Below the pieces are notes generated by a model. The model was not told where the DNA came from. It saw only the letters and a list, made by a program, of their open reading frames with translations, and ran no database searches. Both the position numbers and the translations under genes were made by a program. This document shows, piece after piece, positions 1 to 64,000 of a stretch of 64,000 bases of DNA. The stretch's first letter is position 1; each line of letters begins with the position of its first letter. The stretch is from Hyphomicrobium album. GTDB taxonomy: Bacteria; Pseudomonadota; Alphaproteobacteria; Rhizobiales; Hyphomicrobiaceae. The stretch lies in the NCBI RefSeq assembly GCF_009708035.1, contig NZ_WMBQ01000001.1:248001-312000 (forward strand), given 5' to 3'.

Positions 1-1130
1 TCCATGTCGTCCTGGTCGGCCTCGGCGTGGTTCGTGTAGCAGACGTCGCAGCCCATCGGCAGCCCCATGAGCTTGCCGCAGAAGTGATCCTCGAGCCCGG
101 CGCGGATGATCTCCTTGCCGTTGTAGAGGTACTCAGGTCCGATGAAGCCGACGACCGAGTTGACGAGCAGCGGCTTGAAGGTGCGCGCCACCGCGTAGGC
201 GCGGGCTTCGAGCGTCTGCTGATCGACGCCGTGATGCGCTTCCGCCGAGAGCGCCGACCCCTGGCCGGTCTCGAAATACATGACGTTGTCGCCGACCGTG
301 CCGCGCTTGAGAGACAGCGCGGCCTCGCGGCCTTCCTGCAGCATGGCGAGCGTCACGCCGAACGAGGCATTGACCGCCTCGGTGCCGCCGATCGACTGGA
401 AGACGAGATCGACCGGTGCACCGCGCGCGATCGCCTCGATGGACGTGGTGACGTGTGTCAGGACGCAGCTTTGCGTCGGGATGTCGAAGCGGCGGATGAT
501 GTCGTCGAGCATGGCAATGAGATCGAGGATCGTCGCCACGTTGTCGCTCGCGGGATTGATGCCGATTACCGCATCGCCGCAGCCGAGCATCAGCCCGTCG
601 ACGATCGAGGCGGCGATGCCGCGCTTGTCGTCGGTCGGATGGTTGGGCTGCAGGCGCACGGCCATGCGCCCCCTAAGGCCGAGCGTGTCGCGAAAGCGGC
701 TGACGACCTCGACCTTGCGCGCCGCGAGGATCAGGTCCTGGTTGCGCATGATCTTCGATGTCGCCGCGGCCATCTCCGGCGTGATCCCCAGGGCGATTCG
801 GGCAAGCGCTTCGGTCGTGGCCGCCTCGGACAGGAGCCAGTCGCGGAAGGCGCCGACCGTCATGTGGGAGACAGACGCAAAGGCGCCGGCATCGTGCCCG
901 TCGATGATGAGGCGGCTGACGTCGTCGCTCTCGTAGGGGATGACCAACTCGCTGAGGAAGCACTTCAGCGGTACGTCGGCCAGCGCCATCTTGGCGGCCA
1001 CGTTCTCCTCGCCGCTCGTGGCCGCGACCCCGGCGAGCACGTCGCCCGAGCGTGGCGGGGTCGCCTTCGCCAGCAGCTCCTTCAAGTCGGCGAACCGGTA
1101 GTTCGCCTGCCGCCACGCCGCGCTGTACAA
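1..1130 (-). CDS. eutB: Ethanolamine ammonia-lyase large subunit, 5' part (runs off the left edge)
   Basis: Large subunit of the adenosylcobalamin-dependent lyase that splits ethanolamine into acetaldehyde and ammonia. The minus-strand frame reads continuously from position 1130 to the window edge and carries EutB landmarks: RSGDVLAGVAA near the N-terminus, GLMLGCGDAVIGINP, CVLTHVTT, FETGQGSALSAEAHHG and VVGFIGPEYLYNGKEIIRAGLEDHF, followed by MGLPMGCDVCYTNHAEAD. The start is inferred to be TTG at 1130 because a GGAGG lies 6 bases upstream and the translation then begins like the family (LYSAAWRQANYRFADLKELL). The C-terminus and the small-subunit gene eutC would lie beyond the left edge. It sits 74 bp downstream of a response-regulator gene on the same strand. 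Confidence 0.93.
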   Translation of the reverse strand, partial: MYSAAWRQANYRFADLKELLAKATPPRSGDVLAGVAATSGEENVAAKMALADVPLKCFLSELVIPYESDDVSRLIIDGHDAGAFASVSHMTVGAFRDWLLSEAATTEALARIALGITPEMAAATSKIMRNQDLILAARKVEVVSRFRDTLGLRGRMAVRLQPNHPTDDKRGIAASIVDGLMLGCGDAVIGINPASDNVATILDLIAMLDDIIRRFDIPTQSCVLTHVTTSIEAIARGAPVDLVFQSIGGTEAVNASFGVTLAMLQEGREAALSLKRGTVGDNVMYFETGQGSALSAEAHHGVDQQTLEARAYAVARTFKPLLVNSVVGFIGPEYLYNGKEIIRAGLEDHFCGKLMGLPMGCDVCYTNHAEADQDDM

Positions 1131-1204
1131 AGTGCGCCTCCGTCAGCGAATGCCGGCGTCAGCATAACACAATTCGGCTGTGGGGGTGTGCGCGCGGGCA
1201 GCGC

Positions 1205-1885
1205 CTAGATAAGCAGCATGGCCGCGAAGCCGCTGGCGACCTCGAGCTCGACGAAGAGAAAGGCGAGCGGGGCGCTGACGATCTTCTGCTCGACGGCAAT
1301 GCGGATGAGTTGCATCGGCGTGCGCGCGCTGAACTTGCCGCGCAGCGTCGAGCACGTCGTTGCGACGGTCTTGTAGGAGACGTTGATGAGGGCAGCGATC
1401 TCCGACATGCTCTTGCCCTTGGCGAGAAGGCGCAGGACCTCGCGCTCGCGGGACGACAGCACCACCGACTCTCCGGCGTTGCGCAGAAAAGCAATCTTCT
1501 GCGCCATGTCCAGAGGCAATGAGTGGCCGCCCGCGTAGACATCGCGGATTGCGGTGATGAAGCCTTGCGGGTCGTCGCTCTTGCTGAAGTACCCCTTGGC
1601 GCCACCCTCGATAGCCTGGGCGGCAAACATCGGATCGTCGTTCATGCTGAACATGAGGACCCGCGCCCGCGGGTCGCGGACCAGCAACCGGCGCGCTAGC
1701 TCGAAGCCGGAAATGTCGGGGAGGTTGATGTCGATGACCGCCACATCCGGCCGATGCGCCGCATACGCCTCCTGCGCGGAGGCCGCGTCGCGGGCCTCGA
1801 GCATGTGCATGTCGGTGGTCTCGGCCAGCAACGCGCGGCAGCCGGCCAGCACGATGGGGTGATCGTCGACGATAAGTACCTTCAT
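1205..1885 (-). CDS. NarL/FixJ-family response regulator
   Basis: Two-component transcriptional regulator of 226 aa. The receiver domain (about residues 1-120) has acidic residues D7/D8, a likely phospho-acceptor D52 in VAVIDINLP, and a conserved Lys in AKGYFSK. A LuxR-type helix-turn-helix follows (LSSREREVLRLLAKGKSMSEIAALI, about 145-200). Start chosen at the ATG giving MKVLIVDDHP; an in-frame upstream extension has no family counterpart. No histidine kinase lies nearby, so the cognate kinase is unknown. A good promoter sits just upstream. The gene is 74 bp before eutB on the same strand, so a role in eut expression is possible but only inferred from position. Confidence 0.9.
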   Translation of the reverse strand: MKVLIVDDHPIVLAGCRALLAETTDMHMLEARDAASAQEAYAAHRPDVAVIDINLPDISGFELARRLLVRDPRARVLMFSMNDDPMFAAQAIEGGAKGYFSKSDDPQGFITAIRDVYAGGHSLPLDMAQKIAFLRNAGESVVLSSREREVLRLLAKGKSMSEIAALINVSYKTVATTCSTLRGKFSARTPMQLIRIAVEQKIVSAPLAFLFVELEVASGFAAMLLI

Positions 1886-1927
1886 GAGTCCCGCTTCGGC
1901 TTCGTCCTGCCGCTGATATAATGTAAC

Positions 1928-1956
1928 AGATAGCAATGGGAACTTGGCCACGTCAA
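1928..1956 (-). promoter_or_regulatory. Putative sigma70-type promoter of the response-regulator gene
   Basis: On the minus strand a TTGACG (-35, 1951-1956) is followed after 17 bp by CTATCT (-10, 1928-1933). Transcription would start about 36 nt before the ATG at 1885. The match is by eye only. Confidence 0.45.
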
Positions 1957-2079
1957 ATTCGGGAAATGCCCGGCGCCGTCAGCTCACCCTCGGCGGGACG
2001 GCGCTCGCAATCGCCGCCGTCGCCTCGCCGACGCGGGCGGAGGTCTGGAGTTCGATCGTTGACGCGTGAGGAGGGACGG

Positions 2080-2769
2080 CTAGGGCGCCTGCGTGGCCGC
2101 AATTTGCGCGCGCTGCGGGCGCAGCAGCCGGTGCTTGCGCATGATCTTCGTCAGCAGCGCGCCGAGCGTGGCGGCGGCAGGGCCGTTCAGGTCCTCGCCG
2201 GGGCTCTCGATGAATGACATGCCGTGGTTGTGCGCCTCGCGGTAGCGCGCTCGCTCGACGACGGCGCCGGGGAGCAGGTTGAAATCGGCGACCTCGATAT
2301 AGGCGCGTGCCGCCTCCTCCTCGTTCTCGTCGAGGATGCGCGACAGGGCTATGTAGAGGCGAGATTTGGGAATGCCGGACGCCTTCAACTCGTAGAACAG
2401 CTCGACGGCCGGCTGCAGGTCATCGAAGCACGCCCCCGACGGCTGGACGATGAAGTGGGCGACGCTGGCGATCTCCATCGTCGCTGCCGGCGCGTTGCCG
2501 GGCGCATCGACGACGAGAAGGTCGACATCCGCCTCCCCCGCGATGGCGATTGCGGAGTCCACATTGCCGTGAGCCTCGACGGACAGCGGCGGAAAGACCT
2601 GATGCTTTTCCCGCAGGCGCTGCCAGCGCGTGGCGGTGCGCTGAACCGGATCGAGATCGGCGAGGGCCGTGCTGAGGCCGCGGCGAGCACCGACGGTAGC
2701 GAGCGCGCGGGCCAACGTGGATTTTCCCACGCCGCCCTTGCGGCTTACGAACGCAACAACGACTGTCAT
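2080..2769 (-). CDS. ParA-family (MinD/ParA/Soj) ATPase, orphan
   Basis: Protein of 229 aa with the deviant Walker A motif KGGVGKST at residues 11-18 and a Walker B-like strand VDLLVVDAPG, which place it in the ParA/MinD P-loop family. It is short, has no N-terminal DNA-binding domain and no adjacent parB, so it is not a chromosomal ParAB pair. Such stand-alone ParA proteins position cargo or act in plasmid-type or VirC1-like processes; which applies here is unknown. It lies 114 bp downstream of the RND pump on the same strand. Confidence 0.85.
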   Translation of the reverse strand: MTVVVAFVSRKGGVGKSTLARALATVGARRGLSTALADLDPVQRTATRWQRLREKHQVFPPLSVEAHGNVDSAIAIAGEADVDLLVVDAPGNAPAATMEIASVAHFIVQPSGACFDDLQPAVELFYELKASGIPKSRLYIALSRILDENEEEAARAYIEVADFNLLPGAVVERARYREAHNHGMSFIESPGEDLNGPAAATLGALLTKIMRKHRLLRPQRAQIAATQAP

Positions 2770-2883
2770 TGGCGACGACGCCCGGATGTTCTGTTCTGCC
2801 CGCTACTCAACCGCTTATGGTTAAAAAGCGGCAGTTTGGCGGCCACAACTTCCCGGGGCGCGTAAAAGCGGGCATGGCGATCG

Positions 2884-5800
2884 TCAGTATGCCTCGCGGA
2901 CCTTCCCTTCGGTCGCGTCACCGGCGACGAGGCGCTCCAGCGGCTTCCTGCCGAGCAGAAGAAACAGCGTCGGCGTGAGGAAGGCATCGAGCAGGGTGGC
3001 GGAGATGAGCCCGCCGAAGATCGTCACCGCCACGGGGTGCAGGATTTCCTTGCCGGGCTCCTCGGCTCCGATCAGTAACGGCACCAGGGCGATGCCGGCG
3101 GCGAGCGCGGTCATCAACACCGGGCGCAGGCGCTCGAGCGTGCCGCGCACGACCATCGGCCGTCCGAAACTCTCACCCTCGAGCAGCACGAGGTTGATGT
3201 AGTGGCTGATCTTGAGGATGCCGTTGCGCGTCGCGATGCCGGCGAGCGTGATGAACCCGAGGGCGCTGGCGACCGAGAACGGCTGCCCGGCGATCCACAG
3301 GGCGGCGACCGCACCGATGAGCGCCAGCGGAACGTTGCCCATGATGATGAGGGCAAGCACGCTCGATCGGTAGCGCGTGTACAACACGACGAAGATGAGC
3401 GCGAGCGACATGGCCGACAGTGCACCGATCAGGCGTGATGCTTCCTCCTGCGCCTGGAACTGCCCTTCGAGGCTGGCGAAGTATCCCTGCGGCAGTGGAG
3501 TGGCGGCAATCGCGGCGCGGATATCGGCAACGATGCGCGCCATGTCCGAGCCGTCGGTATTGGCGAATACCGCGATGCGCCGGCGGCCGTTCTCGCGCTG
3601 GATCTGGTTGGGCCCGTCGGTCTCGAGGATCTCGGCGACGGTGCCGAGGGGGATTCGGCCCGCCGGGCTTTCGATGAGCATGTCGCCGAGCGCGCGCGTG
3701 CTGCGGTCGGCGTCGCTGAGACGCACGACGACATCAAAACGCTTCTGTCCGTCGACGATCTGCGATACCACCTTCCCGTTCGACAGGGCCTCGAGCGCCT
3801 CGGTCACCTTGTTGGGATTGAGCCCGTAGAGCGCCGCCTTGGCGTAGTCGACGCGCACCTGCATCTGCGGGATGCGCACCTGCTTCTCCGTTTGCAGGTC
3901 GACGACGCCGGGTATGCGTTTCAGGCGCGTCTCGAAGTCGGCCGCTAATCCGCGCAGCGTGTCGTAGTCGTCCCCATAGATCTTCAGCGCGATCTGCGCG
4001 CGCACGCCCGACAGCATGTGGTCGAGGCGGTGGGCGATCGGCTGGCCGACAGTAATGCTCGCCGGCAGCGCGGCGAGGCGCCCGCGGATATCGGCCAGGA
4101 CGGCCTCGCGGCTGCGCCCCGAGGGGCGCAGGTCGACGTCAAGCTCGCTGTTGTGGACGCCCTCCGCGTGCTCGTCGAGCTCGGCGCGACCCGTGCGGCG
4201 CCCGACCGAGCGCACCTCGGGCACTTGCGCGACGATCTCCTCGGCGAGGCGGCCGATGCGGTTCGACTCTGCCAGGCTAATGCCCGGCTGCAGCACGACG
4301 CTGACCAGCACCGTCCCCTCGTTGAACGTGGGGAGGAACGCGCGCGGCAACGCAAAGGCCGCGACGACCGCCATCGCGGTGGCGATCGCCGGCACAGCGA
4401 TGACCATGCCTGGCCGGGCAAAGCACCAGTCGAGACCCGCCGCTTGCCAGCGCTTCAGGACGCGCACGAGGGCGCTGTCGTGCTCGGCGAGCGAGCGCAT
4501 ACGCGGCAACAGCCAGTAGCAGAGAACCGGCGTGAGCGTCATCGAGACGACGAGGCTTGCCAGGATCGAGACGATGAAGGCGACGCCGAGCGGTGCGAAC
4601 AGCCGCCCCTCGATGCCTGAGAGTGCGAACACCGGCAGGAAGACGAGCACGATGATGATGGTGGCGTAGACGATGCCCGAGCGCACCTCCATGGCCGCGG
4701 CGGCGATGACCTCCAAGGTGCTGCGCCGGTCGCCATCGCCGGCGGCGCGGTGCAGGCCGAGACGCCGGTAGATGTTCTCCACGTCGACGACGGCATCGTC
4801 GACCAGCGCGCCGATGGCAATGGCGAGGCCGCCGAGCGTCATTGTGTTGATCGACATGCCCATCGCCTGGAAGACGATGAGGGTGGTGAGCACGGAGAGG
4901 GGAATGGCGACAAGCGAGATGAAGGTCGTCTGCCAGTTGAGCAGGAAGATGAAGAGAACGATCGCCACGCAGATCAGCGCCTCGATGAGCACCCGCAACA
5001 GATTATCGATCGACATTTCGATGAAGGTCGCCTGGCGGAACTGGATGGCGCTCGCATCGACGCCCTCGGGCATCATCTTCTGGAGGGCCGGCAGCATCGC
5101 CTCGATCTGCCGCGTGATGGTCACCGTGTCGGCGTTGGGCTGCTTCTGCACCGCCAGGATCACGCCCGGCTTGCCGTTGAAGCCGGCCTCGCCGCGCTTC
5201 GTGCGCGGGGCGAAATCGATATTCGCGACTTGACTGAGGGCAACGACGTGTCCCTCGCGATAGGCGACGACGAGGTTGCGCAGATCCTCGATACGCGTGG
5301 TGCGCCCGATGTTGCGGATGAGTACCTCGCGCGACTTGAGGTCGACGAAACCGCCGCCCGTATTGGTACCGAACTGCTTCAGCGCGTTCTCGATGGCCTC
5401 GAAGTTGACGTCGAGGCTCGCCATGCGTCGCGGGTCGGGAACGATGCGGTACTGGCGCACCTCGCCGCCGATGGGGATCACCTGCGCCACGCCTGGCACC
5501 GTGAGGAGCTGGGGCCGCACGGTGAAGTCGGCGAGCTCACGCAGCGCCATGGGATCGACCGTGGTGCTCGACATGGCGATCAGCATGATCTCGCCCATGA
5601 CCGACGAGATGGGGCCCATCTGCGCGGCGACGTTGCTGGGCAGCTGCTCGCGCACGAGCTGCAGCCGCTCGGCCACCTGCTGGCGGGCGCGGTAGATGTC
5701 GACCGACCAGTCGAACTCGACGTAGACGATCGACAGGCCGACGCCGGAGACGGAGCGGACGCGGCTGACGCCGGGCATGCCGTTCATCGCCGTCTCGATC

Positions 5801-6003
5801 GGGTAGGTGACGAGCAGCTCGACCTCCTCCGGCGCCAGCCCCTCGGCTTCCGCAATGAGGGTGACGGTCGGCCGGTTGAGGTCGGGGAATACGTCGACCG
5901 GCAACTCGCGCAAGGTCAGGAGGCCGTAGAGAGCCAGCGCCAAGGCGCCGACCAGGACAAAAAGGCGGTGCGTGAGACTGGCCCGGATGATCGCGTCGAA
6001 CAT
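2884..6003 (-). CDS. Heavy-metal efflux RND transporter (CzcA/CusA family)
   Basis: Inner-membrane proton-driven pump, 1039 aa, typical RND length. The start MFDAIIRASLTHRLFVLV matches the family; the upstream extension was discarded. Visible features: first TM helix (about 12-30), the family phrase ELPVDVFPDLNRPTVTL, two large periplasmic loops, and TM4 motif GALVDDAVVDVENIYRRL carrying the acidic proton-relay and heavy-metal signature residues. The DDAVVDVEN form differs from classical CusA (Cu/Ag) and CzcA (Co/Zn/Cd) signatures, so the metal is not assigned. It starts 7 bp after the membrane-fusion gene stop, so the two are co-transcribed. No outer-membrane channel gene is present nearby. 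Confidence 0.93.
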   Translation of the reverse strand: MFDAIIRASLTHRLFVLVGALALALYGLLTLRELPVDVFPDLNRPTVTLIAEAEGLAPEEVELLVTYPIETAMNGMPGVSRVRSVSGVGLSIVYVEFDWSVDIYRARQQVAERLQLVREQLPSNVAAQMGPISSVMGEIMLIAMSSTTVDPMALRELADFTVRPQLLTVPGVAQVIPIGGEVRQYRIVPDPRRMASLDVNFEAIENALKQFGTNTGGGFVDLKSREVLIRNIGRTTRIEDLRNLVVAYREGHVVALSQVANIDFAPRTKRGEAGFNGKPGVILAVQKQPNADTVTITRQIEAMLPALQKMMPEGVDASAIQFRQATFIEMSIDNLLRVLIEALICVAIVLFIFLLNWQTTFISLVAIPLSVLTTLIVFQAMGMSINTMTLGGLAIAIGALVDDAVVDVENIYRRLGLHRAAGDGDRRSTLEVIAAAAMEVRSGIVYATIIIVLVFLPVFALSGIEGRLFAPLGVAFIVSILASLVVSMTLTPVLCYWLLPRMRSLAEHDSALVRVLKRWQAAGLDWCFARPGMVIAVPAIATAMAVVAAFALPRAFLPTFNEGTVLVSVVLQPGISLAESNRIGRLAEEIVAQVPEVRSVGRRTGRAELDEHAEGVHNSELDVDLRPSGRSREAVLADIRGRLAALPASITVGQPIAHRLDHMLSGVRAQIALKIYGDDYDTLRGLAADFETRLKRIPGVVDLQTEKQVRIPQMQVRVDYAKAALYGLNPNKVTEALEALSNGKVVSQIVDGQKRFDVVVRLSDADRSTRALGDMLIESPAGRIPLGTVAEILETDGPNQIQRENGRRRIAVFANTDGSDMARIVADIRAAIAATPLPQGYFASLEGQFQAQEEASRLIGALSAMSLALIFVVLYTRYRSSVLALIIMGNVPLALIGAVAALWIAGQPFSVASALGFITLAGIATRNGILKISHYINLVLLEGESFGRPMVVRGTLERLRPVLMTALAAGIALVPLLIGAEEPGKEILHPVAVTIFGGLISATLLDAFLTPTLFLLLGRKPLERLVAGDATEGKVREAY

Positions 6004-6010
6004 GATGGCC

Positions 6011-7663
6011 TCACCGCACCTGGTTGATAAGTTCAGCGCCGTCGACGACGATCCGGCTACCGGCCGGGACGCCGCCGACCAGCAGCACGTTGACGCCGTC
6101 GAGTGGCGCCACACGCACCGGCATCGGCCGGAACAGCTGCGGGGATTCCTTCACCCAGACGCGTGGCAGGCCTTCGGAGCCGCGCACCACGGCATCGCCC
6201 GGCACCACGATCCCCTCCATCAGATCGCCCTGCTGGACGAAGACCTTGACGGCCGAGCCGATGATCAGTCCCTCGTGCTGCTCCTCGACTTTGAACTGCA
6301 TCGGTTGCGTCTGCTGGCGCAGCGATGGCGCCCGCCCGATGTAGGACAACTTGATCGAGTGGCCGTCGGGGTCGGAGGCATAGGCCGCGGTGATGTTCGG
6401 CGCGCCATGCTCGGTGCCGCTGATGGCCTCGATCCACAACCGGTGCGGATCGACGATCTCGAACAGGGTGTCGCGCGTGGTGACCACCTGGCCGGCGCGC
6501 ACGTTTGCCACCGAGATGATGCCGGCGACGGGAGCCTTGAGGGGGATGCGCTCGACGTCCTTCAGCGCCAGCACGCGCTGCTGCTCGCGCAGCGCCTCCA
6601 TCTCGGCGCGCGTGTCCTCGATGTCCTTTTGCGCGACGACGCTGGCGATGCGCGTGAGGCGCGCCAGCTTCTGCTCGGCAATCTTCAGCTTACCCGCCAC
6701 CTCGGCGGTGAGCTGCTGCATGGTGCCGAGGTCGGCGATGGGGATATTGGGCGACAGGTAAGCGAGCACCTCGCCGGCCTCGACGTGCTGCCCGACGTTG
6801 GAGATGCCGCGCTCGGCGAGCTCGATGCGTCCATCCATCGGCGCCTGCACTTGGCCGAACGACGAGGGATCGGGCACGACCGTACCGATCAGCTCGCGGC
6901 TTTGCCGGACCGATTGCGGCGTACCCAACTGGGTGCGGACGCGCAGGAGGCGCTGGGTCGACTTCGGCAGCAGCACGTCTCCGTCGGGCAGCCGGCGCGG
7001 CGTGGCCGCGGCCACCTGAGGCGAGACCGGCGCCTCATCCTGGGCATGATCGTCGCCCTCGTGCGCGCGCACGTCATCGATACCGGCGGCGAGCGCAGCG
7101 GTAGCGATCAGAGCGATCGCCAAGGCTCGGCGTGGACGCACGACCATCGCGACGACGAACCCGAGCAGGGCGGCGATGCCGGCGATGATCCAGGCCGGCC
7201 CGGCCGACAAGAGCGCCTGCCACCCGGCGTCCGTCTGCGGCGGGGCTTCGCCCGCGTGGGCGACGACCAGATCACCCGCCAGATCGGATTTTAGGTCGCC
7301 GGCGGTTACTGCAAACTTGAGCTTCTTGGTGCCGGGCTCGTCCGCCCAAGGCGCGGGCAGCTCGTATGTCCCATCGGCTTTGGCCGTGGCGGTTCCCGCG
7401 GGAATGCCGTCGGCGGTCACCTGGATCGTCGCGCCGTCGATCGGCGCGTTCGTCGCCGGTTGGTCGAGATAGATCCGCAGCTTGCGGTCGGCAATCTCGG
7501 CCACGAGCTCGAGGTTCGCATCGGCGATCTCGAGCTGCGGCGCGGCGCTGACGCCGACCATAGGAGCGGAGTCTTCGGCATGATCGTGGTCGTCTCCCCC
7601 GTGAGCCGCCGCGGCGGTCAAGGTGAGGAGCAGGCAAAGGGCAGTGGCAACAAAGCGTGGCAT
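6011..7663 (-). CDS. Efflux RND periplasmic adaptor (membrane fusion protein) with long metal-binding N-terminal extension
   Basis: CusB/CzcB-type adaptor, 550 aa. Residues 1-20 form a signal peptide, followed by a His/Asp cluster (AHGGDDHDHAED). A beta-rich module (about 40-150) precedes one or two hydrophobic segments (about 155-195, split by an RPRR loop) and a second His/Asp cluster (RAHEGDDHAQDE). Only then comes a canonical adaptor: barrel-sandwich hybrid and hairpin (about 230-370, with APMDGRIEL and KAPVAGIISV) and the C-terminal beta-barrel ending GAELINQVR. The extra first ~200 residues are unusual for a simple adaptor. Operonic with the pump 7 bp downstream. Confidence 0.9.
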   Translation of the reverse strand: MPRFVATALCLLLTLTAAAAHGGDDHDHAEDSAPMVGVSAAPQLEIADANLELVAEIADRKLRIYLDQPATNAPIDGATIQVTADGIPAGTATAKADGTYELPAPWADEPGTKKLKFAVTAGDLKSDLAGDLVVAHAGEAPPQTDAGWQALLSAGPAWIIAGIAALLGFVVAMVVRPRRALAIALIATAALAAGIDDVRAHEGDDHAQDEAPVSPQVAAATPRRLPDGDVLLPKSTQRLLRVRTQLGTPQSVRQSRELIGTVVPDPSSFGQVQAPMDGRIELAERGISNVGQHVEAGEVLAYLSPNIPIADLGTMQQLTAEVAGKLKIAEQKLARLTRIASVVAQKDIEDTRAEMEALREQQRVLALKDVERIPLKAPVAGIISVANVRAGQVVTTRDTLFEIVDPHRLWIEAISGTEHGAPNITAAYASDPDGHSIKLSYIGRAPSLRQQTQPMQFKVEEQHEGLIIGSAVKVFVQQGDLMEGIVVPGDAVVRGSEGLPRVWVKESPQLFRPMPVRVAPLDGVNVLLVGGVPAGSRIVVDGAELINQVR

Positions 7664-7814
7664 GGCGGCTGTCCCGAAGCTGGATAAGCGTCGTGGTCAG
7701 CGCGGCGAGCGTGCCTCAGGGATTATGGGGCTACGGAGTGCGTGCGGAGACGCAACTCCGGGTGCTTGCCGGCGCTGAGCGTCGAGGGCATCCCGCTCGT
7801 GCGAGATGCTCGCG

Positions 7815-8225
7815 TCAGGCCGTCATACGTGGCGGACGAAGCGGGGGATGCGAAAGCTGGCCATAGCGCAAGGCGCCGTTGCGCTCGAGGCGCAGTTGGC
7901 CGGGGACCGACGCGGCAGGGGCAACCGCCGCCGTGGCGAGGATGGCCGTCGCCGCGCAACAATGGGCATGCACGTGCGTGCAGCCCTGATCTGAACTCGG
8001 CTGTTGCGTGTCGCCGTGGTCGTGCGCGTCGGCCTGCTCCGTGAGGGCATCGGCGTCATGCATGTGCGCATGTACGAACGCGTGCGCCTCGGCGAACTGC
8101 GGCGCATGCAGGATCGGCAGCTCGGCACCGCCGAGCATCGCCACGGCGAACAGCGCCGCAATCATGATGTGCTTCACGATCGTCTTCACGGTGCGCAGCA
8201 AAGCCGGGCAGCTGGGTCTCGTCAA
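7815..8225 (-). CDS. Small His-rich exported protein, putative metal binding
   Basis: Up to 136 aa. A hydrophobic segment (MIAALFAVAMLGG) is followed by a histidine-dense stretch (EAHAFVHAHMHDADA, DAHDHGD) and a cysteine/histidine motif CTHVHAHCC, then a second hydrophobic stretch. This pattern suggests a periplasmic or membrane metal chaperone or sensor for the adjacent efflux operon 151 bp downstream on the same strand. The start is uncertain: TTG at 8225 gives the longest form, GTG at 8189 and ATG at 8165 are alternatives. No named family was recognised. Confidence 0.6.
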   Translation of the reverse strand: MTRPSCPALLRTVKTIVKHIMIAALFAVAMLGGAELPILHAPQFAEAHAFVHAHMHDADALTEQADAHDHGDTQQPSSDQGCTHVHAHCCAATAILATAAVAPAASVPGQLRLERNGALRYGQLSHPPLRPPRMTA

Positions 8226-8280
8226 GTCGCGATGTCCAATGGCGAAAAAATACCGCGCGGGCAGCCCGCGGCGTCACAAT

Positions 8281-8309
8281 TTGACTGTGACAGTATAGTT
8301 AGCATTTAT
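8281..8309 (+). promoter_or_regulatory. Putative promoter of the PepSY-like gene
   Basis: TTGACT at 8281-8286, a 17-bp spacer, then ATTTAT at 8304-8309, about 60 bp before the ATG at 8370. Local AT content is higher than the surroundings. By-eye match. Confidence 0.4.
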
Positions 8310-8369
8310 GCCTTTCCGCCACGCCCCAATGGATGATGTGGCGCGGCGATTCTGTCTGTGGAGGACCCA

Positions 8370-8657
8370 ATGAAGTTTGAAGGCTTGCTCAAGTCGGTGC
8401 TCGTGACGCTTGCTGCGACGGCGGTCTCAGGCGCGGCGCTGGCGCACGGTTTCGACGACTGCACCAAGGAAGCAAAAGAGAAGTGGAAGCCGCAGGCCGA
8501 AGCCGAGGCTGCGGCTACCGCCGCGGGCTACACGGTCACGAAGTCGAAGGTTGAGGGCTCCTGCTACGAGGTCTACGCCAAGGACAAGGACGGCAAGAAG
8601 TTCGAGCTGTTCTACAACCCGGTCGATCTGCAGCTCGTGAAGAAGCACGACGACTGA
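8370..8657 (+). CDS. Exported PepSY-like domain protein
   Basis: Small secreted protein of 95 aa. The start is the ATG preceded by GGAGG with 6-base spacing. A signal peptide (about residues 1-25, ending SGAALA) precedes a mature domain with two cysteines (DDCTKEAKEKW, GSCYEVYAKD) that could form a disulfide. The layout of helix (AEAAATAAGYTV) and strands ending in KFELFYNPVDLQLV matches PepSY-type domains, which bind peptidases or ligands in the periplasm. Convergent with the peroxiredoxin gene. Confidence 0.75.
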   Translation: MKFEGLLKSVLVTLAATAVSGAALAHGFDDCTKEAKEKWKPQAEAEAAATAAGYTVTKSKVEGSCYEVYAKDKDGKKFELFYNPVDLQLVKKHDD

Positions 8658-8675
8658 TCGCGTCCTCCGTCGGTG

Positions 8676-8704
8676 CTCGCCCAGTGCAATTCGTGCTGGG
8701 CGAG
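8676..8704. terminator. Hairpin between convergent genes, likely bidirectional terminator
   Basis: CTCGCCCAG (8676-8684) pairs perfectly with CTGGGCGAG (8696-8704) around an 11-nt loop, between two converging stop codons. No clear T-tract follows on either strand. Confidence 0.4.
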
Positions 8705-8708
8705 GCCG

Positions 8709-9245
8709 CTACTTCTGCCCCGCCTTCCACTTCTGCAGGGCATCGAGCGTGTTCTCGACGTGCATGCTCGGATCGAGGTCGGTGTACTCGTACAAAATGC
8801 TGCCGTCCGGCGCGATGACGTAGGACGTGCGATTGGCGTATTCGGGCTTGCGCGCCAGCACCGCATCGTAAGCCTTTGTGATTTTCTGGTCCCCATCTGC
8901 CGCAACTGGAAACTTGCTGCGGCACTCGCTCACCGAAAACTTGTGTAGGGTCACGATGTCGTCGCTGCTCACGCCGATGACGCTGGCTCCCAATGCCGCG
9001 TACTTCTCGATCGCTTCGGCGAACTCGTGCGCCTCGACGGTGCAGCCGGGCGTGAAGGCCGCGGGGTAGAAGTACAAGACCACCGGTCCCTTCTTGAGAG
9101 CCTCGGCGAGAGAGAAGCTGAACTCCTTGCCGCCGAGCGAGGCCTGCGCCACGAAGTCCGGCGCCGCGGCGCCGGGTTTGAGCGCCGCGGCGGCAGGGAG
9201 CGCGAGGGCGGCGGCGGCGACAATGGCGATGGTCAGGTGCTTCAT
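8709..9245 (-). CDS. Exported thioredoxin-fold peroxiredoxin (AhpC/TSA, Bcp/PrxQ-like)
   Basis: Reduces peroxides in the periplasm. The protein is 178 aa starting at MKHLTIAIV. A signal peptide occupies about residues 1-21. The peroxidatic Cys is C68 in YPAAFTPGCTVEAHEF. In Bcp/PrxQ proteins a resolving Cys often sits five residues later; here that position is His (EAHEF), and the only other Cys is C108 in SVSECRSKFPV. So it is either 1-Cys or uses C108. The signal peptide is a notable departure from cytosolic Bcp. Likely monocistronic. Confidence 0.88.
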   Translation of the reverse strand: MKHLTIAIVAAAALALPAAAALKPGAAAPDFVAQASLGGKEFSFSLAEALKKGPVVLYFYPAAFTPGCTVEAHEFAEAIEKYAALGASVIGVSSDDIVTLHKFSVSECRSKFPVAADGDQKITKAYDAVLARKPEYANRTSYVIAPDGSILYEYTDLDPSMHVENTLDALQKWKAGQK

Positions 9246-9379
9246 CTTGCAAGCCTCATGGACGGGCAATGTATCTGGAAGCTGAAAGCGCCATGCGCAA
9301 GGCGTGCCTGTTGCGTCACGGGGCGTTGGGTAGTGGTGACGCTTGACTGGGAGGCGAGGCTAAATCATGAGGGAGTGAT

Positions 9380-9453
9380 GCGGGTGTAGCTCAATGGTAG
9401 AGCAGCAGCCTTCCAAGCTGAATACGAGGGTTCGATTCCCTTCACCCGCTCCA
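9380..9453 (+). tRNA. tRNA-Gly (anticodon TCC)
   Basis: 74 nt including encoded CCA. Acceptor arm GCGGGTG pairs with CACCCGC, D-arm TAGCTCAATGGTAGAGC, anticodon loop CTTCCAA giving TCC (reads GGA/GGG), and T-arm GAGGGTTCGATTCCCTT. Confidence 0.97.
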
Positions 9454-9497
9454 CCCTCCCACAGCCCGCCGAGCTAGATCCGCTAGCCTGCCCGCCG

Positions 9498-9974
9498 CTA
9501 CTTCGCCGCGCCGAGGTTAAAACGCAGGCGGATGGGCTGCAGCATCTCCGGTGGCGGCCGCTCGCCGATGTTACCGCGCGATAGGATCGTTCGGAGGTCC
9601 TTGGTGGCGCCCGGGTCGCCGAAAGCCGGAAACGACACCCGCTCTACCGAGCCGTCGGGATTGACCCACGCCTGCACGATGAGCGTCGCGGGCGGCCCAT
9701 CCGAAGCGCCGGCGTGAGCCTTGAGGTAAACGCGAAAGCGAGCCGCGATGGCGTCGTCGGCGCTGAGCCATTCCTCGAAGCGATATTTTACGAGTTGGGC
9801 GAACTGCGTCCAAGACGGCGGAACGCTAGCCGGGTCGCGCAACGGGGTCTGTGCGACGGCGGCCGGGGCGAGCGCCAACAACGCGCAGGCACCGGCGATG
9901 CCCCGCCAACGGCTTGAACGCGAGGGGGTGCGTACCAGCTTGCCGGAGTGCCTTCGCATCGCCGCGGCCCTCAT
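9498..9974 (-). CDS. Exported TonB C-terminal-like protein
   Basis: Protein of 158 aa with a basic N-terminus and hydrophobic signal (about 25-42, GACALLALAPAAVAQ). The rest resembles the TonB/TolA C-terminal fold seen in cell-envelope proteins: IVQAWVNPDGSVERVSF followed by a DLRTIL helix and final strand IRLRFNLG. No TonB box or Pro-rich spacer is seen, so energy transduction is doubtful. Its ATG overlaps the TGA of the upstream serine-protease gene by one base, so the two are translationally coupled and may act together in the periplasm. Family assignment is tentative. Confidence 0.65.
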   Translation of the reverse strand: MRAAAMRRHSGKLVRTPSRSSRWRGIAGACALLALAPAAVAQTPLRDPASVPPSWTQFAQLVKYRFEEWLSADDAIAARFRVYLKAHAGASDGPPATLIVQAWVNPDGSVERVSFPAFGDPGATKDLRTILSRGNIGERPPPEMLQPIRLRFNLGAAK

Positions 9975-10747
9975 CAGTTTGTCAAACAGGTTACGTGCGC
10001 GGAGATCGACGCGGCGCGCTCGGCGCTCGGAGTGAACGGCGACACTTGCGGCCGGTCATCCTGCTCGAAGTGGACGCCGTTCGCTGCCAAGAACGCCTTC
10101 GTCTCGGCAAGCCCTACGGCGAGAACCCGGTCTAGGCGCGTCCTGCGGCTTATGACGCCTTGGACAAGCCCGCGCTTGTCGAGCACAGGGGCGCCGCTTG
10201 CGCCGTGGGTCACCGGCGAGTCGATGATAAGATGGCCCGGCTCGGAGCCATCGTGGTCGACGCGAGAGTTGGCGAGGACGCCACTGTCGCGCATGCGCGG
10301 TAGCGCATCGTAGGCATTGGCGAACACCATTTCGTTGGCGCTGGCCGTAGCCGTACGCGGAAATACGGCTGCAAGCCCGAGAGTCTTCGACACTTTTATA
10401 AGGGCGAGATCGTATTTTGCTGACAGCGCGATGATGCGCGCCTGCACCCGGTGCTGCTCCTTGGCGATGACGATGCGGGCACAATGCTCCACCGCGTGCC
10501 GCGCCGTCAGCATGTACCCGGATTGGTCGACGAAGAAGGCGGTACCCTTGAGCAGGCGCCCGACGATGGGCGGATCCTGGGGCAGCGCCAGCGGCTTTGA
10601 GGGCTCCATGACTAGACCGCGCTGCGACTGTTGAAAGGGCGACTGCGCTGTGGTGGGAGCCGACCACAGCTGCGCGATGACCACCACGCAACATGCGGCC
10701 GCCATCATGTGACCGCTAAACCGAGCGCGCGTACTGCGGATAGTCAT
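9974..10747 (-). CDS. Exported trypsin-like serine protease (S1 fold, no PDZ)
   Basis: Protein of 257 aa. After an N-terminal hydrophobic segment (about 13-35) comes a trypsin-like protease domain with a complete apparent triad: H84 in LTARHAVEHC, D113 in AKYDLALIKV and S184 in HGASGAPVLD. The domain order and GTAFFVDQSGYMLTARH phrase match Deg/S1C-like proteases, but no PDZ domain follows; the protein ends with a cysteine (HVTCLTN). Coupled by a one-base TGATG overlap to the downstream TonB-C-like gene. Confidence 0.85.
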   Translation of the reverse strand: MTIRSTRARFSGHMMAAACCVVVIAQLWSAPTTAQSPFQQSQRGLVMEPSKPLALPQDPPIVGRLLKGTAFFVDQSGYMLTARHAVEHCARIVIAKEQHRVQARIIALSAKYDLALIKVSKTLGLAAVFPRTATASANEMVFANAYDALPRMRDSGVLANSRVDHDGSEPGHLIIDSPVTHGASGAPVLDKRGLVQGVISRRTRLDRVLAVGLAETKAFLAANGVHFEQDDRPQVSPFTPSAERAASISAHVTCLTN

Positions 10748-11074
10748 ACTTGGCGAGCCCTATCGCCCGTTCGGTCTCGGCCGCACCCGCACCGGGATCG
10801 GCTGCAGCGCGTCATGACGCGCCGTGGCGCCTCTCGGAAGCAGCGCCTCCACGCGACGTGCCAAATCTGCAAGTGCAGTCCACCAGCCACGCATGCGCGC
10901 GCCCTCCGCTTCTGCTCCATCCCTAGTCAGTAGACGCTGCAAGGGGAACGGAGGCGCAACCGCCAAGCGAAATATTTGCTTTGCGTGTCATTCCAAGCTC
11001 GGTAGCAGGGCAGTATAACGGGCGCCGCGTTAAACCCCGCGGACTGTCGATCGGGGTGTCCTTCGGGGAAGAGA
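10748..11074. other. Intergenic region between divergent genes
   Basis: About 327 bp between the serine-protease start (minus) and the YbjQ-family start (plus). It holds one possible short minus-strand ORF (10760-10966), described separately. No convincing promoter hexamers, repeats or RNA genes were seen. Confidence 0.5.
10760..10966 (-). CDS. Possible small hypothetical protein upstream of the protease
   Basis: Open frame of up to 68 codons ending 12 bp before the protease start on the same strand. An internal ATG (MRGWWTALADLARRVEALL) would give a 44-residue amphipathic peptide ending in a Pro/Arg tail (QPIPVRVRPRP). The position fits a leader gene in the protease operon, but no family is recognised and GC-rich DNA gives such frames by chance. 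Confidence 0.3.
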   Translation of the reverse strand: MAVAPPFPLQRLLTRDGAEAEGARMRGWWTALADLARRVEALLPRGATARHDALQPIPVRVRPRPNGR

Positions 11075-11398
11075 ATGCTCGTCGTCACCACCAACGATCT
11101 GCCCGGGTACCGGGTGGTGAAGCACCTCGGGGTCGTCCGCGGCTTGACGGTCCGCTCGCGCAGCATTGTCGGCAACATCGGTGCCGCCATCCAGATCTTC
11201 TTCGGCGGCAACATCACGCTATATACAAAGCTCGCCGAGCAGGCCCGCCAGGAGGCCTTCGACGAGCTCATCGCCCACGCGGAGGCGATCGGGGCCAACG
11301 CGGTTCTCGCCATGCGCTATGACGCCAACGAGATTGCCGCGGCGGTGACGGAGGTGCTGGCCTACGGGACGGCGGTGGTGGTCGAGCCGGCCCCCTGA
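11075..11398 (+). CDS. YbjQ/UPF0145-family putative heavy-metal-binding protein
   Basis: Protein of 107 aa covering the whole family fold. Recognisable phrases are [22 protein letters not shown] at the start, the central [27 protein letters not shown], and the final strand [13 protein letters not shown]. The family forms small pentameric assemblies annotated as heavy-metal-binding domains, with no settled biochemical role. No signal peptide, so cytosolic. Followed by tRNA-Trp. Confidence 0.85.
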
Positions 11399-11429
11399 TT
11401 CCCAAGGGCGACAAAAGCGTCACTAGCAA

Positions 11430-11458
11430 GTGACAAAGGGGAAAACTTCCGCTAAGTA
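11430..11458 (+). promoter_or_regulatory. Putative promoter of tRNA-Trp and possibly secE-nusG
   Basis: GTGACA (11430-11435), 17-bp spacer, TAAGTA (11453-11458). The predicted start lies about 35 nt before the mature tRNA-Trp 5' end. By-eye match. Confidence 0.45.
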
Positions 11459-11499
11459 TGCCGCCCCCGCGGAGGCAAGCGCGCGCTTTTCCGCGAAAA

Positions 11500-11575
11500 A
11501 GGGGTGTAGCTCAATTGGTAGAGCGTCGGTCTCCAAAACCGAAGGTCGGGGGTTCGAGACCCTCCGCCCCTGCCA
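11500..11575 (+). tRNA. tRNA-Trp (anticodon CCA)
   Basis: 76 nt with encoded CCA. Acceptor AGGGGTG pairs with CGCCCCT (one G-U pair), D-arm TAGCTCAATTGGTAGAGC, anticodon loop CTCCAAA giving CCA, T-arm GGGGGTTCGAGACCCTC. tRNA-Trp directly before secE is a common bacterial arrangement. Confidence 0.97.
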
Positions 11576-11675
11576 ATATCGTATGGTCGCATCCGCTGCG
11601 AGGGCGCCGGATGTGCCAACAATCGGCGCTTGGGGTGCGTCAGATTGTCGCATGGCGCCCGGGGAAGTCAAATTA

Positions 11676-11873
11676 ATGGCCAAATACAACCCGGTCGAGT
11701 TTATTCAGGAGGTTCGCCAGGAAACCTCCAAGGTCACTTGGCCTACCTGGAAAGAGGTGTGGATCACCACCCTCATGGTTTTGATCATGGTCAGCGTTGC
11801 CTCGGTATTCTTCCTAATCACGGATCAAGCGATCGGATGGCTCGTCCAGTTTGTGCTGGGCGCGAACCGCTGA
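11676..11873 (+). CDS. secE: Preprotein translocase subunit SecE
   Basis: Essential small subunit of the SecYEG translocon, 65 aa, the short single-helix form. The motif EVRQETSKVTWPTWKEVWITT is the family amphipathic signature before the single TM helix (about 36-57). Start ATG at 11676 gives MAKYNPVEFIQ, with GGGGAAG upstream. First gene of the secE-nusG-rplK block, 100 bp after tRNA-Trp. Confidence 0.96.
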   Translation: MAKYNPVEFIQEVRQETSKVTWPTWKEVWITTLMVLIMVSVASVFFLITDQAIGWLVQFVLGANR

Positions 11874-11932
11874 ACCGGAGCTAAAAACTAGTGTCTACCC
11901 AAGTTACGCAGACGCGCCCTGAAAGAGCGGCC

Positions 11933-12469
11933 ATGGCGAAGCGCTGGTACATCGTGCACGCGTACACGAATTTCGAGCGCAAAGTCGCCGATGCCATCCG
12001 CGAGCGAGCCAAGGCTGCGGGCCTCGAAGATCTGTTCGAGGAAGTCCTGGTCCCGACCGAGGAAGTGGTCGAGGTGAAGCGTGGCCGTAAGGTCCAGGCT
12101 GAGCGGAAGTTCCTTCCCGGCTACGTGCTGGTGAAGATGGAGATGACGGACCCGGCGTTCTTGCTCATCAAGAACACGCCGAAGGTCACCGGGTTTCTCG
12201 GCGCGGAAAACAAACCGATGCCGATCTCGGAGGATGAGGCGATGCGCATCCTCCATCAGGTCAAGGAAGGCGTGGAGCGGCCGAAGCCCTCGATCACCTT
12301 CGAGGTGGGCGAGCAGGTGAAGGTGGCAGACGGTCCGTTCGCTTCCTTCCAGGGCCACGTCGAGGAGGTCGACGAAGAGCGTTCGCGGCTCAAGGTGGCC
12401 GTGTCGATCTTCGGGAGGCCGACGCCGGTCGAACTCGAGTTCGGCCAGGTGGAGAAGGTGCCGGGCTAG
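11933..12469 (+). CDS. nusG: Transcription termination/antitermination factor NusG
   Basis: Binds RNA polymerase and couples it to Rho or the ribosome. The NGN domain starts with [17 protein letters not shown] and contains [14 protein letters not shown]; the C-terminal KOW domain has [25 protein letters not shown] chose the ATG at 11933 (178 aa, family-like N-terminus); an in-frame GTG at 11891 would add 14 residues ([14 protein letters not shown]), has a more distant GGAG, and cannot be excluded. Confidence 0.95.
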
Positions 12470-12561
12470 ACGCCCGGAGCTCAACGAGGAGCTTCAGAAA
12501 TGCAGCAGATGGGCTGACGCTCGTCTGACTGACAGAGCCGCAAGGACAGCCTCTCACGAGG

Positions 12562-12586
12562 CCTCCCTGCGGAAACCCGCGGGAGG
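12562..12586 (+). promoter_or_regulatory. Hairpin in the nusG-rplK leader
   Basis: CCTCCC-t-GCGG, loop AAAC, CCGC-GGGAGG: 10 bp with a single bulged T, inside the 187-bp nusG-rplK gap. In many bacteria L1 represses rplKA through its leader mRNA; whether this hairpin takes part is not shown. A second small GGGCCC-aa-GGGCCC repeat follows. Confidence 0.35.
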
Positions 12587-12656
12587 GCCCAAGGGCCCGT
12601 CGTACCGCTAACCCTGGGAAGGAAAGCCCCTTCCCGTCAAGTGCTAAGGGGAGACC

Positions 12657-13103
12657 ATGGCAAAGAAAATTGACGGCTACATAAACTTGCAGGTGCCGGC
12701 GGGGGCGGCCAATCCCTCGCCGCCCATCGGACCCGCGCTCGGCCAGCGCGGCGTCAACATCATGGAGTTCTGCAAGTCGTTCAACGCCAAGACGAAGGAC
12801 CTGGAGCAGGGCACGCCGATCCCGGTGAAGATCACCGTCTACTCGGATCGCTCCTTCACGTTCGAAATGCGGACGCCGCCGGCGACCTTCCTCATCAAGA
12901 AGGCGGCGGGCATGAAGTCGACCGGCAAGCCAGGCTCGGGCTCGAAGCACCCCGGCCGCGACGTCGTCGGCCAGATCAGCATGGAGCAGCTGCGCGACAT
13001 TGCGAAGATCAAGATGAAGGACATGAACACCGACGACCTCGACCAGGCTACCCGGACGATCGCTGGTTCCGCCCGCTCGATGGGCCTGCAGGTGAAGGAG
13101 TAA
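12657..13103 (+). CDS. rplK: 50S ribosomal protein L11
   Basis: GTPase-centre protein, 148 aa. Shows the N-terminal L11 domain ([35 protein letters not shown]) and the C-terminal rRNA-binding domain ([40 protein letters not shown]). A GGGGAG precedes the ATG. Followed after 5 bp by rplA. Confidence 0.98.
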
Positions 13104-13108
13104 CGCAC

Positions 13109-13858
13109 ATGGCAGCGAAGCTCAGCCCTGAGGCAATCAAAGAGACGCGGATCGCCGGTGGCAAGCGCCAGGCGGCGGCCGTCAAGGGTCTCAACCGCGA
13201 CAAGGCCTACTCGATCGAGGAGGCCGTGAAGCTCGTCAAGGACCGCGCCAAGGCGAAGTTCGACGAGACGATCGAGGTTGCGATGAACCTCGGCGTCGAT
13301 CCCAAGCACGCCGACCAGCTCGTGCGCGGCGTGTGCAATCTGCCGAACGGCTCCGGCCGTACGGCGCGCGTCGCCGTGTTCGCGCGCGGCGCCAAGGCGG
13401 AAGAGGCGAAGGCCGCCGGTGCCGACGTCGTCGGCGCGGAGGATCTCGTCGAGCAGGTGTCGAAGGGCACGATCAACTTCGATCGCTGCATCGCCACCCC
13501 CGACATGATGGGCCTCGTCGGCCGCCTCGGTAAGGTGCTCGGCCCCCGCGGCCTGATGCCGAACCCGCGCGTCGGCACGGTCACGATGGACGTCACCAAC
13601 GCCGTGAAGGGCGCCAAAGGTGGCTCGGTGGAGTTCCGCGTCGAGAAGGCGGGCATCGTCCACGCCGGCGTCGGCAAGGCGAGCTTCAGCGAAGGCGCCC
13701 TCGCCGAGAACATCAAGGCGTTCGTCGACGCCGTGGTGAAGGCGAAGCCGCCGGGTGCCAAGGGCACCTACGTGAAGAAGGTTTCTGTCAGCTCGACGAT
13801 GGGGCCGGGGGTCAAGATCGACTCCGCCAGCCTCGGCGGCGGGCAGGTCCTCGCTTAA
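13109..13858 (+). CDS. rplA: 50S ribosomal protein L1
   Basis: L1-stalk protein and, in many bacteria, autogenous repressor of the rplKA mRNA. 249 aa, about 15 residues longer at the N-terminus than the usual protein. Signature region [24 protein letters not shown] and ends [18 protein letters not shown]. Five bp after rplK. Confidence 0.98.
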
Positions 13859-14203
13859 GAGGGCCAACGAATTCGCGTGTCGCTACGCAAGTGGCGGCCC
13901 GCGAGGCGCGGAAGCGAAGCCGCAAGGCTCTTCTTCCGCGAAGACTGTCCGAGACTGTGGGTGCCGTCAGGGTCTTCGACGCTGACAGCTTAAGCCTCGA
14001 ATGAGGGCCTGCATGAGACAGGAGCGAACCCGGTTTCATTCTCTCCACAGGAGAGCGCAGAGCCGGTTTGAACCTGGGTCAGCACCGTGCCGCCTCGACA
14101 GCGCGCGGATGGACAGACGAAGCGTCGCCCGAAGCGCAAGCTGACGGCGGCAAGGTGCAACCCGCGGAGCAGCAGCCGCTGTTTCGTAAATTGGAGTGAG
14201 CAG
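13859..14203 (+). other. 345-bp rplA-rplJ intergenic region (rplJL leader)
   Basis: No coding sequence. It contains the hairpin structure at 14027-14068 described separately and the GGAG that serves rplJ. An open frame from 14087 is just an upstream extension of rplJ and was rejected. No clean sigma70 hexamers were found. Confidence 0.55.
14027..14068 (+). ncRNA. Candidate L10-type autoregulatory leader element of rplJL
   Basis: AACC-c-GG (14027-14033) pairs with CCGGTT (14063-14068); inside, a 7/7-nt internal loop (tttcatt / cgcagag) leads to a perfect CTCTCC-aca-GGAGAG hairpin (14041-14055). A stem, a symmetric purine-containing internal loop and an apical hairpin in a long rplJ leader fit the L10(L7/L12)-binding leader known in many bacteria. 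Not confirmed by a covariance model. Confidence 0.4.
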
Positions 14204-14722
14204 GTGGATAGAGCCGCGAAACGTGAGCTCGTGACGTCGCTCAACACCGTGTTGAAAGACACGGGGTTGGTCGTTGTCGCCCACTATGCCGGCATGACGG
14301 TCGCCCAACTGACCGACTACCGCCAGAAAGTCAAAGAGGCTGGCGGCAAGGTCAAGGTGGCCAAAAACCGGCTGGCGAAGCTCGCGCTTAAGGACACTTC
14401 GTACGAGCCGATCGGCGAACTCTTCAAGGGGCAGACATGCGTCGCCTTCTCGAAGGACCCGATCGCCGCAGCGAAGGCGTCGGTCGCCTACGCCAAAGGG
14501 AATGAAAAGCTAGTCATTCTCGGCGGCGCCATGGGCACGACGGTCCTCGACGCGAACGCCGTCAAGGCTCTCGCCGAACTGCCCTCGCTCGACGAGCTGA
14601 GAGCAAAGCTGATCGGTCTCCTCAACGCGCCGGCGACGAAGATCGCCCGCACGGTCAAGGAGCCGGGAGCTCAGCTCGCGCGCGTCATCCAGGCGAAGGC
14701 AGCGCAAGGCGAGGCCGCTTAA
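14204..14722 (+). CDS. rplJ: 50S ribosomal protein L10
   Basis: Anchors the L7/L12 stalk to 23S rRNA. The start is GTG at 14204, seven bases after GGAG, giving [21 protein letters not shown] and 172 aa, the standard length. Typical phrases: [38 protein letters not shown] and the C-terminal stalk helix ending AAQGEAA. L10 with L7/L12 normally represses its own mRNA via the leader. Confidence 0.97.
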
Positions 14723-14817
14723 CGGCAAGGGCGGCGCCCGCGAGGGCGCCACGGACACCAAATAGCGCAGTTCAAAACTGCATGCGTCATTAGGTTCAAA
14801 CCGAAGGAAGTAACAAA

Positions 14818-15192
14818 ATGGCCGATCTATCGAAGATCGTTGAGGATCTCTCCAGCCTCACCGTCCTGCAGGCAGCCGAGCTTGCCAAGATGCTCGAGGA
14901 GAAGTGGGGCGTGTCGGCGGCTGCAGCCGTCGCCGTTGCCGCTGCGCCTGGCGGCGCTGCTGCCGCTCCGGCCGAGGAGCAGACCGAGTTTACCGTCATC
15001 CTGAAGGCGGGTGGCGACAAGAAGATCAACGTCATCAAGGAAGTCCGCGCCATCACGGGCCTTGGCCTCAAGGAAGCCAAGGACCTCGTCGAGGCCGGCG
15101 GCAAGACCGTGAAGGAAGGCGTGACCAAGGACGAGGCTGCCAAGCTGAAGAAGCAGCTCGAGGACCAGGGTGCGACCGTCGAAGTGAAGTAA
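14818..15192 (+). CDS. rplL: 50S ribosomal protein L7/L12
   Basis: Stalk protein that recruits translational GTPases, 124 aa. N-terminal dimerisation helices ([30 protein letters not shown]), Ala/Pro hinge ([13 protein letters not shown]) and the C-terminal domain ([33 protein letters not shown]). GGAAG precedes the ATG. Confidence 0.98.
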
Positions 15193-15196
15193 TCGA

Positions 15197-15239
15197 GGCG
15201 GCAGGCTGCCGGCACATCGGGTGCCAGCGGCCTGCCTCC
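15197..15239 (+). promoter_or_regulatory. Strong intercistronic hairpin between rplL and rpoB
   Basis: Starts 4 bases after the rplL stop. GGCAC (15211-15215) pairs with GTGCC across a 5-nt loop; after one C-A mismatch the stem continues for 10 more pairs (GGCAGGCTGC region against GCGGCCTGCC), then two more. No T-tract follows. Position matches the attenuator/RNase processing zone that lowers rpoB relative to rplL in other bacteria. Confidence 0.5.
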
Positions 15240-15412
15240 GCTCGTCGGCAAAGACGAGCATCTGGACGTCTCTCCGGAGGGTCTTTTGAGGGTCATACAA
15301 CCCTCAACGGGCCTTCCGGCGAGCCGTTTAAAGGCTACGCGAGGGTTGGCGGCCCTCGCCATGCAGGCAGCAGCAGCGCGGGCCGTCACCTGCGCGATGA
15401 CAAGGAGCGGAA

Positions 15413-19570
<4,158 letters not shown>

Positions 19571-19585
19571 TCGATTGAAGACCAG

Positions 19586-19608
19586 TCCGGGGCCCCACGG
19601 GCCCCGGA
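19586..19608 (+). promoter_or_regulatory. rpoB-rpoC intercistronic hairpin
   Basis: TCCGGGGC (19586-19593) pairs with GCCCCGGA (19601-19608) over a 7-nt loop, 15 bp after the rpoB stop, in a 173-bp gap. No T-tract, so more likely an mRNA processing or stability element than a full terminator. Confidence 0.4.
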
Positions 19609-19743
19609 CAAAGGCGCGTGAAAGCCGCGCCACCCAATCTAGGGCTCAATGACGCCAAGAGCCCGTTTCTGCGAGGATCGACCGCGATCTGATCCTCGCA
19701 AGTCTGACACGGGGTGCTGGCCACGCCCCGAATGGAGAGACGG

Positions 19744-23958
<4,215 letters not shown>

Positions 23959-23979
23959 GGCTATCTCTACTGGTTAAGG

Positions 23980-24012
23980 GGAAGCGCGGGTGCGAACAGC
24001 GTCCGCGCTTCC
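23980..24012 (+). terminator. Terminator-like hairpin after rpoC
   Basis: GGAAGCGCGG (23980-23989) pairs perfectly with CCGCGCTTCC (24003-24012), 13-nt loop, 21 bp after the rpoC stop. The following bases (TCGCTTTCGG) form only a weak T-tract. Confidence 0.55.
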
Positions 24013-24097
24013 TCGCTTTCGGAACGCACGAGCGAACGCCATTTCTGACGACGGGCTGGCGTAGTAAAAAATTGTCTCCGCGGGAGGTTGGCAGGTG

Positions 24098-24126
24098 TTG
24101 ACCGGATTCCGCGGGCTGTATATAGG
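24098..24126 (+). promoter_or_regulatory. Promoter of the str operon (rpsL-rpsG-fusA-tuf)
   Basis: TTGACC (24098-24103), exactly 17 bp, TATAGG (24121-24126), with an overlapping TATATA at 24119-24124. It lies in the long gap after the rpoC hairpin and about 230 bp before rpsL. One of the clearest promoter matches in the window. Confidence 0.6.
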
Positions 24127-24363
24127 TCTCGAACTCTCACGGTAGGTGGTAGGACAATTTCGCGTCCATTCATTCTGGGCGCCTTGACCTAAACGCTACC
24201 GTCGCAAAGCAGAGGACAAATTCGGACCAAGATCTGCGGCGCTCACCGAGCACGCATGATCCTCTGGTTTTTTCGTGTCGGGCACGCGCCTTTGGGGGTG
24301 TGGGCTTGGCAGGTTCGGTTTGGCACACGCGTCAGCCGGGCAAGCGTTGGACGGAAGAGGCGC

Positions 24364-24735
24364 ATGCCGACGATACAACAGTTGATCCGGAAACCCCGGA
24401 CGCAGAAGACGTACCGCGAGAAGTCGCGCCACATGGAGGCGTGCCCGCAAAAGCGTGGCGTCTGCACGCGCGTCTACACCACGACGCCGAAGAAGCCGAA
24501 CTCGGCGCTCCGCAAGGTCGCCAAGATCCGTCTCACCAACGGCTACGAGGTGATCGGCTACATCCCCGGCGAGGGCCACAACCTGCAGGAGCACTCCGTC
24601 GTGCTCATCCGCGGCGGCCGCGTCAAGGATCTCCCCGGCGTGCGCTACCACATCATCCGCGGCGTGCTCGACACGCAGGGCGTCGCCGACCGCAGACAGC
24701 GCCGTTCCAAGTACGGTGCCAAGAGACCGAAGTGA
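24364..24735 (+). CDS. rpsL: 30S ribosomal protein S12
   Basis: Decoding-centre protein, 123 aa from the ATG giving [12 protein letters not shown]. Contains [22 protein letters not shown] and [18 protein letters not shown]. Lysines at the two positions where streptomycin resistance substitutions usually occur (in TPKKPNS and GRVKDLP) are the sensitive, wild-type residues. First gene of the str operon. Confidence 0.98.
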
Positions 24736-24825
24736 TCGCCCTCGGGCGGTCTGTCCCGCAAGGCGCGGGAGCCATGGGCCGGTAAGTCGGCCCATTGTCA
24801 TTGAGAGAAGCGAAGCGAAGGCTGA

Positions 24826-25302
<477 letters not shown>

Positions 25303-25323
25303 TCGGATCGGAGCGCTAAGAGC

Positions 25324-27414
<2,091 letters not shown>

Positions 27415-27507
27415 TAACGACAATAGAATGAGGCGTGCCGTCAGGCGCGCCGAGTAACAGAAGAGACGGGACCCCAAGGGGTCCGACAACTGAAGTGGAG
27501 AGCCACG

Positions 27508-28698
27508 ATGGCCAAGGCAAAATTCGAGCGGAACAAGCCGCACTGCAATATCGGCACGATCGGCCACGTCGATCACGGCAAGACGTCTCTGACGGCCGCG
27601 ATCACGAAGATTCTCGCCGAGTCCGGCAAGGCGCAGTACACCGCTTACGATCAGATCGACAAAGCCCCCGAGGAGCGTGAGCGCGGCATCACGATCTCGA
27701 CGGCGCACGTCGAGTACGAGACCGACAAGCGCCACTACGCCCACGTCGACTGCCCCGGCCACGCCGACTACGTGAAGAACATGATCACCGGCGCCGCGCA
27801 GATGGACGGCGCTATCCTCGTCGTCTCGGCTGCCGACGGTCCGATGCCGCAGACCCGCGAGCACATCCTGCTCGCCCGCCAGGTCGGCGTTCCGGCGCTC
27901 GTCGTGTTCCTCAACAAGGTCGACATGGTCGACGATGCCGAGTTGATCGAGCTCGTCGAGATGGAGGTGCGCGAGCTCCTCAGCTCCTACCAGTTCCCCG
28001 GCGACACCATTCCGATCGTCAAGGGCTCGGCCCTGATGGCGCTCGAGGACAAGAAGCCTGAGCTGGGCCGGAACGCCATCCTCGAGCTGATGAACGCGGT
28101 CGATGCGTCGATCCCGCAGCCCGAGCGCCCGATCGATCAGCCGTTCCTGATGCCGATCGAGGACGTGTTCTCGATTTCCGGCCGCGGCACCGTCGTGACC
28201 GGCCGTATCGAGCGCGGCATCGTCAAGGTCGGCGAGGAAGTCGAGATCGTCGGCATCAAGGACACGCAGAAGTCGATCGTCACCGGCGTCGAGATGTTCC
28301 GCAAGCTGCTCGACCAGGGCCAGGCCGGCGACAACGTCGGCTGCCTGCTGCGCGGCATCGACAAGGAAGCCGTGGAGCGCGGCCAGGTGCTGTGCAAGCC
28401 CGGCTCCGTCAAGCCGCACAAGAAGTTCAAGGCCGAGGCCTACATCCTCACCAAGGAAGAGGGTGGCCGCCACACGCCGTTTTTCACCAACTACCGTCCG
28501 CAGTTCTACTTCCGGACCACGGACGTGACGGGCGTCGTGACGCTGCCGGCCGGCACCGAAATGGTGATGCCCGGTGACAACGTGACGATCGACGTCGAAC
28601 TCATCACCCCGATCGCCATGGAGGAGAAGCTGCGCTTCGCCATCCGTGAAGGCGGCCGTACGGTCGGTTCGGGTGTCGTCGCCAAAATCGTCGAGTAA
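27508..28698 (+). CDS. tuf: Translation elongation factor Tu
   Basis: Delivers aminoacyl-tRNA, 396 aa. G1 [11 protein letters not shown], switch [14 protein letters not shown]3 [40 protein letters not shown]4 NKVD, plus domains II and III ending [13 protein letters not shown]. The 93-bp gap from fusA holds a small GGACCCC-aa-GGGGTCC hairpin. Only this copy is in the window. A strong terminator follows. Confidence 0.98.
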
Positions 28699-28713
28699 AG
28701 GGCAAAAGCCAAG

Positions 28714-28745
28714 GAAGCGTCCGCGGGCGGGCGCTTCTTTCTTTT
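28714..28745 (+). terminator. Rho-independent terminator after tuf
   Basis: GAAGCG-T-CCG(C) pairs with (G)CGG-G-CGCTTC (28714-28737), about ten pairs including one U-G, followed directly by TTTCTTTT (28738-28745). This is one of the best intrinsic terminators in the window and it sits 16 bp after tuf and 16 bp before rpsJ. Confidence 0.75.
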
Positions 28746-28760
28746 GAAAGAGTGCGGGAC

Positions 28761-29069
28761 ATGAACGGCCAAAATATTCGCATTCGCCTCAAGGCATTCG
28801 ATCATCGAATTCTCGATGCCTCGACGCGAGAGATCGTCAACACGGCGAAGCGCACCGGCGCTGAGGTACGCGGACCCATTCCGCTGCCGACGCGCTTTGA
28901 GCGGTTCACCGTGAACCGTTCTCCGCACATCGACAAGAAGAGCCGCGATCAGTTCGAGATGCGCACTCACAAGCGTCTTCTCGACATCGTCGACCCGACT
29001 CCGCAGACGGTCGATGCACTGATGAAACTCGACTTGGCGGCAGGCGTCGACGTCGAGATCAAGCTCTAA
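28761..29069 (+). CDS. rpsJ: 30S ribosomal protein S10
   Basis: Head protein of the 30S subunit, also the NusE transcription factor. 102 aa from the ATG giving [19 protein letters not shown]; a GTG nine bases earlier is less likely. Contains [15 protein letters not shown] and [34 protein letters not shown]. First gene of the S10 cluster, only 62 bp after tuf. Confidence 0.98.
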
Positions 29070-29131
29070 GGGCAATTCGGGCCGGCGGTTGTCGCCAGGC
29101 GCCGAGAAATTGAGAAGGAAGGAATGCTCTC

Positions 29132-29845
29132 ATGCGTTCCGGAGTAATTGCACAGAAGGTGGGCATGACCCGCATCTTCACGGACGCTGGGGAACACATC
29201 CCGGTGACCGTGCTGAAGCTCGACAACGTGCAGGTTGTCGGTCATCGCACCAACGACAAGAACGGCTACACCGCGCTGCAGTTGGGCGCCGGTACCCGCA
29301 AGCCGTCGCGCCTCACCAAGGCCGACCGGCAGAACTTCGCGGTCGCCAAGGTCGAGCCGAAGCGCAAGCTTGTTGAGTTCCGGGTCACCCCCGAGAACCT
29401 CATCGACGTGGGCGCCCAGATCACCGCCGACCACTTCGTCCCGGGCCAGTTCGTCGACGTGACGGGCACCAACCAGGGCAAGGGCTTCCAGGGCGCAATG
29501 AAGCGCTGGAACTTCGGCGGTCTGCGCGCGACGCACGGCGTGTCGCTCAGCCACCGCAGCCACGGCTCGACCGGTCAGCGCCAGGACCCCGGCAAGGTGT
29601 TCAAGGGCAAGAAGATGGCCGGCCACATGGGCTCGGAGCGGGTGACGACGCAGAACCTCGTCGTCGTGAAAACCGACGTGGAGCGCGGCCTCGTCATGGT
29701 ACGCGGCGCGGTTCCCGGCTCGAAGGGCGGCTGGGTGCTGGTACGCGACGCCGTTCTGAAGCAACCGCACAAGGACGCCCCGCGTCCGGGCGCATTCAAG
29801 GCACGCGGCGGCGAAGCTGCCGCTGAGGCGAAGGAGCAGGCGTGA
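29132..29845 (+). CDS. rplC: 50S ribosomal protein L3
   Basis: Early 50S assembly protein, 237 aa, slightly longer than the usual ~210 because of an Ala/Glu-rich C-terminal tail ([18 protein letters not shown]). Signature region [24 protein letters not shown] and [36 protein letters not shown] precedes the ATG. Its TGA shares one base with the rplD start. Confidence 0.98.
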
Positions 29846-30504
29846 TGAAAGCTGATGTCACCACGCTCGCGGCCGCCAAGGCCGGCACGGTCGACCTGGC
29901 CGAGGCCATCTTCGGTCTGAAGCCGCGCCCCGACCTCATTCAACGCATGGTCCGCTATCAGCTGGCCAAGCGCCGCGCCGGCACGCATCACGCCCAGGAC
30001 CGTTCGGAAGTGAACGTCACGGGCAAGAAGATGTACAAGCAGAAGGGTACCGGCGGCGCCCGTCACGGCGACAAGTCGGTGCCGCAGTGGCGCGGCGGCG
30101 GCAAGGCGTTCGGGCCCAAGCCGCGCGACCACGCCTTCGAGCTTCCCAAGAAGGTGCGCGCACTGGCGCTGCGCCACGCGCTCTCGGCCAAGCAGGCTGC
30201 CGGCGAGCTCGTCGTGCTCGACAAGGCGGAATCGAAAGAGGGCAAGACGCAGGCTCTCCGCGATCAGTTCGCCAAGCTCGAATGGACCAACGTGCTGATC
30301 ATCGACGGCGCCGAGCTCCAGACCGACTTCGTCCGCGCCGCCCGTAACCTGCCGAACATCGACGTTCTGCCGGTGCAGGGCATCAACGTGTACGACATTC
30401 TGCGCCGCCGGAAGCTGGTGCTGACCAAGGCCGCCATCGCCGCGCTCGAGGAGCGCTTCGCTGACGCCGTGAACAATCACGCCGCCGAGGGGAGCAAGTC
30501 ATGA
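29845..30504 (+). CDS. rplD: 50S ribosomal protein L4
   Basis: 23S rRNA exit-tunnel protein; in E. coli it represses its own operon. 219 aa starting at ATG 29845 (TGATG overlap with rplC; a GTG at 29842 is an alternative). Extended loop with [24 protein letters not shown]-type sequence, then [26 protein letters not shown]. No gamma-type S10 leader evidence here. Overlaps rplW by ATGA. Confidence 0.97.
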
Positions 30505-30797
30505 GCAAGCACCACAGCGCCTATGACGTCATCGTCTCGCCGGTCATCACCGAGAAGTCGACGCTCGTCTCGGAAGCCAACCAGGTGATCTTCAACGTCT
30601 CGCCCCGCGCGACGAAGGCGGAGATCAAGGCCGCCATCGAGAGCCTGTTCAAGGTGAAGGTGAAGGCCGTGAATACGCTCGTCCGCAAGGGCAAGCTCAA
30701 GACGTTCCGTGGCCATCGTGCCCTGCAGAGCGACGCCAAGAAGGCGATCGTGACGCTGGTCGAGGGTCACCACATCGACATTGCGACGGGCCTCTAA
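30501..30797 (+). CDS. rplW: 50S ribosomal protein L23
   Basis: Exit-site protein that docks SRP and trigger factor. 98 aa; [14 protein letters not shown] and [22 protein letters not shown] are typical. Starts within the rplD stop (4-base ATGA overlap), so translationally coupled. Confidence 0.98.
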
Positions 30798-30821
30798 GGA
30801 TACGGACCGCAGGTAACGACC

Positions 30822-31646
30822 ATGGCACTGAAGACATTCCGCCCAACGACCCCCAGCCTGCGCCAATTGGTGCTGGTGGATCGCTCGCAGCTCTGGAAGG
30901 GCGCGCCGATCAAGGTTCTCGTCGAGGGCAAGTCGAAGACCGGCGGCCGTAACAACGACGGCCGTATCACGATGCGCCACATCGGCGGCGGCGCCAAACG
31001 GTCGTACCGCATGGTCGACTTCCGCCGTCGCAAGTTCGACGCGCCCGCCAAGGTCGAGCGGATCGAGTACGATCCCAATCGCACCGCCTTCATCGCGCTG
31101 ATCAAGTACCAGGACGGCGAGCTTGCCTACATCCTGGCGCCGCAGCGTCTTGCTGTCGGTGACCAGGTCGTCTCCGGCGAGAAGGTCGACGTCAAGCCCG
31201 GCAACGCCATGCCGCTGGCCGGCATGCCGATCGGCACCATCGTGCACAACGTCGAGCTGAAACCGGGCCGCGGCGGCCAGATCGCGCGTTCCGCCGGCGC
31301 CTTCGTGCAGCTCGTCGGCCGCGACAGCGGCTGGGCCGTGCTGAAGCTGAATTCCGGCGAGACGCGCCGCGTGCGCGCCGAGTGCATGGCGACCATCGGC
31401 GCCGTGTCGAACCCCGACCATTCGAACGAAGTGACGGCCAAGGCCGGCCGGACACGCTGGAAGGGCACTCGCCCGACCGTGCGCTCCATCACCATGAACC
31501 CGATCGACCACCCGAACGGTGGCCGCACCAACGGCGGCAAGCACTGGGCGACCCCGTGGGGCAAGCCGACCAAGGGCTACAAGACGCGCAAGAACAAGTC
31601 GACCGACAAGTACATCATTCGCAGCCGTGCGGCGAAGAAGAAGTAG
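30822..31646 (+). CDS. rplB: 50S ribosomal protein L2
   Basis: Peptidyl-transferase-centre protein, 274 aa. Shows [35 protein letters not shown], and the C-terminal catalytic-centre loop region [32 protein letters not shown] with its conserved histidine (DHPNGG). Confidence 0.98.
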
Positions 31647-31670
31647 CCGGCGGCTACGAGGAGACAGGTT

Positions 31671-31952
31671 ATGACACGTGCAGTTTGGAAAGGTCCGTTC
31701 GTCGACGGCTACCTCCTCAAGAAGGCGGAGAAGGTGCGCTCGTCGGGCCGTAGCGAGATCATCAAGATGTGGAGCCGCCGCTCGACGATCCTGCCGCAGT
31801 TCGTCGGTCTGACGTTCGGCGTGCACAACGGGCACAAGCACGTTCCGGTCGCGGTGACCGAGGACATGATCGGGCACAAGTTCGGCGAGTTCGCTCCCAC
31901 CCGCATGTTCCACGGTCACGGCGGCGACAAGAAAGCCACTAAGGGCAGATAA
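31671..31952 (+). CDS. rpsS: 30S ribosomal protein S19
   Basis: 30S head protein, 93 aa. [49 protein letters not shown] and [16 protein letters not shown] cover the full family. 24 bp after rplB, with GAGGAGA upstream. Confidence 0.98.
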
Positions 31953-31970
31953 GGCGAAGGCGGAAGTACT

Positions 31971-32486
31971 ATGGGCAAGCCCAAACGCGAGCGCAGCCTC
32001 TCCGACAGCGAGGCGCAGGCCGTGGCAAGAAACCTCCGGGTTTCTCCGCGCAAGCTGAACCTTGTCGCCGGTCTGATCCGCGGCAAGCCGGTTGATGCGG
32101 CGATCGCCGATCTCGAGTTCTCGCGCAAGCGCATCGCGCAGGACGTGAAGAAGTGCGTGATGTCGGCCGTTGCCAATGCCGAGAACAACCACGGCCTCGA
32201 CGTCAACGAGCTCGTCGTCTCGGAGGCGTTCGTCGGCAAGAATTTGATCATGCGCCGCTTCGCGGCCCGCGGTCGCGGCCGCGCCTCATCGATCACCAAG
32301 CCGTTCTCGCAGATCACCGTCATCGTTCGCCAGAAGGCGGAAGAAGAGGGTGAGAAGCCAGCGAGGAAGAAGTCGAAGGCAGCCGGCAAGCCCGCCGCCA
32401 AGGAAGCCAAGGGCGGCGCCAAGAAACCGGCTGCAGCAGCCAAGAAGAGCGGCAAGGCCAAGCCGGCCGCGAAGGAGACCGCATAA
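31971..32486 (+). CDS. rplV: 50S ribosomal protein L22 with basic C-terminal tail
   Basis: Tunnel protein, 171 aa versus about 110-130 in most bacteria. The core (about 1-126) is normal: [67 protein letters not shown]. Residues 127-171 are a Lys/Ala/Pro tail of the [14 protein letters not shown] type that resembles histone-like tails. Its last base is the A of the rpsC start (TAATG). Confidence 0.97.
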
Positions 32487-33298
32487 TGGGTCAGAAGGTC
32501 AATCCGATCGGCCTGCGCGTCGGCGTCAACCGCACCTGGGACAGCCGCTGGTTCGCTGGCCGCGGCGAGTACGGCCGGTTGCTGCACGAAGACATGCGCA
32601 TGCGTGATCACATCATGCAGCAGCGCCGCCAGGCGGGCATCTCCAAGGTCGTCATCGAGCGCCCGCACAAGAAGTGCCGCGTCACCGTGCACACGGCGCG
32701 CCCGGGCGTCCTGATCGGCAAGAAGGGCGCCGACATCGAGAAGCTGCGCGGCCAGCTCGCCCGCTTCACGAGCTCGGAAGTGCATCTCAACATCGTCGAG
32801 ATCCGCAAGCCGGAGATCGACGCTGCGCTGGTCGCCGAGACCATCGCTCAACAGCTCGAGCGCCGCGTCGCTTTCCGCCGCGCCATGAAGCGCTCGGTGC
32901 AGTCGGCGCTCCGCCTCGGTGCACTCGGCATTCGTATCAACGTCGCCGGCCGCCTCGGCGGCGCGGAGATCGCCCGCACGGAGTGGTACCGCGAGGGCCG
33001 CGTGCCGCTGCACACGCTGCGCGCCGATATCGATTTCGGCTACGGCATTGCCAAGACGGCCTACGGCATCATCGGCATCAAGGTTTGGATCTTCAAGGGC
33101 GAGATCATGGAGCACGACCCCATGGCCTCGGAGAAGAAGAACACCGAGCTGCAGGAGACCGGCGGCGGACGTCCGCGGCGTGACGGCGACCGCGATCGCG
33201 GTGACCGTGGCGATCGCGGAGGCGATCGTGGCCGTGAGCGCCGAGAGGCAGCGGCTGCCGCCGCGGCACCGGCCGGCGACGGCGCGGAAAAGGCTTAA
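32486..33298 (+). CDS. rpsC: 30S ribosomal protein S3 with Arg/Asp/Gly-rich C-terminal tail
   Basis: mRNA-entry protein, 270 aa. The KH domain ([25 protein letters not shown]) and C-terminal S3 domain ([33 protein letters not shown]) are normal. After about residue 225 an [20 protein letters not shown] low-complexity tail and Ala-rich end are added. One-base overlap with rplV. Confidence 0.97.
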
Positions 33299-33331
33299 GC
33301 CAGCGCGATGCGCTGACAAGGACGGAAAGTT

Positions 33332-33742
33332 ATGCTGCAGCCCAAAAAGACGAAATTCCGCAAGACCTTCAAGGGTCGCATCCATGGCGCGGCCAAGGGT
33401 GGCACGGACCTCAACTTCGGCTCGCACGGACTGAAGGCGGTCGAGCCCGAGCGGGTCACCGCGCGCCAGATCGAAGCGGCCCGCCGCGCCATCACGCGGC
33501 ACATGAAGCGCGCCGGACGCGTGTGGATCCGCATCTTTCCCGATGTGCCGGTGACGAAGAAGCCGGCCGAAGTCCGCATGGGCTCCGGCAAGGGCTCGAT
33601 CGAGTACTGGTGCGCGAGGGTCAAGCCGGGCCGCATCATGTTCGAACTGGACGGCGTGCCGGATGCGCTGGCACGCGAGGCATTGGTACTCGGGGCGGCG
33701 AAGCTGCCGATCAAGACGCGTATCGTGACGCGAGTTGGCTGA
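33332..33742 (+). CDS. rplP: 50S ribosomal protein L16
   Basis: A-site region protein, 136 aa, standard. [72 protein letters not shown] are diagnostic. GGAAAG before the ATG. Confidence 0.98.
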
Positions 33743-33772
33743 GCTTAAAGGATTGGACGAGGAATTAAGGCG

Positions 33773-33988
33773 ATGAAGGCGGACGGGTTTCGAGACATGA
33801 CTCTCGACCAGCTGGATGACCAGCTGCAGAAGCTCAAGAAGGAGCAGTTCAACCTGCGCTTCCAGCGGGCTTCCGGCCAGCTTGAGAACACCTCGCGCGT
33901 GCGCAGCGTACGCCGTGACATCGCTCGCTTGCTGACCGTTGCGCGCTCCAAGCGCGCTGGCGGTGGCAAGAGCGCAGCGAAGGAGTAA
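33773..33988 (+). CDS. rpmC: 50S ribosomal protein L29
   Basis: Exit-site helical-hairpin protein, 71 aa. [49 protein letters not shown] is the complete family; a short GGGKSAAKE tail follows. GAGGAA upstream. Confidence 0.97.
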
Positions 33989-33993
33989 TTCGA

Positions 33994-34230
33994 ATGCCGA
34001 AACGCGTACTGCAGGGCGTGGTCGTCTCCGACAAGAACGACAAGACGGTGGTGGTCGAGGTGGAGCGTCGTTACACGCATCCGCTGTTCAAGAAGACCGT
34101 TCGCCGTACGAAGAAGTACCACGCACACGACGAGAAGAACGTGTTCAAGATCGGCGATCGGGTAGAGATCGTCGAGAGCGCGCCGATCTCGAAGAACAAG
34201 CGCTGGGTGGTCTTGACCGAGGCCGGTTGA
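33994..34230 (+). CDS. rpsQ: 30S ribosomal protein S17
   Basis: OB-fold 16S rRNA-binding protein, 78 aa. [46 protein letters not shown] is typical. Five bp after rpmC. The 79-bp gap to rplN contains GGGC-gaaa-GCCC and CCGCCC-ca-GGGCGG mini-hairpins. Confidence 0.97.
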
Positions 34231-34309
34231 GACCGACGCAGAATGTAGGGCGAAAGCCCGCCGAGGATGAAGGTCCGCCCCAGGGCGGAAGTTGGAAAGG
34301 ACCAGCGCG

Positions 34310-34678
34310 ATGATCCAGATGGAGACGAATCTCGACGTCGCTGACAATTCGGGCGCGCGCCGCGTTCAGTGCATCAAAGTGCTGGGCGGCTCGAAGCGCA
34401 AGTACGCGACTGTGGGCGACGTGATCGTCGTCTCGGTCAAGGAAGCTATTCCGAAGGGTCGCGTCAAAAAGGGCCAGGTGATGAAGGCCGTCGTCGTGCG
34501 CACCGCCAAGGGCGTGCGCCGTCCCGACGGCTCGCTGATCCGCTTCGACCGCAACGCCGCGGTGCTGATCAACGCCCAGGGCGAGCCGGTCGGCACCCGT
34601 ATCTTCGGACCTGTCACGCGCGAGTTGAGAGCCAAGAACCACATGAAGATCGTATCGCTCGCTCCGGAGGTGCTGTGA
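34310..34678 (+). CDS. rplN: 50S ribosomal protein L14
   Basis: Intersubunit-bridge protein, 122 aa, exactly the family length from the ATG giving [41 protein letters not shown] lies upstream; an in-frame extension of six residues is not supported. Shares one base with rplX (TGATG). Confidence 0.98.
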
Positions 34679-35004
34679 TGGCATCGCTCAAGATCAAGAA
34701 GGGCGACCACGTCATCGTGATCGCCGGCCGCGACAAGGGCAAGCACGGCGAAGTCGTCGAGATGCTCCCCAAGGAGGAGCGCGCCATCGTGCGTGGCGTC
34801 AACGTCGTGCGCCGCCACCAGAAGCAGACCGCTGCCCAGGAAGGCGGCATCATTTCCAAGGAAGCGCCGATCCACATTTCCAACCTGGCGCTCGAGGATC
34901 CGAAGGACGGCAAGCCGACCCGCATCGGCTTCAAGTTCCTCGACGGCGGCAAGAAGGTTCGCTTCGCCAAGCGCTCGGGCGAAGTCATTCCGGAGAGACA
35001 GTGA
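34678..35004 (+). CDS. rplX: 50S ribosomal protein L24
   Basis: Assembly-initiator protein, 108 aa. KOW motif [27 protein letters not shown], then [13 protein letters not shown] and [18 protein letters not shown]. Translationally coupled to rplN by a one-base overlap. Confidence 0.98.
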
Positions 35005-35007
35005 GCC

Positions 35008-35700
35008 ATGGCTGACAAAGAGAAACCGGCGAAGGCCGCTGGCGCCCCCAAGGACGGCGCGCCGCAGAAGGCCAAGGCCCCCAAGGCCCCCAAGGGTGAC
35101 AAGAAGGCGGCGGCTTCCAAGGAGCCGCGTGCGCCAGCTGCGCCGCGCCCGAAGGACTACAAGCCGCGTATGAAGTCGCACTACGAGAAGGTGGTGCGCG
35201 ACGCCATGCAGAAGAAGTTCGAATACGCGAACAACATGCAGGTGCCGAGGATCGAGAAGATCGTCCTCAACATGGGCGTCGGCGAGGCCGTCAACGACCG
35301 CAAGAAGGTGGAGAGCGCCGCCGGCGATCTCGCCCTCATCGCCGGTCAGCGGCCCGTGCAGACCCGCTCGCGCAAGGCCATCGCCACCTACAAGCTGCGC
35401 GAAGGCATGCCGATCGGCGCCAAGGTCACCCTGCGCGGCGACCGCATGTACGAATTCATCGACCGCTTCGTCACCATCGCGCTGCCGCGCGTGAAGGACT
35501 TCCGCGGTCTGAACCCGAAGAGCTTCGACGGCCGCGGCAACTACGCCTGCGGTTTGAAGGAGCACATCGTGTTCCCCGAGATCGACTACGACAAGGTCGA
35601 CCAGATCTGGGGCATGGACATCATCGTGTGTACGTCGGCGCAATCCGACGATGAAGCGCGTGAACTGCTGCGCGGCTTCAATTTCCCGTTCCGCAGCTAG
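35008..35700 (+). CDS. rplE: 50S ribosomal protein L5 with N-terminal Lys/Ala/Pro extension
   Basis: 5S rRNA-binding protein, 230 aa versus about 180 usual. The core starts near residue 48 ([23 protein letters not shown]) and includes [46 protein letters not shown] and [17 protein letters not shown]. Residues 1-47 are a low-complexity stretch ([20 protein letters not shown]). Three bp after rplX. Confidence 0.97.
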
Positions 35701-35741
35701 AGGACCTCGGGATCAGCCCGAAAGGCCTTTGGAGGATTTAA

Positions 35742-36047
35742 ATGGCTAAGACGAGTTCGGTAGAGAAGAACAACATGCGGCGGCGTCTCTCGGCCCAGAA
35801 GGCCGAGAAGCGCAAGCGCCTGAAGGCGATCGCCAGCGACCTGAAGCGTCCGGCGGAAGAGCGTTTTGCCGCCCGCATCAAGCTGGCCGAGATGCCGCGC
35901 AATTCTTCGCCGGTGCGTATCCGCAATCGCTGCGAGCTCACGGGCCGCGCGCGCGGCTACTACCGCAAGCTCAGAATGTGCCGCAACCAGCTTCGCGATC
36001 TGGCGAGCCAGGGCCTGATCCCCGGCATGACCAAGTCGAGCTGGTAA
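35742..36047 (+). CDS. rpsN: 30S ribosomal protein S14 (zinc-free type)
   Basis: 101 aa form. [26 protein letters not shown] and [40 protein letters not shown]. It lacks the paired CxxC zinc motif of the short S14 form. GGAGG upstream. Confidence 0.97.
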
Positions 36048-36060
36048 GGGAGCAGAACGA

Positions 36061-36459
36061 ATGTCGATAAACGATCCCTTGGGCGACATGCTGACCCGCA
36101 TCCGCAATGCGCAGATGCGTCGCCGGCCGAAAGTCGTCACTCCGGCTTCCAATATCCGTGCCCGCGTCCTCGACGTGCTCGAGGAGGAAGGCTACATTCG
36201 CGGCTACTCGCGCGTCGAACAGAAGGGCGCCCTGCCGACCTTCGAGATCGAGCTCAAGTACTACAACGGGCAGCCCGCGATCCGCGAGATCAAGCGAGTG
36301 TCGACGCCGGGCCGGCGTGTGTACTCGCCGGTTCGCGACCTGCCTACCGTCGCCAACGGTCTCGGTGTCGCGATCCTTTCGACGCCGAAGGGCGTGATGT
36401 CCGACTCGAAGGCGCGCGAGCAAAACGTGGGCGGAGAGATCCTCTGCAACATCTTCTAA
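36061..36459 (+). CDS. rpsH: 30S ribosomal protein S8
   Basis: Central-domain 16S rRNA binder, 132 aa, and the spc-operon repressor in E. coli. [39 protein letters not shown] and the C-terminal [26 protein letters not shown] are typical. 13 bp after rpsN. Confidence 0.97.
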
Positions 36460-36509
36460 TCTGCTGCCCGCGCTAAGCGGGCGGTAGGCAACAGGGTTTT
36501 GAAACGACC

Positions 36510-37052
36510 ATGTCACGTATCGGCAAAAGAGCAGTCCCGGTCCCGTCTAACGTGACGGCGACGGTCAGTGGGCGCGAAGTCAAGGTCAAGGGACCGAAGG
36601 GAGAGCTCTCCTTCACGGTTCCCGAGGAGATCAAGGTCGAGAAGACGGCTGACGGTATCGAAGTCACGCCGCTCGAGGAGACCAAGATGGCGCGGTCCAT
36701 GTGGGGCATGTCGCGCACGATGGTCTCCAACCTGATCAACGGCGTGACCAACGGCTACTCGCGCACGCTGGAGATCCAGGGCATCGGCTTCCGTGCCGCC
36801 ATGAAGGGCAAGGACCAGCTGCAGCTCAACATCGGCTTCAGCCACGACGTCGTTCACACGATCCCGTCCGGGGTCGACGTGAAGGTGTCGGGGGCCAAGC
36901 AGGAAATCATCACCGTCTCCGGGATCGATGCACAACTCGTCGGTCAGGTGGCAGCCAACATTCGCGCCTCGCGGCCGCCGGAGCCCTACCAGGGCAAAGG
37001 CATCCGCTATCAGGGCGAGTACATCTTCCGCAAGGAAGGCAAGAAGAAGTAA
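36510..37052 (+). CDS. rplF: 50S ribosomal protein L6
   Basis: 180 aa, normal. SRIGKRAVPVPSNVTATVSGREVKVKGPKGELS at the start, WGMSRTMVSNLINGVTNGYSRTLEIQGIGFRA in the middle, and the conserved PEPYQGKGIRYQGEYIFRKEGKKK end. Confidence 0.98.
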   Translation: MSRIGKRAVPVPSNVTATVSGREVKVKGPKGELSFTVPEEIKVEKTADGIEVTPLEETKMARSMWGMSRTMVSNLINGVTNGYSRTLEIQGIGFRAAMKGKDQLQLNIGFSHDVVHTIPSGVDVKVSGAKQEIITVSGIDAQLVGQVAANIRASRPPEPYQGKGIRYQGEYIFRKEGKKK

Positions 37053-37064
37053 GGACGCCGGGCT

Positions 37065-37433
37065 ATGTCTATCACTGTGCTCAACAAACTGTACGACCGG
37101 CGCAAGGCTCGCGTCCGGCGCACGCTGAAGGCGAACGCGACGGACCGTCCGCGGCTGTCGGTGCACCGCTCGTCGAAGCACATCTACGTGCAGGTGATCG
37201 ACGATGCTGCCGGCAAGACGGTCGCCGCCGCCTCGACGCTCGAGAAGGATCTCAAGTCGGCGCTGAAGACCGGCGCCGACAAGGCCGCAGCGGCAGCGGT
37301 AGGCAAGCTCATCGCCGAGCGCGCCATCAAGGCCGGCGTCAAGGACGTCGTCTTCGATCGCGGAGGCTACATCTACCACGGCCGCGTCAAGGCGCTGGCC
37401 GATGCCGCGCGTGAAGGCGGCCTGAACTTTTAA
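37065..37433 (+). CDS. rplR: 50S ribosomal protein L18
   Basis: 5S rRNA-binding protein, 122 aa. [36 protein letters not shown] and the end [28 protein letters not shown] are diagnostic. 12 bp after rplF. Confidence 0.98.
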
Positions 37434-37448
37434 GAAGAGGATTGCAAC

Positions 37449-38024
37449 GTGGCACGTCCCCAAGGAAGAGACCGCGGTCGCGATCGCGAAGAGCGTGATA
37501 GCGAGTTCACCGAGAAGCTCGTTCACATCAACCGCGTCGCCAAGGTGGTGAAGGGCGGTAAGCGCTTCGGCTTCGCCGCGCTCGTCGTCGTGGGCGACCT
37601 CAAGGGCCGCGTCGGCTTCGGTCACGGCAAGGCGCGCGAGGTTCCCGAGGCGATCCGCAAGGCGACGGAAGCGGCCAAGCGCTCGCTCCTGCGCGTGCCG
37701 CTGCGCGATGCGCGCACGCTGCACCACGACAGCGAAGGCCGTCACGGCGCCGGCAAGGTGGTGCTGCGCTCGGCTCCCGCCGGTACCGGCATCATCGCCG
37801 GCGGCGCCATGCGCGCCGTGTTCGAGATGCTGGGCGTGCACGACGTCGTTGCCAAGTCGCTCGGCTCGACCAACCCCTACAACGTCGTCCGCGCGACCTT
37901 CGATGCCCTGAAGCATCAGGAGAATCCGCGCGGCGTCGCGGCTCGCCGCAACAAGAAGGTGAGCGAGATCGTCTCGCGCCGCCGTGACGGCTCGGTTGCC
38001 GGCGAGACTGTTGCCGAGGCGTGA
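37449..38024 (+). CDS. rpsE: 30S ribosomal protein S5
   Basis: Fidelity protein, 191 aa. The S5 domain [48 protein letters not shown] and C-terminal [33 protein letters not shown] short Arg/Asp N-terminus and a ~25-residue C-terminal extension are present. GTG is not used; ATG-like start region is GTG-free apart from the first codon, read as GTG at 37449. Confidence 0.95.
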
Positions 38025-38062
38025 TCTGACGTCCGGACCGAATACCCAAGGAACGAAGTGAC

Positions 38063-38266
38063 ATGGCCAAGAAGACCATCACCGTTGAGCAGATCGCCAG
38101 TGCCAACCGGCGGCCTGCCATCCAGACCCAGACGTTGCGTGGCCTTGGCCTCGATAAGCTGCATCGCACGCGCAGGCTGGAGGACACTCCGGCCATTCGC
38201 GGCATGATCAACTCTATCCCCCACCTGGTGCGCATCGTCGACGTACCGGCGGCGAAGAAATCTTAA
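38063..38266 (+). CDS. rpmD: 50S ribosomal protein L30
   Basis: 67 aa. [55 protein letters not shown] is the complete small L30 fold. Between rpsE and rplO as in other bacteria. Confidence 0.97.
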
Positions 38267-38280
38267 GGAGCTAGGGTCCG

Positions 38281-38844
38281 ATGCGGCTCAATGAAATCAA
38301 GGACAAGCACGGCGCCCGCAAGGAGCGCGTGCGCGTCGGCCGTGGCATCGGCTCCGGCCTCGGCAAGCAGGGTGGCCGCGGCGGCAAGGGCCAGACCGCG
38401 CGTACCGGCGTCGCCATCGGCGGCTTCGAAGGCGGTCAGATGCCTCTGCATCGCCGCTTGCCGAAGCGCGGCTTCAACAAGTGGCGCCGCAAGGACTACA
38501 ACGAGATCAACGTCGGCGCGCTGCAGCAGGCGATCGACGACAAGCGCCTGGACGCCGGCAAGCCGGTCGATCTGGAGTCGCTCGTCGCCGCCGGTATCAT
38601 CCGCCGCCCCAAGGACGGCCTGCGCCTCCTCGGCAACGGTGAGATCAAGGCCAAGCTGAGCCTGACCGTCAACCACGCCTCCGGTACCGCCAAGGCGGCC
38701 ATCGAGAAGGCCGGCGGGTCGATCAAGCTCATCGTGAAGAAGGTGCTTGAGGCCGACGAGATCAAGCGCAAGAAGACGGCCGCCAAGAAGAGCGCCGGCA
38801 AGACGCCCAAGAAGCCCGCAGGGGACGCCGCCACCGAGGAGTAA
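38281..38844 (+). CDS. rplO: 50S ribosomal protein L15 with basic C-terminal tail
   Basis: 187 aa versus about 145-160 in many bacteria. Normal N-terminal Gly-rich region ([25 protein letters not shown]) and core [17 protein letters not shown] and [14 protein letters not shown]. After about residue 158 a [20 protein letters not shown] tail follows. 14 bp after rpmD. Confidence 0.97.
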
Positions 38845-38983
38845 CCTTGGCGCACGAGCCGGCGATCACCCGATTGCCGGCAGTTTTTGAGCGGCGTTGC
38901 CACCCCGGCCTAGAGATCCCATCTGATGGGAGATCTAGGGGGCGGCCCGCGGCTACGGGCGCGAAGGTTGGGAGAGACGAACC

Positions 38984-40339
38984 ATGGTTTCCGCTGCCGA
39001 GCAGCTTGCCGCCAATCTGAACTTCGGCGCCTTCGCCAAAGCCGAAGATCTCAAGCGCCGCATCTACTTCACGCTGGGCGCGCTCATCGTCTACCGGTTC
39101 GGCACCTTCATTCCGCTGCCGGGCGTCAACCCGACCGCATTCGCGCAGACGTTCAGCGCCAACGCCTCCGGCATCCTCGGCATGTTCAACATGTTCGCGG
39201 GCGGTGCCGTCGAGCGCATGGCGATCTTCGCCTTGAACATCATGCCCTACATCTCGGCATCGATCATCATGCAGCTGATGAGCTCGATGTCGCCGAAGCT
39301 CGAGGCCTTGAAGAAGGAAGGCGAGCAGGGGCGCAAGCAGATCAACCAGTACACCCGCTACCTCACGGTGGTCCTGGCAGCTTTCCAGGCGTACGGCATC
39401 GCCATCGGCCTCGAGGGCTCGCACGGCGCGGCGGGCCCGGTGGTTTTGGACCCAGGCTGGTTCTTCCGCATCACTACCGTCATCACGCTGGTCGGCGGCA
39501 CGCTGTTCCTGATGTGGCTCGGCGAGCAGATCACGCAGCGCGGCGTCGGCAACGGCATTTCGCTCATCATCTTCGCCGGCATCGTCGCTGGTCTGCCGGC
39601 GGCGCTCGTCGGCCTGTTCGAGCTGGCGCGCACGGGCTCGCTGTCGGTCGGCCTGCTGCTCCTGCTGCTGGCGCTGATGCTGTTCGTCGTCGCCGCCATC
39701 GTGTTCATGGAGCGCGCGCAGCGCCGCCTGCTGATCCAGTATCCGAAACGCCAGGTCGGCAACCGGATGTTCCAGGGCGATAGTTCGCACCTGCCGTTGA
39801 AGCTCAACTCGGCCGGCGTCATCCCGCCGATCTTCGCTTCGTCGCTGCTGCTGCTGCCGATCACCGCCGCGCAGTTCACCGCCGGCCAGGGGCCGCAGTG
39901 GCTCAACGACGTGACGGCGGCGCTGGGCAGCGGCCAGCCGCTCCACATCGCCCTCTACGTGGCCCTGATTATCTTCTTCGCCTTCTTCTACACGGCCGTC
40001 GTGTTTAACCCGAAGGAGACGGCGGACAACCTGCGCAAATACGGCGGGTTCCTGCCCGGTATCCGCCCCGGCGAGAAGACGGCCGAGTACATCGACTATG
40101 TCCTCACGCGCATCACTGTCGTCGGCGCCATCTACCTTGCCGCGGTCTGCGTATTGCCGGAAATACTCATTTCCTACGCGGCCGTGCCGTTCTACTTTGG
40201 CGGCACCTCACTGCTCATCGCGGTGAGCGTGACCATGGACACGGTGGCACAGGTGCAGAGCCATCTGCTCGCGCACCAGTATGAAGGCCTTATCAAGAAG
40301 GCCAAGCTGAGAGGCGCGACGGGGCGAGGGCGCAGATGA
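38984..40339 (+). CDS. secY: Preprotein translocase subunit SecY
   Basis: Ten-TM protein-conducting channel, 451 aa. [27 protein letters not shown] (TM1), plug region with [36 protein letters not shown], and C-terminal [38 protein letters not shown]. The 139-bp gap from rplO has a GATCTC/GAGATC-type repeat (AGATCCCATCTGATGGGAGATC) that could form a hairpin. Overlaps adk by ATGA. Confidence 0.98.
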
Positions 40340-40929
40340 ACCTAATCCTGCTGGGTCCCCCGGGAGCCGGCAAAGGAACGCAAGGCGAAAATCTTGCCAA
40401 GAAACGGGGGCTCATTCAGCTTTCGACGGGTGACATGCTCCGCCAGGCCGTCAAGGCCGGAACCCCCGTCGGGCTGGTAGCCAGCGCCATCATGGAGGCC
40501 GGAGGCCTCGTTCCCGACGACGTCGTCATCAACATCATCGCCGAGCGCATTGCCCAGCCGGACTGCGCCAAGGGCTTCATTCTCGACGGCTTTCCGCGCA
40601 CCCTGAAGCAGGCGGCGGCGCTCGATGAGCTGTTGACAGCCACGGGCAAGCAGCTCGACGCCGTGATCGAGCTCAAGGTTAACGACGATGCGCTGCTGTC
40701 GCGCATCGAGAACCGGGCGCGCGAGACCATCGCCGCGGGGGGCGTGCCGCGCGCCGACGACAATGCCGAGGCGCTGCGCAAGCGTCTGATGGCCTATTAT
40801 CGCGAGACGGCGCCGCTCATCGGCTACTATTTCGCCAAGGGCAAGCTGCACTGTGTGGACGGAATGGCGCCGATTCCCCAGGTGGAGAGCCAGGTGGACG
40901 CTGTTCTGAACAGCGTCGCCGCACCCTGA
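40336..40929 (+). CDS. adk: Adenylate kinase
   Basis: Interconverts ATP + AMP and 2 ADP, 197 aa. P-loop [10 protein letters not shown] at residues 7-16, [13 protein letters not shown]-binding [13 protein letters not shown]. The LID ([25 protein letters not shown]) is short and lacks zinc cysteines, the typical alphaproteobacterial short form. Four-base overlap with secY. Confidence 0.97.
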
Positions 40930-40948
40930 AAAAACCGTTATCAGCAGA

Positions 40949-40977
40949 TTGACGGGGAATTATTGCTCCGGTACAAC
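40949..40977 (+). promoter_or_regulatory. Putative promoter of the alpha operon (rpsM-rpsK-rpoA-rplQ)
   Basis: TTGACG (40949-40954), exactly 17 bp, TACAAC (40972-40977), in the 200-bp gap after adk. Predicted start near 40984, about 145 nt before rpsM. Confidence 0.5.
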
Positions 40978-40988
40978 ACCCCGTTCTT

Positions 40989-41045
40989 AACGCACCTTGC
41001 AAAAAATCCGGTCTGCCACCAGACGGGCCGGATGGGTGCGTTTTT
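40989..41045 (+). terminator. Terminator/attenuator-like hairpin before rpsM
   Basis: AACGCACC (40989-40996) pairs with GGTGCGTT (41035-41042); after an internal loop ATCCGG (41006-41011) pairs with CCGGAT (41028-41033), and TCTG with CAGA closes a CCAC loop. About 18 pairs, ending in TTTTT (41041-41045). It could stop the secY-adk transcript or attenuate the downstream promoter, whose start lies only ~5 nt before it. Confidence 0.55.
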
Positions 41046-41129
41046 GGCGCATGAACATTAAAGCAGCGGTGTGCCGCAGCGGGGGCGGGGAGCTTCCTCC
41101 GGCGGCAATCGATACCTCAGGAGAGATGT

Positions 41130-41501
41130 GTGGCCCGTATCGCAGGCGTCAACATTCCGACGCAGAAGCGCGTCGTCATCGCGCTTCAATACATTCATGG
41201 CATCGGCCAGAAGTTTGCCCATGAAATCTGCACCAAGGTCGGCATTCCAGCCGAGCGGCGCGTCAATCAGCTGACGGACGCCGAGGTGCTGCAGATCCGC
41301 GAGACGATCGACCGCGATTACCTCGTCGAAGGCGACCTGCGTCGCGAGGTCATCACCAACATCAAGCGCCTGATGGACCTCGGCTGCTATCGCGGCCTGC
41401 GCCATCGCAAGGGTCTGCCGGTTCGCGGCCAGCGCACCCACACCAACGCCCGCACCCGCAAGGGTCCGTCCAAGCCGATCGCTGGCAAGAAGAAGGCCTG
41501 A
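41130..41501 (+). CDS. rpsM: 30S ribosomal protein S13
   Basis: Head protein contacting P-site tRNA, 123 aa. [33 protein letters not shown] and [30 protein letters not shown]. The start is GTG at 41130; GGAGAG lies 4-9 bases upstream and no ATG is available in register. Confidence 0.97.
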
Positions 41502-41600
41502 TCGCACGCAATTCGGGGGACGGCCGCACGGCCGGTCCCCATTTCGCTTTCGACGCTTATCGCATGACGGGCCGCAGCGCGGCCCCTGGAGATTTGACGG

Positions 41601-42008
41601 ATGGCCAAAGAGACGACCGCTCCCGCAGGACGCGCCAAAGTGCGTAAGCGCGAGAAGAAGAACATCACGTCCGGCGTGGCGCACGTCAACGCCTCGTTCA
41701 ACAACACGATGATCACGATCACCGACGCGCAGGGCAACACGATCGCCTGGTCGTCGTCGGGCACCAAGGGCTTCAAGGGCTCGCGCAAGTCGACCCCGTA
41801 CGCCGCCCAGGTGGCTGCCGAGGACGCCGGCCGCAAGGCGCAGGAGCACGGCATGAAGATCCTCGAGGTCGAGGTCTGCGGTCCGGGCTCCGGTCGTGAA
41901 TCGGCGCTGCGCGCCCTTCAGTCGGTTGGCTTCCAGATCACCTCGATCCGCGACGTGACGCCGATCCCGCACAACGGCTGCCGCCCGCGCAAGCGCCGCC
42001 GCGTCTAA
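41601..42008 (+). CDS. rpsK: 30S ribosomal protein S11
   Basis: Platform protein, 135 aa. [51 protein letters not shown] and [21 protein letters not shown] are diagnostic. 99 bp after rpsM with TGGAG upstream. Confidence 0.98.
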
Positions 42009-42018
42009 CGACTGCTGC

Positions 42019-42048
42019 CGACGGGGCGCGTCTACCGCAGCCCCGTCG
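42019..42048 (+). promoter_or_regulatory. Intercistronic hairpin between rpsK and rpoA
   Basis: CGACGGGGC (42019-42027) pairs perfectly with GCCCCGTCG (42040-42048), 12-nt loop, 10 bp after rpsK. Followed by TCTCGCG, no T-tract. Probably an mRNA processing/stability element. Confidence 0.4.
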
Positions 42049-42126
42049 TCTCGCGTTCGCGAGTGACCGAAAACTGTACCCTGTCGCCTGCGCCCCCGCT
42101 GCAGGCCTGACGAAGCGAGGCCCCCC

Positions 42127-43152
42127 GTGGTGAACGTTCTGCAAAAAAACTGGCAAGACCTGATCAAGCCGAACAAGCTCGATGTTGCCTCTGGCCGTGA
42201 CCGGAGCCGCACCGCGACGGTCGTCGCCGAGCCGCTCGAGCGCGGCTTCGGCATGACGCTCGGCAACGCGCTGCGCCGCGTGCTCCTCTCGTCGCTGCAG
42301 GGCGCCGCGATCAAGACGGTGCAGATCGACGGCGTGCTGCACGAGTTCTCGTCGATCCCCTCGGTGCGCGAGGATGTCACCAACATCATCCTCAACATCA
42401 AGGAAATCGCCCTGCGCATTCACTCCGAAGGCGTGAAGCGCATGGTGCTGAAGAAGGAAGGCGGCGGTTCCATCCGCGCCAAGGACATCGAGGCCGGTCC
42501 CGACGTCGAGATCCTGAACCCCGAGCACGTGATCTGCACCCTCGACCAGGGCGCGGCGATCCGCATGGAGTTCACGGCCGACATGGGCAAGGGCTATGTC
42601 GCCGCCGAGCGCAATCGCCCGGAAGACGCGCCCATCGGCCTCATCCCGGTCGACAGCCTCTACAGCCCGGTCAAGAAGGTCTCCTACAAGGTCGAGAACA
42701 CCCGCGAGGGCCAGATCCTCGACTATGACAAGCTGACCATGACCGTCGAGACCGACGGCTCGGTGAAGCCCGAGGACGCGATCGCGCTCGCCGCCCGCAT
42801 CCTGCAGGACCAGCTGGCCGTCTTCATCAACTTCGAAGAGCCGAAGAAGGCCGTCGAAGAGACGCGTCATCCGGAGCTCGCCTTCAACGCCGCCCTTCTC
42901 AAGAAGGTCGACGAGCTCGAGCTTTCGGTCCGCTCTGCCAACTGCTTGAAGAACGACAACATCGTCTACATCGGCGACCTGATCCAGAAGACGGAAGCCG
43001 AGATGCTGCGCACGCCGAACTTCGGCCGCAAGTCGCTCAACGAGATCAAGGAGGTCCTCGCCTCCATGGGCCTGCACCTCGGCATGGAAGTGCCGAACTG
43101 GCCGCCGGACAACATCGAAGAGCTGGCCAAGCGCTTCGAGGATCAGTACTAA
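42127..43152 (+). CDS. rpoA: DNA-directed RNA polymerase subunit alpha
   Basis: 341 aa. N-terminal assembly domain with [26 protein letters not shown], flexible linker near 235-255, and alpha-CTD with [54 protein letters not shown]. Start GTG at 42127 (or the adjacent GTG at 42130); GCGAGG is upstream. Confidence 0.98.
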
Positions 43153-43173
43153 GACGACGTGCGAATTCCGGCA

Positions 43174-43196
43174 CGTGGGATCGACCTGATCCCACG
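43174..43196 (+). promoter_or_regulatory. Intercistronic hairpin between rpoA and rplQ
   Basis: CGTGGGATC (43174-43182) and GATCCCACG (43188-43196) form a perfect 9-bp stem with a GACCT loop. It is flanked by GAATTC on both sides. No T-tract. Confidence 0.4.
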
Positions 43197-43274
43197 ACAC
43201 CGGGACCACGAATTCACGAGCCTAGCGAGGTGAGGCCATAGAACCTCCCCGTTAAACAACCTAAGGGAACTGAC

Positions 43275-43703
43275 ATGCGACACAAGAAACTGGGGCGGCG
43301 CTTCAGCCGTGACAGCAGCCACCGCCAGGCGATGTTTTCCAACATGGCGGCGTCTCTCATTCGCCACGAGCAGATCGTGACGACCTTGGCGAAGGCCAAG
43401 GATCTGAAGCGCGTCATCGACAAGTACATCACGCTCGCCAAGCGCGGTGACTTGAACTCGCGCCGCCTTGCCGCCTCGCGGCTGGGCGACGAGGATATGG
43501 TCAAGAAGCTCTTCGACACGCTGGCCACGCGCTACAAGGATCGCGCCGGCGGCTACTCGCGCGTGTTGAAGGCTGGCTTCCGCTACGGCGACAGCGCACC
43601 GCGCGCCGTCATCGAGCTCGTCGACCGCGATACCTCGATCAAGGGCAAGGAAGACCGCGAGCGCCACGAGGCGGCTGTGGCTGCTGCCCAGTCGGAATCG
43701 TGA
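43275..43703 (+). CDS. rplQ: 50S ribosomal protein L17
   Basis: 142 aa. [58 protein letters not shown] and [20 protein letters not shown]. Last gene of the core ribosomal block; 122 bp after rpoA, GGGAAC upstream. Confidence 0.98.
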
Positions 43704-43840
43704 TCGGTCGCCTCGCGGCTGCCGCTGGCCTTATCGCCAACTGATCGCTAAGCATGCTTCGGTGGCGCGGGCACTATGTGCCTCGCGCAACCGCGGGCAT
43801 GTCCGCGCCCGTGCGTGATCGGCTGGCGATGGAGGCTGCG

Positions 43841-44869
43841 ATGGCGGGTGAGAAGGTTCTGGTGACCGGAGCCTCGGGCTTCATCGCCAAGCACGTCATC
43901 GCCGAGCTGATCCGCCAGGGTTATCAGGTCCAGGCGACACTGCGCGATCTCTCCCGCGAAGAGGAGACCTGGCGGGCCATCGGCAATGCCGGCGCCACCG
44001 CCGGTGACGTCAAGTTCTTCCCCGCCGACCTCCTCGACGACGACGGCTGGGCCGAGGCGATGCAGGGCTGCACGTATGTGCAGCACGTGGCGTCGCCTTT
44101 CCCGCTCAAGAACCCCAAGGATCCCGACGAGGTGATCCGGCCCGCACGAGAAGGCGCTGTCCGCGTCCTCAAGGCGGCGAAGCAGGCGGGCGTGAAGCGC
44201 GTCGTGCTCACCTCGTCCGTGGTGGCCATCACGCTGCCGTGGCCCGAGGCAACGCCGGGGCATGTGTTCGATGAGACCGATTGGACGAACCCCGATCGGC
44301 CCGACATCACGACCTACGTCGTCTCCAAGACGCTCGCCGAGCGCGCCGCCTGGGACTACGTGAGCAGCACGCCGGGCGCTCCGGAGCTTGCCGTGGTCAA
44401 TCCGGCCTTCGTCCTCGGCCCGGCGCCCGACGCGGACCTCTCCACCTCGCACGAGGTGATCAAGCTGATGGGCACCGGCGCCTATCCGGCGGCGCCCAAG
44501 ATCGGCTTCCCGATCAGCGACGTGCGCGACGTGGCCGTGACCCATGGCCTGGCGATGACCAACCCGGGGGCGGCCGGCCAGCGGTTCCTGACGGCCAACG
44601 GCTACCTGCGGCTGTTCGAGGTCGGTCAGCTCGTGAAGCAGGCTCTGCCCGACCTCGCGAAAAAGGTTCCGCGCGGCGAGCTGCCCGACGTTGCGGTCCG
44701 GGCCTTGGCGCTGGTCGACGGCCGCCTGAAGGCGGTGCTGCCGGACCTCGGCTTCCCGCGCCCTGTCAGCAACGCCAAGGCGCACCGCGTCTTGGGCCAG
44801 ACATTCCGCTCGCCCCAGGAGGCCGTGACCTCCGCCGCGGCCAGCCTGCGGGCCCTGCAGGTCATTTGA
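43841..44869 (+). CDS. NAD(P)-dependent epimerase / dihydroflavonol-4-reductase-like oxidoreductase
   Basis: Extended short-chain dehydrogenase, 342 aa. The Rossmann motif VTGASGFIAKHVIAEL is at residues 7-22; LTSSVVAI holds the Ser, and TTYVVSKTLAERAAWDY the Tyr-x3-Lys. KTLAERAAWD and the overall length resemble the dihydroflavonol-4-reductase/cinnamoyl-CoA reductase group found widely in bacteria, with unknown substrates. Start at 43841 is set by GGAGG five bases upstream. It is transcribed away from the ribosomal block and probably monocistronic. Confidence 0.88.
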   Translation: MAGEKVLVTGASGFIAKHVIAELIRQGYQVQATLRDLSREEETWRAIGNAGATAGDVKFFPADLLDDDGWAEAMQGCTYVQHVASPFPLKNPKDPDEVIRPAREGAVRVLKAAKQAGVKRVVLTSSVVAITLPWPEATPGHVFDETDWTNPDRPDITTYVVSKTLAERAAWDYVSSTPGAPELAVVNPAFVLGPAPDADLSTSHEVIKLMGTGAYPAAPKIGFPISDVRDVAVTHGLAMTNPGAAGQRFLTANGYLRLFEVGQLVKQALPDLAKKVPRGELPDVAVRALALVDGRLKAVLPDLGFPRPVSNAKAHRVLGQTFRSPQEAVTSAAASLRALQVI

Positions 44870-45005
44870 GGCGTCTCGCCCCAGGCACAGTGGCAAATCT
44901 CGGTCATGGGGGCGCCATCTGCGGCGCTATGCTACGTCTCGGACGCCACGCGGCTCCTGGACCGGGGCGCGCGACGCACCGACATAGAACGGCATCTCAA
45001 GGACC

Positions 45006-46457
45006 ATGATCAGCAGCATGACCATGCCGACGACACCCTCCCGTCTCAGCATCAAGACCGCTGCCCTGGCGGCGGCCGCGGCTATCCTTCTCGCGCCGAC
45101 CGTTGCGCCAGCCCAGGATCGCCTGGCGCCTCCGTCGCGCGATGCGCTGCAGTACTCGTATTCGCCGATCGTGAAGAAGGCGACGCCGGCGGTGGTGAAC
45201 GTCTACGTGCGCTCGCGCGTGCGTACGGCCGTGTCACCGTTCGCCAACGATCCATTCTTCCAGCGCTTCTTCGGCGGTCGCGGCGGCTTCGGCCTGCCGC
45301 AAGAACGCATCCAATCGTCGCTGGGCTCGGGCGTCATCATCAGTCCCGACGGCGTGATCGTCACCAATACCCACGTCGTGAAGGGCGGCACCGACACCCA
45401 GATCCGCGTGGCGCTCTCCGACAAGCGCGAGTACGACGCGCGCATCGTCTCGCAGGACGAGCGCTCCGATCTCGCCGTGCTCAAGATCGAGAAGGGCGGC
45501 AACGACTTTCCTTTCCTGCAGTTCGCCGACAGCGACAAGCTCGAGGTCGGCGACCTGGTGCTCGCGATCGGCAACCCGTTCGGCGTCGGGCAGACGGTGA
45601 CGAGCGGCATCATCTCGGCGCTCGCGCGCACGGAGATGGCCCAGTCCGACACGCAGGTGTTCCTGCAGACCGATGCGGCGATCAACCCCGGCAACTCGGG
45701 CGGCGCGCTCGTCGACATGAACGGCAAGCTCGTCGGCATCAACACCATGATCTTCTCGCAATCGGGCGGCTCGGTCGGCATCGGCTTCGCCATCCCGTCG
45801 AACCTCGTGCGCTTCTACGCCGATAATGCCGTCGCCGGCCGCAAGGTCGAACGGCCTTGGCTCGGTGCCCAGATGGAGACCGTCACCCGCGAGATGGCAT
45901 CGACGCTGGGGCTCGAACGGGTTTCCGGCGCGGTCATCACCCGGCTTACCAACAACGGTCCCGCGACAAAGGCCGGCATGCAGCTCGGCGACGTCATCGT
46001 GAACGTCGACGGCTTCGAGGTCGGGGACTCGCATTCGGTGCTCTACCGGCTGACCACCCGCGGCGTCGGCAACAAGACCAAGCTGGACGTGATCCGCAAT
46101 CGCAAGCATGTCGCGCTCGAAGTGGCGCTTCTGCCCGCGCCCAAGCCCGGCAAGGACGACGTCCGCAACCTGTCCGGCAATCATCCGTTCGACGGCGCGC
46201 GCGTCTCCAACATCCTCCCCAGCGTCGCGGACGAGCTCAATCTCGACGAGACCGACGGCGTCGTCATCGTCACCGTGCGCTCCGGCGGCGTCGCCTCGCG
46301 GCTCGACTTCCAGCCCGGCGATATCATCGTGCAAATCGGCGACAACAAGATCACCGACGTCATCATGCTGGACGAGATCACGCGCACGCCGCAACGCATG
46401 TGGAGCGTCACCATCAAGCGGAATGGCCGCCTGATGAAACTGCAAATGTCGGGTTGA
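45006..46457 (+). CDS. DegP/HtrA-family periplasmic serine protease
   Basis: Envelope quality-control protease/chaperone, 483 aa. A signal peptide covers about 1-37 (AAAAAILLAPTVAPAQ). Protease domain triad: H123 in VTNTHVV, D155 in RSDLAVL, S231 in NPGNSGGAL. Two PDZ domains follow (about 275-370 with GAVITRLTNNGPATKAGMQLGDVIVNVDG, and about 385-480 with GVVIVTVRSGGVASRLDFQPGDIIVQIGD). AAGGA precedes the ATG. The first 78-nt palindrome starts 3 bases after the stop. Symbol degP/degQ not distinguishable. Confidence 0.93.
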   Translation: MISSMTMPTTPSRLSIKTAALAAAAAILLAPTVAPAQDRLAPPSRDALQYSYSPIVKKATPAVVNVYVRSRVRTAVSPFANDPFFQRFFGGRGGFGLPQERIQSSLGSGVIISPDGVIVTNTHVVKGGTDTQIRVALSDKREYDARIVSQDERSDLAVLKIEKGGNDFPFLQFADSDKLEVGDLVLAIGNPFGVGQTVTSGIISALARTEMAQSDTQVFLQTDAAINPGNSGGALVDMNGKLVGINTMIFSQSGGSVGIGFAIPSNLVRFYADNAVAGRKVERPWLGAQMETVTREMASTLGLERVSGAVITRLTNNGPATKAGMQLGDVIVNVDGFEVGDSHSVLYRLTTRGVGNKTKLDVIRNRKHVALEVALLPAPKPGKDDVRNLSGNHPFDGARVSNILPSVADELNLDETDGVVIVTVRSGGVASRLDFQPGDIIVQIGDNKITDVIMLDEITRTPQRMWSVTIKRNGRLMKLQMSG

Positions 46458-46459
46458 CG

Positions 46460-46537
46460 GCTAGCGTGATGATCGAGAAATTCGCCTTCGCTGGCGGCTG
46501 GGTACCGAGCGAATTTCTCGATCTGAATCACGCTAGC
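46460..46537. repeat. Palindromic element 1 (78 nt) after the DegP gene
   Basis: Outer arm GCTAGCGTGAT and inner arm ATCGAGAAATTCGC (46460-46470, 46472-46485) pair with GCGAATTTCTCGAT and ATCACGCTAGC (46509-46522, 46527-46537). The two helices (11 and 14 bp, all perfect) are separated by an asymmetric internal loop, 1 nt left and 4 nt right. Apical loop 23 nt. Not followed by a T-tract on the plus strand. Confidence 0.85.
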
Positions 46538-46549
46538 AAAAGTATAACT

Positions 46550-46627
46550 CTAGTGTCCCTTTCGATTCCGGAGTTCGATCGCTACATTGCCTGCGAACAC
46601 AGGCGAACTCCGGAATTGGGACACTAG
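46550..46627. repeat. Palindromic element 2 (78 nt) abutting rarA
   Basis: Outer arm CTAGTGTCCC and inner arm ATTCCGGAGTTCG (46550-46559, 46565-46577) pair with CGAACTCCGGAAT and GGGACACTAG (46604-46616, 46618-46627). Helices of 10 and 13 bp, perfect, with an asymmetric internal loop of 5 nt left and 1 nt right. Apical loop 26 nt. Same length and architecture as element 1, opposite loop polarity, unrelated sequence. Its last G is the first base of the rarA GTG start. Confidence 0.85.
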
Positions 46628-47940
46628 TGGCCACGCTGTTCGAAGCCGCCGGACTTGAGAAAGGGGCGCCGCGCCCGCTCGCCGATCGCCTGCGCCCGAC
46701 GAAGCTTTCCGAGGTCGTGGGGCAAGAGCAGCTTGTCGGCCCCAACGGCACACTGACGCGCATGCTGAAAAGCGGCCGGCTGCCGAGCCTCATCCTGTGG
46801 GGGCCGCCGGGCTCCGGCAAGACGACGGTGGCGCGCCTCCTCGCCCACGAAACCAAACTCGAGTTCGAGCAGCTGTCCGCCATCTTTTCCGGTGTGCAGG
46901 ACCTGCGCAAAGCCTTCGATCGCGCCAAAGCGCGCCGCGAGCAGGGCAAAGGCACGCTGCTCTTCATCGACGAGATCCACCGCTTCAACCGCGCGCAGCA
47001 GGACAGCTTTCTGCCGCACATGGAGGACGGGACGATCACGCTGGTCGGAGCGACGACCGAGAACCCTTCCTTCGAACTGAACGGCGCCGTGCTGAGCCGC
47101 GCCTCGGTGCTCGTCTACAATCGCTTGGACGAGGCAGCGCTCGAGGAATTGCTGGCGCGCGCCGAGACGGAAGAGAAGCGCCCGCTGCCGCTCGACAAGG
47201 ATGCGCGCGAAGCTCTCATCGTCATGGCGGACGGCGACGGGCGCGCCGCGATCAATCTTGCCGACGAGGTGTTCGCCGGGGTCGCGTCGGGCTCGAAGCC
47301 GCTCAACCGCGAAGCGCTGAGCACGTTCGTGCAAAAGCGCGCGCCCCTCTACGACAAGTCGCGCGAGGGCCACTACAACCTGATCAGCGCCCTGCACAAG
47401 TCGGTGCGCGGCTCCGATCCCGATGCCGCGCTTTACTGGCTGTGCCGCATGCTCGACGGCGGCGAGGATCGGCTGTTCCTCGCGCGCCGTCTCGTGCGCA
47501 TGGCGATCGAGGACATCGGCATCGCCGATCCGCAGGCGGTGGTGCAGGCGCTCGCCGCCAAGGACACGTTCGATTTCCTCGGCAGCCCGGAAGGCGAGCT
47601 GGCCCTGGCGCAGGCGACCATCTACCTCGCCACGGCGCCCAAATCGAATGCCGCCTACGTCGCCTACAAGGCGGCGATGCGCGCCGCCAAGGAGCACGGC
47701 TCGCTCAGTCCGCCCAAGCACATCCTCAACGCCCCGACCAAGCTGATGCAGTCGGAGGGCTATGGGGACGGTTACGCATATGACCACGACGCGGAGGAAG
47801 GCTTTTCCGGCCAGGACTACTTCCCCGAAGAATTCGACACACGGCCGCAGTATTACGATCCCCCGGAGCGGGGTTTCGAGCGCGATATCCGCAAGCGGCT
47901 GGCGTACTGGGCCGATCTGAGGGCCAAGCGCGGGGGCTAG
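46627..47940 (+). CDS. rarA: Replication-associated recombination protein A (RarA/MgsA AAA+ ATPase)
   Basis: Clamp-loader-like ATPase acting at stalled forks, 437 aa. RPLADRLRPTKLSEVVGQEQLVGP at the N-terminus, Walker A LWGPPGSGKTTVARLLA (about residues 57-73), Walker B TLLFIDEIHRFNRAQQDSFLPHMEDGTI, and the C-terminal tetramerisation domain with LYWLCRMLDGGEDRLFLARRLVRMAIEDIGIADP. The only plausible start is GTG at 46627, whose G ends palindrome 2; the ribosome-binding region lies in the palindrome arm. Confidence 0.95.
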   Translation: MATLFEAAGLEKGAPRPLADRLRPTKLSEVVGQEQLVGPNGTLTRMLKSGRLPSLILWGPPGSGKTTVARLLAHETKLEFEQLSAIFSGVQDLRKAFDRAKARREQGKGTLLFIDEIHRFNRAQQDSFLPHMEDGTITLVGATTENPSFELNGAVLSRASVLVYNRLDEAALEELLARAETEEKRPLPLDKDAREALIVMADGDGRAAINLADEVFAGVASGSKPLNREALSTFVQKRAPLYDKSREGHYNLISALHKSVRGSDPDAALYWLCRMLDGGEDRLFLARRLVRMAIEDIGIADPQAVVQALAAKDTFDFLGSPEGELALAQATIYLATAPKSNAAYVAYKAAMRAAKEHGSLSPPKHILNAPTKLMQSEGYGDGYAYDHDAEEGFSGQDYFPEEFDTRPQYYDPPERGFERDIRKRLAYWADLRAKRGG

Positions 47941-48011
47941 CGACTGGTCCAGTGCCAGCGCGCCGCCTATACTGGCCGCGCTGGGTTGGGAGTGGGTGAG
48001 GGAGGGGGCTG

Positions 48012-48557
48012 ATGGTTCAGTTCATCGATCTGTGGCGCGGACATCCGATCAACGAGTCGGTGACGGCTCCATGCGTCGCCCCACACGACCTGACCAACAT
48101 GGAAGGCCAGACGGTGCACATGGGCTTTCCCGTGTTCCACAACCAGTGTGCCATCCGGCTGGGGGTCGCCCTGCGCCGCGCCGGCATCAGCGATGGGCAG
48201 ATCGGCGGCTGCGCCTCCTGCGCCGTGCATCCGCGCACCGAGATGCACTTCATCAACGCCAGTCAGCTCGCCAACGCCCTCACGCACTCCAACATCCCCG
48301 GCATCGGGGCGGTCGAGAAGATCACCGGCACGGAAGCGGCGCACTACTATCCAAAGCTGTTCGGCCGCACGGGCATCATCTACTTCCAAGACTACTGGAA
48401 GCGCAGCTCCGACACCGGCCGCGCCACGGGCGACCACATCGACCTGTGGAACGGCTACCGATCGTCCGCCAAGTGGCTGCTCGAGTGGTTCTCCTGGGTC
48501 GGCTACTATTCGAACTACGCCAACGCCGGCGAGATCTGGTTCTGGGAAGTGAAATAA
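48012..48557 (+). CDS. Tae4-like peptidoglycan amidase (type VI amidase effector 4 fold)
   Basis: Protein of 181 aa without signal peptide. The Tae4 family (D,L-endopeptidases cutting the peptide crosslink region) is suggested by MVQFIDLWRGHP at the start, NQCAIRLGVALRRAGI with candidate nucleophile C46, GIIYFQDYW and GDHIDLWNGYR with candidate catalytic H142, and a final EIWFWEV strand. Two extra Cys sit in GGCASC (67, 70). A very strong GGAGGGGG precedes the ATG. No type VI secretion, VgrG, Hcp or PAAR genes are visible. Followed after 35 bp by a small two-TM protein. Confidence 0.75.
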   Translation: MVQFIDLWRGHPINESVTAPCVAPHDLTNMEGQTVHMGFPVFHNQCAIRLGVALRRAGISDGQIGGCASCAVHPRTEMHFINASQLANALTHSNIPGIGAVEKITGTEAAHYYPKLFGRTGIIYFQDYWKRSSDTGRATGDHIDLWNGYRSSAKWLLEWFSWVGYYSNYANAGEIWFWEVK

Positions 48558-48592
48558 GCGGCGCGCAGCGGCTGCGCCCTGGGGGTTACGCA

Positions 48593-48829
48593 ATGCGCTA
48601 CGTCGTTGCCATGGTGTTCGCGTTCATCGGTGCGGCACTCGCCATCATCTTCCTGAGCTCGTCCGTCGCCGACTGGGTCGTGGCGCGGCAGACGTTCGAA
48701 AGCTCCGACGATGCCGAGAACCTGCACATGCTGGCGTTCATCGGCACTAACATCGCCGGCCTGATCATCGGCTGGATGGTCGGGTGGGTGATCGGCGGTG
48801 CTGGGGGCTCCAAACCGCCGGCCGCTTGA
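48593..48829 (+). CDS. Small two-TM membrane protein
   Basis: 78 aa. TM1 about residues 3-25 (VVAMVFAFIGAALAIIFL), an acidic/polar loop (QTFESSDDAENLH), TM2 about 47-69 with Gly/Trp-rich GWMVGWVIGGAGG. GGGG precedes the ATG. It directly follows the Tae4-like gene and ends 3 bp from the convergent lactate permease. It is not a canonical Tai4 immunity protein, which is a larger secreted globular protein; whether it protects against the amidase is untested. No named family recognised. Confidence 0.7.
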   Translation: MRYVVAMVFAFIGAALAIIFLSSSVADWVVARQTFESSDDAENLHMLAFIGTNIAGLIIGWMVGWVIGGAGGSKPPAA

Positions 48830-48832
48830 TCG

Positions 48833-50464
48833 CTAGGGTGCAAGCAGGGTGAGCGGCCAGAGGTAGGCCTGGCCCAGCACGAGCAATCCGACCAGCGTCG
48901 CCAGCGCGATCGAGTGGAAGGCGACGAAGCGAAGGATGCTTCCCTCGTGGCCGTACCAACGCGTCGCCGTCGAGGCGACGACGATCGACTGGGCGTCCAT
49001 CATCTTGCCCATGACGCCGCCGGAGCTGTTCGCCGCCGCCATCAGCACGGGGTTGATACCGAGCTGCTCGGCGGTCACCCGCTGCAGGCCGCCGAAGAGC
49101 ACGTTGGATGACGTGTCCGAGCCGGTGAGGGTAACGCCGAGCCAGCCGATGTACGTCCCGAACAGCGGATAGAGCCAGCCGGTCGACGCCAGGGCGAGGC
49201 CGAGCGTAGCGTCCGTCCCCGCGTAGCGCGTGGTGAAGCCGATCGCCAGCATGCAGGCGATGGTGAGCAGCGAGTACCGTACGAGGTAGAGCGTGCGCGC
49301 GTACATCCGAACGAGCCCGCCGACACTGTACCCTAGCAGCAGTCCCGACACGATTGCGGCGATGAGGATGCCGCTGCCCGTCGCCGAGAGAACGTTGAAG
49401 TTGAACACCGCCGGCTCGATGCGCGGCGCGGCGACCACCGGCGGCACCTTCTGCACGAGCTCGTGCAGTCCGGGCACGGCGAGCTTGGGCGCAAAGTAGC
49501 CGTCGAGTTCCGCGCGCACCTGCGGCGTGCCCCACAGAAACACGAAGACGCTGAGGATGAGCCACGGCATCCACGCGCGCCGCACATCGCTTTGCTTGTG
49601 CTCCGCCTTGGCTTCGACCGCAGTCGTCGCGTTCGGCATCGCCGTCATCGGCTTCGCCGGCCGCCAAACCCTGAGGAACAGCGCCAGCGAGGCCATCGAT
49701 ACGATCGCGGCGATGATGTCGACGAGCCAGGGGCCATGGAAGTTCGACACGAGGTACTGCGGGATGGCGAACGACACGCCGGCAACGAGGATGGGCGGCC
49801 ATACCTCCAGCATCTTGCGGAAGCCGACGAAGGCGGTGACGAGCCAGAACGGCACCAGCACCGAGAAGAAGGGAAGCTGCCGTCCGATCATGCCGCTCAG
49901 CTCGTGCAGGTCGAGACCGGTTACGCCCGCCAGCGCAACGACCGGCGTCCCGAGCGCTCCGAAGGCGACCGGTGCGGTGTTGGCGATGAGCGACAGGCCC
50001 GAGGCGGCGAGCGGCGTGAAGCCCAGGCCGATCAGCATGGCAGCGGTGACCGCGACCGGCGTTCCGAACCCGGCCGCTCCTTCGAAGAACGCGCCGAGGC
50101 AGAAGGCGATGAACAGCAACTGCAGGCGGCGGTCGTCGCTCACCGATGCGATCGACCGTTGCAGGATGGCGAAGTCGCCCTTCTCGCTCGTGAGCTGATA
50201 GAGAAAGATGACGTTGAGGATGATCCAGCCGATGGGCAGCAGGCCGTAGGCCGCACCGTAGAGGGCGGCGAGGCCGGCCATCGCCGGCGGCATGCCGTGG
50301 GCAAGGATCGCGACGGCCAGCGCCGTGAGCAGGCCGAGCAGCGCAGCGACGTGCGCCCGCAGCTCGAAAATGCCAATGCTCGCGAGCAGCACCACAACGG
50401 GCAGGGCGGCAATCGTCGTCGACAGCGCCATGTTGCCGAACGGGTCGTAGACCTGCGACCACAT
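48833..50464 (-). CDS. lldP: L-lactate permease (LctP/LldP family)
   Basis: Proton-coupled lactate/glycolate importer, 543 aa, about 12-14 TM helices. Highly similar phrasing to the family: MWSQVYDPFGNMALST, FCLGAFFEGAAGFGTPVAVTAAMLIGLGF, ANTAPVAFGALGTPV, GRQLPFFSVLVPFW, SGSDTSSNVLFGGLQ-type motif and AANSSGGVMGKMMDAQSIVVA. Start set at the second in-frame ATG (50464), which has GGGGGAG upstream and matches the family N-terminus; an extra 11 residues are possible. No lactate dehydrogenase neighbours. Confidence 0.93.
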   Translation of the reverse strand: MWSQVYDPFGNMALSTTIAALPVVVLLASIGIFELRAHVAALLGLLTALAVAILAHGMPPAMAGLAALYGAAYGLLPIGWIILNVIFLYQLTSEKGDFAILQRSIASVSDDRRLQLLFIAFCLGAFFEGAAGFGTPVAVTAAMLIGLGFTPLAASGLSLIANTAPVAFGALGTPVVALAGVTGLDLHELSGMIGRQLPFFSVLVPFWLVTAFVGFRKMLEVWPPILVAGVSFAIPQYLVSNFHGPWLVDIIAAIVSMASLALFLRVWRPAKPMTAMPNATTAVEAKAEHKQSDVRRAWMPWLILSVFVFLWGTPQVRAELDGYFAPKLAVPGLHELVQKVPPVVAAPRIEPAVFNFNVLSATGSGILIAAIVSGLLLGYSVGGLVRMYARTLYLVRYSLLTIACMLAIGFTTRYAGTDATLGLALASTGWLYPLFGTYIGWLGVTLTGSDTSSNVLFGGLQRVTAEQLGINPVLMAAANSSGGVMGKMMDAQSIVVASTATRWYGHEGSILRFVAFHSIALATLVGLLVLGQAYLWPLTLLAP

Positions 50465-50650
50465 GCGACCGGCTCCCCCCTGCTTCGGCACTGACAAATT
50501 AGGCTGTCTCGCAATTGACGGTCAAACGCCATCAACCATGCCTGGCAAGGCTGAAGCAGCCTCAAACTGCTACGGAGACTGGACATTGGCGCTGCCGGGC
50601 CCTAGGCCATCGCGCTGAGGCCTCGTTTTGAGCGCCCCCCAGAGTCCCCC

Positions 50651-51655
50651 ATGAACGATCGCGTCGAAACTATCAAAGTGAAGCCGACCGAGGCCGACAT
50701 GCGCCTCGATCGCTGGTTTCGCGTGCACTTTCCCGACGTTGGCTATTCCTACCTGCAGAAGCTGCTGCGCACCGGTCAGGTGCGGGTCAACAGCAAGCGC
50801 GCCGAGGCCAACGCCCGGCTCGTGCCCGGTGCCGAGATCCGCGTCCCGGCCATCGTGCGCAACTCGGCGAAGGACGCCAACAAGGCGCCCAGCGTGAAGC
50901 CGCCGCTCGGCCTTTCAAAGGCCGACCGCACGGCGATCGAGCGCATGATCCTGTTCGAGGACGACCACGTGCTCGTCCTCAATAAGCCGTTCGGCCTCGC
51001 CGTGCAGGGCGGCAGCGGAACCAAGCGCCACGTCGACGGCATGCTGGCGGGCATGGCCGACCGCTTCGGCGGCGAGCGGCCGCGCCTCGTGCACCGGCTC
51101 GATCGCGACACCAGCGGCGTGTTGCTGATCGCCAAACATCGCGACGCCGCGGCCAAGCTCGGCCGCGTGTTCCAGACGCGCTCGGCCGCCAAGACCTATT
51201 GGGCTCTGGTGAAGGGCGTGCCGAAGCCGCCGCAGGGCAAGATCGAGGCGCCGCTGGTGAAGGCCGCCGGCCCCGACGGCGACCGCGTGCGCAAGGCGCT
51301 GCCAGGTGAGCAGAAGGAAGCAATGCACGCCACGACGCACTATTCGGTGGTGGATCGCCTCGCCAACAAAGCCTCCTGGGTCTCACTCAAGCCGGTGACC
51401 GGCCGCCAGCATCAGCTGCGTGCTCACATGGCGCTCATCGGTCATCCCATCGTCGGCGACAACAAATACGGCGGCGACGAGAACCTTCCCGCCGAGCAGA
51501 TAGAGAACAAGCTGCACCTGCACGCCCGCCGCCTGGTGCTTCCGCATCCGGTTACGGGCGAAAAGATCGACGTCACGGCGCCGCTGCCCGAGCACATGCG
51601 CAAGACCTGGGATCTGCTCAGCCTCGACGCCGACCGCTACGAGGACGTGCAATGA
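50651..51655 (+). CDS. rluC: 23S rRNA pseudouridine synthase, RluC/RluA family
   Basis: 334 aa. N-terminal S4 domain (about 15-75, RLDRWFRVHFPDVGYSYLQKLLRTGQVRVN), then the catalytic domain with motif RLVHRLDRDTSGVLLIAKHRDAAAKL containing the catalytic Asp, AAKTYWALVKG and KPVTGRQHQLRAHMALIGHPIVGDNKYGG. RluC modifies 23S U955/2504/2580 in E. coli; the exact targets here are inferred. Overlaps the HAD gene by ATGA. Confidence 0.92.
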   Translation: MNDRVETIKVKPTEADMRLDRWFRVHFPDVGYSYLQKLLRTGQVRVNSKRAEANARLVPGAEIRVPAIVRNSAKDANKAPSVKPPLGLSKADRTAIERMILFEDDHVLVLNKPFGLAVQGGSGTKRHVDGMLAGMADRFGGERPRLVHRLDRDTSGVLLIAKHRDAAAKLGRVFQTRSAAKTYWALVKGVPKPPQGKIEAPLVKAAGPDGDRVRKALPGEQKEAMHATTHYSVVDRLANKASWVSLKPVTGRQHQLRAHMALIGHPIVGDNKYGGDENLPAEQIENKLHLHARRLVLPHPVTGEKIDVTAPLPEHMRKTWDLLSLDADRYEDVQ

Positions 51656-52332
51656 AGCTCGTCGTTCTCGATTGCGACGGCACGCTCGTCGACAGCCAGA
51701 ACGGCATCTGCGAGGCGATGACGCACGCCTTCACCGGTTTCGGTCTCGTTCCGCCAACGCGCGCGGCGACCCTCGCCATCGTCGGCCTATCGTTGCCGGA
51801 AGCCTTCATGGCACTGGCGCCGGAGCAGGACGATGCCCTGCGCGCCAAGATGGTTGCCCGCTACAAGTCGGCGTTCCTCGAGATCCGCCGCGAGCCGGAC
51901 CTGCACGAGCCTCTGTTCGACGGTATCGCCGCCGCGGTCGAGACGTTCGGTGGCCGCGACGACGTGGTGCTCGGCATTGCCACCGGTAAATCGAAGAAGG
52001 GCATCGACCGGCTGTTCGCGCGTGAGGGCTGGGGCCAGCGCTTTGTCACCGTGCAGACCTCCGACGACCACCCGTCGAAGCCGCATCCGGCCATGTTGCG
52101 CGCGGCGATGGCGGAGGCGGGCGTCGGCCCTGAGCGAACCGTCATGGTGGGCGACACCACATTCGACATGGAAATGGCCCGGGCAGCCGGCGTCGGAGCG
52201 CTGGGCGTGGGCTGGGGCTATCATTCCATCGACGAGTTGCAGCGGGCGGGCGCGCATGCCGTGGTCGGCAATTGCCATGACCTTCCCGCCGACATCGATG
52301 CCTTCTTTTCCACGCGGGAGCGGGCTGCGTGA
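51652..52332 (+). CDS. HAD-superfamily hydrolase (phosphoglycolate-phosphatase-like)
   Basis: 226 aa. Motif I VVLDCDGTLVDSQNG (nucleophile D8, acid D10), motif II LGIATGKSKKG (Thr/Ser), Lys in SDDHPSKPHPAML, and motif IV VMVGDTTFDMEMARAAG. The helical cap is inserted after motif I. Cytosolic, substrate unknown. Overlaps rluC (ATGA) and the ATP12 gene (GTGA), so the three form a tightly coupled operon. Confidence 0.92.
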   Translation: MKLVVLDCDGTLVDSQNGICEAMTHAFTGFGLVPPTRAATLAIVGLSLPEAFMALAPEQDDALRAKMVARYKSAFLEIRREPDLHEPLFDGIAAAVETFGGRDDVVLGIATGKSKKGIDRLFAREGWGQRFVTVQTSDDHPSKPHPAMLRAAMAEAGVGPERTVMVGDTTFDMEMARAAGVGALGVGWGYHSIDELQRAGAHAVVGNCHDLPADIDAFFSTRERAA

Positions 52333-53099
52333 GCGAACCGGGCGACAAGGCCCCGGCTGCCAGCAAGGTCCCCGGCAAGGAGGCGCTGAGACCGCCACTG
52401 CCGAAGCGCTTCTACAAGAACGTCACCGTGGGCGAGGCCGAGAACGGCTTCTCCATCCTGCTCGACGGCCGGTCGGTCCGCACGCCCAAGAAGCTGCCGC
52501 TGATCGTTCCCACCCGGGCGCTCGCCGATGCGATCGCCGAGGAATGGGCGGCGCAGACCGAGCGCATCGACCCCGTCACGATGCCGCTGAGCAAGCTTGC
52601 CATCACCGCCATCGACGGGGTTACCGGCAGCATGGACGAGGTCGCTGCCGACATCGTCCGCTTCGCTGGCAGCGATCTCCTCTGCTACCGCGCCGAGGCG
52701 CCGGCAGCGCTGGCCGAAATGCAAGCGCTCGTCTGGGATCCCATCCTGCGCTGGGCGGAAGCTGAGACCGGCGCGCGCTTCCTGCTGGCCGAGGGCGTGA
52801 TGCCGGTTACCCAGAATCGCGAGGCACTGTCACGGGTCAGCGACCTCGTCGCGCCTTACGGCGCCTTTGCGCTCACGTGCCTGCACGTGATGACGACACT
52901 CACCGGATCGGCGTTCTTAGCTCTTGCCGTAGCCAAGGGCCGGCTGACCGCCGAGGAGGCCTGGAACGCCGCACATCTGGATGAGGACTGGCAGATCGCC
53001 CGCTGGGGTGTGGACGTCGAGGCCGCTGAACGACGTGCACACCGGCACGCCCAAATGCTCGCCGCGAGCCGTTTTCTACAGCTGCTATCCGCCGCTTGA
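52329..53099 (+). CDS. ATP12-family F1-ATPase assembly chaperone
   Basis: 256 aa, starts at GTG inside the HAD stop. RFYKNVTVGEAENGFSILLDGRSVRTPKKLPLIVPTRALADAIAEEWAAQ is the ATP12 N-terminal signature, then DLLCYRAEAPAALAEMQALVWDPILRWAE and LTGSAFLALAVAKGRLTAEEAWNAAHLDEDWQ. In mitochondria and alphaproteobacteria ATP12 helps assemble the F1 alpha subunit. The rluC-HAD-ATP12 arrangement is a recurrent alphaproteobacterial neighbourhood. Confidence 0.93.
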   Translation: MSEPGDKAPAASKVPGKEALRPPLPKRFYKNVTVGEAENGFSILLDGRSVRTPKKLPLIVPTRALADAIAEEWAAQTERIDPVTMPLSKLAITAIDGVTGSMDEVAADIVRFAGSDLLCYRAEAPAALAEMQALVWDPILRWAEAETGARFLLAEGVMPVTQNREALSRVSDLVAPYGAFALTCLHVMTTLTGSAFLALAVAKGRLTAEEAWNAAHLDEDWQIARWGVDVEAAERRAHRHAQMLAASRFLQLLSAA

Positions 53100-53195
53100 G
53101 GCCCTATTTTGCGGGCTGTTACGCCGGGAACAGCGGCCGGGACGATCAGATACTAGTGTCACCGCCACCCGAGGTATCAGCCCGAGGAGCGGACC

Positions 53196-53273
53196 ATGTT
53201 GAGCCTTTTCGATTTTGCCATTCTCGTGATCGTCGTCGCGGCGATGCCGCTCGTCATCAAGGCCGGCCGATGA
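53196..53273 (+). CDS. 25-residue single-TM microprotein
   Basis: Starts at ATG 53196 with GAGGAG seven bases upstream and stops at TGA 53271-53273. It encodes MLSLFDFAILVIVV, then AAMPLVIKAGR: one hydrophobic helix. The stop overlaps the ATG of the next gene (ATGA), and the FD...V..MPL.I pattern matches the first helix of the next two genes. The strong ribosome site, coupling and homology argue that it is translated. Function unknown. Confidence 0.6.
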   Translation: MLSLFDFAILVIVVAAMPLVIKAGR

Positions 53274-53614
53274 TCGCATCCACATTCGACCTGTGGGTCG
53301 CGGTCGGCGTCGTAATCATGATGCCGCTGATCATTGCCGTGAACTTCAACCGCCAGGCCGGCGTGATGGGCTACGTGTGGCGCGAGGCGCCGGGTCTCGC
53401 CCGCGTTGGGCTCGTGTTTCTCGCGCTGACTTGGATTTCCGCCATCCAATCGCTGTTGACCCACTATGGCGTCCTGCTGGCGCAAGTCGATGACGTCATC
53501 TCACTCGTGCTGGGCATTCCGATGTTCGCGCTGTCGATGATCATTCTGATCTGGGGAGCCGTCCTGCTTGTGCGGTTCCTGAATAGCGGCCGAACGCCTG
53601 ATTCCGCCACTTGA
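53270..53614 (+). CDS. Small membrane protein, paralogue A
   Basis: 114 aa, three predicted TM helices (about 7-24, 44-63, 80-105). Key phrases: FDLWVAVGVVIMMPLIIAVN, VWREAPGLARVGLVFL, VDDVISLVLGIPMFALSMIIL. The ATG lies in the stop of the 25-residue gene. The MPL-I--N, WR and VLGIP motifs recur in the same order in the next gene, so the two are tandem paralogues. No named family recognised; no signal peptide beyond TM1. Confidence 0.8.
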   Translation: MIASTFDLWVAVGVVIMMPLIIAVNFNRQAGVMGYVWREAPGLARVGLVFLALTWISAIQSLLTHYGVLLAQVDDVISLVLGIPMFALSMIILIWGAVLLVRFLNSGRTPDSAT

Positions 53615-53645
53615 TTTCTACTCGCCACGCTATTTGGAGGCGCCG

Positions 53646-53993
53646 ATGCAACCCCTCGATACCTATCACCTCGTGCTCAATATTTTCGTCGCGGTGGTGA
53701 TGCCGCTGCTCATTCTCGCCAACGTCATGGGCTGGGGCGCCCGCACCCCGGTGAGCGACTTTTTGTGGCGCGACCACACCAACTTCATGCGTATCTCGAT
53801 GCTCATCATCGGCCTCTTGGCCCTCTGGTCGATGGTTCAGCTCGCTGCTCACTTCGGTCTGATTTCCACCGGCGCAGCCGACGTGGCGATGCCGGTCCTG
53901 GGCATCCCCTTCCTCATCCTGGCCGTCGTCGAGATCTGGCTCGCCTTCCGGGCACTGCAGGATTACCTGCGGATACGCCGCAGCCAGGCTTAG
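53646..53993 (+). CDS. Small membrane protein, paralogue B
   Basis: 115 aa from ATG 53646, with GGAGG five bases upstream (a TTG twelve bases earlier is unlikely). Three TM helices with the same landmarks as its upstream neighbour: NIFVAVVMPLLILANVMGW, FLWRDHTNFMRISMLIIGLL, VAMPVLGIPFLILAVVEIW. Ends in a basic RIRRSQA tail. 31 bp after paralogue A, so probably one operon. Function unknown. Confidence 0.8.
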   Translation: MQPLDTYHLVLNIFVAVVMPLLILANVMGWGARTPVSDFLWRDHTNFMRISMLIIGLLALWSMVQLAAHFGLISTGAADVAMPVLGIPFLILAVVEIWLAFRALQDYLRIRRSQA

Positions 53994-54119
53994 CGGGCGC
54001 CCGAGGCCCGAAACGCCGCACTTTCAACCGGCTTGGCCCGCGTTCTCACGGGCCAAGCCGCATGCTATGAGCCCTCTCGACGGTTTGGCGCCGGCAAGGC
54101 GCGTGCGCGAGGGAAGATC

Positions 54120-55652
<1,533 letters not shown>

Positions 55653-55661
55653 GGGCGAGCC

Positions 55662-56798
55662 ATGGTCCGATCCGGGCGAGATGCGCTGCGATTGGACAGG
55701 GTTCTTGTTGTCGTTTTGGCACTCCTGGTTTCGGCGCTGCCGTCGTACGGGGCCGAGATCGGGCCCGGTAATCCACCTGTCTGCGAGCTGAAGCTCGAGG
55801 GCCCCATCGAGGCTGGGGACAGCGAAAAGCTGACCACGGCACTCTATGCCCTGGGGGCCTCCGGTGGCTTCGACAGCCGCAGCGTGAGCTTGTGTCTCAA
55901 CAGTCTCGGCGGCAACTACGACGAAGCGCTGAAGCTGATGACGGCATTGCTCACGTTCACCAACGTGGCGACCGTCGTCGATGCCGGTTCTGAGTGCTAC
56001 TCGGCTTGCGCCTTCCTGTTCCTCGCGGGCAATGCCCAGCGGTCGGAGGATGGGGAGCTGGCGCCCAACCGCACTCTCGACGTGCGGGGGACGCTGGGCT
56101 TTCACGCGCCCTACCTGCAGACCGGCACCGGCACAGACGTTACCGCGGCGACAATCGAGAACTTCCGCCGCGGTGTCAGCGCCATCGCCAAGATGCTGGA
56201 GATCGATCGCCGCGAGCTGATCCCGCGCGGCCTGCTGGCCAAGGCGCTGCAGGTGGGCGCGAACGAGCTCCTCTACGTCGACACCATCGAAAAGGTCGGC
56301 GTCTGGTCGATCAAGTTGAAGGGCTATAAGCCGCCCGCGGCGCTGACCTCGAAGATGCTCGATCAGGCGTGCCGCAACAAGGATATGTGGACCAACTTCT
56401 CGCATACAGTGCTCGGGCGCCCGGCCGGCGATCCCGAGTCATTGCACGGCTTGCGGCAGTCCGACTTCCCGGAGATCCGCGGTTCGGACGAGCCGATCCA
56501 ACTCGCGCAGGGCCGCCATCGCCAGGTGCTCGATCTCTTCGGCCACGAGGCGACGAACGTGTGCATCATCGACGTTTATGCGGACGAGAAGAATGAGCTG
56601 TTCTTAGCGCTCACGATGTTCCCTGCCGATCAGGAGCAGCCAAAGCCCGAGCCATTCGCGGAGCAGGTGACGGCGAGGCTGAATGATCCGCAGAGCCTCG
56701 AGGTCATCTCGGACCCGCTCTGGTACGTCTATGCGCCGGATACCCCACTTATGAGCCTCGGGCGCCCGATGGCCGCGGTGCAGCCTCCCGCGCCATAG
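55662..56798 (+). CDS. Exported ClpP/crotonase-fold protein (COG3904-like)
   Basis: 378 aa with signal peptide (about 10-30, VLVVVLALLVSALPSYGA). The middle resembles a ClpP-type fold: LCLNSLGGNYDEALKLM, candidate nucleophile S114 in ECYSACAFLFLAGNAQR (flanked by two Cys, 112 and 116), and candidate H148 in LGFHAPYL. The C-terminal ~200 residues are unrecognised, with a Cys in HEATNVCIIDVYADEK. Probably a periplasmic protease-like protein; activity unproven. Lies 9 bp after pccB, so likely co-transcribed. Confidence 0.75.
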   Translation: MVRSGRDALRLDRVLVVVLALLVSALPSYGAEIGPGNPPVCELKLEGPIEAGDSEKLTTALYALGASGGFDSRSVSLCLNSLGGNYDEALKLMTALLTFTNVATVVDAGSECYSACAFLFLAGNAQRSEDGELAPNRTLDVRGTLGFHAPYLQTGTGTDVTAATIENFRRGVSAIAKMLEIDRRELIPRGLLAKALQVGANELLYVDTIEKVGVWSIKLKGYKPPAALTSKMLDQACRNKDMWTNFSHTVLGRPAGDPESLHGLRQSDFPEIRGSDEPIQLAQGRHRQVLDLFGHEATNVCIIDVYADEKNELFLALTMFPADQEQPKPEPFAEQVTARLNDPQSLEVISDPLWYVYAPDTPLMSLGRPMAAVQPPAP

Positions 56799-56956
56799 GC
56801 CGGGGCTGCTGATTCCGCGGCCGATTCCGCCGCCTTACGCACATGAACGGCAGCTGTAACCATCATTCAGAACGGGTTCAAAGCGCCGACGGCATTGTCC
56901 GCCCCATCGAACACGCCGCTCCACAGTGGGGCGGTCATCCGAGGAAGAGGTGGACC

Positions 56957-57289
56957 ATGAACAAGATCATTCTCGCGACGGCTACGGCCCTTATCGCCAC
57001 GACCGCTGCGGCTTCCGCTGCCAGCGTCAACGACCGCCAGGAGTACCAGGCCAAGCGTATCGAGCAGGGCCGCCAGACCGGCAAGATCACGTGGACCGAG
57101 GGCCTGAAGCTGCGCGCCGAGCAGAAGCACATCGCCAACAAGGAATCTCAGTTCAAGTCGGACGGCTACCTGACCAAGTCGGAGCGCCGTCAGCTCCGCT
57201 ACATGCAGAACGACGCTTCGGAGCACATCGCCGACGAGAAGAGCGACAGCCGCAAGCGCGCGTGGTGGCTCCCCCGCGTCGGCAAGTAA
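56957..57289 (+). CDS. Small exported basic protein of unknown function
   Basis: 110 aa from ATG 56957, GGAAGAGG upstream. A signal peptide covers about 1-21 (ILATATALIATTAAASAAS). The mature part is helical and charged: NDRQEYQAKRIEQGRQTGKITWTEGLKLRAEQKHIANKE, GYLTKSERRQLRYMQNDASEHIADEK. This style of TGxLTxxE and LTKSERRQL repeats (two of them) is seen in periplasmic proteins of Rhizobiales; role unknown. A UUCG-loop terminator follows, ending the unit. Confidence 0.7.
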   Translation: MNKIILATATALIATTAAASAASVNDRQEYQAKRIEQGRQTGKITWTEGLKLRAEQKHIANKESQFKSDGYLTKSERRQLRYMQNDASEHIADEKSDSRKRAWWLPRVGK

Positions 57290-57321
57290 GCCGCTCCAAG
57301 TGCCACTGTTTGCAGACTCGC

Positions 57322-57349
57322 GGGCCGCCTTCGGGCGGCCCTTTCTTTT
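57322..57349 (+). terminator. Rho-independent terminator with TTCG tetraloop
   Basis: GGGCCGCC (57322-57329), loop TTCG, GGCGGCCC (57334-57341), then TTTCTTTT (57342-57349). Perfect 8-bp stem with the extra-stable UUCG loop, 32 bp after the small exported protein. Confidence 0.85.
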
Positions 57350-57481
57350 GGGCCACACGCCGCGGCCTGATGCGGTGGCGCAACACCGGAATCCTATGCC
57401 CCGTCGCGGGTCAGGCGTTAGCCAATTGGTAAGTCCGATTTCCTACTCTCCCGGCCATGTACTTTTGCGAGCGGGGCTGAG

Positions 57482-58492
57482 ATGAGCGCGTTGCAGTCGC
57501 TTCCGATTACCGAGATGTTGCAGCGGGGCAGCATCCACGACGTCGACGTGTTGAGGCTGAAGAGCGCCTTCCACAGCGACGGGTCGATTTCCGCCGACGA
57601 GGCTGAAGCGCTTTTCACCCTGAATGAGACGTGCCAGAGCCAGGACCCCTCGTGGGCCGAGTTCTACATCGATGCGTTGACCGACCATCTCGTCTGCCAG
57701 GTCGAGCCCGAGGGCTACATGACGGCCGAGGAAGGCAAACGCCTCATCGACCGCATCGCTCCCGGTGGCATCATCGCCCGCAAGTCCAACGTCGACCTCA
57801 TCGTCAACGTTCTCGACAAGTCGCGCTGGTCGCCGGTTAGCCTGTCGCGCCTCGCGCTGGAGCAGGTGAAGCGCGCCGTCGTCGAGGGCGATGGTCCGCT
57901 GCGCGAGCAGTATCCCGATCAAGCCGGTTCGATCCGCGAATGCGAGGTCGAGCTGATCCGCCGCATCCTCTATGCCTTCGGCGGCGACGGTCATGTTGCC
58001 ATCACCCGCCCCGAGGCAGAGGTGCTGTTCGACATCAACGACGCCATTGCCGACCCGCAGGCCAACGCCGCGTGGACCGATCTGTTCGTCAAGGCGGTAA
58101 CGAACTGCGTCATGGCTGCTTCCGGGCAGGCCATGCCGACCCGCGAAGAGGCCCTGCACCGCGATGCGTGGCTGATGGAAGCCACGGGCGAGCTGTCGCC
58201 GCTGGCGCTCTTGTCGGCCATGGTCTCCTCCAGCATCGAGGCGGTCCGTGCCGCCTACCAGGAGCAATCCGCCGAGGAGCGCGCGCTCGCCCGCCTGGAG
58301 CAGCAGCGCATCGAAATCATCACCAACGAGGAGATTACGCAGGCCGAGGCCGCGTGGCTCTGCGAGCGGATCGGCCGCGATGGGCGTCTGACACCCAACG
58401 AGGCGGCGCTGGTCGCCTACCTGCGCAAGGAAAGCCCCAAGATCCACCCCGATCTGCAAGCGGCCGTCGAGCGGCTCGCCCAGGCCGCCTGA
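57482..58492 (+). CDS. Repeat-containing hypothetical protein with EF-hand-like/helical repeats
   Basis: 336 aa, cytosolic, no signal peptide. Two long repeats align: LRLKSAFHSDGSISADEAEALFTLNE.C..QDPSWAEFYIDALTDHLV (about 22-72) and LIRRILYAFGGDGHVAITRPEAEVLFDINDAI..PQANAAWTDLFVKAVTNCVM (about 158-212). A third shorter copy is ITQAEAAWLCERIGRDGRLTPNEAALVAYLRK (about 284-318). Each has an Asp-Gly turn followed by an acidic helix (DEAEALF, PEAEVLF, NEAALV), like a degenerate EF-hand or TerB-like turn. Function unknown. Confidence 0.75.
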   Translation: MSALQSLPITEMLQRGSIHDVDVLRLKSAFHSDGSISADEAEALFTLNETCQSQDPSWAEFYIDALTDHLVCQVEPEGYMTAEEGKRLIDRIAPGGIIARKSNVDLIVNVLDKSRWSPVSLSRLALEQVKRAVVEGDGPLREQYPDQAGSIRECEVELIRRILYAFGGDGHVAITRPEAEVLFDINDAIADPQANAAWTDLFVKAVTNCVMAASGQAMPTREEALHRDAWLMEATGELSPLALLSAMVSSSIEAVRAAYQEQSAEERALARLEQQRIEIITNEEITQAEAAWLCERIGRDGRLTPNEAALVAYLRKESPKIHPDLQAAVERLAQAA

Positions 58493-58515
58493 CGCACTCA
58501 GCGTTCACGGCCAAT

Positions 58516-58567
58516 GGGCGGCTGCAAATGCCTGCAGAAGGCTACCTCTGCGCGCATTTAGCCGCCC
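58516..58567. repeat. 52-nt palindrome upstream of pccA
   Basis: GGGCGGCT and AAATGC (58516-58523, 58526-58531) pair with GCATTT and AGCCGCCC (58554-58567), with a 2-nt bulge (gc) on the left only. The interior forms a further GCAGA-a-GG / CC-TCTGC stem with a CTA loop. In total about 21 pairs. It starts 23 bases after the previous stop, no T-tract. Confidence 0.75.
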
Positions 58568-58668
58568 GCTTGCCAGTTTACGACACTTCAATGGCCGTCT
58601 AGAACGTGAGCTACTCAACCGGCTGGCGGCTCCTGCGGGCGCGCCTACCTAGCGGACCATCAGGGGTT

Positions 58669-60672
58669 ATGTTCAAAAAAATTCTGATCGCCAATCGTGG
58701 CGAGATCGCCTGCCGCGTCATCAAGACTGCACGCAAAATGGGCATCAAGACCGTCGCGGTCTATTCGGATGCCGACCGCGATGCCCTGCATGTGGAAATG
58801 GCCGACGAGGCCGTCCACATCGGTCCCCCGCCCGCCGCCCAGTCTTATCTGCTCATCGACAAGATCGTCGACGCCTGCAAGCAGACCGGCGCCGAGGCAG
58901 TCCACCCCGGTTACGGCTTTTTGTCCGAGCGCGAGTCGTTCCCCGTCGCGCTCCAGAAGGCGGGCGTGGTGTTCATCGGCCCCAATCCCAAGGCGATCGC
59001 CGCCATGGGCGACAAGATCGAGAGCAAGAAGGCTGCCGCTGCAGCCAAAGTCTCGACCGTCCCGGGCTACATGGGCGAGATCGCCGACATCAAGCACGCG
59101 GTGAAGATTGCCGAGGACATCGGCTACCCCGTGATGATGAAGGCCTCGGCTGGCGGCGGCGGCAAGGGCATGCGTATCGCCTTCAACCGCAAGGAGGTCG
59201 AGGAAGGCTTCCCCCTCGCCAAGTCCGAGGCGAAGGCGTCGTTCGGCGACGACCGCATGTTCATCGAGAAGTTCATCGTCGATCCGCGCCACATCGAGAT
59301 CCAGCTGATCGGCGACAAGCACGGCAACGTCATCTACCTGAACGAACGTGAATGCTCGATCCAGCGGCGCAACCAGAAGGTCATCGAGGAGGCACCCTCG
59401 CCGCTGCTCGATGAGAAGACGCGCCGGGCAATGGGCGAGCAGGCTGTCGCGCTGGCCAAGGCCGTCGGCTACGACAGCGCCGGTACGGTCGAGTTCGTCG
59501 CCGGGCAAGACCGCAGCTTCTTCTTCCTGGAAATGAACACCCGTCTGCAGGTCGAGCATCCGGTCACCGAGCTGATCACCGGCGTCGACCTGGTCGAGCT
59601 GATGATCCGCTCCGCCGCCGGCGAGAAGCTGCCTTTCAAGCAGTCGGACGTGAAAATCAAAGGCTGGTCGGTCGAGAGCCGCGTCTACGCCGAGGACCCG
59701 TTCCGCAACTTCCTGCCGTCCATCGGCCGCCTGGTGAAGTATCGCCCCCCGGCGGAGACCACCGCCAACGGCATCACGGTGCGCAACGACACCGGCGTAT
59801 TCGAGGGCGGCGAGATCTCGATGTACTACGATCCGATGATCGCCAAGCTCGTCACCCACGGGCCGACCCGCGAGGCGGCCATCGACGCCCAGGCCGAGGC
59901 GCTCGATAGCTTCTATATCGACGGCATTCAGCACAACATCCCGTTCCTCACGTCGCTCATGCAACACCCTCGCTGGCGCAAGGGAGCGCTGTCGACGGGC
60001 TTCATCGCCGAGGAATTCCCCGAGGGCTTCAAGGGACGCGACGCTGCCGGCGAGGAACAGCGGATCGTCGCCGCCGTCGCCGCCGTCATCGATCATGAAA
60101 GCAACGTCCGCCGTCGCGAGATCACGCATCAGATGACCGGCGAGCCGGTGAGTTTCGCCCGCCGGCGCGTGGTCAAGGTGCAGAACGCCATGCTCCCCGT
60201 CGAGGTGGCGACCAGCGGCGACAGCTACCGCGTCACCTTCGTCGACGGGGGCGAGGTGCTGCAACTCAAGTCGAATTGGCGTCCCGGCGACCCGGTATGG
60301 GCCGGCACGATCGGCAACAAGCATGTCGCGGTGCAGGTCCGCCCGGTGCTCAACGGCGTGAAGCTGGCGTATCGCGGCATCCAGGTGCCGGTCTACGTCT
60401 ACACCGAGCGGGAGGCGGGTCTCGTCGCGCTGATGCCGGAGAAGGCCGCGGCCGACACCTCCAAGTTCCTGCTTTGCCCGATGCCGGGTCTCGTCAAGGC
60501 CATCCACGTGGGTGAAGGGCAGGATGTCGAGGCCGGTGACGCTCTGGCCGTGGTCGAGGCGATGAAGATGGAGAACATCCTCCGCGCCGAGCGCAACGGT
60601 AAGGTCAAAAAGGTCAACGCCAAGCCGGGCGACAGCCTGGCCGTCGATGCCATCATCCTAGAGTTCGTCTGA
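58669..60672 (+). CDS. pccA: Propionyl-CoA carboxylase alpha subunit (biotin carboxylase + biotin carrier)
   Basis: 667 aa from ATG 58669 giving MFKKILIANRGEIACRVIKTARKMG. ATP-grasp biotin carboxylase (1-450) with HPGYGFLSER, the Gly-rich ATP loop KASAGGGGKGMRIA and FLEMNTRLQVEHPVTE; a BT coupling domain (about 500-590) as in PCC alpha; and a C-terminal biotinyl domain with VVEAMKMENIL, biotinyl lysine K633. Partner of PccB upstream. Shares one base with the RidA gene (TGATG). Confidence 0.95.
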   Translation: MFKKILIANRGEIACRVIKTARKMGIKTVAVYSDADRDALHVEMADEAVHIGPPPAAQSYLLIDKIVDACKQTGAEAVHPGYGFLSERESFPVALQKAGVVFIGPNPKAIAAMGDKIESKKAAAAAKVSTVPGYMGEIADIKHAVKIAEDIGYPVMMKASAGGGGKGMRIAFNRKEVEEGFPLAKSEAKASFGDDRMFIEKFIVDPRHIEIQLIGDKHGNVIYLNERECSIQRRNQKVIEEAPSPLLDEKTRRAMGEQAVALAKAVGYDSAGTVEFVAGQDRSFFFLEMNTRLQVEHPVTELITGVDLVELMIRSAAGEKLPFKQSDVKIKGWSVESRVYAEDPFRNFLPSIGRLVKYRPPAETTANGITVRNDTGVFEGGEISMYYDPMIAKLVTHGPTREAAIDAQAEALDSFYIDGIQHNIPFLTSLMQHPRWRKGALSTGFIAEEFPEGFKGRDAAGEEQRIVAAVAAVIDHESNVRRREITHQMTGEPVSFARRRVVKVQNAMLPVEVATSGDSYRVTFVDGGEVLQLKSNWRPGDPVWAGTIGNKHVAVQVRPVLNGVKLAYRGIQVPVYVYTEREAGLVALMPEKAAADTSKFLLCPMPGLVKAIHVGEGQDVEAGDALAVVEAMKMENILRAERNGKVKKVNAKPGDSLAVDAIILEFV

Positions 60673-61061
60673 TGTCCAATCGCAAGCTTATTTCCTCCGG
60701 CTCGGAGTTCGAGCGCAAGATCGGCTACTCGCGCGCCGTCGCCGACGGCCGCTGGGTGTTTGTTTCCGGCACCACCGGCTTTGACTACGCGACGATGACC
60801 ATCTCCGATGACGTCGTCGCCCAGACCGACCAGGCCTTCAAGAACATCGCTGCCGCTTTGGCGCAGGCCGGATCGTCCTTGGCGGACGTCGTGCGGGTGC
60901 ATTACCTGCTGACCCGCAAGGAGGACTTCGAGCCCATCTGGCCGGTGCTGCAGAAGTACTTCGGCGACGTCCGCCCGGCCTGCACCGTGATGGTGACCGG
61001 TCTCGTCGACGAGAAGATGCTTATCGAGATCGAGGTCACGGCTCTGAAGCAGGGCGACTGA
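60672..61061 (+). CDS. RidA/YjgF-family protein
   Basis: 129 aa. RidA-type enamine/imine deaminases hydrolyse reactive intermediates of PLP enzymes. SGSEFERKIGYSRAVADGRWVFVSGTTGFDYATMTI and the C-terminal RPACTVMVTGLVDEKMLIEIEVTALK are family-like; the catalytic Arg sits in DVRPACT. Coupled to pccA by one-base overlap, so it may be linked to propionyl-CoA metabolism, but this is only positional. Confidence 0.93.
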   Translation: MSNRKLISSGSEFERKIGYSRAVADGRWVFVSGTTGFDYATMTISDDVVAQTDQAFKNIAAALAQAGSSLADVVRVHYLLTRKEDFEPIWPVLQKYFGDVRPACTVMVTGLVDEKMLIEIEVTALKQGD

Positions 61062-61081
61062 CCGGCACTCGGGGCAAGCCC

Positions 61082-61369
61082 ATGAACGAGGCGACGCGCA
61101 CCGTTCATCTCCGCATCGAAGGCCGCGTCCAGGGCGTCGGCTACCGTGCCTTCGTCGAGATGCGCGCGACCGCGCTCGGCCTCAGCGGCTGGGTGCGCAA
61201 TCGGCGCGACCGCTCGGTAGAGGCCGTCGTGCAAGGTCCGACAGCGACGATCGACGATATGCTCGAAGCATGCCGTAAGGGTCCGCCGGGCTCGCGCGTC
61301 GATCGCGTCGAGCTCATCGGCGAAGGCGTCGGCTGCTTCGATGGCTTCGAGGTGCGGCCGACGGCCTGA
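61082..61369 (+). CDS. acyP: Acylphosphatase
   Basis: 95 aa. Hydrolyses acylphosphates. The signature VHLRIEGRVQGVGYRAFVEMRATALGLSGWVRNRRDRSVEAVVQG contains the catalytic Arg (GYRAF) and Asn (VRNR). 20 bp after the RidA gene and convergent with the LysR gene (5 bp between stops). Confidence 0.96.
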   Translation: MNEATRTVHLRIEGRVQGVGYRAFVEMRATALGLSGWVRNRRDRSVEAVVQGPTATIDDMLEACRKGPPGSRVDRVELIGEGVGCFDGFEVRPTA

Positions 61370-61374
61370 TGCGG

Positions 61375-62223
61375 TCAGGCGTGCTTCTTCGCCAGCTGCC
61401 GCAGGCTTTTGAGGATCGGCTCATAGGCCTCCTCGTTGTGCGCCTCCGGGTAGACCGCATAGACGGGATAGATGAACTTGCGGGCGCGCTTTGGCTGTCG
61501 CAGGCGCCCGCGCGCGATATGCGAGCGCACGAGCCGGATCGGAAAGTAGCCCGAGCACTCGTTGTTCAAGAGGTAATTGATGCCGGCCGGGCCAAGGTCG
61601 AGGTTGAGGCCCGGGTTGGTCAACTCCGGGTAGGCGGCGGCATGGTCCTTCTGGAAGTCGGGACCCCAATCGACGAACACGTAGTCGGTCGAGGTGCGCC
61701 GCTGGTTTGCCGGCGCGCTCGTCACTAAGACGAACTCCTCATCGAACAGGTGCTCGATCATCAGGCCAGGGGGCTGCGTCGGCCGGTACATCACCGCCAG
61801 GTCGAGGGAGCCCTCGAGGAGGCGCTGGGTGAGTACAATCGACAGCCCGCTGGTGGCCGAGACCGCGATGTCGGGGGTGTTGGAGCGCATCCACGACACC
61901 CAGCGAAGCAGGAACCCATCCCAGAAGGCGATCGGGGCGCCCACCGCCAGGTGGTCGCTGTGCTGATCCGAGGTGCCGACCTCGAGCTGGGCGCGCTGCC
62001 ACACGCGAATGAGCGCCATGGCGTGCTTCTGGAACTGCTCGCCGGCCGCAGTGAGCTCGGCGCCGTACTTCGAGCGCTCGAAAAGCTCTCTTCCCAGCAG
62101 GTCTTCGAGGCCTTTGATGCGCGCCGACACGGTCGACTGCGTGATGTTCATCTTGCGGCCGGCATCGATGAAGCTGCCCGTCTCGGCGACCATCAGAAAG
62201 GTGCGTGCGAGATTGACGTCCAT
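61375..62223 (-). CDS. LysR-family transcriptional regulator
   Basis: 282 aa. N-terminal winged HTH (about 1-60): LARTFLMVAETGSFIDAGRKMNITQSTVSARIKGLEDLLGRELFER. The effector domain follows (about 90-280, LAVGAPIAFWDG...). Divergent from a 22-residue microprotein gene 176 bp away; a clean palindrome in between is the likely operator, also for autoregulation. Effector and other targets unknown. Confidence 0.93.
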   Translation of the reverse strand: MDVNLARTFLMVAETGSFIDAGRKMNITQSTVSARIKGLEDLLGRELFERSKYGAELTAAGEQFQKHAMALIRVWQRAQLEVGTSDQHSDHLAVGAPIAFWDGFLLRWVSWMRSNTPDIAVSATSGLSIVLTQRLLEGSLDLAVMYRPTQPPGLMIEHLFDEEFVLVTSAPANQRRTSTDYVFVDWGPDFQKDHAAAYPELTNPGLNLDLGPAGINYLLNNECSGYFPIRLVRSHIARGRLRQPKRARKFIYPVYAVYPEAHNEEAYEPILKSLRQLAKKHA

Positions 62224-62259
62224 GTGTCTCGATGGGGTGATGAACGCTGCAAAACCTAT

Positions 62260-62278
62260 CTATCGAAATTTTCGATAG
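62260..62278. promoter_or_regulatory. Palindromic operator, likely LysR-type box
   Basis: CTATCGAAATTTTCGATAG: perfect 9-bp inverted repeat around one central T, 36 bp upstream of the LysR start and in the divergent intergenic region. The arms and AT-rich centre fit LysR-family T-N11-A sites. Confidence 0.6.
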
Positions 62279-62399
62279 TGGTCACCGGAAAATTCCGTTT
62301 GTGAATGGGGTTGATTCTAACCAAATTGGTCAGCGTCCCGACAGAGTCGAATCCGATTCGGCTCTATATGCTCGGGTTCACAATGGAAGGACGACTAAC

Positions 62400-62468
62400 A
62401 TGGCTGCTAAAGCGAAGAAACCTGCGAAGAAGGCCGCGAAGAAACCGGCTGCCAAGAAGAAGAAGAAG
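62400..62468 (+). CDS. 22-residue Lys/Ala/Pro-rich histone-tail-like microprotein
   Basis: ATG 62400, TAG at 62466-62468. GGAAGGA lies nine bases upstream. The peptide is almost only Lys, Ala and Pro (AKKPAKKAAKKPAAKKKK), resembling H1-type or HU-tail repeats and the tails of L22 and L15 in this same window. May bind nucleic acid; too short for family assignment. Followed by a small exported protein 39 bp later. Confidence 0.55.
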
Positions 62469-62507
62469 TAGTCGGTCTCCTCCCAGGAGATCAACAGGGT
62501 TGCCGTG

Positions 62508-62834
62508 ATGTCCAGATGGATCCTTGCGGCGTCTCTGAGCGTAGCTCTGGTGTGGCCCCCGAGTGCGTTCGCGTCATTCATTACCAACCGAGATGACAAG
62601 GCTCACAAGGTCAGCGTCATCGAGGGAAATGCGGCGGCGGCCCATATTTTACGGCCGTCGGCGAAGCTCGAAGGGGTTTGTATCAAGGGCTGCGTGATCC
62701 GCCTCAACGATAGTGAAAAGGACGAGTACGAGCTCAAGGGCTCGGAGGTCCTGTCGATTGAGGACGGCTACCTCTTCTACGATGGGGCGCCCGCATCCGC
62801 GGTGCCAAAGGCCGGTGATGCGGATCGGCCTTGA
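62508..62834 (+). CDS. Small exported hypothetical protein with two cysteines
   Basis: 108 aa from ATG 62508 (a GTG precedes it by one codon). Signal peptide about 1-23 (ILAASLSVALVWPPSAFAS). The mature part, with TNRDDKAHKVSVIEGNAAAAHILRPSAKLEGVCIKGCVIRLNDSEKDEYELKGSEVLSIEDG, contains a CIKGC motif that may form a disulfide or metal site. Beta-rich, no known family. Follows the 22-residue gene and ends before a bidirectional terminator. Confidence 0.7.
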   Translation: MSRWILAASLSVALVWPPSAFASFITNRDDKAHKVSVIEGNAAAAHILRPSAKLEGVCIKGCVIRLNDSEKDEYELKGSEVLSIEDGYLFYDGAPASAVPKAGDADRP

Positions 62835-62880
62835 GAGCCCATCGCAAGACAGAGGCAGGTTAGCAACGCTACGCATTGGA

Positions 62881-62907
62881 AGCCCGGCCCACCTAGGGGG
62901 CCGGGCT
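62881..62907. terminator. Terminator hairpin between convergent genes
   Basis: AGCCCGGCCC (62881-62890) pairs with GGGCCGGGCT (62898-62907), 7-nt loop, between the small exported protein and lipB. Plus strand continues TTCGCTT; the minus strand continues TCCAATG. Probably serves both genes. Confidence 0.6.
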
Positions 62908-62926
62908 TTCGCTTGCTGGGTGATGG

Positions 62927-63658
62927 CTACGCCAAGGCGGTGACGCGAGACGTCGCGTAAGGCGGCGCGGCATCCGCCGTAGGTCCGAAACGGCGCTCGA
63001 AATGCGTCCGCAAGGCGTTATCCACAACTTCCATCGCATGGCCGAGACCGAGGTCGGCAAGGCTCGTCACCCCATGTCCGGCGATGCCGCAGGGAACGAT
63101 ACCGTCGTAGTGGGAGAGGTCCGGACCGACGTTGAGGCTGATGCCGTGCAGGCTGACCCCCTTCGAAAGCCGCAAACCTAGGGCGGCGATCTTCTCCTCG
63201 ACGCCCGCACCCTTCTCGGGGCGGGGCACCCACACCCCGATCCGCTCCGCGCGCGTCTCGCCGACGACGCCGAGGCCGGCCAGCGACGCGATCAGCCACG
63301 CCTCGAGCGAGGCCACGAAAGCGCGGACGTCGCCGCCGCGACGCTTCACGTCGAGCATCACGTATGCCACCCGCTGCCCGGGACCATGATAGGTGAGCCG
63401 TCCGCCCCGTCCGGTCTGAAACACGGGAAAGCGGTCGGCGCGGAGAAGCTCATCGGGGCGCGAGCTCGTGCCGGCCGTATAGAGAGGCGGGTGCTCGAGC
63501 AGCCAGACGAGCTCGGGTTGGGTACCGGCGGCGATGGCCGCGGCGCGCTCCTGCATGGCGCGCACCCCATCAAGATAATCGATCGGTGTGCTGCTCTTTG
63601 CCCAGGCGATCGGGGCGGTCTTGGGATCGCTTGGCGGCTCAGGTGCCCTTTGATGCAT
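62927..63658 (-). CDS. lipB: Octanoyl-[ACP]:protein N-octanoyltransferase (LipB)
   Basis: Transfers octanoate from ACP to lipoyl domains, first step of lipoate synthesis. 243 aa. [21 protein letters not shown] in the substrate pocket, conserved K156 in EEKIAALG, catalytic C190 in [18 protein letters not shown]. Full length. Convergent with the small exported protein. No lipA in the window. Confidence 0.96.
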
Positions 63659-63763
63659 GGCTCAGTCTAGGTCCCGGCGGCGGCGAGGGCCAGCGGGCCT
63701 GCGCCAGGGGCGATTTGCCGCCGCGAGCGCTGTGAGCCGCGGAATTTTGGGCCTCCACTGCGC

Positions 63764-63792
63764 TTGTTCCGGCGGCGCAACTTGGCTATATG
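63764..63792 (+). promoter_or_regulatory. Putative promoter of tRNA-Leu
   Basis: TTGTTC (63764-63769), 17 bp, TATATG (63787-63792), about 23 bp before the mature tRNA end. Confidence 0.45.
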
Positions 63793-63814
63793 AGCGCTCT
63801 CATTCACCCGGCTT

Positions 63815-63901
63815 GCGGTCGTGGCGGAATTGGTAGACGCACTACCTTGAGGTGGTAGCGCTGGAAACGGCGTGGAAGTTCGAGTCTTCTCGACCGCACC
63901 A
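63815..63901 (+). tRNA. tRNA-Leu (anticodon GAG)
   Basis: 87 nt with encoded CCA and a long variable arm. Acceptor GCGGTCG pairs with CGACCGC; anticodon stem CTACC/GGTAG with loop TTGAGGT giving GAG (reads CUC/CUU); T-arm AAGTTCGAGTCTTCT. Confidence 0.97.
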
Positions 63902-63935
63902 ACTTTCCTGATAGCTCGGAAGTTGAACTCCCCGC

Positions 63936-64000
63936 TCACGGGGAGCGCGTCTCCTTGGTGAGCGCGGCCACGGCGACATAGGCCAGCGCCGAGCATCCGA
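63936..64000 (-). CDS. 3' end of a minus-strand membrane or transport gene (partial)
   Basis: From the right edge one minus-strand frame reads GCSALAYVAVAALTKETRSP then TGA at 63936-63938. A hydrophobic stretch ending TKETR resembles the last helix and tail of MFS or related carriers. Only 20 codons are visible, so identity is a guess. A CTCCCCG/CGGGGAG hairpin overlaps its stop. Confidence 0.35.
   Translation of the reverse strand, partial: GCSALAYVAVAALTKETRSP

Follow-up and report, generated by a model that had tools for sequence, protein, structure and literature searches.

The window analysed here, a stretch of 64,000 nucleotides of Hyphomicrobium album taken at its full length, carries on its forward strand a gene for an ATP12-type ATP synthase assembly chaperone, a very short gene of 25 codons that we shall call micro, two genes, A and B, coding for proteins of 114 and 115 residues, and a gene for the beta subunit of an acyl-CoA (propionyl-CoA type) carboxylase, in that order. 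The upstream neighbour (52329..53099), named from its protein sequence, and the downstream one (54120..55652, starting with ATG at 54120), also named from sequence, provide the anchors for synteny: the chaperone gene is present in 8/8 genomes of the genus set (the genome of the window, G000, together with G033 to G039), and the carboxylase gene follows in each genus genome read. Micro (53196..53273) codes for MLSLFDFAILVIVVAAMPLVIKAGR*, predicted to be a membrane protein with a single helix, and is preceded, 6 nt before its start, by the Shine-Dalgarno sequence GAGGAG (53184..53189); its stop overlaps the start of A (53270..53614) in the tetranucleotide ATGA, at 53270-53273. This dedicated ribosome site and this overlap, already pointed out in an earlier reading of the sequence alone, are indeed there. 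B (53646..53993), a paralogue of A, is provided with its own GGAG ribosome site. Both larger proteins are predicted to have three membrane helices. Upstream of micro lies an imperfect palindrome, TGTTACGCCGGGAACA (53117..53132; consensus TGTTCC-N4-GGAACA), a candidate operator or promoter element.

That so short a frame is a genuine gene is the point on which we are most confident. Frame, start and ribosome site are kept in four of the eight genus genomes, where the products at the same locus position are, besides that of G000, MLSLFDLAILIIVIAAMPLVIRAGR in G033, MLSMFDLAILVVVIAAVPFLIRAGR in G036 and MLSLFDLIILAIVIAAVPFLLWAGRRP in G038. A profile of micro searched against 103 genomes of the bacterial family retrieved 4 matches, with E values of 5e-16 to 3e-15, the best value among the other 99 being 0.014. 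Predicted pairing with the anti-Shine-Dalgarno sequence reaches -8.3 kcal/mol in G000 and lies, for the other three genomes, between -6.4 and -7.1. In pN/pS, micro (0.20-0.42) always stands below A (0.61-0.70) and mostly below B (0.36-0.57); its synonymous sites approach saturation, with pS at 0.52-0.58 vs pN at 0.11-0.22, and Fisher tests made pair by pair give p values of 0.0004-0.013. Its variable columns are distributed over codon positions 1, 2 and 3 as 13, 3 and 16, and, because none of 20,000 column shuffles preserved the protein as well, we may take it that the frame is under selection for its amino acids. Selection and ribosome site together leave little doubt that micro is translated, and the proposal that the 25-residue frame is a real coding gene is borne out by its conservation in four genomes under purifying selection. 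The sequence-only reading would have been refuted by a loss of the short frame where A and B remain, and this check went in its favour: three genomes keep the frame beside both genes, and the fourth keeps it beside B. Short frame, single hydrophobic helix, selection and a place beside larger membrane genes are the sequence attributes of an operon-encoded small transmembrane subunit, and micro displays them all.

Against 398 genomes of the order, the micro profile found chance-level matches only, outside its own genome, and a scan of other genera for hydrophobic short frames directly 5′ of the paralogues gave no similar case. With Pfam and NCBIfam at E <= 10, the sole matches were FeoB_associated (0.27) and YldA (0.13), for one member each; there was no sequence match to KdpF, CydX or other named models of small membrane proteins, and none in the PDB at E <= 10. 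A literature search on small proteins of Hyphomicrobium and on partial duplication returned no papers.

A and B belong to a family that has no database name, and that is predicted to consist of three-helix membrane proteins. Compared by BLASTP they are 28% identical over 97 residues (E 6e-10), with MPLxIxxN, WR and VLGIP standing in register in the two. AlphaFold2 models them with confidence (pLDDT 90.7 for A, 92.3 for B) with long helices 1 and 3, and with a short helix that stands between helix 1 and helix 2 (in sequence order, residues 5-26, 32-39, 41-65 and 71-106 in A); VLGIP, which had been placed before helix 3, is located inside this long third helix in both models. The family profile (about 115 residues) is matched in 26 of the 103 genomes of the bacterial family at E <= 1e-4, G000, G033 and G036 being the only ones to hold two copies, and, among 385 genomes of the class, in none but its own genome. 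A search of genome contigs with the alignment of B brought three Hyphomicrobium records (isolates SB8, BWSM_147 and NDB2Meth4), a search with A brought no relatives, and B had no match in plasmids. The best values against Pfam and NCBIfam, 0.0051 and 0.00084, were each obtained with one member of 23 and are not convincing; the best match among PDB sequences had an E value of 0.34, and Foldseek returned nothing significant for the models (E >= 0.39). SemiSWEET and the mitochondrial pyruvate carrier, which we take to be three-helix transporters, had been considered as candidates on the basis of a 3-1-3 helix layout, and were set aside as no PQ-loop, MtN3 or MPC entry was among the Pfam or Foldseek PDB matches shown. 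Where helix 2 ends, most members of the family, and 4/4 B proteins, have the histidine of an HFG motif (residue 69 of B); this histidine is lost in A of G036 and in the A proteins found without B, and is a possible ligand, or a possible quinone or haem site. The neighbours of the family differ between genera. In another genus, G078 and G075 have a single-copy relative shortly 5′ of an acyl-CoA carboxylase beta gene, with a different gene upstream.

Within the genus the locus exists in several states. The order micro, A, B with the ATGA overlap is found in G000, G033 and G036; G038 has micro and B, with A cleanly absent and about 51 nt between the two remaining genes; G035 and G039 have an A-type gene only, and G034 and G037 have none of the three. 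A has orthologues in G033 and G036, and diverged ones in G035 and G039. In 8/8 genomes micro and B either both occur or are both missing, a figure that amounts to about two loss events. In the tree of the chaperone and the carboxylase, G034 and G037 fall outside, G036 goes with G038 and G035 with G039; in that of the family, a single clade holds the B proteins (99/100), and A is joined (95/89) by the lone genes of G035 and G039, which have diverged very fast: their branch measures 1.71, vs 0.26-0.54 for the other A proteins. These lone genes have an apparent TTG start and their own ribosome site. The simplest account of these patterns would have the trio ancestral in the clade of six genomes, A disappearing afterwards from G038, and micro and B from the lineage of G035 and G039. 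The duplication that gave A and B is older than the divergence of these Hyphomicrobium genomes. A tandem origin had been advocated for the pair: true paralogues they are, but the tree does not make them closest relatives, and duplication in place is plausible rather than demonstrated, since support is weak both at the root and for the way in which A is related to B.

The palindrome upstream of micro is kept in the four genomes that have the gene, perfect in G033, G036 and G038 and with one mismatch in the window. TGTTCC-N4-GGAACA occurs in 13 perfect copies elsewhere in G000, and G033 has 9, vs 0 for the reversed control, with copies at corresponding genes in the two genomes and several before genes for exported proteins; G035 and G039, which are also devoid of micro and B, have 0. 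Inspected by eye, the four loci display GGAAC and then, at exactly 20 nt, ACTAGT, TCTAGA, CGTAAG or CCTAGG. We may be dealing with an operator or a promoter element that several genes share, possibly that of an unnamed regulon. A general stress promoter of the EcfG type (GGAAC-N16/17-CGTT) was rejected, because CGTT does not appear by eye at the required spacing in any of the four loci.

It had been proposed that micro repeats the pattern of helix 1, and of this helix only, and here the likeness proves exact in register. Over FD...V..MPL.I, 10 of 19 residues are identical with those of A, and an ungapped profile of helix 1 places 4/4 micro proteins in one register, residue i of micro corresponding to residue i+1 of A, with FD and P coinciding. 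Against shuffled micro cores from the four genomes the helix-1 profile of the whole family gives p values of 0.001-0.011, that made from A 0.001-0.003, that made from B 0.002-0.054, and one made from proteins of other genera 0.004-0.065; nothing comparable is seen with profiles of helices 2 and 3. With hhalign, micro and helix 1 are aligned with a probability of 86% (E 5e-6). The micro proteins score 12.9-19.5 bits, and the best unrelated hydrophobic segment of the window 15.3; two of the four (16.7 and 19.5) outscore all other hydrophobic segments in the window while the other two do not. Because about 20 residues only are involved, homology of micro with helix 1, nearest to that of A, is to be considered as likely, not as proven.

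Several readings compete to explain why such a peptide has been maintained. The description of micro as a truncated third copy was well inspired in that it is related to helix 1; the decay that it implies does not fit a gene which, among the three, is conserved best and has survived the loss of A. Being far shorter than A and B, micro might of course be taken for the non-functional remnant of a decaying copy, and we regard this as very nearly untenable when pN/pS is so low with synonymous sites close to saturation, when no shuffle of columns was as conserved, and when start codon and ribosome site are kept in four diverged genomes; indeed, G038 lost A cleanly yet kept, beside B, a micro that is constrained. 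That same genome bears on the idea, improbable in our view, of a leader peptide whose sole job would be to couple or regulate the translation of A. The overlap in three genomes speaks for it, as does the weak pairing of A with the anti-Shine-Dalgarno sequence in G000 and G033 (-4.5 and -2.6 kcal/mol), when the lone A genes, which have no micro, have sites of their own (-12.6 and -7.6). However, A has a fair site in G036 (-7.7), selection is exerted on amino acids and not on the frame alone, and the micro of G038, where there is no A, is still 64-76% identical in amino acids, with pN/pS at 0.27-0.42. Coupling cannot therefore be its only role; it is likely to be a second effect, as A is without a strong site in G000 and G033 while lone A genes possess one.

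The remaining alternatives accept that the peptide matters as a protein. Convergence, whereby a selected transmembrane peptide would merely happen to carry FD...MPL and would act with an unrelated partner, draws on the composition common to hydrophobic helices, and on the unrelated segment of the window with a score lying within the range of the micro proteins; it is at odds with an offset identical in 4/4 genomes and against profiles from A, from B and from outside the genus, with the lack of a comparable match to helices 2 and 3, and with a gene that adjoins A and B, and we hold it for rather improbable, somewhat more so than the leader peptide. A dominant-negative microprotein, that would fill the helix-1 site of the A or B subunits and block or limit their assembly, has slightly more in its favour than either, without ceasing to be unlikely: the register-exact likeness to helix 1 and the sharing of an operon with the likely targets are what it would predict, but constant co-production with these targets, a good ribosome site and the position of first gene suit a subunit better. 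We therefore lean, by a modest margin over even chances, towards a one-helix partner of B or A that would pack like helix 1, because micro goes with B in 8/8 genomes, persists without A and resembles that helix.

We can tentatively picture the trio as coding for a small inner-membrane system. B would be its three-helix core subunit, of ancestral type because the HFG histidine is present in all four B proteins and lost in A of G036 and in the lone A proteins; A would be a diverged three-helix paralogue; and micro a single-helix protein either derived from helix 1 of the family or descended with it. Since micro has basic residues at its C-terminus, and A and B have them behind their helix 1, a common topology is expected, and micro would insert as helix 1 does, with its N-terminus outside and its basic C-terminus inside. 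It might then pack in the manner of helix 1 against B, and against A where present, and stabilize or tune the complex, its translation being also coupled to that of A via the overlap. A hetero-oligomeric complex, as suggested by the sequence-only reading, would be plausible here; of that reading the observation is confirmed, and the interpretation is supported in part. As micro is a real gene, better conserved than its neighbours, its product probably belongs, as a tiny subunit or a regulator, to an undescribed membrane complex, present in some Hyphomicrobium. A bolder version, which we put forward as a conjecture with the odds against it, is that this complex uses a free-standing copy, 25 residues long, of the helix 1 of its own subunit as an obligate extra subunit, that arose in the operon and outlived one of its two full-length relatives.

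The interest of the locus extends beyond this particular complex. To our knowledge, most of the bacterial one-helix regulators that have been described have no traceable origin, and micro, a microprotein under selection, can still be recognized as a single helix of the proteins that A and B encode. The genome without A and the lineage without micro and B are natural experiments, and the idea that small membrane proteins arise out of fragments of larger ones becomes testable at this locus, which exposes, in A and B, an uncharacterized family of membrane proteins.

It remains to situate these genes among known systems. With three membrane helices and about 115 residues each, A and B recall as a pair the two membrane anchor subunits of succinate dehydrogenase, SdhC and SdhD, which are also the best Foldseek PDB matches of B, at non-significant values (E about 1, TM about 0.4); unlike them, A and B show no sequence match to the pair and have no Sdh genes among the neighbours read, and this predicted resemblance is a weak lead only. 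The microproteins of plants and animals, which are microproteins in the strict sense, mostly carry protein-interaction domains, with a dominant-negative action: micro is likewise short and resembles one structural element of a larger relative, but it is a single membrane helix in a bacterial operon. KdpF, with its 29 residues, is the product of the first gene of kdpFABC, and we know of no homology between it and any helix of the subunits with which it associates; like micro, it is a tiny single-helix membrane protein placed first in an operon before larger membrane subunits, but no sequence relation is detectable, and no Kdp genes were seen at this locus. AcrZ, which as far as we know is not in an operon with its target, has no sequence relation with micro either. 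Both proteins integrate into larger complexes, and KdpF facilitates formation of the potassium transport complex (PMC11539335); AcrZ, a small protein, binds a larger membrane protein in its transmembrane part (PMC7267776). Cytochrome bd includes CydX, which belongs, with CydY and CydZ, to short one-helix proteins that are encoded in operons and co-vary with their partner subunit (PMC4325964); these proteins differ from micro in sequence and in partners, micro being the one that resembles helix 1 of its neighbours. The comparison that we favour, by analogy, is thus with KdpF, CydX or AcrZ, to which micro would be akin in manner and not in descent.
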